A stretch of DNA of 64,000 bases, from assembly GCF_900169565.1 (NCBI RefSeq), contig NZ_LT828648.1:808876-872875 (forward strand), given 5' to 3'. A program made the translations under genes and the position numbers. Numbering within the stretch: position 1 is the stretch's first letter; each line of letters begins with the position of its first letter. Positions 1-64,000 of this stretch are shown piece after piece. The notes beneath the pieces were generated by a model that was given only the letters and a program-made list of their open reading frames with translations, ran no database searches and was not told where the DNA came from. Origin of the DNA: Nitrospira japonica. GTDB taxonomy: Bacteria > Nitrospirota > Nitrospiria > Nitrospirales > Nitrospiraceae.

Positions 1-705
1 TCAGCGAAAGGCGGGTTCCGGTCCATTGAGGAGGGACGAGAGATCCTCGACCGATCGAAATGAGGCCGAAAATGCCGGCGGCGATTGTGAGCTGGACTTT
101 GCGCTGTGGAGCAGATGGGCGATGCCGAATTGTTTTGCCGCCGCCAAACATCGTTCATCGTCGTCGATGAACAGGGCCTTAGCGGGATCAAACCCCACCA
201 ACTCCAGACAGGCCGGCCAATATTGCGGACGCATCTTCAGGTAGCCGACTTCAAACGCGTCCACGATGCGGTCGACCTGCCGTTCGAGTCCGGTCTTGGC
301 CGTCTTGATCGCGACGCCGGCCGGATGGGCGTTCGTGAGGACGGTTAGCCGTTTCTTGTGATGCCGCACGGCAGACAGGAACGCCGTCGCACCTGGCAGG
401 AACCCGATCATGTGATCCAATTCCCTATGCATGGCGACGACGTCGATCCCGACCCGCGTCGTCCAGTATTGCAGATCGGTCCAGGCCAGTTCGTCTTCCA
501 CCGAACGATACATGGCCATCAATCGCGCCCGCGATTCTCCGAGGGACAGTCGCTCGCGCAGCGCGTACCGGCGGGGTAATTCTTCCTCGAAAAAGAAATT
601 GTCGAAGTGACGATCCAGCAGGGTTCCGTCCATGTCGACCAGGACGTCGTCGATCTGGGACCAATCAAGCCTCGGTGGCGCCTCGGCCGATGAAAGCGTG
701 TCCAT
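1..705 (-). CDS. HAD-superfamily hydrolase (YrfG-like nucleotidase candidate)
   Basis: A 234-residue soluble phosphatase of the haloacid dehalogenase superfamily. HAD motif I is visible as DDVLVDMDGTLLD (Asp nucleophile and acid/base Asp). Motif II lies in the VLTNAHPAG stretch and motif IV in FIDDDERC. The helical cap between motifs I and II resembles the GMP/IMP nucleotidase YrfG, so the substrate is probably a nucleotide or another small phosphomonoester; this is inferred. The frame stays open upstream to 843, but the ATG at 703-705 sits about 17 residues before motif I and is the more likely start. The stop is exactly at base 1 of the window. It is divergent from der. Confidence 0.8.
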   Translation of the reverse strand: MDTLSSAEAPPRLDWSQIDDVLVDMDGTLLDRHFDNFFFEEELPRRYALRERLSLGESRARLMAMYRSVEDELAWTDLQYWTTRVGIDVVAMHRELDHMIGFLPGATAFLSAVRHHKKRLTVLTNAHPAGVAIKTAKTGLERQVDRIVDAFEVGYLKMRPQYWPACLELVGFDPAKALFIDDDERCLAAAKQFGIAHLLHSAKSSSQSPPAFSASFRSVEDLSSLLNGPEPAFR

Positions 706-870
706 CGACCGGAGTATAGACGAGGCCGGGCGGGAAAACGACCCGCGACCGTCGCGTCCGAAAGCGGGGGCTGTTGTCTTTGAGAAAATTCCTGTGTTAG
801 GGTCCGAGTGGCCTGCATACGCCTGATCTCCATGTCGTCGCAACCCACACTCAATTCTCTGATGTCACCG

Positions 871-2184
871 ATGCCGCTGGTCGCCATCATCGGCCGGCCG
901 AATGTCGGCAAGTCGACGCTCTTCAACCGGATCCTTGGGAGCCGAACCGCCATCGTCGACGACGTTCCGGGAGTGACCAGGGATCGAAACTATGCGGACA
1001 CCAACTACCGGAATCGTCCTTTTCGGCTGATCGACACCGGCGGGCTTGAGCCCGCGGCGTCGGACGGAATGCTCGCCCTCATCAGGCGACAATCGGAGCT
1101 GGCCATCGCCGAAGCGGACGTGCTGATCCTTCTCATGGACGGACGAGCCGGCCTGATGCCGCAGGATCAGGAAGTGATCCGGCTCCTTCGCGGCACCACC
1201 AAGCCCTTGTTCGTGGCCATCAACAAGATCGATACGCCCAAGACCGAAGTCCTGGTCGCGGACTTCTATCAGCTCGGGATCGACTCGTTGTTCCCGATCT
1301 CGGCCGAGCACGGCATCGGCGTGGCCGATCTGCTGGATGCCCTGTATCCATTGTTATCCGATCAGCAGGACCCCGAGGAACAGAATCCGGTGCCGCGCGT
1401 GGCTGTCGTGGGCAGACCGAATGTCGGCAAATCCACGCTCGTCAACGCGGTGTTGGGAGAGGAGCGGGTCGTGGTGAGCGACGTTCCCGGAACCACCAGG
1501 GACGCCGTCGATTCGCTGGCGACGTACGAGGGGCGTCAGTATCTGTTCACGGATACCGCCGGCATCCGGCGCCGGGGGAAAGTCGATCGCGGGATCGAAG
1601 GCTACAGCGTGGCTCGTTCGTTGCGAGCCATAGGCCGATCCGATGTGGCAGTCCTCCTCCTCGACGGCGAAGAAGGCATTACCGAACAGGATACCAAGAT
1701 CTCCGGGCTCGTCATCCGGCAGGGGCGCGCTTGCCTGATGCTGGTAAACAAATGGGATTTACATGAGGGGGACGCGCAGGCGCGTCAGCGATTCGAACGG
1801 GACCTCAAACGGCGCTTTCCGTTCCTCACCTGGGCACCCGTCCTTTTCGGTGCCGCCGTCAAACCCGGTTCGTTACGGCACCTGTTCCCCACCATCGACG
1901 ATGTCTACGCGTCCTTCACCAGGCGCATACCGACCGGCGAGCTCAATCAACTGCTTCAGACGATTCTTGCCACCCATCCGCTTCCGAGCCGTAAAGGGAA
2001 GCCGACGAAGATCACCAAGTCGGCCTTTATGACCCAGGTCGCGACGAGACCGCCCGTATTCGCCCTGTTCGTGGGGCATCCGGAAAACATGACGCCCGCC
2101 TATTTGCGCTTCCTCGAACATCGCCTCCGGGAAGAGTACGGGTTCGCCGGCACCCCCATCCGGCTTCTCGTCCGAAAGAAATAG
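871..2184 (+). CDS. der: Ribosome biogenesis GTPase Der (EngA)
   Basis: A double-GTPase essential for 50S ribosomal subunit maturation in the cytoplasm. Two G domains in tandem are visible, each with the Walker A sequence GRPNVGKST, a DTGG/DTAG G3 motif and an NKxD G4 motif (NKID, then NKWD). A C-terminal KH-like domain follows, ending in a basic RLLVRKK tail. The length, about 437 residues, is typical. The frame is open from a GTG at 808, with ATGs at 832 and 862. I chose 871 because family members begin within a few residues of the first G domain; no strong ribosome binding site decides it. Confidence 0.95.
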   Translation: MPLVAIIGRPNVGKSTLFNRILGSRTAIVDDVPGVTRDRNYADTNYRNRPFRLIDTGGLEPAASDGMLALIRRQSELAIAEADVLILLMDGRAGLMPQDQEVIRLLRGTTKPLFVAINKIDTPKTEVLVADFYQLGIDSLFPISAEHGIGVADLLDALYPLLSDQQDPEEQNPVPRVAVVGRPNVGKSTLVNAVLGEERVVVSDVPGTTRDAVDSLATYEGRQYLFTDTAGIRRRGKVDRGIEGYSVARSLRAIGRSDVAVLLLDGEEGITEQDTKISGLVIRQGRACLMLVNKWDLHEGDAQARQRFERDLKRRFPFLTWAPVLFGAAVKPGSLRHLFPTIDDVYASFTRRIPTGELNQLLQTILATHPLPSRKGKPTKITKSAFMTQVATRPPVFALFVGHPENMTPAYLRFLEHRLREEYGFAGTPIRLLVRKK

Positions 2185-2223
2185 CGGACAGTTTCCGTCC
2201 ACCGGACGACTGAGTTTGTCCGC
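2184..2223 (+). terminator. Nested hairpin just after der
   Basis: Outer arms GCGGACA (2184-2190) and TGTCCGC (2217-2223) pair perfectly over 7 bp, and inner arms CGTCC (2196-2200) and GGACG (2204-2208) add a 5-bp stem. It begins on the last base of the der stop codon. There is no T-run after it, so it may be a transcript-end or processing hairpin rather than a classical intrinsic terminator. Confidence 0.4.
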
Positions 2224-2344
2224 AAGGCGGATCAGACCGGACGTTCTTTTCGTATTATTCAGGATTCCAAGCCGCTCATGCCGCGCGCGGGCGGGTTTGA
2301 CTCTTGCAACCCTTCGGTGCCGTTCCCCAACCGGGACCGCCGCC

Positions 2345-2800
2345 ATGCCAGAGACCATCCCGCAGTCCTCACCATCCGCCTTCGGTGAAGCTGGCCGTTC
2401 GATCCATCATCCCGCGTCGGCTCCCCTGTCCCAGGCGCCCGGTCAGTTCGCGGCGCACGACTCGGGCGTGATTCTGCTCTCTGCTCCGACCCGCATCTTG
2501 CACATGAACGGACGTGCCCGTGCCCTGATGGCCTTATTCGGCGATGTGCATGGCCTGTGGCCGAATCTGGCGCCCGACTCGATACCCATCATCCTCGTCG
2601 AATTCTGCGGGGAAATTCTCATGGAATTGGACCGCCGTGCCCAAGGGGGCGAGTGGGAACAGTTCGAGATGCGCCGTGTCTGCCATATGACCACCCCGCC
2701 GCTCATGCTCAGGGGATTCGGCGTTCCGGTCTCGGCCGATCGCGAACCCCGCATGATCCTTCTCCTGCAACCCCATTCTTCCTGGTCGTCTGCCGGCTGA
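2345..2800 (+). CDS. Hypothetical protein with PAS-like segment
   Basis: About 151 residues from the ATG at 2345; the frame is open from 2216, but the upstream part is Arg-rich and looks untranslated. After a disordered Ser/Pro/Ala-rich start, the segment from roughly residue 40 (DSGVILLSAPTRILHMNGRA) resembles the opening strand and helix of a PAS sensor fold, where a residue pair of the type hMNxxA is common. No output domain, signal peptide or membrane helix is present. The function is unknown; a small sensory or regulatory protein is only a guess. Confidence 0.55.
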   Translation: MPETIPQSSPSAFGEAGRSIHHPASAPLSQAPGQFAAHDSGVILLSAPTRILHMNGRARALMALFGDVHGLWPNLAPDSIPIILVEFCGEILMELDRRAQGGEWEQFEMRRVCHMTTPPLMLRGFGVPVSADREPRMILLLQPHSSWSSAG

Positions 2801-2842
2801 ACGAGGGCGTCGTCAACCGATTGTCCGTTCCGGTGTTTCGTC

Positions 2843-2871
2843 TTGACTCCTCGTGATCAGCATGGTTTATT
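2843..2871 (+). promoter_or_regulatory. Candidate sigma70-type promoter
   Basis: TTGACT (2843-2848), a 17-bp spacer, then TTTATT (2866-2871), placed 60 bp before the exported protein gene at 2932. The -35 box is close to consensus and the -10 box is weak. Confidence 0.35.
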
Positions 2872-2931
2872 CCTCAAGAGCCTGATTGACGCGACTCCAA
2901 CCGACCGGTTGACGAATCATCCAAGACATTT

Positions 2932-3777
2932 ATGATCCTTCCCTCGATACGGCCCGTTCGTTTCCTGTTGGGCGTTCTCACCCTGTCCGTCATGCTGACA
3001 TGGGCGCTCGCCGGCCCTTCTTTCCCCGCATTGCCCGACAATGCGGAACCGGCCCCGACCGATTCGACGGACCAGACGGAACCGGACTCCGTTGGTTCCC
3101 AGGAAATCGCGGATCCTTCGATCACCCTACGGGGCTCCGTCTGGCGTACGAAAGCTGGCATCGTGTTCTTGCGGACTCCCATCGGCACACTGACCTTGAG
3201 CTCCAAGTCCACATTGAAGGACCTGAAGGCCTCCCACGAAGTCCGTTTCTGGGTTCATGAACGGCATTCCGTCGTGGATATCGTAAAGAAAAGCGACGGC
3301 TCAAGAATCCACCGGTATCTGGCGGGTCCCATGACCCCGGGTTCCGACGTGCCGAATTCGCTGCAGTGGTGGACCCCGGACGGTGACGAGACGACCCACG
3401 TCGGGACCCAGCAAGCCCGCCTGGCCGCCTTCCAGGAAGGCGATACGCTGACGGTCGAAGTCGACGACTCCCGCACGATCATCGGCGTTCATGACCTGCA
3501 ATACGACCTCCAGATCAGCCAAGTGCCCCCGGCCGGCTCCGACGCGCACGTCGTATTGTCCGGGTCGGTTTCGAAACTCAAATCCAACTTCGTTTTCCTC
3601 CGCACGCCGGTCGGCGTCGTAATGGTGAATTCGAAGATCGGCGTTCCTCACGTCAAAGTCGGTCAACCGATGACCGTCAGAATCGACGGCCAGCGGGTCA
3701 CGGTCGATCTTGACCGGGGCGCACCGTCTTCGCAGGACCAGCACGTTCCCGCGCCATCCTCGGCCCCGAATCCCTGA
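2932..3777 (+). CDS. Exported protein with duplicated beta-rich domain
   Basis: 281 residues with an N-terminal signal peptide (hydrophobic LLGVLTLSVMLTWALAG). Two copies of one module are visible: GSVWRTKAGIVFLRTPIGTL near residue 68 and GSVSKLKSNFVFLRTPVGVV near residue 210. Each is followed by a strand-turn-strand ending in VDI or VDL, so this is an internal duplication of a small beta domain, perhaps OB- or SH3-like. A Trp-containing linker (LQWWTPDGDE) lies between them. No family was recognised. It ends 12 bp before the ECF sigma factor gene, so co-transcription is plausible and it might be an envelope component related to that system. Confidence 0.7.
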   Translation: MILPSIRPVRFLLGVLTLSVMLTWALAGPSFPALPDNAEPAPTDSTDQTEPDSVGSQEIADPSITLRGSVWRTKAGIVFLRTPIGTLTLSSKSTLKDLKASHEVRFWVHERHSVVDIVKKSDGSRIHRYLAGPMTPGSDVPNSLQWWTPDGDETTHVGTQQARLAAFQEGDTLTVEVDDSRTIIGVHDLQYDLQISQVPPAGSDAHVVLSGSVSKLKSNFVFLRTPVGVVMVNSKIGVPHVKVGQPMTVRIDGQRVTVDLDRGAPSSQDQHVPAPSSAPNP

Positions 3778-3789
3778 CCGCCGCCATCC

Positions 3790-4422
3790 ATGCGCCGCAC
3801 GCCACCTTCCCAGTCGCCCCGGCCCCCACAACAGCCGAACGACTTTGATAAACTGTACCGAGACCATGTGGATTTGGTGTATCGATACGCGCATCGCCTC
3901 TGCGGTGAAACCGAGACGGCCAAGGATCTCGTCCAGGAAACCTTTCTCAACGCCTACAGAGGCTTCGAGGGATTTCGCGGCGACGCGCGGATCTCGACCT
4001 GGCTCTACACGATCGCATCGCGGGCCTGCATGCGCATGCGGCGCAAACGCAGGGGGCAACCGGAACGGGAGCTGTCGCTCGACGAGTTCATTCCAACCTC
4101 CGACGGCGAATTTCGTCTGCAGATACCGGTCGACGGGCTGACTCCCGAAGAAGCGCTCGAGAACAAGGAATTGCGGCAAGCGTTGGATCAGGCCATTCAA
4201 AAGTTGCCGAGCAAGTACCGCGTGACCCTGGTGTTGCGCGACATGGAGGGGTTGAGCGCCAAAGAAGTGGGCACCGTCATGGGCGTGAACGAACGGGCGG
4301 TGAAATCCCGCCTGCATCGGGCCAGGCTGTTCGTCAGACGTGAATTGAGCGCACGCGGCATCACCGAACCCGGCCGTGACTCCGTCGGAGCCCCGCGCCA
4401 GCCGGAAGGATTCTCGACATGA
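3790..4422 (+). CDS. ECF-family RNA polymerase sigma factor (SigE/RpoE-like)
   Basis: A 210-residue extracytoplasmic-function sigma factor that would redirect RNA polymerase under envelope or redox stress. Region 2 is clear (LYRDHVDLVYRYAHRLCG, then DLVQETFLNAYRGFEGFRGD and ISTWLYTIASR). Region 4 is clear at the C-terminus (LPSKYRVTLVLRDMEGLSAKE, then VNERAVKSRLHRAR). A Pro-rich N-terminal stretch precedes region 2. Its stop overlaps the next start in ATGA, so it is translationally coupled to its anti-sigma factor. The coupling and the zinc motif next door point to a sigma/ZAS pair. Confidence 0.92.
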   Translation: MRRTPPSQSPRPPQQPNDFDKLYRDHVDLVYRYAHRLCGETETAKDLVQETFLNAYRGFEGFRGDARISTWLYTIASRACMRMRRKRRGQPERELSLDEFIPTSDGEFRLQIPVDGLTPEEALENKELRQALDQAIQKLPSKYRVTLVLRDMEGLSAKEVGTVMGVNERAVKSRLHRARLFVRRELSARGITEPGRDSVGAPRQPEGFST

Positions 4423-4727
4423 AGACCTCCAAAACCAGTGTGCGCAGATCGGGCCGATCGACTCGTCACGCGGCTCACCGTCTGGATCGTTGTTTGCGCG
4501 TCATTCGGCAATTGTCGGCCTATCTCGACGATGAGCTCCCCTCCGACATCTGCCGGGAGTTGAGACGGCATCTCGGCGCCTGCCCGAACTGTGAAGTGTT
4601 CGTCGCCTCGTTGAGGGAAGCCGTCGGATTGTGCCGTCACCGACCCACACCGCACCTCTCGCCGTCCGAACGAGCGACGCTGCGTCGCGAAATCCTTCGG
4701 GCCTCTCGATCAGGGTTCCGGGGGTAG
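4419..4727 (+). CDS. Soluble zinc-binding anti-sigma factor (ZAS, zf-HC2 type)
   Basis: 102 residues containing the anti-sigma zinc signature HxxxCxxC (HLGACPNC) preceded by LSAYLDDELP, the usual helix of ZAS domains that grips region 2/4 of the cognate sigma factor. Unlike many relatives there is no transmembrane helix, so this would be a cytoplasmic regulator, possibly sensing redox state or zinc directly as in RsrA/ChrR-type proteins (inference). Start ATG overlaps the sigma factor stop by 4 bp. The N-terminus is very basic. A c-type cytochrome gene follows 3 bp downstream. Confidence 0.88.
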   Translation: MKTSKTSVRRSGRSTRHAAHRLDRCLRVIRQLSAYLDDELPSDICRELRRHLGACPNCEVFVASLREAVGLCRHRPTPHLSPSERATLRREILRASRSGFRG

Positions 4728-4730
4728 CCC

Positions 4731-5108
4731 ATGCCGGTGTCGGGGATCATCTGGATCCTCATCGCCCTCATCTCCTGGTCGCAGGCCTGGTCGGCCACGC
4801 CGGAAGAATTGGAGCAAGGGCGCACGATCTATGAGCGCCATTGCGCCGATTGCCACGGGATGGATGGCCGGGGCGACGGCACCCTTGCGGCCTCCCTCTC
4901 TCCGAGGCCCGGTAATTTCGTCTCGGCCCAGACCTCCGCGAAATCGGACCAAGACCTTCTGAAAGTCATCGCGAAGGGGCGACCTCGTACCGCCATGCAA
5001 GGGTGGAACGACCGGCTCTCCGAGAAAGAACAGCTCGCCACCCTCGCGTACATCCGGTCGCTGGTCCGATTTTCACGCTCCGCAACGCCTCCGCCCCCGA
5101 CCCGTTAA
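4731..5108 (+). CDS. Small exported class I c-type cytochrome
   Basis: 125 residues with a signal peptide (IIWILIALISWSQAWSA) and one heme-binding CxxCH motif (HCADCHGMDG, Cys38-Cys41-His42). A likely distal Met ligand is in TAMQGW near residue 87. The pattern GRxIYExHCxxCHGxxGxGDG is typical of mono-heme cytochromes of the cytochrome c551/c6 type that carry electrons in the periplasm. It sits directly after the sigma/anti-sigma pair and probably belongs to that operon, suggesting respiratory or redox control. The redox partner is unknown. Confidence 0.85.
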   Translation: MPVSGIIWILIALISWSQAWSATPEELEQGRTIYERHCADCHGMDGRGDGTLAASLSPRPGNFVSAQTSAKSDQDLLKVIAKGRPRTAMQGWNDRLSEKEQLATLAYIRSLVRFSRSATPPPPTR

Positions 5109-5194
5109 TTGCCGTCCGCCTCTTTCGGATCAAGAAATCCGCATGGTAAAGTACCGGCTTTATCACATGGTGCAACCGTAGGAGTCTTCATCAC

Positions 5195-6898
5195 ATGATT
5201 CGCTGGCACGTGATCGCAGGGAGTGGCATTGCGTTTTTCGGTTCGCTGGTTCTCTCGTGGGGCTTCCTTGGGGAGCCGTCCGCATCGTTCGCCGCCTCCG
5301 CAAAGGCCTCGAAAAAATCCGACGGACTTCCTGCCTCCACGGCGATCCGGTTCGTCGAGGCGGTGTCGCGCGGCTCGGCGGCCGACGCGGTCAAGCTCGA
5401 CTTCGCCTGCCAGTTTCAACTGGTGACGGCCAAGGGCGGCGCCCTGAAGTCCCATCCGGCGCCGACCGATCCGTCTTACGAAACCTGCTGGAACCACCTC
5501 AAGGCCGCGCACGAGCCGGCGCTCACGCGTTCGGATATCGGCATGGACGTCCTGTGGCCGAGCAACGGGGGCCTGGTGTTTTTCCACGAGGACCTCGACC
5601 ATTATCCGGCATCGGCGTTTGTCATGGATACGATCGGACTCTCACCGCCCGGAAGCGGCCTGCACGTGAAGACCGTGTCGACCAAGCCCCTGCCGAACGC
5701 CTCGTTCCGCCTTCGTGAGAATGCCGCGCTCGTCTCGGTACCGACCACTTTGGTCACGGTCGAGGTTCGCTACCAGGACCCGATCACGTCGCCGGTGACC
5801 AAGGCCCCGGGCAGCTACAAGTGGGCGAGTACAGTGAAACCGGCCAGACGCGCCCTGAAGAGCATCCTCATCGAATGGGTCGTATTGTCTGGATTGAAAA
5901 AACACGGCTTTCCCGGGGATACGGCCGTCGTCAATCTCCTGGTGAAGGACGGAGACCCCGTGGACGGCATCGCCCAGGAGATCGTTCCCTTTGTGACGGT
6001 ACGGAGCGGGCCGGTGCCCGGCTCCCTTCAATGGTGGGGCCCGGAGGACATGCCGGGATTGCTGGTAGCCACTTCTGCCCGCGCAGCGTCGTTTCCGAAC
6101 CTGCGGGACCGCGTCGCGCTCCTGAATCGGGTGCTGATCATCGATCCCAACCAGCCTGACGCCTTGACCGTGCTGACCAGAGACCTGTACGGCGTGGTCC
6201 TGAGACAAGCGGTCGCAGAGCACCATTTGACGGTGAAAGATCCGGCGCTGTCCATGGTCGTCAACGAGCATTACTGGAACATCTATGCTCAGTCGACGCG
6301 GACGGATCTTTCGTTGGGCATGGAGATGGGGGGATTCGACAAACCGACGACGGCCGACTACCTCTATCGACTTCTGCCGGCATTGAAGACCTTGGCGCAG
6401 GTACGGCCGGAGCAACTCGACAATCGCTTCCGCTGGGGTGCGGCTCTCCGATGGAACAACGATCAGGATCTTTCCATCGAGGTGCTCCAGAAGCTCGTCA
6501 AGGACGTTCCCGCGGAGCGGAAGTCCGGCAAAGCGGAGGCGCTGCTGCAACTGTCGTGGGCGCGCATCAACAAGGTGGCCTGGAACCGGATCATGGACGA
6601 TCCCGACGTGCGGACCGCCTATCTGGAGGCAGACCAGGCGCTCGCGCTTGCCGAACTGCCGCTCGACAAGTTCATCGCCGAATACACCAAAGCCTACAGC
6701 CTGCTGTTCAGCCCGGCCAGAGACAACCGAGAGATGCTTGCACTCCTGACGGAAGCGCGGAAATGGTTTGCCGAGGTGCCGGGCCGGAGCCAGGAAATCT
6801 GGAATTTCTTCATCGGCGCAGACTCGCTCAAATCGGTGCTCGATGCGGATCCGATCTTCCAGCCGCTTCTGGCGTCAGGGGATCCGAAACACGGCTAG
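5195..6898 (+). CDS. Large exported protein of unknown function
   Basis: 567 residues. A signal peptide or N-terminal anchor is clear (IAGSGIAFFGSLVLSWGFLG), followed by a Lys/Ala/Ser-rich linker. The middle carries a second internal hydrophobic-plus-basic patch, and the C-terminal half is helical with repeat-like segments (for example YLEADQALALAELPLDKF) that could form a TPR-like superhelix. I recognise no catalytic motif. The gene stands alone between the cytochrome and aat genes, with an 86-bp upstream gap. It is probably periplasmic; no function can be assigned. Confidence 0.75.
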   Translation: MIRWHVIAGSGIAFFGSLVLSWGFLGEPSASFAASAKASKKSDGLPASTAIRFVEAVSRGSAADAVKLDFACQFQLVTAKGGALKSHPAPTDPSYETCWNHLKAAHEPALTRSDIGMDVLWPSNGGLVFFHEDLDHYPASAFVMDTIGLSPPGSGLHVKTVSTKPLPNASFRLRENAALVSVPTTLVTVEVRYQDPITSPVTKAPGSYKWASTVKPARRALKSILIEWVVLSGLKKHGFPGDTAVVNLLVKDGDPVDGIAQEIVPFVTVRSGPVPGSLQWWGPEDMPGLLVATSARAASFPNLRDRVALLNRVLIIDPNQPDALTVLTRDLYGVVLRQAVAEHHLTVKDPALSMVVNEHYWNIYAQSTRTDLSLGMEMGGFDKPTTADYLYRLLPALKTLAQVRPEQLDNRFRWGAALRWNNDQDLSIEVLQKLVKDVPAERKSGKAEALLQLSWARINKVAWNRIMDDPDVRTAYLEADQALALAELPLDKFIAEYTKAYSLLFSPARDNREMLALLTEARKWFAEVPGRSQEIWNFFIGADSLKSVLDADPIFQPLLASGDPKHG

Positions 6899-6934
6899 CG
6901 CCGTTCGCCGCGGGCTTCGCGTGCGTGTTGCCGC

Positions 6935-7630
6935 ATGTTCCGGCTGAGTTCCAATCCGTGCGACCTCCGGTTCCCGCCCGTCGAGGCGGCGGAATCGGAC
7001 GGCCTCTTGGCCGTCGGCGGCGATTTGAGTCCGGAGCGACTGCTTGCGGCCTACCGACGGGGCATTTTCCCCTGGTATCAGGACGACCAGCCGATTCTCT
7101 GGTGGTCGCCAAACCCCCGCGCGGTGCTCTTCCCGCACAAGCTCCACGTGTCACGGAGTCTCACACGAAGAATTCGCCGCGGCGACTTCACGGTCACGCT
7201 CGACACCTGCTTTCGCGCCGTCATGACCCACTGTGCCGGTCCCAGGCCCCAGTACCCGGAAGGAGGGACTTGGATCACCCGGGAAATGCAGGACGCCTAT
7301 GCGACGCTTCATGAGATGGGTTACGCGCATTCAATCGAAACCTGGCAACAGGGTCGATTGGTCGGCGGACTCTACGGCGTCGCGCTCGGGGGAGCCTTTT
7401 TCGGAGAATCCATGTTTTCCCACACGGCCGATGCGTCCAAGGTCGCGCTGACCGTGCTCGTTCGACAGCTTCAGGCGTGGGGATTCGCCGTCTTCGACTG
7501 CCAGCAAGCCTCCCCCCACGTCATGCGATTCGGGGCGGAAGAAATACCCCGCCGGGAGTTCGTCTCGCGGCTCGAGTCGGCCTGCGCGCATCCAGACCGT
7601 CGCGGAAGATGGAGGATTGATCAGCCATAG
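6935..7630 (+). CDS. aat: Leucyl/phenylalanyl-tRNA--protein transferase
   Basis: 231 residues. The enzyme adds Leu or Phe from aminoacyl-tRNA to proteins with N-terminal Arg or Lys, making them N-degron substrates for ClpS/ClpAP. Diagnostic segments are present: DGLLAVGGDLSPERLLAAY, GIFPWY, WWSPNPRAVL, GTWITREMQDAY and GGLYGVALGGAFFGESMFS, followed by the SKVAL helix and FDCQ near the C-terminus. The length is normal for the family. The stop is followed by the AT-richer insert with opposite-strand genes, so aat marks the left border of that island. Confidence 0.96.
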   Translation: MFRLSSNPCDLRFPPVEAAESDGLLAVGGDLSPERLLAAYRRGIFPWYQDDQPILWWSPNPRAVLFPHKLHVSRSLTRRIRRGDFTVTLDTCFRAVMTHCAGPRPQYPEGGTWITREMQDAYATLHEMGYAHSIETWQQGRLVGGLYGVALGGAFFGESMFSHTADASKVALTVLVRQLQAWGFAVFDCQQASPHVMRFGAEEIPRREFVSRLESACAHPDRRGRWRIDQP

Positions 7631-7739
7631 CCATAGAGCACTTCTCGAAGTGAATAAAGCGTGAGCACTTGATCAGTGTTTCAGCCGTTCTCATCCGCAG
7701 ATCGACAAGGAAACTCGCGTTTCTCAGCCTTCTTCCTTC

Positions 7740-8459
7740 TCAAAAACCTTCAACCTTTGGCATTTGATCCCATGTTCGACCATCAAGCGTCCTGCCCGTC
7801 TTACTCTTGAATACCCCGCCCCACTGCTTAAAGAAGAATGGTACATTAGCGGAAATGCACTGGGCGCGTATTTGGCGAACCCACTGTGGTTTCATCGGTC
7901 GGGCGTATGGACCGGACTCTCCACCAACAATCACCCAGTCAATGCCTTTCAAATCAAGATTCGGTAGAGGTCCCAATAGTGGCTCTAGGGAAAGAAACTT
8001 GATTCTGGCACTTGTTTGCTTCAGATGCCGAATGCGTAGAACGTAGTCCTCGTTCTCGACGCTCACGCCCATCCAAACATTGTCCGGCCAGGACAGTTGG
8101 CTATCCAACTCCACAAGTCGATCTGCCCGTTTCGTGAGGACTTGAAACTGATGCTGGGATGCGATCTGCATCACAGCAAACACTCTACTAATGAACTCAA
8201 CAGGAACATCTCTATGAAACAAGTCGCTCATCGAATTTACAAAGATAACCTTTGGCTTCTTCCATCCAAGCGGTATTCCCAAAGATTCGGGATGAAGCGT
8301 GAGAGCGAATCCGTCTTTGTATTGTCTTGTGCCGGCTGCCTGCAGCCGCAAGGCTAAGCGTTCGGCATAACAGTTTTTGCATCCCGGACTGATTTTGTCG
8401 CACCCGGTCACGGGATTCCAAGTCGCCTCTGTCCATTCAATCTTTGACAGACCCGCCAT
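7740..8459 (-). CDS. Three-Cys-motif protein, phage Gp37/Gp68 family (DUF5131)
   Basis: 239 residues. The N-terminus has the family hallmark [19 protein letters not shown] followed by KNCYAE, giving Cys20, Cys27 and Cys30 in a C-x6-C-x2-C arrangement that resembles, but is not identical to, the radical SAM cluster motif. The remainder looks like a TIM-barrel-type radical SAM scaffold ([36 protein letters not shown]). Family members occur in phages and islands next to TcmP proteins; the biochemical role is unknown to me. It lies 8 bp downstream of tcmP with an AGGA ribosome site. Base composition is AT-richer than its neighbours, indicating transfer. Confidence 0.88.
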
Positions 8460-8467
8460 TTCCGTTC

Positions 8468-9295
8468 CTAAAGATTTTTTTCGTGCTTCTTGAAGATGTC
8501 TTTTACAATCCTAAGGGCGACTGGTTTAGGTGAGGCAAAGAACAGATAGTAAACAACCGCGCCTCGTGAGTTTCGCATGGCAAGAGGCTTGGATACATGC
8601 TTGAAGCCAGCTACACCAAGCAACCTCTCTCTGAAAGCCTTCGTGACGGTTTCATTATCTAGTTTTTCTTCGTATCCGAACAGATTGCCAGTTGTGGAAT
8701 AAGCCGCTGATTTCCAGCTTCCGTCACCCCAGAATCGAGTCATCCTTTCAGCCTGTTCCGATGGGACAGACTCAGGGTCGTGCTTGAGCACATTCATATT
8801 CATGTCCATGATGGGAAAATTCAGAAATATTTCGACTGACTTCATCTGACCAGCAGTATAGATCACCTTCCAATCGAGATGCAGGCCATACGGGTCAAGC
8901 CAACAAAATCCTCGTCGATAATCTTTGTACTGTACTCTGGGAAAAACTTTTCCGAGAAGCACCTGGTTGCAGTCACCTTCATGAACAAATACGTTCTGCC
9001 GTTGCTGAGCTACTTGCTGCAAAGAATCGACGCGTGCCTGGTCGATGTCGATAAAATGATACTCGGCAAATGGCGGGCTTACATTCAAAGCATTAAGAGG
9101 CGAACCAGGCACAAACTCCTTTGTTGCGCGAGACAGATGAACCCCGGCTCCTGCAAACGCATCGATATATATATGATAGAGCCGCGGCTCTTTTTGAGCC
9201 GAAAGTATTTGGGAGTACGCCTGTGCATACTCCCGGATGATATCCAGTTTGACTTCGGACCAAGGACCTATCTCGTCAATGTTTGAATCTGCCAC
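8468..9295 (-). CDS. tcmP: Three-Cys-motif partner protein TcmP
   Basis: 275 residues, starting with GTG at 9295. It has features of a class I SAM-dependent methyltransferase fold: a glycine motif [11 protein letters not shown] (Asp45), an acidic strand end [10 protein letters not shown], and a catalytic-site-like [12 protein letters not shown] (Asp134-Pro-Tyr-Gly). The family is defined by its position next to the three-Cys-motif protein, exactly as here. A methyltransferase plus radical-SAM-like pair suggests modification of a nucleic acid or another cell component, possibly in anti-phage defence; that is inference. The pair is AT-richer than the flanks and forms a two-gene operon. Confidence 0.85.
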
Positions 9296-9399
9296 AGGAG
9301 CAACCTACTTACTTTAGCCCACGGCGTCAATTTACTGGCATTCCAAGAGATTGAACGATAAACCGATGATTATTACCGAGATGAGGTGAGTCAGAGGTT

Positions 9400-9477
9400 G
9401 GCGGGTGGCGCCAACTTGGGCGCCCGTCCGCCCGCAGCGGGGTCCCCACACCGGGCGGGGTGCGAGGACGGACGGGC
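9400..9477. repeat. GC-rich compound inverted repeat at island border
   Basis: Two overlapping palindromes. Arms GGCGGGTGGCGCC (9400-9412) and GGCGCCCGTCCGCC (9419-9432) form one hairpin. GCCCGTCC (9422-9429) and GGACGGGC (9470-9477), with inner CCGCCCG and CGGGCGG, form an alternative longer hairpin. It lies between the tcmP start and the M20 peptidase stop, where composition switches back to GC-rich. It could be an M20 transcript terminator, an element end or a structured RNA. Confidence 0.55.
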
Positions 9478-9513
9478 TGGTCGGCGACAGGACCCGCACA
9501 AGTCCCGCACTGC

Positions 9514-10881
9514 TTATCCCGTTTTCATCTTGGCCACTTCGGCGAAATAATGGGCGAACGCTTTCATACCGCCCGAAGCTTGGCCCCAATCGAAGTACTC
9601 GTTCGGAGCGTGATATCCGTGTTCGGGCAAGCTGAGGCCGAGAAAAAGAATGGGCACCTTCCACATTTTCTGCATCGTCACGACCGCGCCGATCGAGCCG
9701 CCCTCCCGAATGAAGGCGGGCTCCTTGCCGAAGCCTGCCTTGGCCGCGCGTTTCACGCAGTCGATATAAGGGCCTTCGAAGCTGCCCTTGAAGGGATGCA
9801 GCATGCCTTCCGGCTCCACTCGAACGTTCGGATTGAGTGTTCGCACATGCGCTTTGAGTAGCGCGAAGATCCGTTCCGGCGCCTGATTCGGCACGAGCCT
9901 CATACTGACTTTCAGCTCTGCCTGCCCCGGCACGATCGTCTTTATTCCCGGGCCGTGATAGCCGCCGGTCAGGCCGTGTACTTCAAACGTCGGCGCCGCC
10001 CAGATGCGGCGGGTCACCTCCGCGGGAGCCTCCGTCCGCAAGGAGTGGAACCCGTAGGCCTCTTTGAACCGTTTCACCTCGAATCCGGATTTCAGGAAGC
10101 TTGCAACTTCCGCCTTGGTCGGAGGGACGACATCCTTGTAGAATCCGGGAATCTTGACCTCCCCTGTCTTCGCGTTTACGCAGGCCATCGCCACATCCAT
10201 CAATTCAGCCAGGGGATTTCGCGCTGCCCCGCCGGTCACTCCCGAATGGGCGTCCTTGCTGCCCGTGCGAAGCGACAGTCTGGCTCCGATCAAGCCGCGT
10301 AATCCGTAGGGTGCGGCCGGCCGGCCCTTCGCAATCCAGATCGTGTCGGAGACGACCACCGAATCGGGACACGGAATCCCCTCGCGGTCTTTGAGTCCTG
10401 CGGCAAAATGCGGGCTTCCGATTTCCTCCTCGAGCTCCCACAGAAACCGGATATTGATCGGCACGCCCTGCTCCACGGCCAATCTGGCGCCGAAGAGGGC
10501 GGAAAGCGCCGGACCTTTGTCGTCCGTCGCCCCGCGCCCCCGATAGATGCCGTTCTCGTTTGCGAAGGCGAACGGATCCCTCTTCCACTCCGCTTCCTGC
10601 GCGGGTTGGACGTCCATGTGGTTGTAAATCGTCACGGTGGGATACCGTGCGCCGGTCATCCAGCCGCCTGACACGATCGGATAGCCGCCGGTTTCCACGA
10701 TTCGAGCCTTCGCGTCCAACCCGTTCAGCACATCGACTGCCATGGTTGCCATGCGCCGAATGTCGCCTGCGCGAGCCGGGTCCATACTGATCGACGGGAT
10801 CTCGACCATGTGTCCGAGCAGGTCTTCAAATTGCGCGCGCCGGTCCGGCACATACCTCTCGAGGGCGGCTTTCAGATTCAT
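9514..10881 (-). CDS. M20-family metallopeptidase (dipeptidase)
   Basis: 455 residues from the ATG at 10881, which has a GGAGGA ribosome site; the frame is open to 11031 but the extra part is Arg-rich non-protein-like sequence. The zinc-dependent peptidase motifs of M20 (CNDP/ArgE/DapE-like) are visible: YNHMDVQP with the first His and Asp, GRGATDDKGPALS, and ELEEEIGS with the catalytic Glu pair. An insert of lid/dimerisation domain follows (SGVTGGAARNPLAEL), and the last His ligand is in GLSLPEHGYHAPNEYF. No signal peptide, so a cytosolic dipeptidase or small-peptide hydrolase; exact substrate unknown. Confidence 0.92.
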   Translation of the reverse strand: MNLKAALERYVPDRRAQFEDLLGHMVEIPSISMDPARAGDIRRMATMAVDVLNGLDAKARIVETGGYPIVSGGWMTGARYPTVTIYNHMDVQPAQEAEWKRDPFAFANENGIYRGRGATDDKGPALSALFGARLAVEQGVPINIRFLWELEEEIGSPHFAAGLKDREGIPCPDSVVVSDTIWIAKGRPAAPYGLRGLIGARLSLRTGSKDAHSGVTGGAARNPLAELMDVAMACVNAKTGEVKIPGFYKDVVPPTKAEVASFLKSGFEVKRFKEAYGFHSLRTEAPAEVTRRIWAAPTFEVHGLTGGYHGPGIKTIVPGQAELKVSMRLVPNQAPERIFALLKAHVRTLNPNVRVEPEGMLHPFKGSFEGPYIDCVKRAAKAGFGKEPAFIREGGSIGAVVTMQKMWKVPILFLGLSLPEHGYHAPNEYFDWGQASGGMKAFAHYFAEVAKMKTG

Positions 10882-10985
10882 GAATGAGTCCTCCGGAAGA
10901 TGGTCGCGAATTATAGCGGCTGTCCGGCCGGGACGAAAGAGAACCTCCCCGCGCCTGCAGGCCCCGCATGCTAGAATGACCAGCC

Positions 10986-11447
10986 ATGATATGTTTACCG
11001 CGGGCCGTCGTACTGCCGCTCGTCGCGGCATGCTTCGTCTTTGTCTGGTTTCCCCTCCCGGCTGCCGGAGATCCGCTCAGCGTAAGGGACGTTTTGGAGG
11101 AGCCCGGCGTCTTTCACCTCAAGCAAGTGGTGTTGCAGGGCACGGTCAGGAACGTGCAGCCGCTCGATCCGTACAAACTGCCGGCCGGGACGACCTGCTA
11201 CGGCGCCTACCTGTTCCATTTGGAAGACGACACGGCCTCTATCGGCGTCGCGGTGTTCGGCCAGTGCGGCGTGCCGATCGTCAAGGATCCGGACGTCGAG
11301 GACGGAACGCGGATCGAGCTTCGCGCGACGATCCAGGCTCCGAGCCACGGCGGATACTATCTCAGTTTCCAGGGTCTTCAAGTGGCGGGAGAGCGTGAGG
11401 GCGTGGTACAAGCCGTGGCCGACCAGATTACCCCGCTGAACGAGTAA
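10986..11447 (+). CDS. Exported hypothetical protein
   Basis: 153 residues with a signal peptide (VVLPLVAACFVFVWFPLPAAG). The mature part is short and beta-rich (QVVLQGTVRNVQPL, YGAYLFHLEDDTASIGVAVF, RIELRATIQA), the strand pattern of an OB-fold of the kind found in periplasmic nucleic-acid- or ligand-binding proteins; this is inference. It lies 3 bp ahead of the lipoprotein gene and is most likely co-transcribed with it. Confidence 0.7.
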   Translation: MICLPRAVVLPLVAACFVFVWFPLPAAGDPLSVRDVLEEPGVFHLKQVVLQGTVRNVQPLDPYKLPAGTTCYGAYLFHLEDDTASIGVAVFGQCGVPIVKDPDVEDGTRIELRATIQAPSHGGYYLSFQGLQVAGEREGVVQAVADQITPLNE

Positions 11448-11450
11448 CCC

Positions 11451-12242
11451 ATGCCGCGCCTTCCCATCCTCTCGTCCGTTCCGCTCTTGACCCTGTGTCT
11501 GCTCTCGGCCTGCACCAGCAGTCGGGGGCTCCCCGTTGAACCGCTCCAAGAGATTCTCCGCGAGGAGGCGGATCGTTTCGAAGCTCCATCGCCCGCTCCG
11601 CCGCCGCGATCCATTCACACCCGACCCGAAGTCCCGGCGCTGGGCCTCTACCTCAAACGGGCGGGAATTCTTCCGCACGATTTCGAATGGACGGATCGCA
11701 ACCGCGATCACGTCCTGGCCTGGGCCAGAACCCTCGCGACGAACGGCGATCTGAGCGGCGCTCAGTACATCCCCCGATCGTCGCTGAAGGGATTCCAGCT
11801 GTCCCAGCTTCGTGATTCCTCTGCGCGGTACGGAACCGATCTCCTGCTGGTGCTGGATGGGGCCGGGGCGGTTGATCGGTACAACAACTCCAAGGGGCGG
11901 TGGTTGTATTGGACGATCCTCGGGACATACTTTGCCGACGGGACGCACAGTGACGCGCTGTGTCTGGTGCGGGGCTCTCTGTGGGACGTCAAGAGCGGCG
12001 CATTCCTCTTCGAAGCGCAAGCGGAAGGACGCGCCCATACCGTCGGCCCTGCCGCGTTCCTGGATGATACGACGGCAGTCGAGCAGGCCAAAGCACGCGC
12101 CCTTGAGAATCTGGAGCGTATGATTGCGGAGGAACTCCGGCGCCTGCGGAAGCTCCCTCAAACGGATGGTCCCGTCATCGAGAATCAAAGCTCCAGAGAG
12201 CCGAAAAAAACAGGAGATTCTGCGACGGGGTCAGGCCGATGA
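11451..12242 (+). CDS. Lipoprotein resembling rhombotarget lipoproteins
   Basis: 263 residues with a lipobox (LCLLSAC at Cys21), so lipid-anchored, probably to the outer membrane. The stretch YGTDLLLVLDGAGAVDRY through WLYWTILGTYFADGTHSDAL and DVKSGAFLFEAQAEG resembles, from memory, the core of rhombotarget-type lipoproteins; that match needs a profile search. A C-terminal helix (EQAKARALENLERMIAEEL) follows. The last 22 or so residues overlap the 3' end of the opposite-strand porin gene by 68 bp. The polar, low-complexity tail suggests the functional stop once lay earlier. Confidence 0.65.
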   Translation: MPRLPILSSVPLLTLCLLSACTSSRGLPVEPLQEILREEADRFEAPSPAPPPRSIHTRPEVPALGLYLKRAGILPHDFEWTDRNRDHVLAWARTLATNGDLSGAQYIPRSSLKGFQLSQLRDSSARYGTDLLLVLDGAGAVDRYNNSKGRWLYWTILGTYFADGTHSDALCLVRGSLWDVKSGAFLFEAQAEGRAHTVGPAAFLDDTTAVEQAKARALENLERMIAEELRRLRKLPQTDGPVIENQSSREPKKTGDSATGSGR

Positions 12243-13428
12243 CGCCGGGAGCGATCTGCCCCCCTGTGTAGAATCCTCCTTGCGGTCCCGTGGAATTGTC
12301 GAAGCGGTACTCGAGGCGGAAGATCGTCGTCGTCCAGGCATAGTACCACCTGTACTCCAATGTCGTGGTGACGGCCTTGATAAACTGTTTCGCCCCCGTC
12401 AGCGTCCCATCCGGATCGTAGTAGAGTTCGGGTCGAACTGCGACTGCCCATGGCCGTGCCAGCTGCCAGTGCCCCCAGATCGCTCCGCCGGTCCAGAATG
12501 CCTGCCGGCCTCCGGCTTCCGGTATGGATTGTTCCGTGCCGATGTCGTAGGCCAATGCGACGGTGAATGCATGACGCTTCCACTCCAGGATGCTGTCCGA
12601 AAAGAACCGCCAATATTTCATCTGCGTATTGGACTGGTCCGGTCCGTAATAGAGATTTTGGATAACGGTCAGCTGCGATGAGGCATTCCATTTGACCTGC
12701 GTTCCATAGCTCGGGAGGTTGTTGGGATAAGACAGGAAGTTATAGCGGTTGATGACATAGAACGCCGTCTTGACCGCCTCGCCGAACTGATATTGTGCGG
12801 CGACTCCGAACATAAAATACGGCGAGTTGTCAGCGAGATACGATCTCGTATAGTTGAAATTGTCTTTTGCATAGAATGAATCGTACCCGATGAAGCTGTT
12901 GAACAGTCCGGCCGTCAATGTAAGGCCCGTACCAACGGGAGCCAGATACGAGACGTTGGCGCGGGAAAAATGGCTGAACGTATCGGCGTTCGGGTACGGA
13001 TCTCCGAACCGTAGGCTGGCATTGGGAACTTCGCCGGTCACATCGCGTCCTGTCTGAAGGGCCAACTCCATTCCCCAACGCGACGCCTCGTTGGCGTCCT
13101 TCCTGACGTACGCCAGCGCCATGTTGATATTCGGATCGTTGACCCGTTGCGTCGTCACCTTGCTGCGCCACAAATGATTCTCGGGAAAGTTGAAGTCGAC
13201 GGCGTAGCTCAGATCAAGATACAGACCGTAGTGCCATAACGATCTCGGCTCCTCGTCGCGTTGATCGGCTTTGGATTCGGTCTGGGGGATGGAAACAGGG
13301 GGTGGCTGTTCCGCGCCTGCCGTCAAGACATCGGCCCGCCAGGCCAATATACATATCACGGTGGACAGCGCGCTGATTTTCAGGAGATCGACGATCGTTC
13401 CCGCTCGCACGATCACACCGATTTCCAC
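12175..13428 (-). CDS. Outer-membrane beta-barrel porin (bbp2/OmpL-like), copy 1
   Basis: 417 residues: signal sequence, a short Pro/Gln/Glu linker, then an alternating beta-strand pattern rich in aromatic residues (LWHYGLYLDLSYAVDFNFPE, SYLAPVGTGLTLTAGLFNSF, DSFYAKDNFNYTRSYLAD). It closes with a barrel-ending strand (LLFFSALWSFDS). It is clearly paralogous to the gene at 13608, sharing NHxxR, ANxSYLAPVGxGLT, GLFNSFIGY, YYGPDQS and QFIKAVTTT. The likely role is a passive outer-membrane channel; the substrate is unknown. It is divergently transcribed from its paralogue and its 3' end overlaps the lipoprotein gene. Confidence 0.85.
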   Translation of the reverse strand: MEIGVIVRAGTIVDLLKISALSTVICILAWRADVLTAGAEQPPPVSIPQTESKADQRDEEPRSLWHYGLYLDLSYAVDFNFPENHLWRSKVTTQRVNDPNINMALAYVRKDANEASRWGMELALQTGRDVTGEVPNASLRFGDPYPNADTFSHFSRANVSYLAPVGTGLTLTAGLFNSFIGYDSFYAKDNFNYTRSYLADNSPYFMFGVAAQYQFGEAVKTAFYVINRYNFLSYPNNLPSYGTQVKWNASSQLTVIQNLYYGPDQSNTQMKYWRFFSDSILEWKRHAFTVALAYDIGTEQSIPEAGGRQAFWTGGAIWGHWQLARPWAVAVRPELYYDPDGTLTGAKQFIKAVTTTLEYRWYYAWTTTIFRLEYRFDNSTGPQGGFYTGGQIAPGVIGLTPSQNLLFFSALWSFDSR

Positions 13429-13607
13429 AGGAGATCAAGGACCGTCTGCTCACGGCAGACAGCTCCTCCGGTCTTGACGTCTTCCTAATACGTTTGCGCC
13501 GTCTTTTTACCTCATTTTGACGGATAATGCGCTATCGTGTTTGGTGTTTGTGAGCACAGCGCCCTGTCACTGGTTGAAGGCATGCACGAGAAGGAGAAAC
13601 CGTTCGA

Positions 13608-14777
13608 GTGAACCGGTCCCTGCTGCGGACGTTCGGTCTGGCCGTCTGGTTGGGAGCCAGCGTCATTGCAGTGTCCGCATCGGGTGAAGAGACTCCGGCA
13701 GAACCTTCCGCTGAGCCGGCACGCGTGGACAAGCCTCTCTGGCACTACGGAGGATTCATCGATCTTGGCTATTCGCTCGACTTCAATTTTCCGGCCAACC
13801 ATTTTTTCCGCGACCGAAGCACCACCCCCAGAGTCAATGAGCTCAACCTCAACATGGTCGCCGGCTACGTCCGCAAGGATGCGACGGAATCGTCGCGATG
13901 GGGAACGGAATGGCTCGTGCAAGCCGGGGAAGATTCCAAGGCCTTCGGATTTGCCGTCGGCGTGCCGAATGCGCCGAATTCCGACGTGTGGCGCCATTTC
14001 GGGAGGGCAAATGCCTCGTATCTGGCGCCCGTCGGCAACGGGCTCACGGTGCAGGCCGGACTGTTCAACAGCTTCATCGGGTACGAATCGCTCTATGCCA
14101 AGGACAACGGCAATTACACGCGCGCCTGGATCGCGGACTATTCGCCGTACTTGATGTTCGGAGTGAATGCCCAGTACGACTTCAACGAGCGATGGGGCGG
14201 CGCATTTTTCATCATCAACGACTACTTCCATCTCGAACATTCGAACAACGTCCCAAGCTACGGAGGGCAGGTACGGTACACACCCGCCTCGGGCTGGACC
14301 GTCAAGGAAACCGTCTACTACGGTCCCGATCAGTCTGACACCGCGATGGAGTTCTGGCGCTTCTTCTCGGACAGCATCGTGGAATGGAAGGGCGAGCACC
14401 TGACGCTGGCGTTCGACTATCAGATTGGGACGCAGAGGAATGCATCGGCGCCAGGAAATCCGCGTGATTTCTACACGGGAGGGACTCTGGAAACACGTTG
14501 GCACATCGCAGGCCCCTGGGCGGTCTCGGTCAGGCCCGAGTTCTATTGGGATCGAAATGGCCTGATGACGGGATCCGAGCAATTCATCAAGGCTGTCACG
14601 ACCACCGGTGAGTATCGGATACCCTACAAATGGACCACGACGATCTGTCGGCTGGAATACCGGTATGACGATTCCACCGGACCTGGCGGGGGATTCTTCA
14701 AAGGGACGAACAACGTCCTCACACCGGGGCAGCAGATGCTGATCTTTTCCGTCGTCGGAACTTTTGATTCCCCGTAA
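13608..14777 (+). CDS. Outer-membrane beta-barrel porin (bbp2/OmpL-like), copy 2
   Basis: 389 residues, starting with GTG at 13608 after an AAGGAGA ribosome site at 13591. Signal peptide (FGLAVWLGASVIAVSASG), then beta-barrel strands: LWHYGGFIDLGYSLDFNFPA, ANASYLAPVGNGLTVQAGLF, VKETVYYGPDQSDTAMEFWR. The final strand QMLIFSVVGTFDSP matches the end of copy 1, so both stops are trusted. Head-to-head arrangement with copy 1 leaves a shared 179-bp control region (13429-13607). It converges on kdpE with only 4 bp between the stops. Confidence 0.87.
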   Translation: MNRSLLRTFGLAVWLGASVIAVSASGEETPAEPSAEPARVDKPLWHYGGFIDLGYSLDFNFPANHFFRDRSTTPRVNELNLNMVAGYVRKDATESSRWGTEWLVQAGEDSKAFGFAVGVPNAPNSDVWRHFGRANASYLAPVGNGLTVQAGLFNSFIGYESLYAKDNGNYTRAWIADYSPYLMFGVNAQYDFNERWGGAFFIINDYFHLEHSNNVPSYGGQVRYTPASGWTVKETVYYGPDQSDTAMEFWRFFSDSIVEWKGEHLTLAFDYQIGTQRNASAPGNPRDFYTGGTLETRWHIAGPWAVSVRPEFYWDRNGLMTGSEQFIKAVTTTGEYRIPYKWTTTICRLEYRYDDSTGPGGGFFKGTNNVLTPGQQMLIFSVVGTFDSP

Positions 14778-14781
14778 TGCT

Positions 14782-15477
14782 TCACTCGGTCCTGAGACGA
14801 TACCCGACTCCCAGTTCCGTGACGAGATACCGGGGATGCGCCGGGTTGATCTCGACTTTGTTCCGGAGCTGCCGCATGTACACCCGGAGGTAATGGGATT
14901 CTTCGACGTGTAACGGACCCCAGGCTTCTTTCAACAATTGGCGGTGGGTCAGCACCTTTCCGGCATGGCGGACAAGGGCCGTGAGCAACTTGTATTCGAT
15001 AGGCGTGAGATGGATTTCTTTGCCCGCCACGAACACCTGCCTCCGCCCCAGATCGACCCGCAATCCCTGGATGGAAAACACCGATTCGCCGGCGTCGGCG
15101 ATTCGAGCCACATGCCTCAAGGCGGTGCGCATTCGAGCGAGCAGTTCGGAGACTCCGAACGGCTTGGTCACATAGTCATCGGCGCCCAGGTCGAGCGCTT
15201 CGACTTTCATCGGTTCCTGATCTCGAGCCGACAGGACGATGATCGGCGTGACCGTCCATTCCCGCACCAGCCGAATCACCTCAATCCCGTCGAGATCCGG
15301 AAGGCCGAGATCGAGTAGGATCAGGTCCGGGGTTCGCGCCTTCGCGTCCACCAGGCCCTGCCGTCCCGTGGTCGCCTCCAGTAATCGAAAGCCATGCGCC
15401 GGCAGCGTGGCGCGCAGGAATCGCCGGATCTCCGGTTCATCCTCTATGACAAGCACTGTGACGTCCTGTCCGGACAT
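14782..15477 (-). CDS. kdpE: Response regulator KdpE
   Basis: 231 residues, an OmpR-family regulator of potassium uptake. The receiver domain shows the acidic pocket (VIEDEPEIRRFLRA), the phosphorylated Asp in LILLDLGLPDLDGIE, and the conserved Lys in DDYVTKPFGVSELLARM. The C-terminal winged helix is HLTPIEYKLLTALVRHAGKV with the recognition part after it. A TTG at 15501 in frame could add 8 residues, but the ATG at 15477 fits the family better. It is the last gene of the kdp operon, 39 bp after kdpD. Confidence 0.94.
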   Translation of the reverse strand: MSGQDVTVLVIEDEPEIRRFLRATLPAHGFRLLEATTGRQGLVDAKARTPDLILLDLGLPDLDGIEVIRLVREWTVTPIIVLSARDQEPMKVEALDLGADDYVTKPFGVSELLARMRTALRHVARIADAGESVFSIQGLRVDLGRRQVFVAGKEIHLTPIEYKLLTALVRHAGKVLTHRQLLKEAWGPLHVEESHYLRVYMRQLRNKVEINPAHPRYLVTELGVGYRLRTE

Positions 15478-15516
15478 CTCGGATCGGCCTTTCGGTGACA
15501 ACGGCCTGCGAGTCGA

Positions 15517-18219
15517 TCAGACCGGTTTGACCTCGGCTTGCTCCGCCTCGATGGACGGTTGCCGCTCCACGAGGGGAATAGTCAAGCGGAAGCTCGCTCC
15601 CCCTCCCCGCCGATTTTCGGCCCAAATGCGTCCGCCGTGCGCTTCGACGATACCGCGACAAATCGTCAGCCCCAATCCCACACCACCGTCGCGCGCGGTC
15701 TGGCCTCGATAGAACTTGTCGAAGATGCATGTTTCTTCCCCGGCCGGAAGGCCGGGGCCCCGATCGGCCACCTCCATCATGATTTCACGGCCGCTCGCCG
15801 ACGCGAACACCTCGATTGTGCTTCCCGAAGGCGAGTATTTCGCGGCGTTCTCCAGCAGATTGATCAAGACCTGCTCAAACAGGACGCCGTCGACCAGGAC
15901 AAGAGGCAGATCGGCGGGACATACCGTGGCCACGACGTGGTCGTGCAATCGACCTTCCAGCCGCGCCAGCGCCGCGCCCACGATTTCGTCCGCCGGATGC
16001 CATTCTTTGCTCAGCCGCACGGCCCCCGCCTCGAGGCGCATCATGTCGAGCAGGTTCTTGAGCAGGCGGTCCAGACGGTCGGCCTCTCGATGGATCGACC
16101 GGGCGAGTTCGAGGCGGGCCGACGAGTCCAGCCGCCCGTGCTCCTCGATCAGAACGCTGGCGGCGCCCGTGATGGTGGCGAGCGGAGTCCGCAGGTCGTG
16201 CGAGACCGAACTCAGGATCGCGTTCCGCATGCGCTCGGTTTCCGCCTGCATGTGAGCCTGGTGTGCCTCCTCGGAGAGGCGCGTCCGCTCGAGGGCCAAG
16301 GCAATGTGATTCACGAGAGACTCGAGTAAGTGTACCGGTTCGGAATTCAGCAAGGAGCCGGCGTCCTTCGGCCGCACGGCCACGACTCCGATCGGCCCGG
16401 TTGAGGCGACCAAGGGAAGATACAATGCCTTCGCTCCGGGCAGCGTATCGGTTCCGATCCCGGCGCGCTCGTTGTGATCGAACACCCATTGAGCGACGCC
16501 GGATTCCTTCGGATCGAACTCGAAATACAATGACTCGCCGAGCTGAATCCTGACTCGCTTGTCCGCATCGGCCAAAAAGACCGCCACTTGACTGTCGAAT
16601 ACGTCGCGCAGATGACGGACTGCGAGCCGTGTCAGCACCGGCGTCCCTCTGTGAGTCGCGAGATCCCGGCTCATTGCATACAGCACGGCCGTTCGCTGCT
16701 CCCTCTCCCTTGCCAGATCGGCCTGCTGCCGAATCCTGACGGCGAGACCGCTGATGACGAGCGCGACGATCAGCATCACCCCGAAGGTCAGCGCGTATTC
16801 GATATCCGACACGGCGAAGGAGAAGTACGGCGGGACGAAGAAGACGTCGAACGCTGCCACGCTCAGAAACGACGCGAGCACGGAGGGACCGCGCCCATAG
16901 CGTATGGCCACGACGACCACCGCAATGAGATACATCATGATGAGATTGGCGGACCCGAAATACGGAAACATCGCCCACGCGATCGCGGTCGCGATCAGGA
17001 CTCCCAGAACCGCGTATCCGTATACCGGGAGACCACTCGTCCTCCGGAACGTTCTCCGGACGAGGGGCTCACCTTCGCCGACGTCCCCCGTCATCACGTG
17101 GACATCGATGTCCCCGCTCTGATGGATGAGGTCCGATACGACCGAACCGAAAATCCATTCCTTCCACCACGTCCGGACCGGCTTACCCACGATGATCTTG
17201 GTCACGTTTCGGCGGTGCGCGAAATTCAGCAGCTCCCGCGCCACATGCTCGCCTGTCAAGGTCGCCGTTTCGGCGCCGAGCCGCTCGGCCAGTCGCATGG
17301 TGTGTGACAGCCGTTCCCGATCCTGTTGCGGCAGGCCGATATGACGGGGAACCTGTACGTATACGGCGATCCATTTCGCATGCAGTCCCGCAGCCATCTG
17401 ACGCGCGGCTCTCACCAGCCGCGGCCCCCGGGGCTTCATGTTGACGCACACCATGATGGTGTCCGCCGCGGGCCAGGTCCGGATCACCGCGTGGTCGCGT
17501 CGGTAGACCTCCATCTGCTGGTCGACGCGCTCGGCGGTGCGTCGCAGCGCGAGCTCACGGAGCGCAATCAGATTTCCTTTCGTGAAGAAATTCTGAACGG
17601 CATGCTTGATCTGGTCTGAAACATAGACTTTTCCGTCCTTGAGGCGCTGCAAAACATCATCGGGCGGAAGGTCGATGAGTTCGACGTCGTCGGCCCGTTC
17701 CAAGATGGAATCCGGCACCGTCTCGCGCACGCGCACTCCGGTGATCCGCGCCACCACATCGTTCAAGCTTTCCAGGTGCTGCACGTTCACCGTCGTGTAG
17801 ACGCTGATGCCGGCCTTCAGAAGTTCCAGGGCATCCTGCCAGCGTTTCTCGTGGCGAAGTCCGGGCGCGTTGGTGTGGGCCAGTTCATCGATGAGAATGA
17901 TGACAGGACGCCGCGCCAAGGCTCCGTCGAGGTCGAACTCGTGAAGCAGGGCGCCGCGATACTCGACCTCGCGGCGCGGCAGGACCTCCAGACCGCTTAC
18001 CAGGGCCTCGGTATCCGGCCTTCCGTGGGTTTCCACGACCCCGATGACGACGTCCTCGCCGTCCCGCCGTTGTTCGTGAGCTGTTTCCAGCATGGCATAG
18101 GTCTTTCCCACGCCGGGATTGGCTCCGAAGAAGATTTTCAGTTTACCTTCCGACCGTTTGGATTCTTCGGCTCGAACGCGAGCGAGGAGCACGTCGGGAT
18201 TCGGGCGTTCCTGATTCAT
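15517..18219 (-). CDS. kdpD: Sensor histidine kinase KdpD
   Basis: 900 residues, the membrane sensor that phosphorylates KdpE under potassium limitation or turgor stress. Domains in order: the KdpD N-terminal domain with Walker A (GANPGVGKTYAML) from about residue 30; a USP-like domain around 250-370; four closely spaced membrane helices near 400-500 (VLGVLIATAIAWAMF and following); a GAF-like region; the HisKA domain with SVSHDLRTPLAT; and HATPase_c with the N box (LINLLENAAKYSPSG) and the G boxes (DRGPGLP, GVGLGLTICRGIVEAHGG). Full length, no frame damage. Confidence 0.95.
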   Translation of the reverse strand: MNQERPNPDVLLARVRAEESKRSEGKLKIFFGANPGVGKTYAMLETAHEQRRDGEDVVIGVVETHGRPDTEALVSGLEVLPRREVEYRGALLHEFDLDGALARRPVIILIDELAHTNAPGLRHEKRWQDALELLKAGISVYTTVNVQHLESLNDVVARITGVRVRETVPDSILERADDVELIDLPPDDVLQRLKDGKVYVSDQIKHAVQNFFTKGNLIALRELALRRTAERVDQQMEVYRRDHAVIRTWPAADTIMVCVNMKPRGPRLVRAARQMAAGLHAKWIAVYVQVPRHIGLPQQDRERLSHTMRLAERLGAETATLTGEHVARELLNFAHRRNVTKIIVGKPVRTWWKEWIFGSVVSDLIHQSGDIDVHVMTGDVGEGEPLVRRTFRRTSGLPVYGYAVLGVLIATAIAWAMFPYFGSANLIMMYLIAVVVVAIRYGRGPSVLASFLSVAAFDVFFVPPYFSFAVSDIEYALTFGVMLIVALVISGLAVRIRQQADLAREREQRTAVLYAMSRDLATHRGTPVLTRLAVRHLRDVFDSQVAVFLADADKRVRIQLGESLYFEFDPKESGVAQWVFDHNERAGIGTDTLPGAKALYLPLVASTGPIGVVAVRPKDAGSLLNSEPVHLLESLVNHIALALERTRLSEEAHQAHMQAETERMRNAILSSVSHDLRTPLATITGAASVLIEEHGRLDSSARLELARSIHREADRLDRLLKNLLDMMRLEAGAVRLSKEWHPADEIVGAALARLEGRLHDHVVATVCPADLPLVLVDGVLFEQVLINLLENAAKYSPSGSTIEVFASASGREIMMEVADRGPGLPAGEETCIFDKFYRGQTARDGGVGLGLTICRGIVEAHGGRIWAENRRGGGASFRLTIPLVERQPSIEAEQAEVKPV

Positions 18220-18353
18220 GAGAGAGGCCCTCGTCGCGGGCTGTCGAACGGATTGGACTGAAGCATGTAAATTTTATGGGAGGGCGATCGGGCCGTCAAT
18301 GAGAGGACGGGACGGTCTGGTTCGCATGATGGCAGGCCGTTCATACGAGGCGA

Positions 18354-18926
18354 TCAGCGGATCTGATCGATCGCCATGTTCAGCTTCAAGACGTTGACCC
18401 GCCGCTCTCCCAGCAATCCGAACTGGCGCTCTTCCGTGTACCGGCTTACCAGGGCGTTCACGGTCTCCTCCCCTAGGCCTCGCACACGCGCCACCCGCCG
18501 AACCTGATAGCGTGCCGCGGCCGGACTGATATGGGGGTCGAGTCCGCTCCCGGACGCCGTAACCAAGTCGACTGGAATGGGTGCGTCGTTGCCCGGGTCC
18601 GCGGCTCGTAGGGCATCGACGCGTGTTTTCACCGTTTCGATCAGAACAGGATTGGTCGGACCGAGATTCGACCCGCTCGATGCCGCGGCATTGTACGGAA
18701 ACGGCAAGGTGGCCGACGGGCGGCTCCAAAAATATTCCGGTTTGTGAAACGGCTGCCCGATCAATTCCGATCCGATGACGCGACCGTGACGAACGATGAG
18801 GCTGCCGTTGGCCTGCCCCGGGAATGCCAGTTGGGCCAATCCCGTGACCGCCGCCGGATAGACCAAGCCCGTAAGGACCGTCATGATGAATAACAGCGTG
18901 AGCGCAGGCCGTATGTGCACGCGCAT
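18354..18926 (-). CDS. kdpC: Potassium-transporting ATPase subunit KdpC
   Basis: 190 residues from the ATG at 18926, which follows a TAGGAG ribosome site; an in-frame start at 18965 would overlap kdpB. One N-terminal membrane helix ([20 protein letters not shown]) and a periplasmic domain with the family blocks [36 protein letters not shown] and [16 protein letters not shown] are visible. KdpC stabilises the KdpFABC complex and boosts its ATPase function. It lies 8 bp after kdpB and 134 bp before kdpD. Confidence 0.96.
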
Positions 18927-18934
18927 CACGACTC

Positions 18935-21058
18935 CTAGGTGAGATGCAATGAGACGAGGAGCCAATCGATCAATTTGATTCCGACGAACGGCACGATGAC
19001 GCCGCCCAGGCCGTAGATGAAGAGATGCCGCCGCAATAGAGAATCGGCCCCCATCGCACGGTACTCCACGCCACGCAGCGCGAGAGGAATCAGCGCGACG
19101 ATGATGAGGGCGTTGAAGATGACCGCCGAAAGGACGGCACTGCGTGGGGTGGCCAGATGCATGATGTTCAACGTGCCCAGAGCCGGATAGGTCGTCGCAA
19201 AAGCGGCGGGAATAATCGCAAAATACTTGGCCACGTCGTTGGCGATGCTGAAGGTGGTCAGCGCGCCGCGCGTCATCAAGAGTTGTTTGCCGATCTCCAC
19301 GATCTCGATCAGCTTCGTGGGATTGCTGTCGAGGTCCACCAGGTTGCCGGCCTCCTTGGCCGCTTGCGTGCCCGTGTTCATCGCCATCGCGACGTCGGCC
19401 TGCGCCAACGCCGGCGCATCGTTCGTTCCGTCGCCGGCCATGGCGACGAGGCGTCCATCGGCTTGGAGATCGCGGATAAGCTTCAGTTTGGCTTCGGGCG
19501 TGGCTTGCGCCAGAAAATCGTCGACCCCGGCCTCCGCCGCCACCGCGGCGGCGGTCTGAGGGTTGTCTCCCGTGATCATCACGGTCTTGATACCCATGCG
19601 TCGCAGCTCGCCGAAGCGCTCACGAATGCCGCCCTTCACCACGTCCTGAAGGGCGATGACCCCCAGAACCCTGCCGCTCTCCGCCACCACGAGCGGCGTC
19701 CCTCCACGCCTGGCGATGGTCTCCACGTGCGTCCGCACGAACGGGGAAAATCGGCCTCCACGCTCTGCGACATAGGCCTCCATGGCCTCAGCCGATCCTT
19801 TGCGGATCTCGCGTCCATGGACATCCACACCGCTCATGCGCGTCTGTGCGGTGAAGGGAATGAATACGGCGCCCAATTCATGGATGTCGCGGGCGCGCAA
19901 TCCGTGCTTGTCCTTGGCCAGCACGACGATGCTGCGGCCCTCCGGTGTTTCATCCGCAAGGGACGAGAGCTGACACGCATCGGCCAAGGCGTGGTCGCTC
20001 ACGCCTTCCGCCGGCACGAAGGCAATCGCTTGACGATTGCCCAACGTGATGGTGCCGGTCTTATCGAGGAGCAGCACGTCGACGTCCCCCGCCGCCTCCA
20101 CCGCTCTGCCGGACAGGGCGATGACGTTTGCCTGCACCATCCGATCCATCCCGGCAATCCCGATCGCCGAGAGCAGCGCGCCGATGGTGGTCGGAATCAG
20201 GCAGACCAACAAGGCCACGAGCACCGTGACCGTCACCGGTGTTCCCTGTCCCGCCGCCGCCACGCCATAGAGCGAGAAGGGAAGAAGGGTGACCGTCGCC
20301 AACAGGAAGATAATGGTCAGTGCGGCAAGGAGGATATTGAGGGCGATTTCATTCGGCGTTTTCTGACGAGCGGCTCCCTCGACCATGGCGATCATCCGGT
20401 CGAGAAAGCTTTCACCCGGACTCGTCGTGATCCGGACTATGAGCCAATCGGACAGTACCTTCGTGCCTCCAGTGACGGCGCATCGATCACCCCCGCTTTC
20501 TCTGATCACGGGGGCGCTCTCGCCCGTAATGGCGCTTTCGTCCACCGATGCCACGCCCTCGACGACGTCACCGTCCAGCGGAATGTACTCTCCCGCCTCC
20601 ACAAGTACGACGTCGTCTTTGTTCAGGTGATCGGCCCGAACCTGGCTGACGTCATCGCCACGCCGAAATTGCCCTTCCCATGCGGAATGAGCGCCATATC
20701 TGGCGTCGACGGTTCCCAGTTTCTTCGCCGTCATCTCAAGGCGGGACCGTCGCAGGGAATCGGCCTGGGCCTTGCCCCGTCCTTCCGCCATGGCTTCCGC
20801 AAAATTCGCGAAGAACACGGTGAGCCAGAGCCAGATCGTCACCGACGCAACGAACCACGCCGGCGCTTCACCCGTGCCTATCAGCGCTTGGACGGACAGC
20901 GCGGTCGTCAGAAGACTGCAGACCCAGACGACACACATGACGGGATTCTTCATCTGACGACGGGGATGCAGTTTGTTGATCGCGTCGCGCAGTGCCTGAC
21001 GGGCGATCTGCACATCGACCAGGGATCGGGCTGGATGGTGATTGACCGTTATCGGCAT
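18935..21058 (-). CDS. kdpB: Potassium-transporting P-type ATPase subunit KdpB
   Basis: 707 residues, the P-type ATPase motor of the KdpFABC high-affinity potassium pump in the inner membrane. The phosphorylation site [14 protein letters not shown], the A-domain TGES (AITGESAPV), the nucleotide-site [11 protein letters not shown] and the hinge [20 protein letters not shown] with [17 protein letters not shown] are all present. The N-terminus is about 20 residues longer than the compact enterobacterial form. The stop of kdpB is followed 8 bp later by kdpC. Confidence 0.97.
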
Positions 21059-21073
21059 GAGGTAGGTCCTCGT

Positions 21074-22879
21074 TTATCGACCGTGCATTACCAAATCTTC
21101 GACCAGAGGGCCCAAGGCCAGAGCCGGAAGAAACGTCAACGCCCCGATCATGATGACCACACAGATCAACAGGAGAACAAATAGAGGCGTGTGAGTGGGC
21201 AAGGTGCCGGGGCCGGCCGGTATCGGTTTCTTCCCGGCCAGGGCGCCGGCCAGCGCGAGCGTCGGGATCGCAAGCCAGAACCGCGAGACAAGCATCGCGA
21301 AGCCGCCGGCGAGGTTATAGAACGGTGTATTGGCGTTCAGACCGGCGAATGCACTCCCGTTGTTATTGCCCTGAGACGCAAACGCATACAGGATTTCACT
21401 GAATCCGTGAATACCGGGATTCAATATCGAAGACGTCCCGGCCGTGGTGCTGACTGCGACCGCCGTACATCCCAGCACGATCAACGGCATGATCAAGATC
21501 AGCATCGACGCCATTTTCATTTCGTAGGGCTCGATTTTCTTGCCGAGATACTCCGGCGTCCGCCCCACCATCAGGCCGGCGACGAACACCGAGACGACGG
21601 CCAACACGATCATGCCGTACAACCCGGATCCCACCCCGCCGAAGACCACTTCACCGAACTGCATGAGGAGCAGCGGGCCGAAGCCGCCCAGCGGCGTATA
21701 GGAATCCAACATCGAGTTCACCGATCCGTTTGAGGCGGCAGTGGTGGCCGTCGACCACAAAACCGAACCGGCGATGCCGAACCGCAGTTCCTTGCCCTCC
21801 ATGTTGCCGCCGGATTGACCATCGGATACCTGCTGATCCACGCCCGCGCTTGCCAGCAGGGGATGGCCTCTCTGTTCGGCCCACAGGCCGAGTGGGATGA
21901 AACAGCACAGGAGAATCGTCATGGCGGCGAGCATGGCCCATCCCTGACGGCTGTCTCCGGCCATGACGCCGAAGGTGTAACAGAGGGCGGCGGGGATGAG
22001 GAGTATCGCCAAGAGCTCCAAGCCGTTGGACCAGGGCGTGGGATTTTCAAACGGATGCGCGCTATTGACGTTGAAGAACCCGCCGCCGTTCGTGCCGAGT
22101 TGCTTGATGGCGATTTGTGAAGCCGCAGGACCCACAGCAAGAATTTGCTCGGTTGCCGTCGCAGCTTCCGTCTTGGATTTCCCACTTTCATCGAGCACCG
22201 GCCGGACGCTGGAATCCATGACCGGTTTGTCATAGTCAATCGGCTGTACCAGCGCCACAGGCTGGTAGGCATGGAACGTTTGGACCACGCCCTGCGAGAC
22301 CAGAAGCAGGGACAACACGAGTGCGAGGGGAAGAAGAATGTACAGCGTGCCTCGAGTCACATCGACCCAAAAGTTGCCGATCGTCGAGGAACTGCGGCCG
22401 GTCAACCCACGGATCAGGGCCACCAGAACGGCCATACCGGTCGCCGCGGACAGGAAGTTTTGAGCCGTCGGCCCCAGCATCTGTGTCAGATAGCTCAATG
22501 TCGTCTCTCCCCCGTAGGCCTGCCAGTTGGTGTTGGTGACAAAACTGGCCGCCGTGTTGAAAGCCAACTCCGGAGAGACGGCTCCGAGGCCGGCCGGGTT
22601 CAGCGGCAAGACGTGCTGCAGCCGTTGTAGTCCGTACAGAAACAGGACACCGGCGGCATTGAAGAGCAACATGGCGATGCCGTAGGTCTTCCAATCCATT
22701 TCCTCGGCGTGACGAATGCCGCATAGCCGATATAAGGCCCGTTCAGCGGGGCCAAGCAGCCGGTCCAGACCGCAAGGCTTCACCTGATACACTCGCGCCA
22801 TGTACCAGCCCAGCGGTTTGACCAGCCCCAGCAGCACGATGAGAAGGACCAGGGTTTGGACGAACGCATTGAGCGTCAT
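21074..22879 (-). CDS. kdpA: Potassium-transporting ATPase subunit KdpA
   Basis: 601 residues, ten or so membrane helices, the potassium-selective channel-like subunit (SKT superfamily). Selectivity-filter-like segments are visible, including FVTNTNWQAYGGE, TNGGGFFNVNSAHPFENPTP, and GNNNGSAFAGLNANTPFYN. Its start codon overlaps the kdpF stop in TGATG, so translation is coupled. Length is slightly above the Escherichia coli subunit. Confidence 0.97.
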   Translation of the reverse strand: MTLNAFVQTLVLLIVLLGLVKPLGWYMARVYQVKPCGLDRLLGPAERALYRLCGIRHAEEMDWKTYGIAMLLFNAAGVLFLYGLQRLQHVLPLNPAGLGAVSPELAFNTAASFVTNTNWQAYGGETTLSYLTQMLGPTAQNFLSAATGMAVLVALIRGLTGRSSSTIGNFWVDVTRGTLYILLPLALVLSLLLVSQGVVQTFHAYQPVALVQPIDYDKPVMDSSVRPVLDESGKSKTEAATATEQILAVGPAASQIAIKQLGTNGGGFFNVNSAHPFENPTPWSNGLELLAILLIPAALCYTFGVMAGDSRQGWAMLAAMTILLCCFIPLGLWAEQRGHPLLASAGVDQQVSDGQSGGNMEGKELRFGIAGSVLWSTATTAASNGSVNSMLDSYTPLGGFGPLLLMQFGEVVFGGVGSGLYGMIVLAVVSVFVAGLMVGRTPEYLGKKIEPYEMKMASMLILIMPLIVLGCTAVAVSTTAGTSSILNPGIHGFSEILYAFASQGNNNGSAFAGLNANTPFYNLAGGFAMLVSRFWLAIPTLALAGALAGKKPIPAGPGTLPTHTPLFVLLLICVVIMIGALTFLPALALGPLVEDLVMHGR

Positions 22880-22968
22880 CAGAACTTCTCCGGCTTGAGC
22901 AACGCAACCAGGAGGTAGATGAGCGCGGCCGTGGAAAGGATGGCGCCGATCCAGTACATCAGGGCCAT
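22879..22968 (-). CDS. kdpF: Small membrane subunit KdpF
   Basis: A 29-residue single-helix peptide, MALMYWIGAILSTAALIYLL and following, ending KPEKF. This is the normal position and character of KdpF, which packs between KdpA and KdpB and stabilises the complex. Its stop and the kdpA start overlap (TGATG). An AGG ribosome site lies 6 bases upstream. It was found by direct translation of the minus strand. Confidence 0.88.
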   Translation of the reverse strand: MALMYWIGAILSTAALIYLLVALLKPEKF

Positions 22969-22975
22969 GAGTACC

Positions 22976-23059
22976 TCACTGCAGCCGGTCCAACGCCCGG
23001 ACGAGCCAGACCGAGAGGATAAAAAACCCGACCGTCAAACCGAGCAAGAGCACGTCCAT
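22976..23059 (-). CDS. 27-residue membrane peptide at head of kdp operon
   Basis: Direct translation of the minus strand gives MDVLLLGLTVGFFILSVWLV followed by RALDRLQ and a stop, 7 bp before kdpF. One hydrophobic helix with a basic C-terminal tail. Similar one-helix peptides sit before kdpF in some other bacteria as far as I recall, but their function is not established; an accessory of the pump or a leader peptide whose translation tunes kdpF/kdpA are possibilities. A GAGG site lies upstream. In an overlapping frame another ATG exists 9 bases earlier but gives no membrane helix. Confidence 0.65.
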   Translation of the reverse strand: MDVLLLGLTVGFFILSVWLVRALDRLQ

Positions 23060-23090
23060 CCATGACCTCATTCATCTCACGCGCCAACGC

Positions 23091-23119
23091 TATCAACGAC
23101 CGCGTAAAAACGGTGTCAA
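23091..23119 (-). promoter_or_regulatory. Candidate kdp operon promoter
   Basis: On the minus strand: a perfect TTGACA (23119-23114), a 17-bp spacer, then a weak TTGATA (23096-23091), about 32 bp before the first small kdp gene. The T-rich run around the -35 (ATTTTGACACCGTTTTTACG) resembles sequence bound by KdpE in other bacteria; the site itself is inferred. Confidence 0.45.
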
Positions 23120-23146
23120 AATTTCGGCTCGACGCGTCGTGAACGA

Positions 23147-23171
23147 GTAAAAAAGACGCCGGATTCCGGCG
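23147..23171 (-). terminator. Rho-independent terminator of the DUF1566 gene
   Basis: On the minus strand, CGCCGGAATCCGGCG (23171-23157) forms a stem that is followed directly by TCTTTTTTAC. It lies about 50 bp after the stop of the 23220-23705 gene and just before the kdp promoter, insulating the two units. Confidence 0.75.
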
Positions 23172-23219
23172 ATTCGTGCGTGTCTGAGGCGAGAAGGTCG
23201 GAAGGTGAAGAACCGTGCG

Positions 23220-23705
23220 TCAGGGTTTCGGTTCGTCGAGGACGCACCACATGCGGCGGGTGCCGGACTTCTGGTCGGTCACGGGCTCACCGCTGAAGAA
23301 ACTGACCTGCCAGGCGACGATGTCGTCCTTGGGATCCGGCGTCGCCGTCCAGTAGATCTCGGACTTGATGTTTGAAAAGGGATGGCCCGGCGGCAGCGCC
23401 GGATCGTGCTGCGACTGGTCGATCAGGCTTTTCAGCTCGTCGACGGACGGAGCGCGCCACGTGTGCCGCCCTCCTACTTCCTTCGCCTTGCAGCGCTCGA
23501 TCGACCGGCTCCAGACGTCATGTTCCCGATCCGGATCCTGCTCCCAAATCAGGCCGGTGCTGGCATCTTTGACGGCGGCACCCTCCAGCACGAGCGTGAA
23601 CCGAGCCGCGCTCTGTTCCGCAAGACTTCCAGGCGACCAGAGCACCACTGCACACCCCGCTCCCGCCAGTATGGATGCGATGTGAACGCGTACTCGCTTG
23701 TTCAT
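23220..23705 (-). CDS. Exported DUF1566 (Lcl C-terminal domain) protein
   Basis: 161 residues with a signal peptide (ASILAGAGCAVVLWSPGSLA). The mature region has the DUF1566 pattern: DASTGLIWEQDPD, then CKAKEVGGRHTWRAPSVDEL with the WRxPSxxEL block, IYWTATPDP and a terminal MWCVLDE. These domains occur in cell-envelope or adhesion proteins; function is unclear. It ends with a good intrinsic terminator and is divergent from the transporter at 23884. Confidence 0.8.
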   Translation of the reverse strand: MNKRVRVHIASILAGAGCAVVLWSPGSLAEQSAARFTLVLEGAAVKDASTGLIWEQDPDREHDVWSRSIERCKAKEVGGRHTWRAPSVDELKSLIDQSQHDPALPPGHPFSNIKSEIYWTATPDPKDDIVAWQVSFFSGEPVTDQKSGTRRMWCVLDEPKP

Positions 23706-23883
23706 GGCGTCCCTTTCTGCCGTGACGATTCGATGGTGTCCCTGTGAGGACTCCGCAGTCTGCCGGAGACGGCTTGTCTTTTCAATGGCGCCTCGGGCAT
23801 GCTACGAGCCGATTCGCGAGAGCCGTCACCCGCACGATCCCGGCGATCGCCGTAGCCCCCGACAATCAACGGAGGAATCGAAT

Positions 23884-24486
23884 ATGAGCGAAGCGGAAGA
23901 GCACCGTCGACGAATTGACGTATTGGCCATCGGGTTGTTCGGCCTTGCTGTCGGAGCCTTGACGTTGGGCGTGGCCCAGGTGGGCGGTATCCCCGAATCG
24001 AACCAAGTCGGAACGCTCGTGATCGCACTGATCTTCGGCGGGGTCGTTCAGATTTTGGCGGGGATTACGGACATCCGGTATCACGAGCAACTCGGAGGCA
24101 CCGCGCTGACCATGTACGGATTTTTTTGGCTTACGGTCTGCTCGGCCAAACTGGTCAGCGAAAGCACGTCCTTCCACCTCGACATGGTCCTGTATGCGCC
24201 GATCAATTTCGTGTACGCCGCCTTCTCCGCCGTGATGGTCTATCTCACGGCCTATCGCAACGCCACGCTCTGCATGCTGCACTTCGTCATCACCATCACG
24301 TTCTCCTCGACGGTCCTCGTCCAGCTCGGCCTGCTGACCGAGACGCCTCCCGGTCTGCTCCATATCATCGTGGGACTGATGGCCTTCTATCATGCGGTGG
24401 CCAGTCTGACGCAGGCCTTTACGGGCCGTCAGCTGGTGCCGCTGGGACCCGCGTTACTGCATCAAAGAGGGGCCCTTCCGATTTGA
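23884..24486 (+). CDS. SatP/YaaH (GPR1/FUN34) family acetate-succinate transporter
   Basis: 200 residues from the ATG at 23884, which is preceded by GGAGGAATCGAAT. Six predicted membrane helices: LAIGLFGLAVGALTLGVAQV, LVIALIFGGVVQILAGITDI, a third with FFWLTVCSAKL, and three more up to the GLMAFYHAVASLTQA segment. The family imports acetate or other small organic acids. The usual N-terminal NPAPLG signature is replaced by IDVLAIGLFG, so this is a divergent member and the substrate is uncertain. The gene is apparently monocistronic. Confidence 0.75.
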   Translation: MSEAEEHRRRIDVLAIGLFGLAVGALTLGVAQVGGIPESNQVGTLVIALIFGGVVQILAGITDIRYHEQLGGTALTMYGFFWLTVCSAKLVSESTSFHLDMVLYAPINFVYAAFSAVMVYLTAYRNATLCMLHFVITITFSSTVLVQLGLLTETPPGLLHIIVGLMAFYHAVASLTQAFTGRQLVPLGPALLHQRGALPI

Positions 24487-24493
24487 CGGACGG

Positions 24494-24523
24494 GAGCCGG
24501 CGCTAGCCGGGCGGCGCCGGCTC
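24494..24523. terminator. Convergent 10-bp stem hairpin
   Basis: Perfect arms GAGCCGGCGC (24494-24503) and GCGCCGGCTC (24514-24523) with a 10-base loop, between the convergent ends of the transporter and the zinc-ribbon protein. The stem contains the last codons of the minus-strand gene. No T-run, so it may act in both directions or with Rho. Confidence 0.5.
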
Positions 24524-25285
24524 ATTCCTCGACATCCGACATCTCCGAAAATGACGGAGCAGCAATGCACCGCTCCAGAGGAGCGCCGCCAGCATCATGA
24601 GAATTCCCGCGTTGTTGACCAGATGCGCGAGACGATGATCGTATTCAAGCCAGCCGAGCATGCCCAAGATGTTCTCCCAATCATGCCCGTCGGTGTCCCG
24701 TCCGGTCACGCCTCCCAATAGCACGAGATCCAACGACCGCGCGTCATCGATGTACGGCGCGATATCGAGGAGGTTTTCCCCGGTCCACCACAGCGCCACC
24801 GCAGCCCCGAACGGGTCGTGTGTCTTCATGAGGAAGGTTCCGAGACAGATTACGGGCATCAGCACTTGGCCGAGCGTGCCTCCAAGGAACATCATGAACC
24901 GTCCGAACGGCATGAACAGAAGATGGCCCGCTTCATGGAACGGCAGATTCACCAGGTGCAGGAAGGACTCGCCTGCTGCGTTCGATCCCCACGGTGCCGC
25001 CATGAACAACCAACTCCATCTGAGGAGGACCAGCCAGACCACGGTGCGCCAGATGAACGCCAGGCGGCCTTCATCCTGGTCCGTCTCGAGCAGCCACTTA
25101 TAGGCCCGGGCGACGAGGTCTTCCCCCGGACGACCCTGTGAAGTCCTTTGCCCTCCCCGAGGAGAGGCCGTGCTCAAACGGGACGCGGCCAATACTTTCC
25201 CGCATGTGCGGCACACGGGGCTGAAGGCCTTCTGCACGGCGGCACAGACGGAACAACGGACCGATGAGGCGGTGGACGATTTCAC
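24503..25285 (-). CDS. Zinc-ribbon membrane protein with HEAGH metallopeptidase-like motif
   Basis: 260 residues. The N-terminus carries a two-pair zinc ribbon (CSVC ... CRTC). It is followed by a Ser/Arg/Gly linker and several membrane helices (FIWRTVVWLVLLRWSWLFM; GTLGQVLMPVICLGTFL; LMMLAALLWSGALLL). Between helices lies LPFHEAGHLLFMPFGRFM, where HEAGH fits the HExxH zinc site of intramembrane M50-type proteases. A second acidic/aspartate site equivalent to the usual LDG motif is not obvious. It precedes a genuine M50 protease gene on the same strand. Possible role: regulated membrane proteolysis or a degenerate relative. Confidence 0.65.
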   Translation of the reverse strand: MKSSTASSVRCSVCAAVQKAFSPVCRTCGKVLAASRLSTASPRGGQRTSQGRPGEDLVARAYKWLLETDQDEGRLAFIWRTVVWLVLLRWSWLFMAAPWGSNAAGESFLHLVNLPFHEAGHLLFMPFGRFMMFLGGTLGQVLMPVICLGTFLMKTHDPFGAAVALWWTGENLLDIAPYIDDARSLDLVLLGGVTGRDTDGHDWENILGMLGWLEYDHRLAHLVNNAGILMMLAALLWSGALLLRHFRRCRMSRNEPAPPG

Positions 25286-25362
25286 CTCCTCACCTTACGA
25301 AGGACCGCCTGATCGGGCAAGCAATTGTCCGATTTATCCGGCTGCCGTACGGCCGACGTTCT

Positions 25363-26340
25363 TTAATGAAAGGAAAAGGGAATCGGCGCGAAGGTGACGA
25401 CGAAGACCAGCAGGGTCAGCCATCCCACGATCATTCTGGCCGTGCCGAGCGGCACGTTCGGATTCCGGACCGGAGGATGTCCAAGACCCCACAGACCGGC
25501 CATGAACGCCCATACGAACCAGCCGGGCCATCCGACGAATCCGAGGACGATCAATACCGGCACAATGGCAAACGCCATCGTGCGCTGCCGCGGGCCCCAC
25601 AACGCATAGGCGACATGTCCGCCGTCGAGCTGCCCGATGGGAATAAGATTCAAGGACGTCACGAAGAGACCGAACCAGGCGGCAAAGGCCACGGGATGCA
25701 GGACGACATCCGCCTCAGGCGGGAGCGAGCCGATCACGACCCAGGAGAGAAACTGCAGCAGGAGCGGCTCTCCCAACTGCAGTCCGAACGTGGCGTTCCG
25801 GTCCACGACCTGGGAGAAGCCGAGTCCTATAATCAGCGCAATCACCGCGACGACGAAACCGGCAAGAGGTCCCGCGACGCCGATATCGAACAGCGCCCGG
25901 CGATTGAGGATCGGTCCGCGCATGCGGATGATGGCGCCGAACGTTCCGATAAAATGCGGCGGGCCAGGGATGAAGAGGGGCAGCGAGGCGGGAACGCGAT
26001 GAATTTTCGACAACACATAGTGCCCGAGCTCGTGAGTGACGAGGATGAACAACAGCGTCCCCGCAAACGGCACTCCTTTCCAGAGCCCGGCCGGATGGGT
26101 CAGGAGAAAATCGACCGGACCTCCCACCATTCCGCTGTAGGCCTGGTACGCGCCGGCCCACAATGTCGTGAAGATCGTGAGGCAGAGCAGCAGCAGAGGA
26201 AGGATCCACTGGGAGAAGACTGACGGTTCGTCGGCGGCATCGAGGTCCGGCTCGTCGGTCGGCGCAACGGGGCCTGCTCCACGTCGGGAGTCCTCGCGGT
26301 CCGTGAAGGGAATCGACTGATGGCCGTCGACAGGTTCCAT
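25363..26340 (-). CDS. Site-2-protease-like M50 metallopeptidase
   Basis: 325 residues with about seven membrane helices. The zinc site HELGHYVLSK and the second site LIPIGQLDGGHVAYAL (LDG motif) are both present, placing it among intramembrane zinc proteases that cleave anti-sigma factors or other membrane proteins. I placed the start at the ATG at 26340. A TTG at 26355 would overlap the upstream gene's stop as TTGA and is also possible. It is probably co-transcribed with the XRE-MBL gene upstream; the natural substrate is unknown. Confidence 0.88.
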   Translation of the reverse strand: MEPVDGHQSIPFTDREDSRRGAGPVAPTDEPDLDAADEPSVFSQWILPLLLLCLTIFTTLWAGAYQAYSGMVGGPVDFLLTHPAGLWKGVPFAGTLLFILVTHELGHYVLSKIHRVPASLPLFIPGPPHFIGTFGAIIRMRGPILNRRALFDIGVAGPLAGFVVAVIALIIGLGFSQVVDRNATFGLQLGEPLLLQFLSWVVIGSLPPEADVVLHPVAFAAWFGLFVTSLNLIPIGQLDGGHVAYALWGPRQRTMAFAIVPVLIVLGFVGWPGWFVWAFMAGLWGLGHPPVRNPNVPLGTARMIVGWLTLLVFVVTFAPIPFSFH

Positions 26341-26351
26341 GCCGCACTTCT

Positions 26352-27194
26352 TCAACCGAGGGAGGCGAAGGGGTTATGCTCCCGCTCTTCGGCCACGGTC
26401 GTCCCCGGACCATGTCCCGGCAGCAGGCGGACATCGCCCGGAAGCGTCAGGAGACGGCGGCGGACCGAATCGAGATGGGTCTCGTACAGGGTGAAGGGAT
26501 TCGAGCGCCCGATCGAACCGGCAAAGAGTGTGTCACCGACGAAACAGGTCGGCTGCTCCTGATCATCCGCCTGGTAGCAGATCCCGCCGGCGGTGTGACC
26601 CGGCGTGGCGAGACATCGGACCGTTCTGGCTCCCACTCTGACGACCAAGCCGTCATGGGGCGACGTGAGAAGTCCGGCCCGCGGCCGCCAATCCAGGAGG
26701 CTGCGGTCGTCATTTCCGAGATACACGGGCACCTCGCGATGAGCCAGCAACTCCTCGATTCCCCTGGCATGGTCGGAATGGCCGTGGGTCAAGCAGATGC
26801 CGACCAGGCGTAAACGGCGCTCGTTGAGTGCCGAGATCATGGCCGGTGCGTTGTAGCCCGTATCGACGATCAGGGCCTCACCATCGTCATGGAGCAGGTA
26901 GCCTTGCACGCCGTATCCCCCGACTGATCCGTAGACGGTTTCGACCCACGGGAGCTTCTGCCGGTCGGCCGGCCGCCAGTTCTCGATCGCCATGCCGACG
27001 AGCGGATCGGGCTTGAGGGCCAGAACTCCGGCCAATGCCCGAACCGTTCGGCGATCCGGCGGCTTGTGTCCCCGTTCGAGTCCGGTGACGTCCGCCTCGC
27101 TCAACCCGGATGCGACCGCGACCTCGCGAACCGAAAGACCAAGCCCTCCGCGGGCCTTCTTCAGGATGTCGCTCAGATCGTCTTCCAGCGGCAT
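26352..27194 (-). CDS. XRE-type HTH fused to metallo-beta-lactamase-fold hydrolase
   Basis: 280 residues. Residues about 8-60 form a Cro/CI-type helix-turn-helix (ILKKARGGLGLSVREVAVAS, then GLSEADVTGLERGHKPP). Residues 90-280 are an MBL-fold hydrolase of the glyoxalase II type with the metal motif THGHSDH (136-142), an Asp in CFVGDTLFAGS, and LLPGHGPGTT at the end. DNA-binding plus hydrolase in one chain suggests a metabolite-responsive regulator or autoregulated detoxification enzyme, but no target is evident. The next gene starts inside or right after its stop. The ATG at 27194 was preferred over 27224. Confidence 0.8.
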   Translation of the reverse strand: MPLEDDLSDILKKARGGLGLSVREVAVASGLSEADVTGLERGHKPPDRRTVRALAGVLALKPDPLVGMAIENWRPADRQKLPWVETVYGSVGGYGVQGYLLHDDGEALIVDTGYNAPAMISALNERRLRLVGICLTHGHSDHARGIEELLAHREVPVYLGNDDRSLLDWRPRAGLLTSPHDGLVVRVGARTVRCLATPGHTAGGICYQADDQEQPTCFVGDTLFAGSIGRSNPFTLYETHLDSVRRRLLTLPGDVRLLPGHGPGTTVAEEREHNPFASLG

Positions 27195-27233
27195 GAGGTA
27201 TCCGGTGCATCTTGCCGTCGGCACGCCCGCCTG

Positions 27234-27527
27234 CTAGACGAGCGTGCCGAGGATGCGGCGGTAGTCCTCTTCGGGAAAGGCTTTCAGCGTCGTCGAGCGG
27301 ACGTTTCCCGACGAGCCGAGCTTCAGCGCAAACGCGGCCTGTTTGTCGTTGTTCGGCATGTCGAGGATGAGCACCAGATCATATTGTCCCAACGTCATGT
27401 AAAAGGATCTGACCTCGCCGCCCAACTCCTTTGCCAGTTTCTTCACGGCATCCAGCCGCTTCGGCGAATCTTTCACGTTCTTGATCCCCTGATCCGTCCA
27501 GCTGAGCAGCATGACATAGGTCACCAT
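27234..27527 (-). CDS. GYD-domain protein
   Basis: 97 residues from the ATG at 27527, with an AGGAGGT ribosome site. The pattern MVTYVMLLSWTDQGIKNVKD through LGQYDLVLILDMPND-like segment (LGQYDLVLILDMPNN) matches the small dimeric alpha/beta GYD family, of unknown function. It sits between the XRE-MBL gene and the M16 pair, all on the minus strand. Confidence 0.82.
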   Translation of the reverse strand: MVTYVMLLSWTDQGIKNVKDSPKRLDAVKKLAKELGGEVRSFYMTLGQYDLVLILDMPNNDKQAAFALKLGSSGNVRSTTLKAFPEEDYRRILGTLV

Positions 27528-27546
27528 TGCGACCTCCTCGGCAGCC

Positions 27547-29019
27547 TTAACTTTCCGGCTCAAGCCTGATTTCCTTGACATCCCCGAATCCGGACAACAT
27601 CTTCGGCAGCGCGCCGCCCGGTCCGACGGCCACGATCGTCAGCCGGTCAGGATGAAGATGTTTCCGCGCCGCCGCCAGCAGTTCTTCCCGCTTGAGCGCG
27701 ACGACGCGGGCGCGCAACTGCTGCAGAAAATCCTTCGGTAATCCGTCGTATTCCAGCTCGATCAATCGATTGACGACGGCGGCGGAATTTGGAAACGAAA
27801 AGACGAACGAGTTGACGTACGCTTCCTTCGCTTCGGCCAGCTCCTCCTCCGACACCACGTCGGTGCGGATGCGCTCGAGATTGGCCACGAACCGGGTGAT
27901 CACCTCCTGGGTCGACGGCAGCTTGGTTTCAGCCCGCATCAGCCAGATGCCCTGATCGTGCACCCCCGCGGTGAGACGGCTCCCGACCGAATAGGCCAAC
28001 CCCCGCTTGGTCCGGACGTCGTTGAACAGGCGGCTCCGGAACGAACTTCCGCCGAGAATATCGTTGGCCAAGGCCAAGGCCGCATAGTCCGGATCGGTCT
28101 CCTTGATGGACAGATGGCCGACTCGAAGATGCGTCTGCGAGGTTTCCTTGCCGACGAACCGGATCGCGGGCGCCGAGCCCGTTGACTCCCTGGCATCGGG
28201 AATTTTCAAATCCGGCACGTCTCCCTTTTTCCAGTCGCCAAAGGTCGCCCGCAGCATCGCCAGCATATCGTCCCTGCGGAAGTCGCCGGTCACGCCCAGG
28301 ATCATGCCGTTCGGATAGACGGTCTTTCCGTGAAAGGCCACGAGGTCGGCGCGCGTGATCCGGCGGATGGACTCGACCGTGCTCTCCCTGGCGCTCGGAT
28401 GGTCGGAACCGTAGAGCTGTTTGAGGAATTCACGGCTGACAATCGACCCGGGATTGTCCTGTCGCCGCCGGATGCCTTCGATCGCTTGAAGCTTGGCGAG
28501 TTCCAGTCGCGCCGGTTCGAAGGAAGGAGACCGGATCAGCCCCGCGAAGATGTCGAGGCCGCGCTTGAAATCCTTGTTCAAGACGTCGAGGGAGGCGGAA
28601 CCGGAGAGCCGTCCGATGGCAATACCCACGTCGCCGGCGAACTGCTCGAGTTCCTGATCCACCTGTTCGGCCGAACGCGTGCCGCCGCCGCCGGTGCGCA
28701 TGACCGTGCCCGTAAGCGCGGCCAGCCCCACTTTCTCCCCCGGATCGAGCCACGCCCCGGTGCGCAGCGTCGCAGAGAGGGTGATCAACGGCAATTCATG
28801 GTCCTCGAGAAGATAGACCACCATCCCGTTCTCGAACACCACCCGGTCCGGATCGGGCGGGGTGAATTCGACCGGATCGAACTTCATCACCCTCGGATCG
28901 GCGGTCGGCGCATCGCCGCCCGCGGCGACGATCAGCGGAAGCAGGAATGCGACCGCGGCCGCTCCCAATGCGCATCCGGCCCACCGCATGGTCGATCGCA
29001 CGCCATTCACACGCGTCAT
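27547..29019 (-). CDS. M16-family peptidase-like subunit lacking the zinc motif
   Basis: 490 residues with a signal peptide (CALGAAAVAFLLPLIVAAGG). Two M16 (insulinase-like) modules are seen, but the position of HxxEH is replaced by GLAALTGTVMRTGGG, so this chain cannot bind catalytic zinc. Its N-terminus overlaps the stop of the active M16 gene by 4 bp (ATGA). In M16B heterodimers, such as the mitochondrial processing peptidase, one subunit is catalytic and the other is a glycine-rich-loop partner; this pair fits that plan in the periplasm. Confidence 0.88.
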   Translation of the reverse strand: MTRVNGVRSTMRWAGCALGAAAVAFLLPLIVAAGGDAPTADPRVMKFDPVEFTPPDPDRVVFENGMVVYLLEDHELPLITLSATLRTGAWLDPGEKVGLAALTGTVMRTGGGGTRSAEQVDQELEQFAGDVGIAIGRLSGSASLDVLNKDFKRGLDIFAGLIRSPSFEPARLELAKLQAIEGIRRRQDNPGSIVSREFLKQLYGSDHPSARESTVESIRRITRADLVAFHGKTVYPNGMILGVTGDFRRDDMLAMLRATFGDWKKGDVPDLKIPDARESTGSAPAIRFVGKETSQTHLRVGHLSIKETDPDYAALALANDILGGSSFRSRLFNDVRTKRGLAYSVGSRLTAGVHDQGIWLMRAETKLPSTQEVITRFVANLERIRTDVVSEEELAEAKEAYVNSFVFSFPNSAAVVNRLIELEYDGLPKDFLQQLRARVVALKREELLAAARKHLHPDRLTIVAVGPGGALPKMLSGFGDVKEIRLEPES

Positions 29020-30641
29020 CGAGTCACCTCACTGGCCGACACCGCGGCCGCTTGTTTGACCGCGACTGTCTTGACCAGCGTCGCCACGGTTCGATTCGAT
29101 TTGGTGAAATATTCGGAGGCCACGCGTTGAATGTCCGCCGGCATGACCGCCGCGATCTTGTCCCGTGCGTTGAGCATGTATCGCCAGTCCCCCGCCACCG
29201 TCTGATACAGGGCGAGTTGGGAAGCAAGCCCGCTGTTGGAGCGCAAGGCGCGGACCATGTCCGCGTCAAGATTGTTGAGCACCTTCTCCAATTCCGTCGT
29301 GGTCACCGGCTCGCGCTTGAGCCGCTCCAATTCGGCCAGGATTGCGGCCTCGACCTCCGCCGCCGTGTGGGGGGCCAGCGGAGTCGCCTGCAGCACGAAC
29401 AGATTGGGCGCGCGCACGCCCGGATAATTGGCGTCCGAATTGACCGCTGAGGCCAGTCTGCCGCCCAGGACCAGTTTGGTGTACAGGCGCGATGTCAGTC
29501 CGTCCGTCAGGATTTCATCGATCACGTCGAACACGTAATCATCTGGATGCCCCAGAGCCGGTTTGTGAAAGCCGATGGCCAAGGAAGGCTCCGCGTCGAA
29601 CTCCACTTCCACCCGGCGCTCGCCTCGCTGCGGCGGCTCGACCGTCACGATCTGCGGCGGCGGCGGTGCAGCGGGAATCTTCCCGAACGTCCGTTCGATC
29701 AAGGCGATCACGTCCTTCGGATTGATGTCGCCCACGATGCCGATCGTGGCGCGGCCGGGACCGTAATAGGTCTTGAAAAACTCTTCCGTGGTAGCCGGCG
29801 TCAAGGACAGAATGTCCGATTCCCATCCGATCGTCGGAACCCCGTAGGGGTGGGCGCGGAAGGCGGCCGAGGTAAAGGTTTCAAAGAGCAGCCCGCTCGG
29901 GCTGTCGTCGTTGCGCAGGCGCCGTTCTTCCATGACCACGCCCCGCTCCTTGTAAAATTCACGGAGGACGGGGTTGGCCATGCGATCGGCCTCGATTGCC
30001 GCCCACAGTGGCAAGCGATTGGAGGGCAGATTGATCATGTACCGGGTCAGGTCCTTCCCGGTCGCCGCGTTCAATCCCACCCCGCCGTGCCGCTGGTAGA
30101 GCAGCGCCATTTCGTTGCCGGACACGTACTGGGCGGCCTGGTCCTGCAGATCCTTCACGCGCTGCTGCAAGGCCGCGATGGCGGCGAGTTCGTCCGGTCC
30201 GGCCGGGCGCTCTTGTGATCGCCGGGCCGCTTCGCGCTGCCGCTGCTCGAGCTCCGTGCCGGCGCGCGACAACTCATCGAGGATCGGCTTTTCTTTGGCG
30301 TAGTCCTTGGTCCCGATCGTCCTGGTCCCCTTGAAGGCCATGTGCTCGTATAAATGTGCGAGTCCGGTCTGTCCGACCTGTTCGTTGACCCCGCCGACCG
30401 AGAACGTCATGTTGATCGAGACGATGGGCGTCTGGTGGCGCTCGACCATGAGCACCGTCAAACCGTTGGCCAACTTATGCTCGATGACCCGCTCGGCCAA
30501 TCCGGAAGAGGCCGCAGCAACGGGACCAGGCTGCCCGAGGGCAAGCACCATCGCCGCCGCCAGGCAGGCGTGCTTCGCCCCCGAGATCCATCGTTTCACG
30601 TCATATCTTTCATGCCCCACCTGCACCGTTTCTCCGTTCAT
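29016..30641 (-). CDS. M16-family zinc peptidase, catalytic subunit
   Basis: 541 residues, exported (AAAMVLALGQPGPVAAAS). The inverted zinc motif is HLYEH (residues 96-100) with the third ligand Glu in AAIEADRMANP. A charged insertion with coiled-coil character lies between (ELSRAGTELEQRQREAARRS onward). The second module carries the partner-binding region. ATGA coupling to the following inactive subunit suggests a heterodimeric periplasmic protease. The upstream stop/start overlap with the phosphatase gene (ATGA at 30638-30641) places it in a longer operon. Confidence 0.9.
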   Translation of the reverse strand: MNGETVQVGHERYDVKRWISGAKHACLAAAMVLALGQPGPVAAASSGLAERVIEHKLANGLTVLMVERHQTPIVSINMTFSVGGVNEQVGQTGLAHLYEHMAFKGTRTIGTKDYAKEKPILDELSRAGTELEQRQREAARRSQERPAGPDELAAIAALQQRVKDLQDQAAQYVSGNEMALLYQRHGGVGLNAATGKDLTRYMINLPSNRLPLWAAIEADRMANPVLREFYKERGVVMEERRLRNDDSPSGLLFETFTSAAFRAHPYGVPTIGWESDILSLTPATTEEFFKTYYGPGRATIGIVGDINPKDVIALIERTFGKIPAAPPPPQIVTVEPPQRGERRVEVEFDAEPSLAIGFHKPALGHPDDYVFDVIDEILTDGLTSRLYTKLVLGGRLASAVNSDANYPGVRAPNLFVLQATPLAPHTAAEVEAAILAELERLKREPVTTTELEKVLNNLDADMVRALRSNSGLASQLALYQTVAGDWRYMLNARDKIAAVMPADIQRVASEYFTKSNRTVATLVKTVAVKQAAAVSASEVTR

Positions 30642-31285
30642 TCGAAAATCTCCATGAGTTCCTCCGGTCGTTCAATGAACCAGTCGGGACGGCAGGCGGT
30701 CATGCGCTCCCGGTTTCCCATACCGTAGCCGACCGCGCAGACCCGGATTCCGGCATTATGGCCGCCGTTGATGTCGTTGGTGCTGTCCCCCACCAACACG
30801 GTCCGCTCCGGCGACGCGTTCAGGCGCTCCATGATGTGCCGCAGCATCCCCGGCTCAGGCTTGAGGCCGAATCCGTTGTCGCCGCCGACGACGAATTGGA
30901 AGTGTTGAGCGCCCAGGCCCTGTAGAATGACGTTGGTGAATTCGATGGACTTGTTGGTGGCCACCGCCTTGCTGGTACGCCCGAAATGTTGCAACATCCG
31001 CTCGATGCCCGGATAGAAACGCGTGCGATCGAGGCAATGCGCCAAGTAATGCCCCCGAAAGACCCGCAGGGCTTCGTCGAATCGGTCCGGGTTGTCGTCT
31101 CCCACCGCCTGTCTGAGCAACTTCTTCACCCCGTCCCCGACGAAACCGAAAATCTCCTCGAGCGGGCGCTGCGGCAATCCCAGTTCGGCCAGCGTCAAGT
31201 TCACGGACGCGGCGATGTCCCATTTCGATTCGATCAGCGTACCGTCCAGATCGAATATCAGCAAGTCGACCGGCGTCTTTCCCAT
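30638..31285 (-). CDS. gph: Phosphoglycolate phosphatase-like HAD hydrolase
   Basis: 215 residues. HAD motif I LLIFDLDGTLIESKWD, motif II VATNKS, motif III Lys in GLKPEPGM, motif IV VLVGDSTNDINGGHNAG. It fits the Gph family, which removes phosphate from 2-phosphoglycolate or related substrates. It overlaps the upstream gene by one base (TAATG) and the downstream M16 gene by 4 bp, so the four minus-strand genes are tightly coupled. Confidence 0.85.
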   Translation of the reverse strand: MGKTPVDLLIFDLDGTLIESKWDIAASVNLTLAELGLPQRPLEEIFGFVGDGVKKLLRQAVGDDNPDRFDEALRVFRGHYLAHCLDRTRFYPGIERMLQHFGRTSKAVATNKSIEFTNVILQGLGAQHFQFVVGGDNGFGLKPEPGMLRHIMERLNASPERTVLVGDSTNDINGGHNAGIRVCAVGYGMGNRERMTACRPDWFIERPEELMEIFE

Positions 31286-31842
31286 TACTTCACCTTCCGC
31301 AATTCATCCTCCAACCCGGCGAGCCGATCCCGCTTGTCCTGCTCGCCTTCCTTGACCCACGCCTCGCGCACCAGGTTGAGCATTCGCTTTTGACCGACGT
31401 GCGGAGGCAGCACCGGCTCGATGATCCTCCAGCGATTCTTGACCGATTTGACCCGCACGCGGACTTCCTCCGTACCGGCCTCGGGGACGAATCCGGCGGT
31501 TTCAAGATAGACGGATCCGATGATTTGAAACGCCACCGGCACCACCACTTCCAGGCGATCGACGATGTCCCACTGAGTGTAGTGCTCCGCGACGGTGAAG
31601 CCGCGGATGACCACGATGCGCCCCCAGGTCGGCTCGTCCCGCCAATCGATAAACGGGGCGATCGCTTCGAACGACAAGGAATCCAGACGCGCGCCCTTTT
31701 GGTCGAGCTGGAAATATTTTTTCACGATCTCGGCGGGCGAATGATCCAGACCGCCGGTTTGTCCGGCCGCCGACCCGTGAAACACCATCAGCCCCAGGAG
31801 ACTCAGAAGCGCCAGCACCGGGCGGACGGACGTCCGTCTCAT
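31285..31842 (-). CDS. Exported hypothetical protein
   Basis: 185 residues with a signal peptide (VLALLSLLGLMVFHGSAAG). The mature domain (IVKKYFQLDQKGARLDSLSF, WGRIVVIRGFTVAEHYTQWD, VEVVVPVAFQIIGSVYLETA, RVRVKSVKNRWRIIEP) has the strand-helix pattern of an NTF2/SnoaL-like cone, but that is only a pattern reading. It overlaps pyk by 4 bp (ATGG/A at 31839-31842) and gph by 1 base, so it is part of that operon. Function unknown. Confidence 0.7.
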   Translation of the reverse strand: MRRTSVRPVLALLSLLGLMVFHGSAAGQTGGLDHSPAEIVKKYFQLDQKGARLDSLSFEAIAPFIDWRDEPTWGRIVVIRGFTVAEHYTQWDIVDRLEVVVPVAFQIIGSVYLETAGFVPEAGTEEVRVRVKSVKNRWRIIEPVLPPHVGQKRMLNLVREAWVKEGEQDKRDRLAGLEDELRKVK

Positions 31843-33293
31843 GGGACCTCGTGCAGCTTCATGAGATTCGTGCCTCCCGGCTGCCCGATCCGCGTGCCCG
31901 ACAGGATGACGATCCGTTCACCCGGCTTCACGATCCCCTCAGCCTTCAAGCGTCGCTCCGCCTCGTGGACGCGTTCGTCCGTTTGCGCGATCTGGTGCAT
32001 GCAATGCGGCGTCACGCCCCAATAGAGCGCCATCCGCTGGCGAATGGGTTCGAACGGCGTAAACGCAATGATCGGCGCGACGGGCCGCTGTTTGGAAATC
32101 AATCGCGCCGTCGAGCCCAACTCGCTGAATGCCACGATCGCGCTGGCCGTGATGGCCGAGGCGGCCGTCGACGCCGCGGTACAGATGGCCTCCGAACAGG
32201 ACCGGGCGTCGCCGTCCGCGTCACGCCTGCGCGAGGCCGATGCCGCGATCCCCTCCTCCGCGGCCCGGACGATCCGGTCCATGACCCGAACCGTTTCGAC
32301 CGGATAGCGGCCGATGGCCGTTTCCGCCGACAGCATCACGGCGTCAGTGCCGTCGAACACCGCGTTGGCGACGTCGGACGCTTCCGCCCTGGTCGGGCTG
32401 GCGCGCTGGGTCATGGATTCCAACATCTGGGTTGCCGTAATGACCAGCCGGCGGCGGTGGTTGGCTTCCACGATAATGCGCTTCTGCAGAACAGGTACGG
32501 CTTCGGCTCCCATTTCGACGCCCAAGTCGCCGCGCGCGATCATGACGCCGTCAGCGGCGTCCAGGATGGCGGGCAACGCATTTACGGCCTCGACGCGTTC
32601 GATCTTGGCGATAATCGGCACATCCCGCCCGCAGGCTGCCACCAGCTGCTTCGCGGCTGCAATATCCTCCGGTCCACGGACGAACGACAGCGCCACATAA
32701 TCCACGCCCGCCGCGACTCCGAACCGGATGTCCTCGCGGTCCTTGTCCGTCAGCGTGGGCGCGCTGACGTTCGTTCCGGGCAGGTTGATGCCCTTGTGCG
32801 AGGTGATGCGGCCGCCGGTGACGACCAGACACTCGACCGCGCCGCCGGCGATTCGCGTCACGGTCAACTCGATCAGGCCGTCGTCGATGAGAATGCGGCC
32901 CCCCGGCCTCACGTCGCGAGCCAGGTGTGGATAGCTCACGGGAATGTCGATCTGTCCACCGGCCGGCGCTCCGGACGCGGCAGCCAGCTGGCCCCCGGAC
33001 CGGGCCAGGGCCGTCTGCAATCGGACCGATTGCCCGGGCGCCACGTCCAGGCCCTTCTCGCCGACCTCGTCCACCCTGATGCGCGGCCCTTGAACGTCTT
33101 GAATGATGGCGACCGCAGCCTGCCGGCTGGCGGCGGCTTCTCGAATGGAGCGGATGGCTCGGCGATGCGAGTCGTGCGTGCCGTGGGAGAAATTCAGGCG
33201 CGCCGCGTCCATCCCCTGTTCGATGAGGCGGCTCAGGACGTCCAACGACTCACTGGCCGGGCCGATCGTGCAGACGATCTTCGCTTTTCTCAT
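31839..33293 (-). CDS. pyk: Pyruvate kinase
   Basis: 484 residues. It converts phosphoenolpyruvate and ADP to pyruvate and ATP. The barrel begins RKAKIVCTIGPASES, with DAARLNFSHGTHDSH, IIAKIERVEAVNAL and the active-site ARGDLGVEMGAEAVP. The B domain and C-terminal regulatory domain follow (VMLSAETAIGRYPVE). The ATG at 33293 is chosen over 33335 because the conserved start of the barrel follows directly. It is head-to-head with the phosphatase-phosphofructokinase gene, so the two opposing ends of lower glycolysis share a 154-bp control region. Confidence 0.95.
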   Translation of the reverse strand: MRKAKIVCTIGPASESLDVLSRLIEQGMDAARLNFSHGTHDSHRRAIRSIREAAASRQAAVAIIQDVQGPRIRVDEVGEKGLDVAPGQSVRLQTALARSGGQLAAASGAPAGGQIDIPVSYPHLARDVRPGGRILIDDGLIELTVTRIAGGAVECLVVTGGRITSHKGINLPGTNVSAPTLTDKDREDIRFGVAAGVDYVALSFVRGPEDIAAAKQLVAACGRDVPIIAKIERVEAVNALPAILDAADGVMIARGDLGVEMGAEAVPVLQKRIIVEANHRRRLVITATQMLESMTQRASPTRAEASDVANAVFDGTDAVMLSAETAIGRYPVETVRVMDRIVRAAEEGIAASASRRRDADGDARSCSEAICTAASTAASAITASAIVAFSELGSTARLISKQRPVAPIIAFTPFEPIRQRMALYWGVTPHCMHQIAQTDERVHEAERRLKAEGIVKPGERIVILSGTRIGQPGGTNLMKLHEVP

Positions 33294-33447
33294 GCCATGC
33301 TCTTCGTGCTTGACAAGACAGGAACCATCACCCAATCATTGCAGGCGGAAAAACACCGTTCTTCTTGCGTGGCGACGGGTCATTCTAACAAACGAGAATT
33401 CCCGCCGCAAAGATTCTTCGAGCCCGACGCGTGTTGCGGGAGGTCCC

Positions 33448-35766
33448 ATGGAACATCCATCGCGGCGACTTGATTTCGTGACGATCGACGGACTGTTGGC
33501 GTACGGGGAATGCCTGGCGCGACGACAGCCGAGCGACGATCTGCTCCTTCCCGCCCTACCGGCCACGACCGCCGACCGACGTCGAGCAGCCGAAGCCGCC
33601 GTGGAGGCCGTTCGTACGTTCGTTCACCGTGCCAAAACGGGATTCGAAGACGCCGCCGCTTATCGGGCGGCGCGCACGACGCTCTTCGCGGACCACTGCG
33701 CGGGCGATCCGCTGGTATTCTTTGCCGCCTGGAACACATGCCTGGCGTCCGGAGAGCTTCAACCGCTGTTGCACATCCCGATCAAGACGGTGTCGAAACC
33801 CACGCACCGCCGGCCGGTGGCCATCGTGCCCCGCGCCGACCTCACGCCCCAGCTGGCCGAAGGCCGGATCGTCCTGGACCTCGGCGACGATCGATTCTGG
33901 CTGTTACCCCGCGACCTCACGGGCCGGACCCTGCTGTTCACGATGCGGCACGGCGTCTCCCGGGTCGAGAGCAAGACCCACCGGGTCGGACGCCGCTTGA
34001 TGAACCGCCTTGATCCGGAACGGGGGTTTCCTCGTGCCGATTCGGTCGGAGCCGCCTTGGCCCGCATGGTCGGCGTGGTCGCCCAGCAACTCGATTTCCT
34101 CCACCTGTCCAACTATCTCAATCCGCGCGCCTTCCTGCATTTCATCAGCCGCAGTCCCAATACCGAACAACTCCTCCACCGCGTGGTCGCGGCCCTCGTC
34201 CCGGACAGCGAATCGAGACCGAAGCCGGCGCTCGAACCGGCGCTGGAGTCATCGGACTTCGGGTGGGTCACGGGGATGGAGAAAACGCTGGAGGCCGAGG
34301 AAGCGGCCAGGGCGTTCGGCGTCGACGTGAAGAGTGCGAAAGCGCTGCTCAAGGATCCCCTGTATTGCTACCCGGGCGGCAACTCCTTCTTCGACCTGTA
34401 CGTGGACGTCATCGACGGTCTCCACGGCGTCGGGCGTGCGAACCCGGGCAAGGTGGCCTGTTTGTACACGCACAGCTCGACGCTCCGCGCGCTGATGATC
34501 TACCTGGACGCGCGACCCTTTCATGAAGCCTTTACGGAGTTCAGCGATTATAAGGAGAGCCAGGACAACGTGGTGCTCCTGACCTTCGAACAGGGACGGT
34601 TGTCGGGCTACTCCACGGCCGTGGGCCTTTCCGAACGGGAACGGATCGCGCGGGAGGCGTGGCAGACGGTGGAGCGGGAACGCCGGGATCGCGTCGCCCT
34701 TAAACCGCGGCAGGTCAAACGGCTCGTGGCCCTGGTGTCCGGAGGAGACTTCGCGGGAGCCGGGGCCGCGCTGAAGGAATTGCGCGTCACCGGCAACCGG
34801 TTCGGCCTCGATGTGCGTTTCGTCCGTCACGGCTTTCTCGGTCTCGCGAACAACTGGATCGAACCGGTCACCGAACACCACACGCGGGGGATGAGCAGCC
34901 TGGCCAGCAGCCCCATCGGCAGCAGCCGGTTTGAAGACTTCAAAGACGAGCGGGTCCAGCAGGCCGCGATGAAACATCTCGCCCCGTACCTCAACGACAG
35001 CGTCGTCGTTGTGCTGGGAGGCGACGGCAGCCTGCGCGGCGCGCGAGCCATCTACGAAAACTTCGGCGTCCAGGTGATCGGGCTTCCGGGCACCATCGAC
35101 AACAACATCGACGGCACCACCTCGCTCGGCTTTCATTCGGCCGTGGCGCTCGCCAATCAGTCGATCGAATCGCTCAAGGCCACGAGTTCGGCGATGGGCA
35201 GCATTTTTTTCGTCGAAGTCATGGGCGCCGGATCGGGACACTTGGCCCTGGCGTGCGCCTATCAAGCGCGGGCGGAAGGCCTCTTGGTGAACGAGCATCC
35301 CGATCCGGACGCCTATATCGACGAGATCATCCTCGGGACGCTGAAACGCACGTTGGGTGTTCCCAACAAGAGCCATTTGTTCGTGGTGGCCGAGCGCACG
35401 CCACACCGTCATCATCGGGAAGGAGGCGTGCACGGCCTGGTCGACCACGTCGCCGAAACGATCGCACAGTGGCCGCAGCGTCAAGTGAAAGCCGATCAGT
35501 ATCCGCTGACGTTGGCCACCAAAGCCACCATTCTCGGCCATACCCTGAGAGGCGCGCCGCCCACGCCGGAGGACAAGACCATCGCCCAACACCTGGCGTA
35601 CGAAACGGTCCGGCGGGTGGTGGAAGCGCCTGAAACGATCGTGGGCTGCATGGTCGCCTATCGTGATCAGGGAACCATCGCGACCATCCCGCTCCACGCC
35701 GTAGCGGCCAAACCTTTCAATTGGGCGCTTTTCGCCCGGATGCACGGAAGCGAAGCGGGAGATTGA
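33448..35766 (+). CDS. Histidine-phosphatase-like domain fused to 6-phosphofructokinase
   Basis: 772 residues from the ATG at 33448 (GGGAGGT upstream; the frame is open further 5' but antisense to pyk). Residues 1-420 include FTMRHGVSRVESK (Arg167-His168-Gly169) and CLYTHSSTLRALM (His342), the two histidines and Arg of the histidine phosphatase superfamily. Residues 423-772 are a phosphofructokinase: GGDGS (524-528), PGTIDNNIDG, GSSRF, VVAER and GHTLRG. Relative to E. coli PfkA, MGRYCGD becomes MGAGSGH and TRATVLGH becomes TKATILGH. GGDG suggests ATP rather than PPi. It is divergent from pyk. Confidence 0.85.
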   Translation: MEHPSRRLDFVTIDGLLAYGECLARRQPSDDLLLPALPATTADRRRAAEAAVEAVRTFVHRAKTGFEDAAAYRAARTTLFADHCAGDPLVFFAAWNTCLASGELQPLLHIPIKTVSKPTHRRPVAIVPRADLTPQLAEGRIVLDLGDDRFWLLPRDLTGRTLLFTMRHGVSRVESKTHRVGRRLMNRLDPERGFPRADSVGAALARMVGVVAQQLDFLHLSNYLNPRAFLHFISRSPNTEQLLHRVVAALVPDSESRPKPALEPALESSDFGWVTGMEKTLEAEEAARAFGVDVKSAKALLKDPLYCYPGGNSFFDLYVDVIDGLHGVGRANPGKVACLYTHSSTLRALMIYLDARPFHEAFTEFSDYKESQDNVVLLTFEQGRLSGYSTAVGLSERERIAREAWQTVERERRDRVALKPRQVKRLVALVSGGDFAGAGAALKELRVTGNRFGLDVRFVRHGFLGLANNWIEPVTEHHTRGMSSLASSPIGSSRFEDFKDERVQQAAMKHLAPYLNDSVVVVLGGDGSLRGARAIYENFGVQVIGLPGTIDNNIDGTTSLGFHSAVALANQSIESLKATSSAMGSIFFVEVMGAGSGHLALACAYQARAEGLLVNEHPDPDAYIDEIILGTLKRTLGVPNKSHLFVVAERTPHRHHREGGVHGLVDHVAETIAQWPQRQVKADQYPLTLATKATILGHTLRGAPPTPEDKTIAQHLAYETVRRVVEAPETIVGCMVAYRDQGTIATIPLHAVAAKPFNWALFARMHGSEAGD

Positions 35767-35840
35767 CCGGCCGGCGTCCGCTTCGTTGACCTCGATTCTG
35801 AGGGCGTGGTAGCGTCTGGCCACTCGCGAGGCATCCGGCG

Positions 35841-36299
35841 ATGATGCGTCCATTCCCACGAGGCATCTGGTCTGGGGTGATCGGGTTTGCGCTGCTGCTC
35901 AGCGCGACGATCGCGACCAGCCAGCCGGTCGGTCCGCAGGCCGAGCCGCCGGGGATCGCGACTCCAGAGCTTCACGGCCTCCCGAATCATGATGGTCCGC
36001 CTCCCGGCAGGACCGAGGCGGCCTCCCCGCTCCGTCAGAAAACCGAGATTCCCCAAAAGGCGAAAGATCTGCTTCGGACGATCCGGGAGCGCCAGGGCAT
36101 GCCGCCCCCCGGCTACGCGGGCGGACGTACCTTTCACAATCGAGAACGCCGGCTCCCTCGCGGGCTGTACCGGGAGTATGACGTCAATCCGAAGATTCGG
36201 GGCCGGCCGCGCGACGCGGAACGGATCGTCATCGAACAACAGACCGATCGGGCCTATTACACGGCCGACCATTATCGAACGTTCGCTCCATTCAAGTGA
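35841..36299 (+). CDS. Exported barnase-type ribonuclease
   Basis: 152 residues. Signal peptide (GVIGFALLLSATIATS), a Pro-rich linker, and a compact RNase N1/T1 (barnase) domain from about residue 85. All active-site positions match barnase: Arg101 in FHNRERRLP (barnase Arg59), Glu112 in LYREYDV (Glu73), Arg124 and Arg128 in GRPRDAERIV (Arg83, Arg87), and His144 in YYTADHYRTF (His102). It would cut RNA after guanine. The next gene, 6 bp downstream, is a barstar-type inhibitor, which protects the cytoplasm before export. Confidence 0.88.
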   Translation: MMRPFPRGIWSGVIGFALLLSATIATSQPVGPQAEPPGIATPELHGLPNHDGPPPGRTEAASPLRQKTEIPQKAKDLLRTIRERQGMPPPGYAGGRTFHNRERRLPRGLYREYDVNPKIRGRPRDAERIVIEQQTDRAYYTADHYRTFAPFK

Positions 36300-36305
36300 G
36301 ACACC

Positions 36306-36845
36306 ATGCCGCACCGGACGTCCCTCGCTTCCATCATCCAGTCGATCAAGGCACCCTGGGTCCTATTGCTCACGCTCGACGCGGGGGCGCACATCGAGAA
36401 GGTCTTCCATGTCCCGGACGGATTCGTCCTGCGCGTGGTTCGCGGAGCCAAGTGCCGCACCGCCGCCGCCTTGTTCCAGGAGTTCGCCCGCGCGCTCAAG
36501 TTGCCCGACTATTTCGGGCACAACTGGGATGCCCTCGAAGAATGCCTCGCGGATCTGGAATGGCTACCCGCCAAAGGGTATGTGTTGGCCGTCACGGAAG
36601 CGGAACAGGTGCTGATAAAAGAGGAAGACGACTACAGCACGTTTCTCGAAGTGCTGAGCGATGCCGGTGAGGCGTGGGCGGCAGGTCAGGCCGGTTCCGG
36701 CTCCAGACCTTTTCATGTCATCCTGACCGTGTCCCACCAGCAGAGGGCCGCACGGGCACATTGGTCGATTCCGGAAGTCGGTTTGGATGCCGAAGTGGGA
36801 CACCGAGCCAAGGTATCGCGAAAACAGCCTCCATCCGTAAAGTGA
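36306..36845 (+). CDS. Barstar-type ribonuclease inhibitor
   Basis: 179 residues, no signal peptide, so cytoplasmic. The barstar core is visible as LKLPDYFGHNWDALEECLAD (Asp75 corresponds to barstar Asp35), followed by a hydrophobic strand and a final FHVILT strand. The barstar Trp38-Asp39 pair is Glu-Glu here. A C-terminal tail of about 45 polar residues is longer than in Bacillus barstar. Immediately follows the exported RNase, the standard toxin-immunity order. Confidence 0.85.
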   Translation: MPHRTSLASIIQSIKAPWVLLLTLDAGAHIEKVFHVPDGFVLRVVRGAKCRTAAALFQEFARALKLPDYFGHNWDALEECLADLEWLPAKGYVLAVTEAEQVLIKEEDDYSTFLEVLSDAGEAWAAGQAGSGSRPFHVILTVSHQQRAARAHWSIPEVGLDAEVGHRAKVSRKQPPSVK

Positions 36846-36929
36846 GTCCGATACGCCGATCGGAGGCACCCAGGGCACGATTGGTGTGAAACGGCTGGGG
36901 CACAATGGCGGAGTCGATGGGGCGGACGT

Positions 36930-37148
36930 TCAGGACGGTGACCGCCACTTCCAGCGGAAGGGGGCCGGCGAGAGCCCGTCGGTTCCCGTGTCACGCGCAT
37001 ACGCTCGGGACGCCCGCCAGCGGGCCTGGACTTCATCACGATGTGTCAGGCAAATCCCGTGTGTTTCCCGCACGTCGTCGAGGGGAGGCTTCTCCCCCAC
37101 TACGTCGTTCTTCCCTTCGTATCGGCACCAGGAACACACGACCTTCAT
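36930..37148 (-). CDS. Small Cys-rich (CSWC) protein
   Basis: 72 residues from the ATG at 37148, which follows GGAGAAGG. The chain starts MKVVCSWCRYEGKND and continues through PPLDDVRETHGICLTHRDE, giving Cys-x2-Cys and a later Cys/His pair likely to bind zinc, like the CxxC...HGIC tails of some PAS/sensor proteins. Similar short proteins occur in Nitrospira as far as I recall. It converges on the barstar gene. Function unknown. Confidence 0.5.
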   Translation of the reverse strand: MKVVCSWCRYEGKNDVVGEKPPLDDVRETHGICLTHRDEVQARWRASRAYARDTGTDGLSPAPFRWKWRSPS

Positions 37149-37410
37149 GGACAATGCCTTCTCCGAATCCAGCCAGCGGGTGACGCAAGATTCAGACCGA
37201 CGCTCAGTGTGCCCGACGAGTGAGGTATTTCCTAAATAAATCGCAAACACGCGTGTTGCGGCGGGCGAAAGCGGACTGGATCAAAAAAGAATCGACTGTG
37301 GATCTCTGTCGTCAATTTTTCGACACTCCGACCACATTCGAGCCAAAGATCCAAAGGTCGCCCGCTTCCTTGACCGGTTCTCACCGACCATGATAGGTTG
37401 CGCCCCCGCC

Positions 37411-38694
37411 ATGAAGACCACTCGTTCAGCCAAACTTTTCGAACGGGGTCAGCAACTCATTCCGGGCGGCGTCAACAGCCCGGTCCGAGCCTTCCGTTCA
37501 GTCGGAGGCCAGCCCCGTTTCATCAGCCGGGCGAAGGGCTCGCGCCTCTACGACGTGGATGGCAACACCTACATCGACTACGTGTTGTCCTGGGGGCCGA
37601 TGATTCTGGGACACGCAGCTCCGTCCGTGATCGCCGCGGTCCGAAAGGCGGCCGGGCGCGGCACGAGTTTCGGCGCACCGACCGAGCTGGAAGTCTCACT
37701 GGCGGAGATGATCCGGGAGGCATTTCCCTCCATGGAGAAGATCCGTCTGGTCAGTTCCGGCACCGAAGCGGTGATGAGCGCGATTCGTGTCGCCCGCGGA
37801 TTCACCAAGCGCGACACGATTTTGAAATTTGAAGGCTGCTATCACGGCCACAGCGACTATTTGCTCGCCAAGGCCGGGTCCGGTCTCGCCACGTTAGGCA
37901 TCCCGGATTCGCCCGGCGTCCCGGAAGACTTTGCCAAGCACACCCTCACCGCCCCGTATAATGACATCGGCGCGGTCCGTCGCCTGGTCGACAACCATCG
38001 CGGCCGCCTTGCCTGCATCATTCTGGAGCCGATCGCCGGCAACATGGGCGTGGTACCTCCGGCTCCGGATTTCCTGTCCGACTTACGAAAGCTGACCCTC
38101 GAACACGATATCCTCCTGATTTTCGACGAGGTGATCACGGGGTTCCGGGTGGCTTACGGCGGCGCTCAGAGTCTGTACGGCGTGACTCCCGATTTGACCG
38201 TGTTGGGCAAAATCATCGGCGGGGGCCTGCCGGTCGGGGCCTACGGAGGCAGAAGGGAGATCATGGATCTCATCGCGCCCTCGGGGCCGGTGTATCAGGC
38301 GGGAACGCTGTCAGGAAATCCACTGGCGGTCACGGCGGGGATCGCCACGCTCACCAAGCTCAAGGGTCGCGGCGTCTATACGGGGCTCGAAGCGCGGGCG
38401 GCGGCCTTTGCCAAAGGGATGGGCGCTGCGGCCAAGAAAGCGGGCATCCCGCTCACGCAGACACGGGTGGGTTCCATGTTGACGTCGTTCTTCACCGCGA
38501 GTCCCGTGCGCGATTGGACGACAGTGAAACAATCAGACACGCAGCGCTACGGTCGGTTCTTCCACAAGATGCTCGACCAGGGCATCTACCTCGCGCCGTC
38601 ACAATTCGAAGCCGTGTTTCTTTCCACCGCCCATTCCTCGGCGGAGATCGACAAGACGCTCCGCGCCGCATCCGCGGCCTTTAAGAGCTTATAG
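37411..38694 (+). CDS. hemL: Glutamate-1-semialdehyde 2,1-aminomutase
   Basis: 427 residues from the ATG at 37411 (37390 also in frame). A PLP enzyme of the C5 heme pathway that turns glutamate-1-semialdehyde into 5-aminolevulinate. Diagnostic parts: [61 protein letters not shown], the catalytic lysine in [18 protein letters not shown], and [12 protein letters not shown]. Its stop codon lies inside a short intergenic repeat (38680-38713). Confidence 0.97.
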
Positions 38695-38713
38695 CTGATA
38701 GCCTATGGCAGAA
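38680..38713 (+). repeat. Solo copy of TATRGC-type repeat at hemL stop
   Basis: TTTAAGAGCTTATAGCTGAT followed by AGCCTATGGCAGAA. It matches, over about 22 of the first 26 positions, the reverse complement of 40752-40793, and both begin CTTTAAGAGC at a gene stop codon. It belongs to the repeat family flanking the four-helix-bundle pseudogene. Confidence 0.7.
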
Positions 38714-38772
38714 GCCGACACCCTCGGCTGTATCTTCCTCACATCCGATCGCATCGCTTCCGATACAGCCTG

Positions 38773-38994
38773 CAGAATGTTCAAAGGGGCTGTCAGCAAG
38801 ACCGCAGTGAGGTCCGCGACGCGAGGAATAACGAGTGTCATGTCTGCGGACGGGCGCGAGACGGTGAGCGCCCAGTGTCTTAGGCGAATCGTAGATATTT
38901 CTCACCCGCCTGTGGGAACAGGCGATGGTCCCAATCGTACGTCGAAGCCTTGAACGAAACGAGAACGAAGCTGGCAGCCGCTTTCAACATTCTG
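38773..38994. repeat. 222-bp element with terminal inverted repeats
   Basis: The left end CAGAATGTTCAAAGGGGCTG (38773 onward) and the reverse complement of the right end CAGAATGTTGAAAGCGGCTG (from 38994) agree at 22 of the first 25 positions. Inside is a second hairpin CGCCTGT/ACAGGCG (38907-38924). It fills the space between hemL and the 76-residue gene, ending 3 bp from that gene's stop. It resembles a MITE-like or REP-type dispersed element; a degenerate relative is at 43726-43872. Confidence 0.75.
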
Positions 38995-38996
38995 CT

Positions 38997-39227
38997 CTAT
39001 TCGTCGTCCTCGTCGTCCGCATCCATCGCTTCCTGACGTTTCTGCTCTTCCATGGCGTTGTGCAGCAACATGCGGATGAACATCGAGTATAAGGAACCCT
39101 TTTCCAACGTCCCGCCCGGAGGGATCGCAATCTTGCCCTCCTTGATCATCTTATCCATCCACACCTTCTGATCGGGGGCGATCAGAATGGGAATCTCGAC
39201 GAGTCCGACCCGACCGAACATTTCCAT
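38997..39227 (-). CDS. Small conserved-looking hypothetical protein
   Basis: 76 residues: MEMFGRVGLVEIPILIAPDQ, then a helical middle with PPGGTLEKGSLYSMFIRML, and a very acidic tail (DADDEDDE). No membrane helix. The clean start, the good codon use and the acidic tail suggest a genuine soluble protein. Function unknown. Confidence 0.65.
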   Translation of the reverse strand: MEMFGRVGLVEIPILIAPDQKVWMDKMIKEGKIAIPPGGTLEKGSLYSMFIRMLLHNAMEEQKRQEAMDADDEDDE

Positions 39228-39382
39228 GACTCAACCTCCGGGATAATTCTGGGAGCGTACAGTAAGAACTTCTACAATCGAGCTTGTTGTTCTCTGACCG
39301 CCGCCATTCCAGCACGCGGTTTTCTCGGTTGTCAACCGGCGCTGGAGTCCTGGCACGATCTCTGCGTTCACCTTCCAGGACG

Positions 39383-39766
39383 ATGACCGCGGGCACGACA
39401 ACCTTCCGTACGCTTTCCGGTCTTCTCACCATGATTCTTTTGCTGCCATTGCCGGAAAGTCACGGGCAATCGTCCACTTTCTCCGCGTCCTCGTTGCCGA
39501 CAACGCCCTTGTCTCCGCAAGCCGGCGCCGGATCCCCCGAAGACCTCGGCTCGTGCGATCTCTGCCGGCCGCTCGATGGACGACCGGGATCGAATCTCAA
39601 GCGTCAGCGGCACGATCGGGATCCCCATTTTCGGCGAAAAGCACAACCTGACGGACTGCATCGATCCAGGAACCGAAGCCTCAAGTCCGGGCTGCCGAGA
39701 CATCCCCCAATCCAGCAATCGGCCCAAGACCGGTCCGAACCCTCCCCCGGGGAGGTCGCGCCATAA
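39383..39766 (+). CDS. Possible small exported protein (uncertain)
   Basis: 127 residues. The first 30 (TFRTLSGLLTMILLLPLPES) look like a signal peptide. The rest is Ser/Pro/Arg-rich and does not look like a folded domain, and other frames are also open here. It may be a degraded gene that is real only at its 5' end, or not a gene. It occupies the largest otherwise unassigned stretch in this part (39228-39796). Confidence 0.3.
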   Translation: MTAGTTTFRTLSGLLTMILLLPLPESHGQSSTFSASSLPTTPLSPQAGAGSPEDLGSCDLCRPLDGRPGSNLKRQRHDRDPHFRRKAQPDGLHRSRNRSLKSGLPRHPPIQQSAQDRSEPSPGEVAP

Positions 39767-39796
39767 CCGTATCGGGAACAGGCAAGCGGCTTGCAC

Positions 39797-39901
39797 TTAT
39801 TTCTTCTTGTTCGAGGAATTATCCGAGAACAGCAACCAGCCCAGCACGACAAAGCCGATGGCCACACCTGTGATGGCCAGCCAGGTTCCGATTTTGTCCA
39901 T
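39797..39901 (-). CDS. 34-residue single-span membrane protein coupled to ybgC
   Basis: Direct minus-strand translation: MDKIGTWLAITGVAIGFVVL, then GWLLFSDNSSNKKK and stop. One membrane helix with a basic C-terminal tail. Its ATG overlaps the ybgC stop (TGATG at 39901), with an AGGAGA ribosome site inside the end of ybgC. Coupling to ybgC suggests it belongs to the envelope-linked Tol-Pal context in which YbgC acts, but no role is known. Confidence 0.7.
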   Translation of the reverse strand: MDKIGTWLAITGVAIGFVVLGWLLFSDNSSNKKK

Positions 39902-40302
39902 CAATGTTTCTCCTTTTCGGCCGGTCGCAGTGCATCGGCTATTGCCTTGTCGAGGCGCCGCACCTTCCCCCCGCCGTCCGTCGCCGCAAGACGCGCCGAG
40001 CCTTCCACTACCAGGCGTCCGCTCTGTTTGTCCTTGACGACGTGCGAGAACGTCAACGAGGCGCTGCTCAAGTCCGTCACCGATGTGTCAATCGTCAGTG
40101 TATCCCCATAACGGGCCGGAGATCGATAGGTCAGCTCTGCGTGCACCACGACAAACACCGTTCCCTCGTCCATCAACTGCTTGACCGAACATCCGCGCTC
40201 TTCGAGGTGTGCCGTCCTGGCCCGCTCGAAATACTTGAGATAGTTCGCGTAATAGACGACGCCTCCGCAATCCGTGTCTTCGTAATAAATGCGGATGTCC
40301 AT
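39901..40302 (-). CDS. ybgC: Acyl-CoA thioesterase YbgC
   Basis: 133 residues, hot-dog fold. The YbgC/4HBT signature IYYEDTDCGGVVYYANYLKY with the catalytic Asp (EDTD) is at the very start, followed by FERARTAHLEERG. It hydrolyses short-chain or hydroxybenzoyl-type acyl-CoA esters and is linked to Tol-Pal function and phospholipid metabolism in proteobacteria. No tol genes lie in this window. It overlaps the 34-residue membrane protein gene by one base. Confidence 0.9.
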   Translation of the reverse strand: MDIRIYYEDTDCGGVVYYANYLKYFERARTAHLEERGCSVKQLMDEGTVFVVVHAELTYRSPARYGDTLTIDTSVTDLSSASLTFSHVVKDKQSGRLVVEGSARLAATDGGGKVRRLDKAIADALRPAEKEKH

Positions 40303-40310
40303 CGATAGAG

Positions 40311-40340
40311 TAATGGCCTATAGCAAATGGCTTATGGCAC
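40311..40340 (+). repeat. Left inverted copy of TATRGC-type repeat
   Basis: TAATGGCCTATAGCAAATGG followed by CTTATGGCAC, a run of degenerate TATRGC/ATGGC words. It stands opposite the copy at 40752-40793, so the two bracket the four-helix-bundle pseudogene as inverted ends. Confidence 0.6.
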
Positions 40341-40374
40341 GGACAAGACTAAAGGATAGAAATGTGTAAAAACT

Positions 40375-40734
40375 TTAGGTATTCAACAGAGTATTTCTGA
40401 ATGCATTGATACTCTTGGCAAGCCGCTGGCTATACTCGTACAGATTTTATTGTGCTCAGGCTCTGTAATGTAAACACGATCTTTGGCAAGAAATGCCCCC
40501 GCCACAACCTCGTATGTCGAGCCTAATGCTATTTCCAAATGATAGTCGAATACCTTATTGGATTTTTGGGCAGAGCCTTCTGCGATGTTAAGTCCGATTG
40601 AATTGGCTGCACGATTCATTTGTGACTTCAATCCATAATCTTCATGCCTTGGAAACTTCGCGGTCGCGGCATAAACCGTCGTCGCGTATTCCTTCGCCAT
40701 TTGCCATCTCCAAAGTCTCAAACCGAAAGGCCAT
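40375..40734 (-). pseudogene. Frameshifted four-helix-bundle protein (S23/IVP family)
   Basis: The central frame encodes the recognisable core of the 23S rRNA intervening-sequence-type four-helix bundle (MAKEYATTVYAATAKFPRHE, then SQMNRAANSIGLNIAEGSAQ). Near the N-terminus the natural start (MAFRFETLE from 40734) is in another frame, joined near GAGATGGCAAATGG. Near the C-terminus the expected ending (LYEYSQRLAKSINAFRNTLL, stop 40375) is in a third frame, after AATAAAATCTG, consistent with loss of one A in a homopolymer. Two independent frameshifts make this a pseudogene unless they are sequencing errors. The tandem repeats on both sides are inverted. Confidence 0.75.
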
Positions 40735-40751
40735 CTTCGCCCTTCTGTCTC

Positions 40752-40793
40752 CTCTGCCATACGCTATACGCCATGAGCCATATGCTCTTAAAG
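40752..40793 (-). repeat. Right inverted copy of TATRGC-type repeat
   Basis: On the minus strand CTTTAAGAGCATATGGCTCA then TGGCGTATAGCGTATGGCAG. It begins at the stop codon of the CARF-HEPN gene (40788-40790) and runs toward the pseudogene, the mirror image of 40311-40340. Confidence 0.65.
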
Positions 40794-42044
40794 ATTCAAT
40801 GTCGGAAACCTTGGCAACGTACTCTCGTTTGACCCGGCGAGACGGACGACGACGTCATACAACTGCTGCACCCGCTCAGCCTTCACCGGTTCGAACCCGT
40901 GTCCCAGGATCCCGCGGTTGGCCGCATCGAGCAGAGGTTTCATGGTCGGCCACTCCCGCAGAAAGGATTGCCCCAACTGATCCCCCAGACCGGCCAGCGC
41001 ACGAAACTGTGCCTGCAGCGGCAACCGGTACTTGCCGTCGATGTCGTCCAGGTGGCACACACGACAGTTTTCTTGAAGGGCTTGCGGCAATTGCTCCGGC
41101 CGCACGTCCCAAGTCTTGATTCCGTGCGCCGTAAACAGACGGCGCTGCGCCAGGGCTTCCAGCGCCCTGAGCAGCGATCGCATGGCTCCCTCCGCATCGT
41201 TCGTCACGCGCAGGCGGCGTCCGGCATGGGCGAGCAAATCGACGGCCACGGATTCTTTCACTTCCGAAGGGTCGAGGACGAGCTTCTCGAGGAACCCCGA
41301 ATTGGCTTTGATCGCGGGCAGGCAGCTCTTCACCTCCGCCGGCCCTCCGAACAGGGTCGCCATCTCCAGCGCCTTGATCGACGTCTTCAACTTTTCCCAC
41401 GCGTGACGATGTTGAAGGCGCTCCCACAGGTCGTAACCGTCAGCCAAGTCGGCGAGCGCGCGATACAGCGGTTTCAGTCCTCCGCTCACGCGATGCTCGA
41501 TCTGGCGAAAGACTGCGGCAGCCGCCGCCAAGGCGCCGCGATTGAACAGGCTGCAGCCTTCCCGTCGCATGCCTCTGGCGGCCTCGTCCCAAGGATTGGC
41601 CTGAACCCATTGCTTCTCCATCCCATCCAGCGTGACGGTCTCTCCCTCCCGCCCCTCTTGCGCGCCGATGATGGACACCACGCGGGACGCATGAGGCAAA
41701 GCCGCCAGCGTCAACCCCGCCGCCATCGCCGCCGTGGCGCCCGACAAGTCCAGCACGAGCGACCCCGATTCGATTCCCCAGGTTTCGAGCAGCGCCGGGA
41801 GGGAACGGGCGATCGTCACGTAGCAGGACGGGAAACTCTCGACATCGGGTACGACGATCCAGTCCCAGCGCCGGGGGACCTGAGACAATTTTGGCTGCAG
41901 ATCGTGTTCGACCAGCGGCTTCGCAGATTCGGGAAGGACAAAGCAGGCGGCGTCCGGTCGCAAACGGTTGAGTGAATAGACCGCGCCCGCGACCTCCTCC
42001 GTCAGCGCCACGACCAATGCTTGAACCGGCTGCTCCTGTGCCAT
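40788..42044 (-). CDS. Stand-alone CARF-HEPN protein (TIGR02710/Csm6-Csx1-like)
   Basis: 418 residues from the ATG at 42044 (ATGs at 42071 and 42119 are also in frame). The N-terminal CARF-type Rossmann domain opens VQALVVALTEEVAGAVYSLN and contains LVLDLSGATAAMAAGLTLAA (Asp99). The long helical part (ALAAAAAVFRQIEHRVSGGL, ADLADGYDLWERLQHRHAWE) leads to the C-terminal HEPN ribonuclease motif Rx4H in ANRGILGHGFEP (Arg377, His382). In type III CRISPR systems such proteins are activated by cyclic oligoadenylate to cut RNA. No cas gene or CRISPR array is in this window. Confidence 0.85.
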   Translation of the reverse strand: MAQEQPVQALVVALTEEVAGAVYSLNRLRPDAACFVLPESAKPLVEHDLQPKLSQVPRRWDWIVVPDVESFPSCYVTIARSLPALLETWGIESGSLVLDLSGATAAMAAGLTLAALPHASRVVSIIGAQEGREGETVTLDGMEKQWVQANPWDEAARGMRREGCSLFNRGALAAAAAVFRQIEHRVSGGLKPLYRALADLADGYDLWERLQHRHAWEKLKTSIKALEMATLFGGPAEVKSCLPAIKANSGFLEKLVLDPSEVKESVAVDLLAHAGRRLRVTNDAEGAMRSLLRALEALAQRRLFTAHGIKTWDVRPEQLPQALQENCRVCHLDDIDGKYRLPLQAQFRALAGLGDQLGQSFLREWPTMKPLLDAANRGILGHGFEPVKAERVQQLYDVVVRLAGSNESTLPRFPTLNL

Positions 42045-42197
42045 CGCGCGCGGACTATAGCATCGGGCCATGCAGTGATCAATTGACGCAAGTCGCGTGG
42101 TGCTTCCGCTTGACGACATCTCGAAACACGCTTAGACTTCGCGGCGACGCGCAGAATCGCTCCTCTCCGCACCGCGTCCCTCTCGGAAGGCTTCCCG

Positions 42198-42632
42198 ATG
42201 GTCTGGTGGTATTGGATGGTGTTGGGCTTGGCGCTGCTCGGAGCCGAAATGGCGACGCCGGGCGGGTTTTATATTCTTTTTTTCGGTCTTGCCGCGTTGA
42301 TCGTCGGTACCCTGGCCGGAACCGAGGTCGTCCAGACCGACTGGCTCCAATGGCTGCTGTTTTCCGTCGTGGCGGTCGGTTCCCTTTTGATCTTCCGGGG
42401 TCCGCTCCTGGCGAAATTGAGCCCACACGGGCACGCTCAGCCGGACATCGATTCGATCGTCGGAGAAACCGCCATTCCGCTCGAGCCATTGGCGGCTGGC
42501 GAAATCGGAAAGGCGGAACTGCGCGGAACGACGTGGACCGCCAAGAATGTCGGCGCCGAGCCCCTCAAGAAGGGTCAACGGGGCAAGGTGGCCCGTATCG
42601 AAGGATTGACGCTCTGGATCACCAACGAATAG
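42198..42632 (+). CDS. NfeD-family membrane protein
   Basis: 144 residues. Two membrane helices at the start (YWMVLGLALLGAEMATPGGF and LFFGLAALIVGTLAGTEV), a third around WLLFSVVAVGSLLIF, then a C-terminal OB-fold (SIVGETAIPLEPLAAGEIGK, LKKGQRGKVARIEGL). NfeD proteins pair with band-7/stomatin proteins and act in membrane quality control. The partner gene follows 38 bp downstream. Confidence 0.9.
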   Translation: MVWWYWMVLGLALLGAEMATPGGFYILFFGLAALIVGTLAGTEVVQTDWLQWLLFSVVAVGSLLIFRGPLLAKLSPHGHAQPDIDSIVGETAIPLEPLAAGEIGKAELRGTTWTAKNVGAEPLKKGQRGKVARIEGLTLWITNE

Positions 42633-42670
42633 CCGTTCCGTTCATTGTCCGAGGATGATGAGGAGGTCGC

Positions 42671-43612
42671 ATGGCATCGGGAACTCTGGTCGTGCTCATA
42701 CTGGCGCTGCTCGTCCTCTATGTGATCGCCAAGACGGCGGTGGTCGTGCCCCAACAAAGCGCCTACGTGGTAGAGCGGCTGGGTAAATATTCCGCCACGC
42801 TCAACGCCGGATTCCACATCCTGCTCCCGTTCATCGACACCATTCGATACCGGCATTCGCTCAAGGAGGTCGCCATCGACATTCCCGAGCAAGTCTGTAT
42901 CACCAGGGACAACGTGCAAGTCTCCGTGGACGGCGTGCTCTATCTCAAAGTCTTGAACCCGGAACGGGCGTCCTACGGCATCAGTGATTATCACTTTGCG
43001 CTCTCGCAGCTGGCCCAGACGACGCTCCGCAGCGAAATCGGAAAGATCGAGCTCGACCGCACGTTTGAAGAACGGACGAACATCAACATCCAAGTCGTCA
43101 ACGAACTGGACAAGGCGTCGGAGCCCTGGGGCGTGAAGGTGCTGCGCTACGAGATCAAGAACATCACCCCTCCCAAGGACGTGCTCAACGCGATGGAAAA
43201 GCAGATGCGCGCCGAGCGGGAAAAACGCGCGCTCATTCTGACTTCCGAGGGAGAGCGCGACGCCGCCATCAACCAGGCCGAGGGGGAAAAGCAGCAAGTC
43301 ATCAAGGCTTCGGAAGCCAGAAAGCAGCAGCAGATCAACGAAGCGGAAGGCGCAGCGTCCGCCATTTTGGCCATCGCGCAGGCGACCGCGGAGGGACTGC
43401 ACAAGGTCGCCGACACCATTCGGGTTCCCGGAGGACAGGAAGCCGTGCAACTGCGGGTGGCCGAACAATACATCGCCAAGTTCGGCGAATTGGCGAAAGC
43501 CGGCACGACGCTCGTGCTCCCGGCCAGCGTGTCCGACGTCGGCTCCATGATCGCCCTGGCGATGAGCGCCGTCCGTCAGACAGGCCAGACATCCCCCTCC
43601 AAATCAAGCTGA
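42671..43612 (+). CDS. SPFH/band-7 stomatin-like protein
   Basis: 313 residues. One N-terminal membrane anchor (LVVLILALLVLYVIAKTAVV), then the band-7 domain (VVPQQSAYVVERLGKYSATL, GFHILLPFIDTIRYRHSLKE, TLRSEIGKIELDRTFEERTN). A charged coiled coil follows (KQMRAEREKRALILTSEGER, INQAEGEKQQVIKASEARKQ) and a Ala-rich tail. It assembles into a membrane-bound ring with NfeD and may scaffold or protect membrane proteins (QmcA-like). It is co-directional with the NfeD gene. Confidence 0.92.
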   Translation: MASGTLVVLILALLVLYVIAKTAVVVPQQSAYVVERLGKYSATLNAGFHILLPFIDTIRYRHSLKEVAIDIPEQVCITRDNVQVSVDGVLYLKVLNPERASYGISDYHFALSQLAQTTLRSEIGKIELDRTFEERTNINIQVVNELDKASEPWGVKVLRYEIKNITPPKDVLNAMEKQMRAEREKRALILTSEGERDAAINQAEGEKQQVIKASEARKQQQINEAEGAASAILAIAQATAEGLHKVADTIRVPGGQEAVQLRVAEQYIAKFGELAKAGTTLVLPASVSDVGSMIALAMSAVRQTGQTSPSKSS

Positions 43613-43725
43613 CGTGTTCGAGGCCGGTGACTTCACCGGGCCATGAAATATTCACCGGGATAGTCGACGTGTTGACCGTTCGCGTCCGCCCACCCTCGGC
43701 ACCGGCGGCCCATGCCTTTTTCCGG

Positions 43726-43872
43726 CCAAGGCCGCAGCACGCGAAGAGGCCGGGCGTATTCTGTCGGTACGTTGAGCTTCTGAGCGAGGCGAGAACGCCG
43801 CTTGATGATCGGCGCGTCCCGGCGCGCAGGGCGGGTGGGTGCCACAGTGACATGTTCAACATCTTGCTCGTT
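43726..43872 (+). repeat. Degenerate second copy of the 222-bp-type intergenic element
   Basis: Shares several blocks with 38773-38994: CAAGGCCGCAG versus AGCAAGACCGCAG on the left, GAGCGAGGCGAGAACGCCGC versus AAACGAGAACGAAGCTGGC in the middle, and TGTTCAACATCTTGCTC versus CTTTCAACATTCTGCTC on the right. It lies in the 297-bp gap between the band-7 gene and gmhA. The remainder of the gap (43613-43725) shows no convincing gene. Confidence 0.5.
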
Positions 43873-43909
43873 TGACAGGATGGTCGCCCGGCCCCTAGAA
43901 TCGCGCGCG

Positions 43910-44488
43910 ATGAAAGACGTGGTGCTCAACGCGTTCGCGGAAAGCACGGCCGTCAAACAGCAATTCGTACGCGAACAGGCCGACCGGATCGTGCGCGTTG
44001 CGGAATTGACGGCGGCGGCCCTCGCGAAGGGCCACAAGGTCCTGCTCTTCGGCAACGGAGGCAGCGCGACCGATGCGGCGCACATCGCGGCCGAATTCGT
44101 GGGCCGCTATAGGCGAGACCGTGCACCGCTGCCGGCCATCGCGCTGGCGACCGACATCGCGGCCATTACCTGTATCGCCAACGACTACGGATACGACGAG
44201 CTCTTCGCGCGTCAGGTTCGTGCCCACGGCCGAGCGGGCGACATCGCGATCGCCATCAGCACCAGCGGCAATTCTCCCAACGTCCTGAAGGGAGCGGAAG
44301 CCGCCAAGGCGTGCGGGCTCATCACCGTCGCCTGGACCGGTGGCAGCGGCGGCAAGCTGGCCGGCCTCGTGGAATTTCCCTTCATCGTTCCGTCGACCGT
44401 GACGGCCCGCATCCAGGAATGCCATATCACGATGGGCCATGTGATATGTGAATTGATCGAGGACCATCTCCTTGGCAAAGCCTCCTGA
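43910..44488 (+). CDS. gmhA: D-sedoheptulose 7-phosphate isomerase
   Basis: 192 residues from the ATG at 43910 (the frame is open upstream to 43802). SIS domain: KVLLFGNGGSATDAAHIAAE (phosphosugar-binding Ser/Gly loop), RYRRDRAPLPAIALATDIA, GDIAIAISTSGNSPNVL, and the C-terminal helix AR(I)QECHITMGHVICELIE. It makes D-glycero-D-manno-heptose 7-phosphate, the first step to ADP-heptose for LPS core. It overlaps the next gene by 17 bp; rfaE2 lies further on. Confidence 0.93.
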   Translation: MKDVVLNAFAESTAVKQQFVREQADRIVRVAELTAAALAKGHKVLLFGNGGSATDAAHIAAEFVGRYRRDRAPLPAIALATDIAAITCIANDYGYDELFARQVRAHGRAGDIAIAISTSGNSPNVLKGAEAAKACGLITVAWTGGSGGKLAGLVEFPFIVPSTVTARIQECHITMGHVICELIEDHLLGKAS

Positions 44489-45464
44489 CCGGAAGGTTCC
44501 GCTTCGAACGGCTCGGGCGCTGATCCCGCCGATCAATGTTTCGGACCTGAAGACGTATCCCCTCAAGAAGCGCCACAGCAAGGTACGGGTATCCGATTTC
44601 GCCGAGCCGTGGCGCCGCGGAGGCAGCTTCGCCCGGTTCTACCGGTCTCTGCCGGATATTCTGGGCGCGAAGACGCTCCGGGCCGTCGCCGCCTCGATCG
44701 CCGCGGCCCATCGCAAGCGCAGGCCCGTGATCGTCGGCATCGGCGCCCACGTCGTCAAGGTGGGATTGACCCCCATCTTCGTGGACCTCATGAACCGCGG
44801 CATCGTGTCGGCCATCGCCATGAACGGCGCCGGCATCATTCATGACTTTGAGCTGGCCCTCATGGGTCACACGTCGGAAGAAGTCGATGCCGAGATCGAC
44901 CAGGGACGCTTCGGCATGGCCGAAGAAACCGGGCGCATGATCAATGACGCGATCATCCGGGGCGCGAACGAGGAGCGCGGGCTCGGCGAAGCCGTGGGAC
45001 GCTATATCAATGATTCTCCCGGCCTCTTTCGCAACCACCGGACGAGCATCCTGGCGGCCGGCGTGAGGCTCGGCATCCCGGTCACGGTGCACGTGGCCAT
45101 CGGTACCGACATCATTCACATGCATCCGTCCGCCGACGGCGCGGCGATCGGCGCCACGTCCCTATTCGATTTCCGACGTCTGACGGCCGTGGTTTCGAGA
45201 ATGGAAGGCGGCGTGTATCTCAATATGGGCTCGGCCGTGGTCCTGCCGGAAGTGTTCCTCAAGACCGTGTCTCTGGCCCGGAATCTCGGCCACCCTTTGA
45301 CGCAGATCACCACCGTCAATATGGACTTCCTGTCCCACTATCGCCCGTTGACCAACGTCGTGCGCCGGCCGACGCAGAAGGGCGGCCGGGGTTATGCGCT
45401 GATCGGTCATCATGAAATCATGGTGCCGCTGCTCGCGGCGGCCATTTACGAAGAACTGGGGTAA
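44472..45464 (+). CDS. Conserved hypothetical protein in heptose cluster
   Basis: 330 residues, starting with TTG at 44472 inside the 3' end of gmhA, after a GAGGA site. A Rossmann-like core appears: RRPVIVGIGAHVVKVGLTPI, GIVSAIAMNGAGIIHDFELA, RTSILAAGVRLGIPVTVHVA, IGTDIIHMHPSADGAAIG and EGGVYLNMGSAVVLPEVF. The His-Met-His-Pro and NMGSAV blocks look like an active site. I do not recognise the family; a phosphosugar or deoxyhypusine-synthase-like NAD enzyme are guesses. The tight coupling to gmhA points to heptose or nucleotide-sugar metabolism. Confidence 0.7.
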   Translation: MAKPPDRKVPLRTARALIPPINVSDLKTYPLKKRHSKVRVSDFAEPWRRGGSFARFYRSLPDILGAKTLRAVAASIAAAHRKRRPVIVGIGAHVVKVGLTPIFVDLMNRGIVSAIAMNGAGIIHDFELALMGHTSEEVDAEIDQGRFGMAEETGRMINDAIIRGANEERGLGEAVGRYINDSPGLFRNHRTSILAAGVRLGIPVTVHVAIGTDIIHMHPSADGAAIGATSLFDFRRLTAVVSRMEGGVYLNMGSAVVLPEVFLKTVSLARNLGHPLTQITTVNMDFLSHYRPLTNVVRRPTQKGGRGYALIGHHEIMVPLLAAAIYEELG

Positions 45465-45470
45465 TTCGCC

Positions 45471-46100
45471 ATGGCGTCTTCACCGACACCGCCTCTGACG
45501 ACGGACGAACTGACCGCGATCTGGTTCGACCTCAACGTACGATATTTCGACGGAGCCCTGCCTCCCATCGACCTGGTCTGGAGCAGGCGGCTCACCTCTT
45601 CGATCGGCATGTTCGTCAGTCGAGGGGGCCCCCGATCGTCTTGGAGCGAGACCGCGTCCGCCAAGCCGCCGCGAAGGGAAATCCGGCTGTCCCTGCCGCT
45701 CCTGACGCCGCTGCTGGCCGGGTCGCCGCACGGTTTCACTGAATTGCTGAGCACGGTGGCCCATGAAATGATCCATCAGTGGCAATACGACATTCTCAAG
45801 CGGCGCCCCAGTCACGGACCGGACTTTCTGCGGAAGATGAGCGAGGTGAACCGCGACGGATCCCTCGCCGTCAGTCTGTACCATTCACTGCAACAGGAGG
45901 TCCTCGCTCTGGCGCGCTTCGCGTGGCGGTGCCGTCAATGCGGACGCATCTACCGCCGCCAACGGCGGACGATTCAACCGCGCCGGCATCATTGCGGCAG
46001 TTGCCGCGGCGCACTGCAGGAACTGGGCGCCGTGCGCCGCATCGAGTCTCCGGTTCCCCGCCCGTCCCCGGATCGCGCCCAACTCTCCTTGCCCTTCTAG
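45471..46100 (+). CDS. SprT-like zinc metallopeptidase
   Basis: 209 residues. SprT-like domain: ELTAIWFDLNVRYFDGALP, then the HExxH site in LLSTVAHEMIHQWQYDI with the third ligand in HGPDFLRKM. A C-terminal zinc ribbon (CRQCGRIYRRQRR ... HHCGSCRG) follows. Related to Spartan/SprT proteases that act at DNA-protein crosslinks. Starts 6 bp after the preceding gene. Confidence 0.85.
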   Translation: MASSPTPPLTTDELTAIWFDLNVRYFDGALPPIDLVWSRRLTSSIGMFVSRGGPRSSWSETASAKPPRREIRLSLPLLTPLLAGSPHGFTELLSTVAHEMIHQWQYDILKRRPSHGPDFLRKMSEVNRDGSLAVSLYHSLQQEVLALARFAWRCRQCGRIYRRQRRTIQPRRHHCGSCRGALQELGAVRRIESPVPRPSPDRAQLSLPF

Positions 46101-46117
46101 CGGGAGCGGAATGTCAC

Positions 46118-47275
46118 ATGGGATGGCCGCGTCAGATTTTCTTCGGTGACGTGGATGCCATGTTCGCCTCCGCCGCGATCGTCAAAGCCCCCGAGCTGGC
46201 CGGCAAACCCGTGGCCGTCGGCGGACAGGCGCCCCGGGGCATCATCGCCGCCGCGAGTTATGCCGCGCGGGCATTCGGCGTCCGCTCCGCCATGCCGACG
46301 GCCACGGCGATCCGCCTCTGTCCCGAGCTCGTGCTACTGCAGCCCGATCGGCCGCTCTACCGCCAGATGCACGAGCGGATGCAAGGCGTGACCGCCCGCC
46401 TCTTTCCCACCGTGGAGTGGAGCAGCATCGACGAGTTTTACGTCGACACGACCGACCTTCACCGTGTGTATCCCGACCCCGCGTCATTGGGCCGCACAAT
46501 CAAGCAGGCCATATTCGACGAAACCGGTCTCTGCTGCACGGTCGGAGCGTCCACGGGCAAGGTGACGGCCAAGATCGCGGCGGACGCGGCCAAGCCCGAC
46601 GGTCTGCTGATCATCCCCCCGGGATCGGAAGCGGCGTTCCTGGCCGATCGGCCGCTTCGGGCACTGCCGGGCATCGGCCCCAAGACCGGCGAGCGGCTGC
46701 ACACCATCGGCCTGCGGACGATCGCCGACCTGCTCGATCCGCGCTGGGAGACGTCGCTGCGCCCGCTCTTCGGCCAGCGGCTCCATTGGGTGCGGGAACT
46801 CGCGCAAGGCATCGATCACGACCCGGTGGTGCCGGACCGCGAATCCAAAAGCATGAGCCATGAAACCACATTCGAGCGCGACACCGGGGACCCGGCCTCT
46901 CTCGAACGGGTGTTGCGGGGTTTCCTGACCGCGCTTGCTCGAGAACTGCGGCAAGAGTCCCTGGCGGCGGGTTCGGTGACCGTCAAGCTCAAGGACGCGC
47001 GATTCGCCGTGACGACGAAGCAGCGCCGATTTTCCCGGCCGCTCAATTACGACCCCGACATGTGGCCCACCGTGAGAATGACGCTGCAGGACCTCATGAA
47101 GCCCGGAGCCCTGTATCGACTGGCCGGATTGGCCGTGACCTCGCTGACTCCCGCCCCCTCCGGACTCTTCGACGGGCGACGCAGCAAAGCCATTGAGGCG
47201 ATGGACGCCATTATCGCCCGGCACGGGTCGGGCGTGATGGGACTCGGCGGCGTCTCCCGGACGGACGACGAATAA
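46118..47275 (+). CDS. dinB: Y-family DNA polymerase IV
   Basis: 385 residues from the ATG at 46118. Catalytic acids FFGDVDAMFAS and SSIDEFYVDTTDL, the finger and little-finger regions, the ALPGIGPKTGERLHTIG helix-hairpin-helix, and PSGLFDGRRSK near the C-terminus, which could be a beta-clamp contact. It copies damaged DNA with low fidelity. The upstream extension of the frame overlaps the SprT-like gene and was not used. Placed between SprT-like and heptose genes. Confidence 0.93.
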   Translation: MGWPRQIFFGDVDAMFASAAIVKAPELAGKPVAVGGQAPRGIIAAASYAARAFGVRSAMPTATAIRLCPELVLLQPDRPLYRQMHERMQGVTARLFPTVEWSSIDEFYVDTTDLHRVYPDPASLGRTIKQAIFDETGLCCTVGASTGKVTAKIAADAAKPDGLLIIPPGSEAAFLADRPLRALPGIGPKTGERLHTIGLRTIADLLDPRWETSLRPLFGQRLHWVRELAQGIDHDPVVPDRESKSMSHETTFERDTGDPASLERVLRGFLTALARELRQESLAAGSVTVKLKDARFAVTTKQRRFSRPLNYDPDMWPTVRMTLQDLMKPGALYRLAGLAVTSLTPAPSGLFDGRRSKAIEAMDAIIARHGSGVMGLGGVSRTDDE

Positions 47276-47307
47276 CCACCCGGTTCCATCCGGGAGGCGG
47301 AGTCGGT

Positions 47308-47796
47308 ATGATGAGCGGCATGTCTACAAAAGTGTTGACCATGGGCGAACTCGTTCCCGTCCTGCAGCGCGCCCGCGCCTCGAACAAACGGGTCGTGTTC
47401 ACGAACGGCTGCTTCGACCTCATGCACGTCGGTCATACCCGCTATCTCGCGGAGGCCAAACAACTCGGAGACCTGCTGGTCGTCGGCGTCAACAGCGACG
47501 ACTCGGTGCGCGCGTTGAACAAGGCGCCCGGTCGTCCCGTGGTCCAGGACGCGCACCGGGCCGAAGTCCTGGCCGCGCTCGAATCGGTCGACTATGTGGT
47601 CGTGTTCAGCGAACCGGATCCGCTGAATCTGATCACGGCGGTCCAGCCGGACGTCCTGGTCAAAGGCGGAGACTGGCCGCTCGACCGCATCGTCGGCCGC
47701 GACGTCGTGGAGCGGCGCGGAGGAGTGGTGAAAACCATCCCGCTCGTCCCCGGCGCCTCGACGACATCGATCATTCAACGGATTCGTTCCATCTAA
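47308..47796 (+). CDS. rfaE2: D-glycero-beta-D-manno-heptose 1-phosphate adenylyltransferase
   Basis: 162 residues, the nucleotidyltransferase half of HldE as a separate gene. RVVFTNGCFDLMHVGHTRYL (HxGH), then VVGVNSDDSVRALN, KGGDWPLDRIVGRDVV and ISMIIQRI-like ending (TTSIIQRIRSI). It makes ADP-heptose from heptose 1-phosphate for LPS. ATGs at 47308, 47311 and 47320 are all possible starts. The kinase half (rfaE1/hldA) is not in this window. Confidence 0.93.
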   Translation: MMSGMSTKVLTMGELVPVLQRARASNKRVVFTNGCFDLMHVGHTRYLAEAKQLGDLLVVGVNSDDSVRALNKAPGRPVVQDAHRAEVLAALESVDYVVVFSEPDPLNLITAVQPDVLVKGGDWPLDRIVGRDVVERRGGVVKTIPLVPGASTTSIIQRIRSI

Positions 47797-47968
47797 CCGC
47801 TTCGACGCGACACTGCCAACCTCATGATCTACGAACGCCAACACGTCTCATCCTCGCGACAGGGCCACCCCTCCCGAATCGGTTGTCGATCCGATCAGGC
47901 CGGCCGCAGTCGCAGCACCGTCGCCCCGTCGTTTCACACGCCGTCCTGACGATCGAGGAATCACCACC

Positions 47969-50900
47969 TTGTCGAATTCGTCCCTTTCTTCAGCCGCCCA
48001 ATGGATCACCCCGATCGCGACGGCTCTGGCCGCTCCCCGTGGTCGCGCCTGCCTGACCGGTCTGCACGGCTCCTCAGCCGGTTTCGCCCTGACGGAACTG
48101 TGGCAACCCGGATCCGGCTCTCCGTCCGGCAAGCCGTGGCTCATCGTCACCGGCACCGACGAGGCCGCGGAACGCCTCTACGACGATCTCCTATTTTTTC
48201 ACCGGCTGACCGGCCGGACGACCGACTCCCTGACGCTCTTCCCCCGATGGGAAACGTTGCCTTACGAAGCGACTGCGCCCCACGTCGGATTGGTCGCCCG
48301 CCGCATGAACGCGCTGCACGGAATCCACGGTGCCCCGGCCGCGCGGGTCGTGACGTCGGTCGCCGCCCTGACTCAGCGCCTGATGCCGGTGGAGACGTTC
48401 GTGCGCTCGCTGCTCCGGCTCGATGTCGGCGGTTCCATCGAGCGAGACGCCTTGACCGGCGGATTGTTGCGGTTGGGCTACCGCCGGGTGTCGGTGGTGG
48501 AAATCCCGGGCGAGTTCAGCATCCGAGGGGGCATCATCGACATCTTTTCGACCGCGTATGGCGATCCGTTGCGGGCGGAGTTTCTCGGCGAAACCATCGA
48601 CTCCCTGCGCCTCTTCGATCCGTCCACCCAGAAATCGACCCGGAACCTGGATCGCGCCGTCGTCTTGCCGGCGCGTGAATATGTACGGCTGGATGCGGCC
48701 ACCGAGGCGCTGGCCCCGATTCAGGCCGACGCGGAGTGGCGGGCGCCGGACCTCTATCCTCATATGGATACGCTGTTCGACTACTTTTCGGCGCCGCCGA
48801 TGCTGGTCTTGGATCAGCCCGCCGTCCTCGCTCGCTCCGCCGCCGATCTCTGGGAGCGGATCGATGATGGGTATCTACGCAACAGCGAACGGGACGGTTC
48901 ATCCCCCTATCCTTCGCCGGAACGATTGTTTCTGACCTGGCAGGACGTGGTCTCCGTCACGGAGGACCGGACTCAACTCGCGTTGGAGCCGCTGGCGGCG
49001 GCCGATCCGTCGTGGGATCCGGTCCAGACCTTCCCGGCGCAGCTCCCCGCCAGCGCCGGCCTCGGAGTACGGGGGACCTCGTTCACCCAAACACTTACGA
49101 TCCTCGATCGTCTGCGCGAAGCAGGCCGGGTGGCGCTCGTTGCGAGGAGCCGCGGCCAGGTCGAACGCCTCCTGGCCTTGCTCCGCGAGCACGATGTCCC
49201 CGCGGTCGAATGGACCGCCGCGCATTGGAAGGGCTCGGGCCAGACCAAAGCCCCGTTTTACGTCCTGCAAGGGGAACTCTCGGCGGGATTTCTCTCCACG
49301 GACCTGCGCCTGACCGTCCTGACGGAGGAAGAGCTCTTCGCCAAAGGGACGCGTCATAAGCCCCAGGCCAAGAGCAAAGCCGCGACCTTCCTGTCGTCCC
49401 TCGAAGACCTCAACGTGGGCGATTACGTCGTGCACGTCCAGCACGGCATCGCGAAATACCAGGGACTCAAGCGCCTGACGGTCACGGAGTTCGACAGCGA
49501 TTACCTGATCCTGGAGTTTTTCGGCGGGGACAAGCTCTACGTGCCGCTCGACCGGCTCAATCAGGTGCAGCGGTACAGCGGCGCCGACGGACACGTGCCC
49601 CGATTGGACCGCTTGGGCGGCACCGCCTGGGCCAAGACCACGGCGCGCGTCAAGAAGGACATCGAGGAGATGGCTCAAGACCTGGTCGACCTGTATGCCA
49701 ATCGGGAACTGGCCACGCGCCACGCTTACGGGTCCGACAGCACGCTGTACCATGAATTCGAGGCGGCGTTCGAATTCGAGGAGACGGCCGATCAGCTCAA
49801 GGCCATCGACGACATCACCCGTGACATGGAGTCGAGCAGGCCGATGGACCGGCTCGTCTGCGGAGACGTGGGCTACGGCAAGACCGAAGTGGCGATGCGG
49901 GCGGCCTTCAAAGCCGTGGAGGACAATCGTCAGGTGGCCGTGCTCGTGCCGACCACGCTCCTGGCGCATCAGCACTATGACAATTTTACCGAGCGGTTCG
50001 CCCCCTTTCCCACCAAGGTGGCGTTGCTGTCGCGATTCCAGTCGCCCAAAGAGACCAAGGCCATCTTGAAGGACGTGGCGGCGGGTATCGTCGACGTCGT
50101 CATCGGTACTCATCGTCTTCTGCAGAAGGACGTGACGTTCCGGAACCTCGGCCTGGTCATCATCGACGAGGAGCAATGGTTCGGCGTCAAACACAAGGAG
50201 CGGCTCAAGACGCTGCGCACGCAGGTGGACGTCCTGACGCTCACTGCCACGCCGATTCCACGGACCCTGCAAATGGCCATGGCCAGCGTGCGCGACCTGT
50301 CGATCATCGATACGCCTCCGGCCGGCCGGCTGTCGATCCGCACGCACGTCGTCCGCGGCAGCGACAAGCTGATCCGCGAAGCCGTTCTCCGCGAACTGGG
50401 ACGCGGCGGGCAGGTCTATTTCGTCCACAACCGTGTCGAAACGATGGAACGGACCGGAGCCTGGCTGCAACAGATCGTTCCGGAAGCCCGCATCGTCATG
50501 GCCCACGGGCAAATGGACGCGAAGCCGTTGGAAGCCGTCATGCTGAAATTCTTCCATCGGGAGGCGGATGTACTGATCGCCTCCGCGATCATTCAATCCG
50601 GGTTGGACGTGCCGAATGCCAATACGATCATCGTCAATCGGGCGGACACGTTCGGTCTGGCGCAGCTGTACCAGTTGCGCGGGCGGGTCGGACGAGGCGG
50701 CGATCAAGCGTACGCCTATTTTTTGATTCCCGATGAAGGCACGTTGACCGGAGACGCGCAGAAACGATTGATCGCCATTCAGCAGTTCACGGAGTTGGGA
50801 TCCGGATTTCGCATCGCCGCCGCCGATCTCGAAATCAGAGGGGCTGGAAACCTGCTCGGCAAGCAACAGTCCGGACATATCGCCGCCATTGGCCTTGACC

Positions 50901-51427
50901 TCTACATGCAAATGGTCGAGCAGGCGGTGCAACGGCTCAAAGGCCTCGTCATGGAAGAAGAGCCCGATCCCGTGCTCCGGCTGAACGTGTCAGCTTATAT
51001 TCCCGAAGAGTACGTTTCGGATCCGCATCAGCGCCTGTCGTTCTACAAACGGCTTTCCTCCTGTCAGCAAGTCGGCGAGTTGGCGTTGCTTCACGGAGAG
51101 CTTCAGGACCGCTATGGACTTCCCCCCGACCCCGTCGAACGGCTCTTCGAAGTCATGCAGATTCGTCTTCACGCCAAGGTGCTCCGCCTGGACTCGGTCG
51201 AATTGAAGGCCCAGTCGGTCGTGGTGATCTGGGGGACGAACAGCCGGATCACTCCGCCTGCCGTCCAGCAGATGATGGATCGCTACAAGAACCGGGTGCG
51301 TTTTCTCTCACCGACCTCGTTCGAACTTCAAATGTCGCATCAGGACTGGCCTTCCATCTTTCGAGAACTCGCCGCAATGTTGCAAAGCCTGGAAGTCTGT
51401 GATACCACCACTTCAACGAAGACGTGA
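47969..51427 (+). CDS. mfd: Transcription-repair coupling factor Mfd
   Basis: 1152 residues, starting with TTG at 47969 behind a GAGGAA site. It removes stalled RNA polymerase and recruits UvrABC. The UvrB-homology region, the RID (CarD-like) domain (VGDYVVHVQHGIAKYQGLKR, LEFFGGDKLYVPLDRLNQVQ), the translocase with Walker A GDVGYGKTEVAMRAAF, DEEQ box, TATPIPRTLQMA, QLRGRVGRG, and the TRCF C-terminal region are all present. It overlaps the following lipoprotein start (GTGA). Confidence 0.97.
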   Translation: MSNSSLSSAAQWITPIATALAAPRGRACLTGLHGSSAGFALTELWQPGSGSPSGKPWLIVTGTDEAAERLYDDLLFFHRLTGRTTDSLTLFPRWETLPYEATAPHVGLVARRMNALHGIHGAPAARVVTSVAALTQRLMPVETFVRSLLRLDVGGSIERDALTGGLLRLGYRRVSVVEIPGEFSIRGGIIDIFSTAYGDPLRAEFLGETIDSLRLFDPSTQKSTRNLDRAVVLPAREYVRLDAATEALAPIQADAEWRAPDLYPHMDTLFDYFSAPPMLVLDQPAVLARSAADLWERIDDGYLRNSERDGSSPYPSPERLFLTWQDVVSVTEDRTQLALEPLAAADPSWDPVQTFPAQLPASAGLGVRGTSFTQTLTILDRLREAGRVALVARSRGQVERLLALLREHDVPAVEWTAAHWKGSGQTKAPFYVLQGELSAGFLSTDLRLTVLTEEELFAKGTRHKPQAKSKAATFLSSLEDLNVGDYVVHVQHGIAKYQGLKRLTVTEFDSDYLILEFFGGDKLYVPLDRLNQVQRYSGADGHVPRLDRLGGTAWAKTTARVKKDIEEMAQDLVDLYANRELATRHAYGSDSTLYHEFEAAFEFEETADQLKAIDDITRDMESSRPMDRLVCGDVGYGKTEVAMRAAFKAVEDNRQVAVLVPTTLLAHQHYDNFTERFAPFPTKVALLSRFQSPKETKAILKDVAAGIVDVVIGTHRLLQKDVTFRNLGLVIIDEEQWFGVKHKERLKTLRTQVDVLTLTATPIPRTLQMAMASVRDLSIIDTPPAGRLSIRTHVVRGSDKLIREAVLRELGRGGQVYFVHNRVETMERTGAWLQQIVPEARIVMAHGQMDAKPLEAVMLKFFHREADVLIASAIIQSGLDVPNANTIIVNRADTFGLAQLYQLRGRVGRGGDQAYAYFLIPDEGTLTGDAQKRLIAIQQFTELGSGFRIAAADLEIRGAGNLLGKQQSGHIAAIGLDLYMQMVEQAVQRLKGLVMEEEPDPVLRLNVSAYIPEEYVSDPHQRLSFYKRLSSCQQVGELALLHGELQDRYGLPPDPVERLFEVMQIRLHAKVLRLDSVELKAQSVVVIWGTNSRITPPAVQQMMDRYKNRVRFLSPTSFELQMSHQDWPSIFRELAAMLQSLEVCDTTTSTKT

Positions 51428-52362
51428 TCGCCAACCACATACCGAAGGTCCACCGCCGCATGGTTTCCAGACCATTTCGTTCCGCAAGTCCGTCCGGGTC
51501 GGCCGCCGACCGCCGAATTCGCCTGGCTTGCAGCGCCTTGTTGCTGCTGCTGGCCGGTTGTACGCCGCCGTCCTCCGAAGAGCGGATCGTCGCGTTCGTC
51601 AATGGACGGCCCATCTCGCAGGTCGAGTTCGAAAACGAATGGAACGAGCTCCCGGATGCGACCAGAACGCGATACGAAAAAGAAGGCGGGAAGCCGCGTC
51701 TGCTCAGCGAAGTGATTACTCGCGAACTCTTGTTGCAAGAGGCGCGCAGGCAGGGATTGGATCAAAATGATCAGATCAGGGATCGAGCCCGGCGGTACAA
51801 GGAACGCTTGATGCTGGACGAACTATTGAAGGACCGCATCAAGACCAAAATCGAACTGACCAAGGAAGAATTGGACGCCTATTACGACAAGCACGCGCGC
51901 CAACTGCTGACGCCGTTGAAAGTCAGAGTGGCCGTGATGCTGCTTCCGAACTATCCGGCCGCGAAGGATCTCGAAAAGCAGGTGAACCAGGGCGGCGACT
52001 TCGGCAAGTTCGCCCAGCGCTACTCAATCGACGCCAAGACCAAAGCCAACGGCGGAGACCTGGGTCCGTATCGCAAGGATCTGGTCGCACCGGAAGTGGA
52101 CGAAGCCATTCACCAGCTGAAGCCGGGCATGACGAGCGCCCCCATCAAGACCGACGCCGGCTACTATCTCGTCAGGATTACGGCGCTCGATCCCGAAATC
52201 ATCCAGGCGGACTTGGCAACCAGGGAACGACTCCGGCAGGAACTGTTGAACGAAAAACGCCAGAAACGTTTTGACGACGTGATCGCCGACATTCGCGCCA
52301 AGGCGGTCGTAAAAATTGCCGACGTGTCCCGGTTCGGCGCCGGAGACCTGGCCAACCGCTGA
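51424..52362 (+). CDS. Parvulin-type peptidyl-prolyl isomerase lipoprotein
   Basis: 312 residues from a GTG that overlaps the mfd stop (GTGA); an ATG at 51460 is an alternative. Lipobox LLLLLAGC, then a SurA N-like helix domain (GRPISQVEFENEWNELP, RELLLQEARRQGLDQN) and a parvulin rotamase domain (VRVAVMLLPN, FGKFAQRYSID, GGDLGPYRKDL, TSAPIKTDAGYYLVRI). It would fold outer-membrane or periplasmic proteins, membrane-anchored like PrsA. Followed by surA 164 bp downstream. Confidence 0.88.
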   Translation: MIANHIPKVHRRMVSRPFRSASPSGSAADRRIRLACSALLLLLAGCTPPSSEERIVAFVNGRPISQVEFENEWNELPDATRTRYEKEGGKPRLLSEVITRELLLQEARRQGLDQNDQIRDRARRYKERLMLDELLKDRIKTKIELTKEELDAYYDKHARQLLTPLKVRVAVMLLPNYPAAKDLEKQVNQGGDFGKFAQRYSIDAKTKANGGDLGPYRKDLVAPEVDEAIHQLKPGMTSAPIKTDAGYYLVRITALDPEIIQADLATRERLRQELLNEKRQKRFDDVIADIRAKAVVKIADVSRFGAGDLANR

Positions 52363-52526
52363 CGCAGGCTTCAAGGCCCTCCTAATGCTGCGGCATCCAA
52401 CCCGGCCTGCAGACCATCGGTGCCCTTCCTCAATCAGGCCCGTCTCCTGTAGAATCGTGAGATTATGAACCGGCATAGCCCTCCCGCTCGGCCACAACGG
52501 ACCAGATCATTATTCCCTCCTATGCA

Positions 52527-53546
52527 ATGATCCACCCGACCTCGTTGACCATATGGCTCGTCGCGGGCGCTGCGTGCGGAGCCCTGGTATGGCTGCCCGA
52601 CCGGCCTCCGGCGCAAGCCGCACATGTCGAAGACCGCATCATCGCGATCGTCAACACCGACCTCATCATGCTGTCGGAGATGAACCGGGAGCTCAAACCT
52701 GAGAAAGATCGGATTCAGAGGCAATACCGCGGCACGGAGCTGACTCGACAGCTGTCGATCGCCCAATCCATGACGCTCACCGCCATGATCGAACGTCGCT
52801 TGCAGTTGCAGGAGGCCAAAGCCCGTTCGGTCGAAGTGACCGACCAGGAAGTGAAACAGGCGGTCCATCAACTCAAGCAACAGGGCGAAAAACTGGACGA
52901 GAAGGACCCCGCGAACATGAAAGCGGTCCGGGAACAGCTGACGCTTCTCAAGGTGGTCGACCGGGAAGTCCGCAGCGGCGTGATGGTCGCGGACCCGGAA
53001 ATGAAGCGGTACTACAACGAGCACCGCGACCGCTTCTCGCTCCCCGAAGAATACACGCTCAGCCAGATCCTTATCCGGCCGCGTTCGCCGGACGATTTAT
53101 CGGACGCGACCGAAAAGGCGCGAACGGTCGTGAAACTGCTCAAGCAAGGCGAATCCTTTGAAGATCTCGCGCTTCGCTACTCGGACGGCGCCAACGCGTC
53201 ACGCGGTGGGCGGATAGGCCTCGTGCGCCAGGGAGAATTGCTGCCGGCCATCGAACGTGGCGTCGCGACCCTGGTGCCGGGCGGCATTTCCGATGTGATT
53301 CAGTCGCCGGAGGGACTGCACATCGTCCGACTGGACGACAAGAAACCCAAGCAGTTCCGTCCCTACGACGAAGTCCGGTTGGAAATTCAATCGCTCGTGT
53401 ATCAACAAAAGAGCGAGGACATGTTCCAGGATTGGTTGGCGGACCTGAAGAACAAGTCGTATATCGAGATCAAATTCGAGTCCGCTCCTTCAGCACCGTC
53501 CACAGGCGATCCCTCCCCTCGCCCGTTGTCGACGAATACGCGATGA
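52527..53546 (+). CDS. surA: Periplasmic chaperone/isomerase SurA
   Basis: 339 residues with a signal peptide (IWLVAGAACGALVWL ... PAQAA). SurA N domain (RIIAIVNTDLIMLSEMNREL, MIERRLQLQEAKARS), one parvulin domain (YTLSQILIRPRSPDDLSDAT, FEDLALRYSDGANASRGGRI), and a C-terminal helix. A chaperone for outer-membrane protein biogenesis. Its 3' end overlaps engB on the opposite strand by 77 bp. Confidence 0.88.
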   Translation: MIHPTSLTIWLVAGAACGALVWLPDRPPAQAAHVEDRIIAIVNTDLIMLSEMNRELKPEKDRIQRQYRGTELTRQLSIAQSMTLTAMIERRLQLQEAKARSVEVTDQEVKQAVHQLKQQGEKLDEKDPANMKAVREQLTLLKVVDREVRSGVMVADPEMKRYYNEHRDRFSLPEEYTLSQILIRPRSPDDLSDATEKARTVVKLLKQGESFEDLALRYSDGANASRGGRIGLVRQGELLPAIERGVATLVPGGISDVIQSPEGLHIVRLDDKKPKQFRPYDEVRLEIQSLVYQQKSEDMFQDWLADLKNKSYIEIKFESAPSAPSTGDPSPRPLSTNTR

Positions 53547-54072
53547 CCGGCAAACGGTCGTCGAGACCCAATTCCGCCCCCAATCGCCGCAGGCCCGCCA
53601 CTCGCTCGCTCGGCTTGAGTTTGTCGACCTTCGTCGCCACGACGACCGGAAGATGACCGATGGAGAGGAGCCATTCGATCGTCGCCCGGTCCTGAGCGGC
53701 AGGCACACGACTTTCCACAAGCAGCACGACGATCCGGACTTCTTCCCGGTCGGTCAGGTAGGCCTCGAGCAGCGGACCCCATTGCGCGCGGATCGACTTC
53801 GAAACCTTGGCGTACCCGTATCCTGGCAGATCCACGATCATAAACCGTGCGAGCTGAACGTCGCCCGTGACCACGGAAAAGACGTTGACGGCCCTGGTCT
53901 TTCCGGGCGTTCGGCTCACCTTCGCCAGACTTTTCCGTTGCAGCAGCGAATTGATCAGCGAGGACTTGCCGACGTTCGAGCGGCCGACGAACGCGATCTC
54001 CGGCAGACCGCCGTTCGGAAACTGTTCGGGTCCGACGCAACTTCTGATAAACTCGGCCGTCAGAATCTTCAT
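53470..54072 (-). CDS. engB: Ribosome biogenesis GTPase EngB (YihA/YsxC)
   Basis: 200 residues from the ATG at 54072 (54084 and 54120 also in frame). G1 GRSNVGKSSLINSL, G3 DLPGYGYAKVS and G4 ATKVDKL are clear. EngB is needed for large ribosomal subunit assembly and cell division. It converges with surA and is divergent from mtgA, with the two starts 30 bp apart. Confidence 0.93.
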   Translation of the reverse strand: MKILTAEFIRSCVGPEQFPNGGLPEIAFVGRSNVGKSSLINSLLQRKSLAKVSRTPGKTRAVNVFSVVTGDVQLARFMIVDLPGYGYAKVSKSIRAQWGPLLEAYLTDREEVRIVVLLVESRVPAAQDRATIEWLLSIGHLPVVVATKVDKLKPSERVAGLRRLGAELGLDDRLPVIAYSSTTGEGRDRLWTVLKERTRI

Positions 54073-54101
54073 CGTATCCACCATTGTCTTAGGCAGCCTC
54101 C

Positions 54102-54833
54102 GTGCGGAAGTCAACACCACGTCGAGGAATGCGTCTGGTCACGGGATTGCTGTTGTGCGCCGCGGTCGGTTTGGCGGCGATCGGGCTCTTTTGGCTGCTC
54201 GCCATGCCCGACGTATCCGCCCTCCGCACGACGAATCCCACGATCACGGCTCTCATCGAGGCGCGGCAAGCCCAGGCCAAGGAGCAGGGTCGTTCCATCG
54301 GGCGCCACTGGGTCTGGGTGCCGCTCTCCCGCATCTCGCCGTATCTGCGCCAGGCCGTCGTCGCGGCCGAGGACGCGTCGTTCTTCTCGCACGAGGGATT
54401 CGATTGGGAAGGCCTGAAAGACGCCGCCCTCTATGATCTGGAAAAGGGCGAACTGAAGCGCGGAGGCAGTACGATCACTCAACAGCTGGCCAAGAACCTC
54501 TACCTGTCGTCCGAGCGCTCGCTGTTCAGGAAGGCACACGAGGCATTGATCACGCGGTCGCTCGAACAGCATCTTTCGAAGGACCGAATCCTCGAACTGT
54601 ATCTGAACGTGGCGGAATGGGGGAACGGAATCTACGGAGCCGAGGCCGCCTCACGGCATCATTTCATGAAGCCGGCCCGCGACCTCTCCGCCGATGAAGC
54701 GGCCTGGCTCGCGGCCATGCTGCCCGCGCCGCGCCGATATGACCCGCTCAGAAAGACCACCGCACTGACCCGCCGTCATGAGCGCATCTTGCGACGCATG
54801 AGCCGGGTTTCAACAAGACCGGTCACGCGATAA
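54102..54833 (+). CDS. mtgA: Monofunctional biosynthetic peptidoglycan transglycosylase
   Basis: 243 residues. One N-terminal membrane anchor (LVTGLLLCAAVGLAAIGLFW), then the GT51 domain: AVVAAEDASFFSHEGFDWEG with the catalytic Glu, KRGGSTITQQLAKNLYLSSE, RKAHEALITRSLEQHLSKDR, ILELYLNVAEWGNGIYGAEA. It polymerises lipid II glycan strands without a transpeptidase domain. The GTG at 54102 is the longest start; an ATG at 54129 is possible. Confidence 0.93.
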   Translation: MRKSTPRRGMRLVTGLLLCAAVGLAAIGLFWLLAMPDVSALRTTNPTITALIEARQAQAKEQGRSIGRHWVWVPLSRISPYLRQAVVAAEDASFFSHEGFDWEGLKDAALYDLEKGELKRGGSTITQQLAKNLYLSSERSLFRKAHEALITRSLEQHLSKDRILELYLNVAEWGNGIYGAEAASRHHFMKPARDLSADEAAWLAAMLPAPRRYDPLRKTTALTRRHERILRRMSRVSTRPVTR

Positions 54834-54864
54834 GGTCCGTGGCCGGTGTGTCATGTTGGGCAGG

Positions 54865-55302
54865 CTATCGCGGCTCGTGGGAATCCCCGACTTCCGGTAC
54901 GTCCCGTTCTCCGAAGATGGCGGATTCGTGCGTGTAATATTTGAACTCCAGCAGATTGTCCGAGGGATCCTGCAGGAAATAGGTGTGGTGTTCGATCCTG
55001 GTTCCGGGAAACCGGACTCGAGGCTGCTGATAGAATGCGAGCCCCTTGGACCTGGCACGATCGGCGAATTCCTGCCATTGCGCTTTCGTCAGAAAGACCA
55101 GGCCGAAATGCCGAGGGTAAATGCCTCGTTGAGCCTGCGGCTCATCCACAAGGTGGGCCACAAGCTGATGGCCGGCAAGCCCGAACGTCACGGCGCGCTC
55201 TGATTCGCGACCGAGCGTGCAACCCAACCCGTCGACATAGAACCGCTTGGCGGCCAGACGGTCGTGAATGGGAAAGGCCAGATGAAACAGGACTTCGTTC
55301 AT
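54865..55302 (-). CDS. VOC-superfamily (glyoxalase-like) protein
   Basis: 145 residues from the ATG at 55302 with an AAGGAT site. Two paired beta-alpha-beta-beta units: FHLAFPIHDRLAAKRFYVDG and GCTLGRESERAVTFGLAGHQ, then RHFGLVFLTKAQWQEFADRA and HHTYFLQDPSDNLLEFKYYT. The His and Glu metal ligands of the VOC fold are in place. Substrate unknown. It overlaps the asparaginase gene by 4 bp (ATGA). Confidence 0.85.
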   Translation of the reverse strand: MNEVLFHLAFPIHDRLAAKRFYVDGLGCTLGRESERAVTFGLAGHQLVAHLVDEPQAQRGIYPRHFGLVFLTKAQWQEFADRARSKGLAFYQQPRVRFPGTRIEHHTYFLQDPSDNLLEFKYYTHESAIFGERDVPEVGDSHEPR

Positions 55303-56183
55303 GTCCAACGATCCTTCACGATGGGACTGCCCGTGCCGCGCCACCAGCCGGCGGCCATGCGAGGAGTGACGTGGGCGATGGCAAACCGCCCGTCAGGCGC
55401 TACAACCAACATACCAGCCACTCCCTGAATCCGCGAGACCAGTTGGTTCAAGATCCGCCGGGCGGCGGCCGCCGGGCTTTTGCCCTCTGCCAGCCGCTCA
55501 CAGACGATCCCCGCCACCGCGAGACGGATGATGCCTTCGCCGACGCCGGTCATCGATACCCCACCGGCCCGATCGTCGGCATAGACGCCGCAGCCGATCA
55601 ACGGCGTGTCGCCCACTCGGCCGGGCAACATGCGCTCGATGCCGCCGGTCGAAGCTCCGGCCGACACCGTGCCGGCTTGGTCCAACGCGACGGCCCCGAC
55701 GGTCCCATGTCGCTCTCCTGTCATGGATGTACGGGCGAGCAAGCGATCGTACGACAGCCCCTGACGAGCCTGAGTCGGCGGAAGCCGTTGCAGTTTGAAG
55801 TGGCGGGCGAACTTGGTGGCCGACGGACCGACCAGCAACACGTGATCCGTTTTTTCCATGACCAATCTGGCCGCAGTGATGGGATGCACAACGCCCTCGA
55901 CGGAAGCGACCGCGCCGGCCCGTAAGCCTTTTCCCTCCATGATGGACGCATCCATCCGCCGCACACCGTCGAGTTGACGATAGGCACCCCGGCCGGCGTT
56001 GAAGGCTCCGCCTTCCTCCAAAATGCCGATCGCGCATTCCACGGCGGCCAGGGACGGGCCTCCTCGTTGGAGGATCCCATATCCGGCCTCAAGCGCCAGC
56101 TTCAGGCTTTGAACTTGTTGCGAGGTCATCGGACGGCGGCCCGCGCCGCCGTGGACGAGCAGAAGAGGGCGAAGACGCGTCAA
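55299..56183 (-). CDS. Isoaspartyl peptidase/L-asparaginase (Ntn hydrolase)
   Basis: 294 residues, TTG start overlapping the upstream stop (TTGA). The N-terminal LLLVHGGAGRRPMTSQQ and the processing site HGTVGAVALDQAGTVSAGAS, where the Thr becomes the catalytic N-terminus after self-cleavage, are clear. IGCGVYADDRAGGVSMTGVG completes the pocket. It probably degrades isoaspartyl dipeptides or asparagine. Third in a coupled minus-strand set. Confidence 0.92.
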   Translation of the reverse strand: MTRLRPLLLVHGGAGRRPMTSQQVQSLKLALEAGYGILQRGGPSLAAVECAIGILEEGGAFNAGRGAYRQLDGVRRMDASIMEGKGLRAGAVASVEGVVHPITAARLVMEKTDHVLLVGPSATKFARHFKLQRLPPTQARQGLSYDRLLARTSMTGERHGTVGAVALDQAGTVSAGASTGGIERMLPGRVGDTPLIGCGVYADDRAGGVSMTGVGEGIIRLAVAGIVCERLAEGKSPAAAARRILNQLVSRIQGVAGMLVVAPDGRFAIAHVTPRMAAGWWRGTGSPIVKDRWT

Positions 56184-56746
56184 TTGAGCAGCAAGTCCCT
56201 GGCGTGACGATAGGCGGGGTCGCGCAGGCGATCCAAATCGGAACGCACAAACCCCAATCCCGTCACGCAGAGTTCGAAGTTCTCGGAGAGTTTTCTGAAC
56301 AACGGAGGCTCGTCGGGACCCGGATTGCGGGCCATTTCGGCCACGATGCCGTAGGAACGCTTTCCGGCTTTGACGTAATCGACGAGAAAATCCTTGTGAT
56401 AGATCAGGCCGGCGGTTTTCAATCTGCGCAGGTACTCGGGAAAGAGTCCGGCCATGAACAGGGTGAAGTCGCCGATATGCCGATGGACGTCCCGTTCCCG
56501 TTCCATAGACTGTGCTCCGTACAGCACCTCGGACTCGTACAGGAGCTCGACCACGGTATCGAGCGGTTTGCCGTGCTGGCTGCGAACCTTATAAAGTTGA
56601 TCTGTGCTTGCGAAATCGACCAAGAGATTCGACAGGTAGGCGGTCACGTTCAGATCGGGCCAACCCAGGTGTTCCGTAAAGCTCTTCTCGGTCAATGCCC
56701 CGAAAAGCTGCCGAAGCGGATGTCGCGGAGGAACCTCTGCTCCCAT
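56180..56746 (-). CDS. Conserved-looking hypothetical protein
   Basis: 188 residues from the ATG at 56746, which has a very strong GGGAGGG site; 56827 is less likely. The chain is mainly helical, with LGWPDLNVTAYLSNLLVDFA, RDVHRHIGDFTLFMAGLFPE, IYHKDFLVDYVKAGKRSYGI and a DLDRLRDPAYRHARDLLL end. The His/Tyr-rich helices are notable, but I recognise no family. Its stop overlaps the asparaginase start (TTGA). Confidence 0.7.
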   Translation of the reverse strand: MGAEVPPRHPLRQLFGALTEKSFTEHLGWPDLNVTAYLSNLLVDFASTDQLYKVRSQHGKPLDTVVELLYESEVLYGAQSMERERDVHRHIGDFTLFMAGLFPEYLRRLKTAGLIYHKDFLVDYVKAGKRSYGIVAEMARNPGPDEPPLFRKLSENFELCVTGLGFVRSDLDRLRDPAYRHARDLLLN

Positions 56747-56857
56747 CACGCCCTCCCTGCTATGGCCTTCTGTGCCTAGTATAACAGAGTAGCCGTCACT
56801 CGCATCCTGTTTGCTGTATGCGTGCACGGAACAGCTCTCACATCCGAATGGAGCCGG

Positions 56858-57298
56858 TCACCGGGTCTCCAATACGAATGTCACCGGCCCGTCGTTGACC
56901 GACTCGACAGCCATGTGTGCCGCGAAGACTCCCGTCTCCACGTGGACTCCGCGTGCGCGCACCTCGTGGATGACGAACTCATAGAGGCGCTTCGCTTCCT
57001 CGGGAGGCGCGGCCTCCTCAAAGCTCGGACGCCGGCCGTTCTTGGTATTGCCCAACAGGGTGAATTGGGAGACGAGGAGAACCGAGCCTCCGATATCTGC
57101 CAGGGATCGATTCATCTTGCCCCGATCATCGGAGAATATCCGCAACGTCTGCAGCTTCTCGGCCAATGAACGCCCGGCGGCTTCCGTATCGTCGGCCGCC
57201 ACTCCCAGAAGCACCAACAGTCCCTCACGAATCTGCCCGACGGTCTCGCCATCCACCTCCACCCGCGCCCGCACGACCCGCTGAACGACGGCTTTCAT
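56858..57298 (-). CDS. dtd: D-aminoacyl-tRNA deacylase
   Basis: 146 residues. It hydrolyses D-amino acids mischarged on tRNA. Start [18 protein letters not shown], the [20 protein letters not shown] block and the terminal [12 protein letters not shown] gatekeeper segment are all typical. Overlaps the ogt gene by 4 bp (ATGA). Confidence 0.95.
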
Positions 57299-57876
57299 GC
57301 GGATCCCGTCCTGTGCGCCGGTGAACGTCGTTTGCCGCCGAGCTTCCGTCGCGGAGGCCGGCGGGGACGCAGCTCCGCCAATGTCCCCTCCAGAGTCAGC
57401 AACCGTTGTTTCATCGATAGACCTCCGGAAAATCCGCCCAGCGAGACATCATGTGCCACAATCCTATGGCACGGAATGATGATGGGAATCGGATTGGCTC
57501 CCACCGCATTGCCCACGGCCCTGGCATATCGGGGCCCGCCGACGCGGGAGGCCACCCATCGATAGGAGCGGAGGGAGGCATATGGCAGCCGCCGGAGCAC
57601 TCGCCAGACCCGCTGTTGGAACCGCGTGCCGAGCCGGACGTCCATGGGAAGAGTAAACGTCCGACGGCGGCCCGATAGATACAGCTGCAGCTGCTCCCTG
57701 GCACGCTGCAAGCCGCCGGTCGCGCGGCCGATCGTCATCGGCCCCGCGCCCTTCCGGATGCTCCGTTCGGCTTCCTGCCTGGTCTTTTTCGGCAAGCTGA
57801 TGGCGCAGATGCCCTTGGCCGATTCGGCAATGCCGACCCAGCCCCAGCTCGATCGAAAGATCGTCGCGCGTAGCAT
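57295..57876 (-). CDS. ogt: Methylated-DNA--protein-cysteine methyltransferase
   Basis: 193 residues. The active-site PCHRIV (Cys nucleophile) in [20 protein letters not shown], with [18 protein letters not shown] after it, and the [17 protein letters not shown] helix-turn-helix before it. It repairs O6-methylguanine by suicidal alkyl transfer. It is 6 bp after murJ and coupled to dtd. Confidence 0.94.
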
Positions 57877-57882
57877 TCCGGT

Positions 57883-59499
57883 TTAGCGCCTGAAGAGACG
57901 ACCCAGTTTGCGTTGCACCATTCCCCACACCAACTGTAATTCTTCCGAGCCGAACATGGCCTGCATCCCGGCGTACCCGCTGGCGCTGATTGCGACCGCC
58001 AGACCCACCATGGCCGACTTCAGCACCCAATCGCCCGGACGGTTCCAGATCTCGACCCCGGCCACCCACAGACACACTCCGATCAACGGCACACAGGCGA
58101 CCGCCGCCCGGAGCGACGAGCGGCCGATCGATCGCCAATCGACACCGCCAAGCCGTCGGGTCAACATCACCACCAGGATGCCTCCGTTGAGCATGGCCGC
58201 CAAGGCAGTCGCCAAGGCCAATCCGGAAGCACCAAGCGGAGCCATGAGCAGTACCGACAACACGATGTTGCCGACGACCGCCACAGCAGCGGAAATGGCC
58301 GGCGTTCTCGTGTCCTGCAAGGAATAGAACGCGGCAACGATGATGCGGAGACCGGCGAAGGCCCACAAGCCCATCGCATAACACAGCACCGCGGTGGCGG
58401 TGGCAATCGTGTCGGCATGGGTAAACGAGCCGTGCTCAAAGAATAGGTGTACCAGGGGCACGCGCAGCAGGATCAAGCCCAGCATCGCCGGGAGAATGAT
58501 GAACAGGATCATACGGATGCCGAATCCTACGGTCGCGGCCAATTCGTCCATGACACCCTTGGCCGCCTGCGCTGACAGTGTCGGCAGGATGGCCGTCGCC
58601 AGCGCCACGCCGAAAATTCCCAAGGGAAACTGGATCAATCGCATGCCATAGAAAAGATAGGTCGGTCCGCCTGGGAAGAAAGAGGCCAAGATCGTACTGA
58701 CCGTAATATTGATCTGGGTGACCGACAATCCCAGCAGCGACGGCAGCATCAAAATGCCGATTCGCCGGACGCCGGGATGGCCCGGTTCCAGCCGAAACCC
58801 AAACAGCATGCCGCGTAATTTGAGCCCGGGCAGTTGCATCGCAAACTGCGCCGCTCCTCCGGCCACGACCCCGATCGCGACACCAAGAATCGGTTCCGGG
58901 AGCGCGGGCGACAGAAACAGCATGCAGCCGATAATGAAGAGGTTGAAAAATACCGGGGAAAACGCCGGTGCGGCGAAGGCTCGCATCGAGTTCAGAATGC
59001 CCATAGCCAGCGCCGCCAGGCTGATGAAGAGCAGGTAGGGAAACATGATGCGCGTCAGCAGCGTCGTCATATCCAGTTTTGCGGGGTCGCCATGAAACCC
59101 GGGAGCCAGAATCCAGACGATGACGGGCGACGCGAGCACGCCAAGCAAGGTAATCCCGGTGACGATCGTCAACAACGTCGTAAAGACCGCGCTCGCCAAC
59201 TCCCAGGCGTCCTGTTTGGATTTCAATGTCTGATATTCGGTGAACACGGGAATGAACGCGGAGGACATGGATCCTTCGGCAAACAGCTCGCGCAGTAAGT
59301 TGGGAACGCGATAGGCGACGAAGAAGGCGTCGGCGGCCGGCGTCGCGCCAAACAGGCGGGCCATGACCATGTCTCGAATGAACCCCAGGATACGGCTGGA
59401 AAATGTTGCGACGCCGATAAGTCCGGCGGCCTTGACGACCGAGCGGGTTTCTTCCGGAAGTTGGACCGGGACCGCTTGTCCGGCGCGAGATCGGGACAT
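57883..59499 (-). CDS. murJ: Lipid II flippase MurJ
   Basis: 538 residues, about 14 membrane helices, MOP superfamily. The N-terminus (SSRILGFIRDMVMARLFGAT) and the conserved FVAYRVPNLLRELFAEGSMS with the AFIPVFTEY block are diagnostic. It flips lipid II across the inner membrane for peptidoglycan synthesis. Leads the murJ-ogt-dtd operon. Confidence 0.95.
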   Translation of the reverse strand: MSRSRAGQAVPVQLPEETRSVVKAAGLIGVATFSSRILGFIRDMVMARLFGATPAADAFFVAYRVPNLLRELFAEGSMSSAFIPVFTEYQTLKSKQDAWELASAVFTTLLTIVTGITLLGVLASPVIVWILAPGFHGDPAKLDMTTLLTRIMFPYLLFISLAALAMGILNSMRAFAAPAFSPVFFNLFIIGCMLFLSPALPEPILGVAIGVVAGGAAQFAMQLPGLKLRGMLFGFRLEPGHPGVRRIGILMLPSLLGLSVTQINITVSTILASFFPGGPTYLFYGMRLIQFPLGIFGVALATAILPTLSAQAAKGVMDELAATVGFGIRMILFIILPAMLGLILLRVPLVHLFFEHGSFTHADTIATATAVLCYAMGLWAFAGLRIIVAAFYSLQDTRTPAISAAVAVVGNIVLSVLLMAPLGASGLALATALAAMLNGGILVVMLTRRLGGVDWRSIGRSSLRAAVACVPLIGVCLWVAGVEIWNRPGDWVLKSAMVGLAVAISASGYAGMQAMFGSEELQLVWGMVQRKLGRLFRR

Positions 59500-59548
59500 G
59501 ATTCGGGATTCTAGCCGAAGGATCGCGGGCAGTCTATTGAACTGTCGC

Positions 59549-60211
59549 TTAGGATTCGTCGATCACACGGTCCGGAATTTCGTTGGGATTGTCGCCCGAT
59601 GTCGCCGGGCAGGCAACGGCAAGAATCTCCCCGCAACGGCTCACGCCCGCACACAGAGCCACGGCCATGTCGCCCGCTCGAACCCCTTCAATCACGGATC
59701 GCACCACCTCATCCCACTGGCCCGAGGACACCAGCCGAATCAGTTCCTTGTCCGCCAAGACGTAGACCTCGCGTTCGAGGACCGAGAGCATGAGCAGAAT
59801 CCCGGTCCGTTCGCGAGTCTGGAAGATACCGTGCTGCGCGAAGGCTCGTTCGGCCCTCAGCCGAACCTTCTGACGCATCCGCTCTCGCGAGGTGATGAGG
59901 CGCACGATCGGCGCAAAGGTGCCCGACCACGCACCAGCGGCATATGCGGCGACGGTGCACAGCACCAGCCACGCTGCGTTCTCGCCGTCCCAACTCCATG
60001 GCAGCCAGGCGGCTTCCGACATGAGAAGGGCGGTGAGCGTGAACAAGGCCAGGATGAGGCCGGCTCGATGCGTGGCGTCCCGATAGACACCGGACCGCGA
60101 CACGATCATCGGAACGATTTCCGCCCGGGTCCGGCGTTCGGCAGTACGGACGGCTTCTCCGATCCGCTCACGTTCCTCCGGTTTCAGCACCCTACTGTCA
60201 CCAATTGCCAT
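59549..60211 (-). CDS. TPM-domain membrane protein (short form)
   Basis: 220 residues from the ATG at 60211, which lies inside the 3' end of the previous gene with a GGAGG site (14-bp overlap). TPM-like N-terminal part (RIGEAVRTAERRTRAEIVPM), two membrane helices (LILALFTLTALLMSEAAW, AWLVLCTVAAYAAGAW), and a second TPM-like stretch (FAQHGIFQTRERTGILLMLS, VYVLADKELIRLV). Function is likely envelope-related with its partner. Confidence 0.8.
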   Translation of the reverse strand: MAIGDSRVLKPEERERIGEAVRTAERRTRAEIVPMIVSRSGVYRDATHRAGLILALFTLTALLMSEAAWLPWSWDGENAAWLVLCTVAAYAAGAWSGTFAPIVRLITSRERMRQKVRLRAERAFAQHGIFQTRERTGILLMLSVLEREVYVLADKELIRLVSSGQWDEVVRSVIEGVRAGDMAVALCAGVSRCGEILAVACPATSGDNPNEIPDRVIDES

Positions 60212-61094
60212 TGGCCCCTCCGCCTCCGAAATCTCCCCCGCCTCCGCTGAACCCGCTGTCCGACGACCCTCCGCTCCACCCGCCGCCTCGGCTGCTGTAC
60301 CATGTCCAGTCGTCATGCGTTCTTCTCCAGCCGCCGCGGCTGGTCCGGAGGACCAGCCAGAGCAGGACGGCCGTCACCGCTGCCGCCATCACCCCCAAAA
60401 TCATGCCCGCGGATTGGGCCACCAGATAGGCCAGTAGACTTCCAAAGAGTGCTCTGGTTCGTCGTAGTCCCTGGCTGAGCACGATGCCGGCAAGAAAGCC
60501 GACGACAACCCCGATAAAAACGAGCTGCAGAGCATCCGTGTCTTGCCCCCAACCTCTTCGAGCGGCGGAGCGATCTTTCGCTTCGTACGTCCCTTCGATG
60601 GTTTTGAGAATGGCCTCGGTCCCGGCGCGCACGCCTCCGGGCATGTCGCCCGCCTTGAATCGCGGTACCATCTCATCGCGGATGATATGTGCGGAACGGA
60701 GATCGGTCAGCGTTCCTTCCAAACCATAGCCGACTTCGATGCGGAGTCGGCGCTCCTTGACTGCAATCAAAAGCAATACGCCGTTGGCCGTGCCCCGCTG
60801 GCCCAGCTTCCAGGTTGTCGCCACGCGGTGGGCATACTCTTCCAGCGACTCGCCCTCGAGCGACGGTATGATCAGGACGGCGACTTGATTGCCGGTCTTT
60901 TCCTCATGAGCCTTGAGTGCCGCCGTCAGCCAATCCACGTCGGACGCCGGGAGCACGTGCGCGGAGTCGACGACGCGGCCTGTCAACGGGGGAGCTTCGA
61001 GTGCGAAGAGCGGTGCCGCGACCGACAGGAGGGTGAACAAGACGAAGAGCCGGACCGGCCCTCGCCAGACCAGCCTCGTTCTTGCGAGTTTCAT
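60198..61094 (-). CDS. TPM-domain (YgcG/Psb32-like) exported protein
   Basis: 298 residues. Signal peptide (LFVLFTLLSVAAPLFALEA), TPM phosphatase-like domain (VVDSAHVLPASDVDWLTAAL, NQVAVLIIPSLEGESLEEYA, GVLLLIAVKERRLRIEVGYG), two membrane helices, and a Gly/Ser/Trp-rich tail (GGGWSGGSSDSGFSGGGGDF and on). Usual LemA partner. Cotranscribed with lemA upstream and the short TPM gene downstream. Confidence 0.88.
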   Translation of the reverse strand: MKLARTRLVWRGPVRLFVLFTLLSVAAPLFALEAPPLTGRVVDSAHVLPASDVDWLTAALKAHEEKTGNQVAVLIIPSLEGESLEEYAHRVATTWKLGQRGTANGVLLLIAVKERRLRIEVGYGLEGTLTDLRSAHIIRDEMVPRFKAGDMPGGVRAGTEAILKTIEGTYEAKDRSAARRGWGQDTDALQLVFIGVVVGFLAGIVLSQGLRRTRALFGSLLAYLVAQSAGMILGVMAAAVTAVLLWLVLRTSRGGWRRTHDDWTWYSSRGGGWSGGSSDSGFSGGGGDFGGGGANGNW

Positions 61095-61110
61095 ACTCGG
61101 CCTGGACGGT

Positions 61111-61701
61111 TTAGAACTTGACCGGCGGCGGCGTGGCGACGCTCTTTTCGTCGGCCACGGCGAAGTTGGGACGCTCCTCCAGATGGAGCAAGAACTTGGC
61201 GGTCAGGTTCGTTGGAAAGTACCGGACCATCTTGTTGTACTCGGCCACGCGGTCGATGTAGCGCTTGCGCGCGACGGCGATGCGGTTCTCCGTGCCTTCC
61301 AATTGGCTCTGCAGATCGCGGAAATTCTGATCGGCTTTGAGGTTGGGATAGTTTTCGGCGATCGCAATCAGCCGTCCCAACGCCGACGTGAGGCCCGCTT
61401 GCGCATTCTGAAACCGCTCGAACGCCTCGGGGTTGTTCAGGGTCTCCGGCGTGATCTGCACTCCGGTCGCCTGTGCCCGTGCCTGCACGACTTTTTCCAG
61501 CGTGTCTTTCTCGTGGCCCGCATAACCTTTGACGGTGGCCACGAGGTTGGGAATGAGGTCGGCCCTCCGCTGGTATTGATTCACCACTTCACTCCATGCG
61601 GCCTTTGTATCCTCGTCCAGTCCCTGCAAATCGTTGTAACCACACCCGCTGAGACAGGCGAGCACTATCATCCAGCCGGCGATCCCGCGCATTGTACTCA
61701 T
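61111..61701 (-). CDS. lemA: LemA family lipoprotein
   Basis: 196 residues from the ATG at 61701 (GGAGGAGGA site). Lipobox IVLACLSGC, then the LemA four-helix region: VVNQYQRRADLIPNLVATVK, GYAGHEKDTLEKVVQARAQA, SALGRLIAIAENYPNLKADQ, YIDRVAEYNKMVRYFPTNLT. Paired with TPM proteins here as in many genomes. Confidence 0.93.
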   Translation of the reverse strand: MSTMRGIAGWMIVLACLSGCGYNDLQGLDEDTKAAWSEVVNQYQRRADLIPNLVATVKGYAGHEKDTLEKVVQARAQATGVQITPETLNNPEAFERFQNAQAGLTSALGRLIAIAENYPNLKADQNFRDLQSQLEGTENRIAVARKRYIDRVAEYNKMVRYFPTNLTAKFLLHLEERPNFAVADEKSVATPPPVKF

Positions 61702-61782
61702 GATCCTCCTCCTTCTGATGAGCCGCCCGCTCATGCTATCATGGCCTTCATCCTTGAATATATTGCGCCTCGGGGAACGGAC

Positions 61783-62088
61783 ATGTCACGTGACCACACA
61801 ACGCGTTCGCCCGGCGGATTCCAGGTCCGTCATCGATCGCTTGGCTTGTATCAAGGGAGCGCGATCGAACTGGCCTTCTGGTATCCCTCCTCCGGTATGC
61901 CCGAGTACGGTCTTTATCGATTTGCGACCGAGACGCAGGCGCAGTCCTTGATCGACTTTCTCGTCTCCGCCGCCTGTGCGGAGCCGCTGAGCAGGGAAGA
62001 CTTACAGATTGAACCGTTCGACCTGGCCGAGCACGAACGACTCGTCGCCGAATACCCGTTGCCGTCCGCCTGGGAACAGCCGCTGTAA
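61783..62088 (+). CDS. Small hypothetical protein
   Basis: 101 residues from the ATG at 61783; an ATG at 61741 in frame is an alternative. SLGLYQGSAIELAFWYPSSG, then FATETQAQSLIDFLVSAAC and a C-terminal LAEHERLVAEYPLPSAW. Looks like a folded alpha/beta protein, but no family recognised. It is divergent from lemA. Confidence 0.5.
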   Translation: MSRDHTTRSPGGFQVRHRSLGLYQGSAIELAFWYPSSGMPEYGLYRFATETQAQSLIDFLVSAACAEPLSREDLQIEPFDLAEHERLVAEYPLPSAWEQPL

Positions 62089-62150
62089 CGGGATTCCCCC
62101 GCCCGGTCCCTTACCTGGTCTGGTTGCAGATATTCGGAGGCGAAGGGAGC

Positions 62151-62693
62151 TTAACTGGCGGCTCGCAGCTTGGGGGCGAGCCGATCATGATGTTCAACGC
62201 TTCGGGATTGGACGAAGGCCAGCAAGCGCTTGTTCTCCTGTGCGGCACGGAGAAACTTGAACGCAATACCCCGCTGACTGACGGATCGAACCATGGCCGC
62301 CACTTCCAGCGGCGCCTGATCCTGGTCGGTCGTGATTTCCAGATAAAAAATATCGTCTACATGAACCAGCGTGTCGCTCTTGATGATGCATCCACCGACC
62401 GAGAGATCCATCACAATGCCTTCTCCGCGAACCTTTCCTCCAGAAAATGATAAATAAAGGCGCACCGGAATCCTGAGATGCTGCCGTCGCTCGGTTTTGT
62501 GCTCGGGCATCACCACGCCGATCCTGGAAGCCATGAATCGGCAACTGCAATGCTGGCAACTGAAGGGGGACATCATCAACAGCGCTGCGACCCGCTCACC
62601 GGCGGACACCGGCTGCTCACGCAGGATTTTTTCTTGGCGGCACTGCGGACAATGGAGGAGGCGGGCCATAGCGTCGTCGAATGTGACCGGCAT
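62151..62693 (-). CDS. PilZ-domain protein with N-terminal zinc ribbon
   Basis: 180 residues. N-terminal zinc ribbon (CPQC ... CQHC), then a PilZ domain (TERRQHLRIPVRLYLSFSGG, GIVMDLSVGGCIIKSDTLV) with the RxxxR and D/NxSxxG cyclic-di-GMP signature. It likely senses c-di-GMP; the output is unknown. Start at 62693 or ATG 62669. Confidence 0.85.
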   Translation of the reverse strand: MPVTFDDAMARLLHCPQCRQEKILREQPVSAGERVAALLMMSPFSCQHCSCRFMASRIGVVMPEHKTERRQHLRIPVRLYLSFSGGKVRGEGIVMDLSVGGCIIKSDTLVHVDDIFYLEITTDQDQAPLEVAAMVRSVSQRGIAFKFLRAAQENKRLLAFVQSRSVEHHDRLAPKLRAAS

Positions 62694-62808
62694 CCGGCTT
62701 ATTGATCGGGGACTGTCTTGAGATCATCGATAATGCAACTCTCCGATCCTGTCAACAAAACAGCGCTTTTCCCTGACGACCACCAAGCGAGCCGACGCCG
62801 CCGGTGGC

Positions 62809-63600
62809 TTAATGAAACTCTGCGTGGGGGTCGGCCGGCGCATCGGTGAGAGGGCCGGGTTCGGCGATGGTCGATCGGAGGAATTCCCGATTGAACGTGG
62901 CGATGAAATGCACGCTGATCGATTTCGGACAGACGGCCTCGCACTCATATTGGTTGCCGCAGGAACCAAATCCCTCCCGATCCATGGCCTTCATCATCGC
63001 ATCGGCTCGTCTGGCCCGCTCCGGTCCGCCCTGGGGTATATGAGCCAGGTGGGATACTTTCGCCGCCACGAACAACATGGCCGACGCATTCCGACACGCC
63101 GCCACGCAGGCGCCGCAGCCGATGCAGGAGGCCGCATCCATCGCCGTTTCCGCCCGATCCTTGCCGATGAGAAAGGTATTGCCGTCGACGGCGCCTCCCG
63201 TGTTCGAAGAAATATAGCCGCCCGCCTGCATGATGCGATCCAATGCCCGGCGGTCCACAACGAGATCCCGGATCACGGGAAAGGCTCTGGCACGCCAGGG
63301 TTCGATGGTGATGACCGTCTCATCAATAAACCGCCGCATATAGAGTTGACAGGTGGCGACTCCTCGGTCGGGGCCATGAGGAATACCGTTGATGACCAGC
63401 GAGCAGGCCCCGCAGATGCCTTCGCGGCAGTCGGATTCGAAGGCGATCGGCTCTTCGCCCTTCAGAATGAGCCGTTGATTGACGACGTCCAGCATTTCGA
63501 GGAAGGACATCGCGGGACTGATATCGTCGGCGGGATAGCTCACGAACGCGCCTTGGCCGTCCGGACCCCGTTGCCGCCACACGCTCAACGTGAAGTGCAT
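62809..63600 (-). CDS. sdhB: Succinate dehydrogenase/fumarate reductase iron-sulfur subunit
   Basis: 263 residues. [2Fe-2S] site [11 protein letters not shown] (Cys58, Cys63, Cys66) with Cys84, the [4Fe-4S] [11 protein letters not shown], and the [3Fe-4S] [14 protein letters not shown]. The pattern is of the SdhB/FrdB type that transfers electrons from the flavin subunit to quinone. It follows the truncated flavin subunit gene by 28 bp. Confidence 0.93.
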
Positions 63601-63628
63601 ATATCCCCGCGATTTGTTTCAGGCTCGT

Positions 63629-64000
63629 CTATTGATAATTCCGCATCGCCGGTTTGACAAATTCAAAGACCAGCGGTTCCTTGTGCAGGATCGGCGTTCC
63701 ATCGGGCTGATATTCCCACGCGGCGACATAGGCGAACCGTTCGTCGTCACGAATCGGCTCGCCGTCCGGGGTTTGGTGCTCCTCACGGAAATGCGCCCCA
63801 CATGATTCTTCGCGATGCAGCGCGTCATGGCACAGCAATTCCGCAAATTCCAGGAAGTCCGCCACCCTCCCGGCATACTCCAGTTGCTGATTGAACGTCT
63901 CCCCTGAGCCGGGAATAGCCACTTGGCGCCAGAAATCGTGCCGCAGCGGCGGAATGGTCTGCAGCGCGTGATGGAGCCCGGCGCGGCGGCGCGCCATGCC
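63629..64000 (-). CDS. sdhA: Succinate dehydrogenase/fumarate reductase flavoprotein subunit, C-terminal part
   Basis: Open to the right edge of the window; only about 124 C-terminal residues are seen. The conserved [20 protein letters not shown], then an [12 protein letters not shown] and the terminal [17 protein letters not shown] match SdhA/FrdA. The catalytic and FAD-binding parts lie outside. Upstream of sdhB in the same orientation. Confidence 0.9.

Follow-up and report, generated by a model that had tools for sequence, protein, structure and literature searches.

Chains that hold both a kinase and a histidine-phosphatase-type domain have been described in other systems. In PFKFB (6-phosphofructo-2-kinase/fructose-2,6-bisphosphatase), the kinase is a P-loop domain at the N-terminus. 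Eukaryotic PPIP5K has inositol pyrophosphate as substrate, and the fold of its kinase differs from PFK-1. The kinase of PPIP5K is joined in one chain to a histidine-phosphatase-type domain, and the two activities are opposed (PMC11836120). In bacteria, GPM2 (Rv3214) of M. tuberculosis, a protein of the histidine phosphatase (HP) superfamily, was demonstrated to be an FBPase; it is a standalone phosphatase of broad specificity without a kinase (PMC4535450). Among PFKs, some phosphorylate sedoheptulose 7-phosphate, and the yeast enzyme carries an extra fused glyoxalase I-like domain (PMC12203962). Precedents exist for an FBPase of the HP superfamily, for an altered PFK substrate, for paired chains and for an additional PFK domain, but none of them shows what the protein described here does. 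In the literature searched, no description was found of this fusion or of a PFK joined to a phosphoglycerate mutase domain, and the text of a 2025 PFK review (PMC12203962) contains neither "Nitrospira" nor "phosphatase domain".

Here we analysed a gene of N. japonica that encodes a histidine-phosphatase-fold domain followed by a PFK-1 domain. The window, which is the whole stretch of DNA analysed, is 64,000 nucleotides long. The features of the locus are as follows.

31839 to 33335, minus strand: pyruvate kinase gene (pyk; PF00224, PF02887), divergent from the fusion gene and its conserved neighbour.
33336 to 33447, no strand: short spacer between the divergent pyk and fusion genes, with a ribosome-site-like GGGAGG stretch before the ATG (from the sequence).
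33448 to 35766, plus strand: fusion gene of 772 aa, with an N-terminal region, a histidine-phosphatase-fold domain and a PFK-1 domain (open reading frame, Pfam, predicted folds, full-length homologues).
33448 to 33912, plus strand: residues 1-155, mostly helical, without Pfam match and less conserved than all other parts (58% mean identity to the N. japonica protein).
33913 to 34626, plus strand: predicted histidine phosphatase fold, residues about 156-393, with RHG at 167-169 and the distal His at 342 (VIA-align, Foldseek, invariant motif residues).
34708 to 35727, plus strand: PFK-1 (PfkA-like) domain, residues about 421-760, with GGDGS at 524-528, GTID at 548-551, S585, A594 and K692 (PF00365, VIA-align, residue map).

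The fusion shares with PFKFB and PPIP5K the combination of a kinase and a histidine-phosphatase-type domain in one chain. Unlike in PFKFB, its kinase is of the PFK-1 type and C-terminal. No Pfam match to the P-loop 6PF2K kinase domain was found in the fusion at E<=1, and the kinase half is PF00365.

The frame of the fusion gene is open upstream to 33103, and the homologues begin near 33448, where the GGGAGG stretch resembles a Shine-Dalgarno sequence directly 5' of the ATG. AlphaFold gave a pLDDT of 73 for the full-length protein, and a pLDDT of 84 with a pTM of 0.86 for the N-terminal half (53 sequences). Chance or a frame artefact as the source of the fusion was ruled out by 80 homologous loci, and chance is excluded for the motifs as well, whose positions are conserved in 81/81 sequences. 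A fusion made by assembly was also ruled out; it recurs in single-contig genomes, with open frames of 764-887 aa.

The initial annotation had assigned residues 1-420 to the histidine phosphatases and proposed structure prediction for both halves. The predicted histidine phosphatase fold covered residues about 156-393, and residues 1-155 were a separate region. VIA-align superimposed the domain on 4ij6, the H. thermophilus phosphoserine phosphatase (Z 16.4, 193 residues, rmsd 2.9), and on PhoE 1h2e (Z 16.0, 193 residues). The top Foldseek matches of the N-terminal half were PFKFB3 and TIGAR, and PGM was also matched (E down to 6e-8). This half had no match in a profile search against PDB sequences, whereas the fold search did match. 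The PF00300 profile scored the N. japonica fusion at 16.3-18.2 bits (E=0.002-0.008) against a curated cut-off of 21.7; the cut-off was passed by two fusion relatives (L057, 27.0 bits; L071, 26.5 bits), and the profile was matched in 52/53 members of the fusion family.

The RHG motif and distal His noticed in the initial annotation were confirmed, since R167-H168-G169 and H342 (in YTHSSTLRAL) are invariant in 81/81 fusion sequences. The comparison was with branch 1 of the histidine phosphatase superfamily, which is characterised by RHG, the distal His, a second phosphate-pocket Arg and, in phosphatases and mutases, a general-acid Glu. The positions of the acid Glu and the second Arg were taken from an alignment of profiles with the histidine phosphatases that related genomes encode (E=1.6e-5). 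By this profile alignment, and not by coordinates, the general-acid Glu position is Ser268 in 80/81 sequences; the nearby Asp270 is invariant. The second-Arg position was placed by hhalign at residue 240, with a register uncertain by about two residues, and is R in 49, E in 16, T in 8, K in 4, S in 3 and H in 1 of the 81 sequences. It is E in N. japonica. The Ser at the acid-Glu position and the variable residue 240 suggest that the phosphatase may have little activity or none.

The C-terminal half is a PFK, as had been claimed. PF00365 matched residues 427-722 with E=6.2e-54 (183.7 bits versus a cut-off of 30.9), and the predicted fold, in which pLDDT is low in places, aligned with 1pfk (VIA-align Z 29.5, 239 residues, rmsd 3.6). 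The nearest NCBIfam models were those of ATP-PfkA, with scores below their cut-offs; the ATP-PFK equivalog TIGR02482 was missed with 174.3 versus 371.35 bits. Besides the fold, the domain shares with PfkA (PF00365/TIGR02482) the GGDGS and GTID motifs and the ATP-type Gly at 104 and 124. In E. coli PfkA numbering, the equivalents of G11, D12, R72, D103, G104, S105, G124, D127, M169, G170, E222, H249 and R252 are conserved across the 81 sequences, and that of T125 is T or S. The residues of phosphoryl transfer and the sugar site (D526/G527/S528, D551, R494, E649, H698 and R701) are invariant in all of them, and the ATP-type Gly104/Gly124 and general base Asp127 are present as G527, G548 and D551 in 81/81. 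Asp526, singled out earlier as a key residue, is the invariant GGD aspartate equivalent to D103, but the general base Asp127 corresponds to Asp551. A PPi-type PFK was rejected as the identity of the kinase half, which has Gly at 104 and 124 and is without the Asp104/Lys124 signature.

The substitutions reported in the F6P-binding site proved real. In all 81 sequences R162 is replaced by S/T/N585, R171 by A594 and R243 by K692; the MGAGSGH stretch begins at M592 and TKAT at T691. The D129 equivalent is N553 in every fusion member (81 sequences). This Asn may also weaken the kinase. In PfkA the general base is Asp127, and the phosphate of F6P is bound by Arg162, a residue that moves out of the way when the enzyme passes from the R to the T state (PMC12203962). 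In 14 aligned fusion sequences the effector-site residues R21, R25, R54 and K213 are replaced by K, V/A/S, E and N, and E187 is kept. Judged from these residues, little is left of the classical ADP/PEP effector site. The fusion thus differs from PfkA at R162, R171, R243, D129 and most effector residues, and in 420 added N-terminal residues. A His-rich stretch, PHRHH..GG.H, follows the E222 equivalent (residues 649-664; 35392-35439); it is nearly invariant, does not occur in E. coli PfkA and is possibly a metal or extra phosphate site.

Both catalytic cores are conserved and both secondary sites are replaced, which argues for a paired enzyme of altered specificity. We propose, with a probability of roughly 0.4, that the fusion is a Nitrospiria-specific bifunctional kinase/phosphatase of sugar-phosphate metabolism with changed specificity, whose activity, substrate and regulation we infer. 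With its conserved core, the PFK half would most likely still move the ATP gamma-phosphate to a sugar phosphate. Its rebuilt acceptor pocket may mean that F6P is not the substrate or is handled differently, and with the classical effector site dismantled, control of the kinase has probably moved elsewhere. The phosphatase half keeps the nucleophile His168, Arg167 and His342, and would most likely form phosphohistidine and take the phosphate off a related metabolite, which may be the product of the kinase. It would work slowly or use a different proton donor, for which the invariant Asp270 is a candidate. Ser268, the variable residue 240, Asn553 and the absence of the fusion from near-complete genomes of the same family speak against such a paired enzyme. 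A reading in which the protein corresponds, in bacteria, to PFK-2/FBPase-2 and PPIP5K but is assembled from other domains is rather unlikely; in nitrifiers, the PFK-1-fold kinase would then make a phosphorylated sugar signal or regulatory metabolite, and the fused histidine phosphatase would remove it.

The loss of the acid Glu, the loss of the second Arg in many fusion members and the replaced effector residues (R21, R25, R54, K213) are also consistent with a PFK half that is the only enzyme, and a disabled phosphatase half that has taken over from the lost effector site, controlling the kinase through a bound phosphorylated metabolite. The glyoxalase I-like domain of yeast PFK would be a precedent (PMC12203962). 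However, a pure sensor need not keep its nucleophile, and His168 is invariant together with Arg167 and His342 in 81/81 sequences. We regard a sensory role of the phosphatase half as possible but doubtful.

The survey of the fusion's distribution proposed in the initial annotation showed that it recurs in class Nitrospiria and is absent in the other Nitrospirota classes sampled. A scan of 84,980 species genomes by exact 8-residue patterns, which picks up close relatives only, listed 80 loci, all full length or nearly so and 63-78% identical. They were labelled Nitrospira or other Nitrospirota, except for single MAGs labelled Nitrospinota and Nitrosospira. Among 296 Nitrospirota genomes, the full-length fusion was present in roughly a quarter, solely in class Nitrospiria; the other classes carried standalone PFKs that match just the PFK part of the fusion model. 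The N-terminal half was present in 101/396 genomes, all of class Nitrospiria. No intact standalone copy of it was found in the 396 genomes, and outside the fusion just fragments occurred, in G311 and G381. At one of these sites (G311:C1:134689-135939) the fusion seems to be split across several frames, either because the copy is decaying or through a misassembly. The fusion gene is missing from some near-complete Nitrospiraceae genomes. Plasmid records gave PFK-domain matches only, none over 80% of the fusion protein.

The PFK domains of the fusions form one clade with full support. Its stem is very long (3.93 changes per column) and its member branches are short (0.03-0.22); the placement of this long stem beside E. 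coli PfkA is not reliable. In seven pairwise comparisons, nonsynonymous differences per site were 0.08-0.23 in the HP and PFK domains versus 0.6-0.86 for synonymous differences, and both domains are under purifying selection. Together with the stem and the short crown branches, this is the pattern expected if the function changed and strong constraint followed.

The N. japonica genome also encodes a standalone PPi-PFK meeting NF041103 (609 bits versus a cut-off of 550), a class I FBPase and a phosphoglycerate mutase; GlpX FBPase was not found in N. japonica or any relative searched. The fusion therefore does not just supply an enzyme of glycolysis or gluconeogenesis that the genome would otherwise lack. 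That it fills in for a missing FBPase or PFK in N. japonica was ruled out by the PPi-PFK and class I FBPase. This PPi-PFK belongs to the PFK superfamily as the fusion does, but has the PPi-type signatures GGDD and PKTIDND and no fused domain. Its gene lies outside the window, with a full-length gene for glycogen phosphorylase at a distance of about 5 kb (G000:C1:2737901-2746231), and this closeness suggests that the PPi-PFK serves glycogen breakdown.

Most of the 21 fusion-bearing genomes checked also carry a standalone PFK, and six have no other PFK-family protein; of 17 fusion-less genomes checked, six have no PFK at all. Its standing as the sole PFK-family protein in those six fusion-bearing genomes, its pyk neighbour and ATP-PfkA as the nearest curated models are what would be expected if the fusion were an ordinary glycolytic ATP-PFK acting on F6P and its N-terminal extension were passive or accessory. 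However, Arg162, Arg171 and Arg243 are replaced in all 81 sequences, the score is under the ATP-PFK equivalog cut-off (174 vs 371 bits), a standalone PFK accompanies the fusion in most genomes, and the N-terminal half is conserved. An ordinary PFK is thus improbable.

The divergent arrangement with pyruvate kinase, pointed out in the initial annotation, reflects a linkage conserved in most lineages. The pyk gene adjoins the fusion in 46/80 loci, the remaining loci being cut short or rearranged, and in 16/21 fusion-bearing genomes with pyk mapped. Two arrangements occur: divergent as in N. japonica, or with pyk downstream in the same direction and the fusion flipped relative to the other neighbours. 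The sole promoter-like match near the intergenic region (33310-33339) is a consensus match only. In three near-complete genomes without the fusion (G145, G009 and G108; loci L179, L181 and L184), pyk, the ribonuclease, barstar and hemL are present, and the interval from pyk to the ribonuclease gene contains no other gene, indicating that the fusion was gained or lost cleanly as a single gene. The presence of glycogen phosphorylase or pyruvate kinase did not separate genomes with the fusion from those without. Substitutions at both active sites and the adjacency of pyk could hint that neither half is catalytic and that the protein acts as a regulator of pyruvate kinase or of another partner, but this is very unlikely, because the catalytic base Asp551, Asp526, His168 and His342 are invariant and pyk persists in fusion-less genomes.

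Two neighbouring blocks were also observed. A barnase-type ribonuclease (PF00545) and a barstar inhibitor (PF01337) are encoded by adjacent genes between the fusion and hemL (35841-36845, plus strand), a block that many relatives retain whether or not they have the fusion. On the other side, a conserved 185-aa protein without Pfam match is encoded between pyk and a HAD phosphatase (31285-31842, minus strand), in a block kept across relatives.

A switch of carbon flow between glycolysis and gluconeogenesis, as first suggested for this gene, is possible. The pyk linkage favours it; the PPi-PFK, class I FBPase and phosphoglycerate mutase already present in the genome do not, nor do the replacement of the F6P arginines in every homologue and the loss of the acid Glu and, in N. 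japonica, of the second Arg. As a bifunctional enzyme, the fused kinase and phosphatase would together control how much of one phosphorylated metabolite is present close to the step of pyruvate kinase.

Nitrospira are major nitrifiers (nitrite-oxidising), and their central carbon control is poorly known. Genome papers on Nitrospira assign glycolysis and gluconeogenesis from annotation, and it may be wrong to annotate the fusion protein as an ordinary 6-phosphofructokinase. If our proposal is true, the design of a kinase plus a histidine phosphatase would have arisen independently in the fused protein, which in these bacteria may be a previously undescribed switch of sugar metabolism.

Follow-up and report, generated by a model that had tools for sequence, protein, structure and literature searches.

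The chromosome of the nitrite-oxidising bacterium Nitrospira japonica encodes an orphan protein of the CARF-HEPN type, which raises the question of what such a protein does in a genome without matches to Cas10 or Cas1 models. The stretch of DNA that was analysed, the window, comprises 64,000 nucleotides (positions 808,876 to 872,875 of contig NZ_LT828648.1). The gene (40788-42044, reverse strand) is a genuine open frame of 418 codons, and its product is a protein of the CARF-6H-HEPN, Csm6/TIGR02710 type. On the same strand, it encodes a CARF domain (residues 5-150; 41595-42032), whose limits were set by eye from the structural model and the Pfam matches, a 6H (HTH-like) linker domain (residues 151-265; 41250-41594) and a HEPN domain (residues 266-418; 40791-41249). 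TIGR02710 matches the whole protein with 127.1 bits (curated cut-off 83.9), and the Pfam models PF09670 (Csm6 HEPN domain) and PF22205 (Csm6_6H) match with 72.2 bits (cut-off 27) and 43.5 bits (cut-off 27.6), respectively. TIGR02710 is also matched by all 44 members of A1, an alignment of 44 Nitrospiraceae proteins picked from 63 distinct ones. The PADLOC model PDLC01812 'CARF1--CARF_HEPN' has the same length as the protein, matches it in full with 773.6 bits and matches 44/44 family members; thus, the orphan family, which this model evidently describes, is already catalogued as CARF-HEPN. A single-protein phmmer search against the PDB gave no match, and the family profile was needed to reach Csm6 of Thermus thermophilus (TtCsm6). 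An AlphaFold2 model built from A1 (mean pLDDT 87.3, pTM 0.81) has Thermus Csm6 (8jh1) as its best solved structural match (Z 21.1, rmsd 6.2, 382 residues aligned), and Foldseek matches it to 8jbc with an E value of 5.6e-12. The model and the two Pfam matches therefore agree on the CARF-6H-HEPN fold, and the preliminary description of the locus, which had proposed an orphan protein of Csm6 type and a profile comparison with TIGR02710 and Csm6, was right in this respect.

The absence of a CRISPR locus is likewise supported. A search of the window for direct repeats of at least 22 bp with copies within 5 kb revealed no repeat family, and models of Cas10, Cas1, RAMP and SMODS gave no match in the genome of the window, which consists of one contig. 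The whole-genome search for Cas10, which the preliminary description had proposed, thus did not provide the partner that a cOA-dependent ribonuclease would need. The same applies to the genus: the Cas10 palm, RAMP and SMODS models matched in none of the seven genomes, and Cas1 was found in one of the seven, a genome other than that of the window. A cOA synthase in the same cell was therefore detected neither for the window's genome nor for the genus, and a distant source of cOA was rejected as an explanation.

The residues on which the activity of a Csm6-type ribonuclease depends were compared with TtCsm6 and with intact homologs. The preliminary description had read the string ANRGILGH, with R377 (codon 40914-40916) and H382 (codon 40899-40901), as a working Rx4H motif of the HEPN domain. 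However, R377 does not occupy the catalytic column. When the family profile is aligned with TtCsm6, GRNSALLVHGF of TtCsm6 pairs with AANHAVLGHGF, and the column of TtCsm6 R415 is thus that of A375 (codon 40920-40922) rather than R377. The HEPN motif (residues 374-383, AANRGILGHG; 40896-40925, reverse strand, as are all codons given here) is therefore degenerate with respect to the intact form xRNxSxLAHG. In TtCsm6, each of the exchanges R415A, N416A and H422A abolishes the RNase activity (PMC10897365). A multiple alignment brought together the orphans (86 distinct proteins), 14 intact copies of the type III-like kind and intact copies of the nearest outgroup, of which six rows give five letters per site, as L239 and L240 are half-length pieces from one draft genome and were counted as halves. 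Both motif windows of this alignment are free of inserted columns, and the orphan rows are free of gaps. An arginine at position 375 is found in 0/86 orphans, but in 14/14 type III-like and 5/5 outgroup copies, and the R-x4-6-H motif is consequently missing from the catalytic register. His382 is present in 76/86 orphans, in comparison to 14/14 and 5/5 of the intact copies, and Asn376 is kept in 48/86. The column of R377 varies between H, Q, R and K, with arginine in 7/86 orphans. The preliminary description had itself stated that it would be contradicted if closely related proteins consistently lacked the Rx4H motif, and this is what the alignment reveals: an arginine anywhere at positions 375 to 377 is combined with H382 in only 7/86 orphans. 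The protein contains four R-x4-6-H strings, three of which are Rx4H; shuffled versions of the same protein contain 0.68 Rx4H strings on average, and 51% have at least one. Because of this frequency and the wrong column, the Rx4H string was discarded as evidence for catalysis.

The CARF domain presents a similar picture. CARF motif II (residues 99-107; 41724-41750, reverse strand) reads DLSGATAAM in the window protein, where the intact form is D-Y/F-TGGTK-x-M, and the same alignment places SGTKAM of TtCsm6 opposite GATAAM. K137 of TtCsm6 falls on column 105 (codon 41730-41732), an assignment made by counting along the profile alignment, and its exchange in K137A abolishes both cA4 binding and RNase activity according to the same study (PMC10897365). 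A lysine at position 105 is found in 0/86 orphans versus 14/14 type III-like and 5/5 outgroup copies, and the CARF string that was initially taken for a working motif thus lacks the lysine of all 19 intact homologs. Furthermore, a serine or threonine at CARF column 17 occurs in 1/86 orphans; neither of the two cOA-binding motifs, GG-S/T and GTK, is therefore maintained. Since TtCsm6 mutants at the matching residues lose cA4 binding and RNase activity, the orphans very likely neither sense cOA nor cleave RNA at the HEPN site and have been retained for a different function, and the ribonuclease responding to cyclic oligoadenylate that had been proposed for the locus would lack the mutation-tested positions in 86/86 orphans. 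A working orphan ribonuclease, which would detect cOA from another source and use R377/H382 to cleave RNA, would be in line with the whole-length TIGR02710, Pfam and PADLOC matches, the Csm6 fold and the presence of an Rx4H string. It is nevertheless highly improbable, given the alanine in the catalytic arginine column, the loss of the CARF lysine in every orphan, the variable column of R377 and a genome without Cas10, RAMP or SMODS matches. In addition, those genomes of the order that possess Cas10 mostly have an intact copy of their own or no copy listed, whereas the orphan is nearly universal.

Some residues of both sites are retained. Asp99, at the CARF core strand, is found in 84/86 orphans and Thr104 in 80/86, which suggests that another ligand may bind; likewise, the retention of His382 and Asn376 makes a weak or altered activity conceivable. 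Asp99 is also lost in the orphans L058 (G131) and L047 (G012), which group in the tree, where L047 has a long branch; in both, the CARF half seems to be drifting further. It could thus be assumed that the sensor was re-tooled for a different ligand and that an altered HEPN site is still catalytic, using H382 together with, for example, K369 and R391. The invariance of K369, R391, G381 and G383 in 86/86 orphans would fit this assumption, and a survey of HEPN domains (PMC3710099) discusses families without the arginine but with the histidine, as well as alternative active sites. However, the ten orphans without His382 form one sub-clade with Y, Q, G, A or N at this position, and the CARF half has become the least conserved domain, so that a re-tooled sensor is considered unlikely. 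The mean column entropy of the orphans is 1.52 for CARF, 1.03 for 6H and 1.03 for HEPN, and that of the 19 intact rows is 1.62, 1.93 and 1.62, respectively; as the intact rows are fewer and diverge more strongly, only the rankings of the domains can be compared. According to these rankings, the 6H linker has shifted from the most variable to the most conserved domain, together with HEPN.

Signalling by cOA is not foreign to the order. Cas10 matches were found in 11/175 genomes of the family (9 over the cut-off) and in 18/235 genomes of the order (14 over the cut-off), with a model that also matches in the E. coli control. Weaker matches of 20-30 bits occur elsewhere in the order and may be GGDEF proteins. 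Eight genomes of the order contain a separate, intact TIGR02710 copy with more than 170 bits, and seven of the eight also have Cas10. Fourteen genomes were chosen for an intact copy (G014 for its extra TIGR02710 matches), and in 12 of these Cas10 is matched, 11 times over the cut-off. In G131, the distances between the intact copies and Cas10 genes are about 5 and 12 kb, and the orphan copy (L058) is found at the usual locus. The nearest relatives of the orphans in the tree are intact CARF-HEPN copies from another family of the same phylum (f21; L235-L240). Four full f21 copies score 326-411 bits with the orphan-family profile, but they differ from the orphans in that the GGTK (CGTK in one copy), RN and LAHG motifs are all present; moreover, the f21 genomes have Cas10 matches, over the cut-off in 4/5. 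TtCsm6 (5FSH, 8JH1), an ancillary ribonuclease of a type III CRISPR system, shares the order of the domains, the whole-length profile and the fold with the orphans. In contrast to TtCsm6, which is inactivated when either its CARF lysine or its HEPN arginine is mutated, the orphan has neither residue; the orphan's genome has no Cas10 match, and its gene occupies a fixed housekeeping locus. One of the f21 genes, L236 (G250:C23, 6567-7817, reverse strand), has neighbors that, on visual inspection, look like rho, prfA, murA and NAD kinase genes; there is no recognisable cas gene among the 16 listed ORFs, and the Cas10 match lies elsewhere in the genome. From L236 it appears that the housekeeping locus perhaps preceded the loss of activity.

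The orphan gene is distributed throughout the order. With the window protein as query, matches were found in 7/7 genomes of the genus (61-100% identity) and in 159/175 genomes of the family, among them 110 of 114 good-quality genomes, covering 22/22 genera; several of the 159 matches are partial and lie on fragmented drafts, and the weak matches in two genomes (G099 and G101) are, by comparison of the match lists, an intact paralogue. The other 4/114 good genomes gave no match, and the gene is missing from a few near-complete genomes such as G139 (99% complete); it is thus not essential everywhere. TIGR02710 matches 196/235 genomes of the order, paralogues included. When 395 genomes from across the phylum were drawn, all of the full-length matches listed with more than 540 bits belonged to the order, and lower scores were obtained for five genomes of f21 and a few more distant genomes. 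A scan of named genomes, from which 80/119 loci were kept, includes N. moscoviensis and Ca. N. defluvii; the titles of the 80 loci read Nitrospira, Nitrospiraceae, Nitrospirae or Nitrospirota, with an uncultured Nitrosospira as the one exception. A search for a mobile-element origin at 1e-3 retrieved nothing from phages and, among plasmids, three Thermus records alone (50% query cover, 28.8% identity), and this origin was rejected. In the tree, which was calculated with a quick method, rooted at the midpoint and made without L239 and L240, the orphans form one clade of 86 rows with a support of 100 and are sister to the intact f21 rows; the rows of f2, f4 and f1 form separate groups (support of 93 for f1), and the position of two long-branch intact rows is unsafe. 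The loss of the residues is therefore order-wide and not recent, and the lineage is sister to the intact form. Of the distant or lost system to which the preliminary description had linked the protein, a lost one agrees with this sister relationship, but the loss would date from before the radiation of the order and is not a recent event.

Retention of the gene over this range is accompanied by purifying selection. All 63 distinct family proteins that were aligned (71 loci, 8 duplicates omitted, length floor 380 aa) are full-length frames of 417-425 aa with 77 invariant residues. The dN/dS ratios of the CARF-HEPN gene against three relatives from the genus are 0.118, 0.112 and 0.078, and those of neighboring genes in the pairs computed range from 0.035 to 0.179; three of four pairs were usable, since the L046 pair is saturated for the CARF-HEPN gene, and because of the high dS the values are rough. 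The lost catalytic residues and the few good genomes without the gene might suggest a decaying pseudogene, which is kept by chance or hitch-hikes with its neighbors. However, a gene with intact frames, invariant residues and a dN/dS of about 0.1, as in its neighbors, that is retained throughout an order can hardly be a decaying one, and this reading was rejected.

The position of the gene on the chromosome is conserved as well. A gene for a YbgC/FadM-type acyl-CoA thioesterase (39901-40302, reverse strand) is its co-directional downstream partner: ybgC lies no more than 1.5 kb downstream, with the same orientation, in 36/40 family loci; in the remaining families of the order, it comes directly after the gene, with a gap of 2-31 bp, in 21/23 loci. 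In the divergent direction, gmhA is located upstream in 34/40 family loci, and it is upstream in 17/23 loci of the other families. In the window, nfeD and an SPFH/Band 7 gene are divergent (42198-43612, forward strand); nfeD is upstream in 25/40 family loci and was not found upstream in the 23 loci of the other families. In these counts, from which the intact copies L121 and L123 were excluded, some misses are contig ends. The occurrence of the same locus across families supports vertical descent, and the tree is concordant with it. Between the CARF-HEPN gene and ybgC, the window contains a gene for a four-helix bundle of the 23S rRNA-intervening-sequence protein family (40383-40760, reverse strand); such a gene is found at this place in 14/40 family loci and 0/23 loci of other families, which reflects either recurrent insertion or repeated loss.

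Taken together, the protein is probably a vertically inherited derivative of a Csm6-type protein that has lost both activities and is kept as a core gene. Its ancestor would have been a CARF-HEPN effector, and both hallmark activities would have disappeared before the diversification of the Nitrospirales, so that the CARF pocket could not bind cyclic oligoadenylate, nor the HEPN site cleave RNA, by the known mechanisms. The gene would have stayed in the chromosomal core, in most cases immediately ahead of the YbgC-type thioesterase gene, and its product would have been exapted for a new role in the order. We infer that this role is a non-CRISPR housekeeping job. A more specific proposal, to which we give slightly less than an even chance, is that of an order-wide housekeeping regulator, in which the stripping of sensing and cutting has left a non-catalytic RNA- or ligand-binding dimer that is co-expressed with the thioesterase and encoded by an exapted, near-universal core gene. 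Lysine or arginine is found in at least 95% of rows at 18 positions of the orphans versus six of the intact set; this gain and the altered ranking of the domains hint at a newly acquired contact surface. The HEPN survey (PMC3710099) proposes that catalytically inactive HEPN domains are nucleic-acid-binding. RNA binding is thus the obvious candidate function of a HEPN protein, if still a rather doubtful one; by way of speculation, the 6H-HEPN half might serve in non-catalytic RNA binding or scaffolding.

Proteins of the CARF-HEPN type are usually seen as infection-triggered suicide RNases, but here one has lost both its sensing and its cutting residues and belongs, under selection, to the fixed core gene set of an entire order, and such a conserved pseudo-effector is more unusual than the ribonuclease proposed at first. 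In the sections available, standalone CARF-nuclease genes are known from the survey (PMC3710099), a classification of 2025 describes Csm6 as a combined sensor, effector and ring nuclease and states that the loss of cOA synthesis accompanies the loss of CARF effectors (PMC12669027), and a review on the exaptation of CRISPR parts treats CARF in the context of immunity (PMC8730458); these sections contain no account of a dead, order-wide core CARF-HEPN protein. A literature search of titles and abstracts, with the CARF classification (doi 10.1093/nar/gkaa635) outside its scope, revealed no description of the orphan family. The label of PDLC01812 names CARF and HEPN in a library of defence proteins and is silent on the lost residues and the core-gene status. 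Together with NCBIfam TIGR02710, an equivalog, the CARF_HEPN label of PADLOC assigns the pseudo-effector to CRISPR or defence in a globally important group of nitrifiers, and such automatic labels would inflate counts of defence systems. Whether CRISPR ancillary effectors can be recruited for housekeeping becomes directly testable in cultured Nitrospira.

A scan of the window with Rfam and for tRNAs gave no matches. Two adjacent genes on the forward strand (35841-36299 and 36306-36845) match a barnase-type ribonuclease (PF00545) and a barstar inhibitor (PF01337), and a pair of this type is found again beyond hemL in several family loci. The gene at 44472-45464 (forward strand) matches the NCBIfam model 'GSU2086 family protein' with 436.6 bits and, weakly, deoxyhypusine synthase; a GSU2086-type gene is present in most of the syntenic loci.
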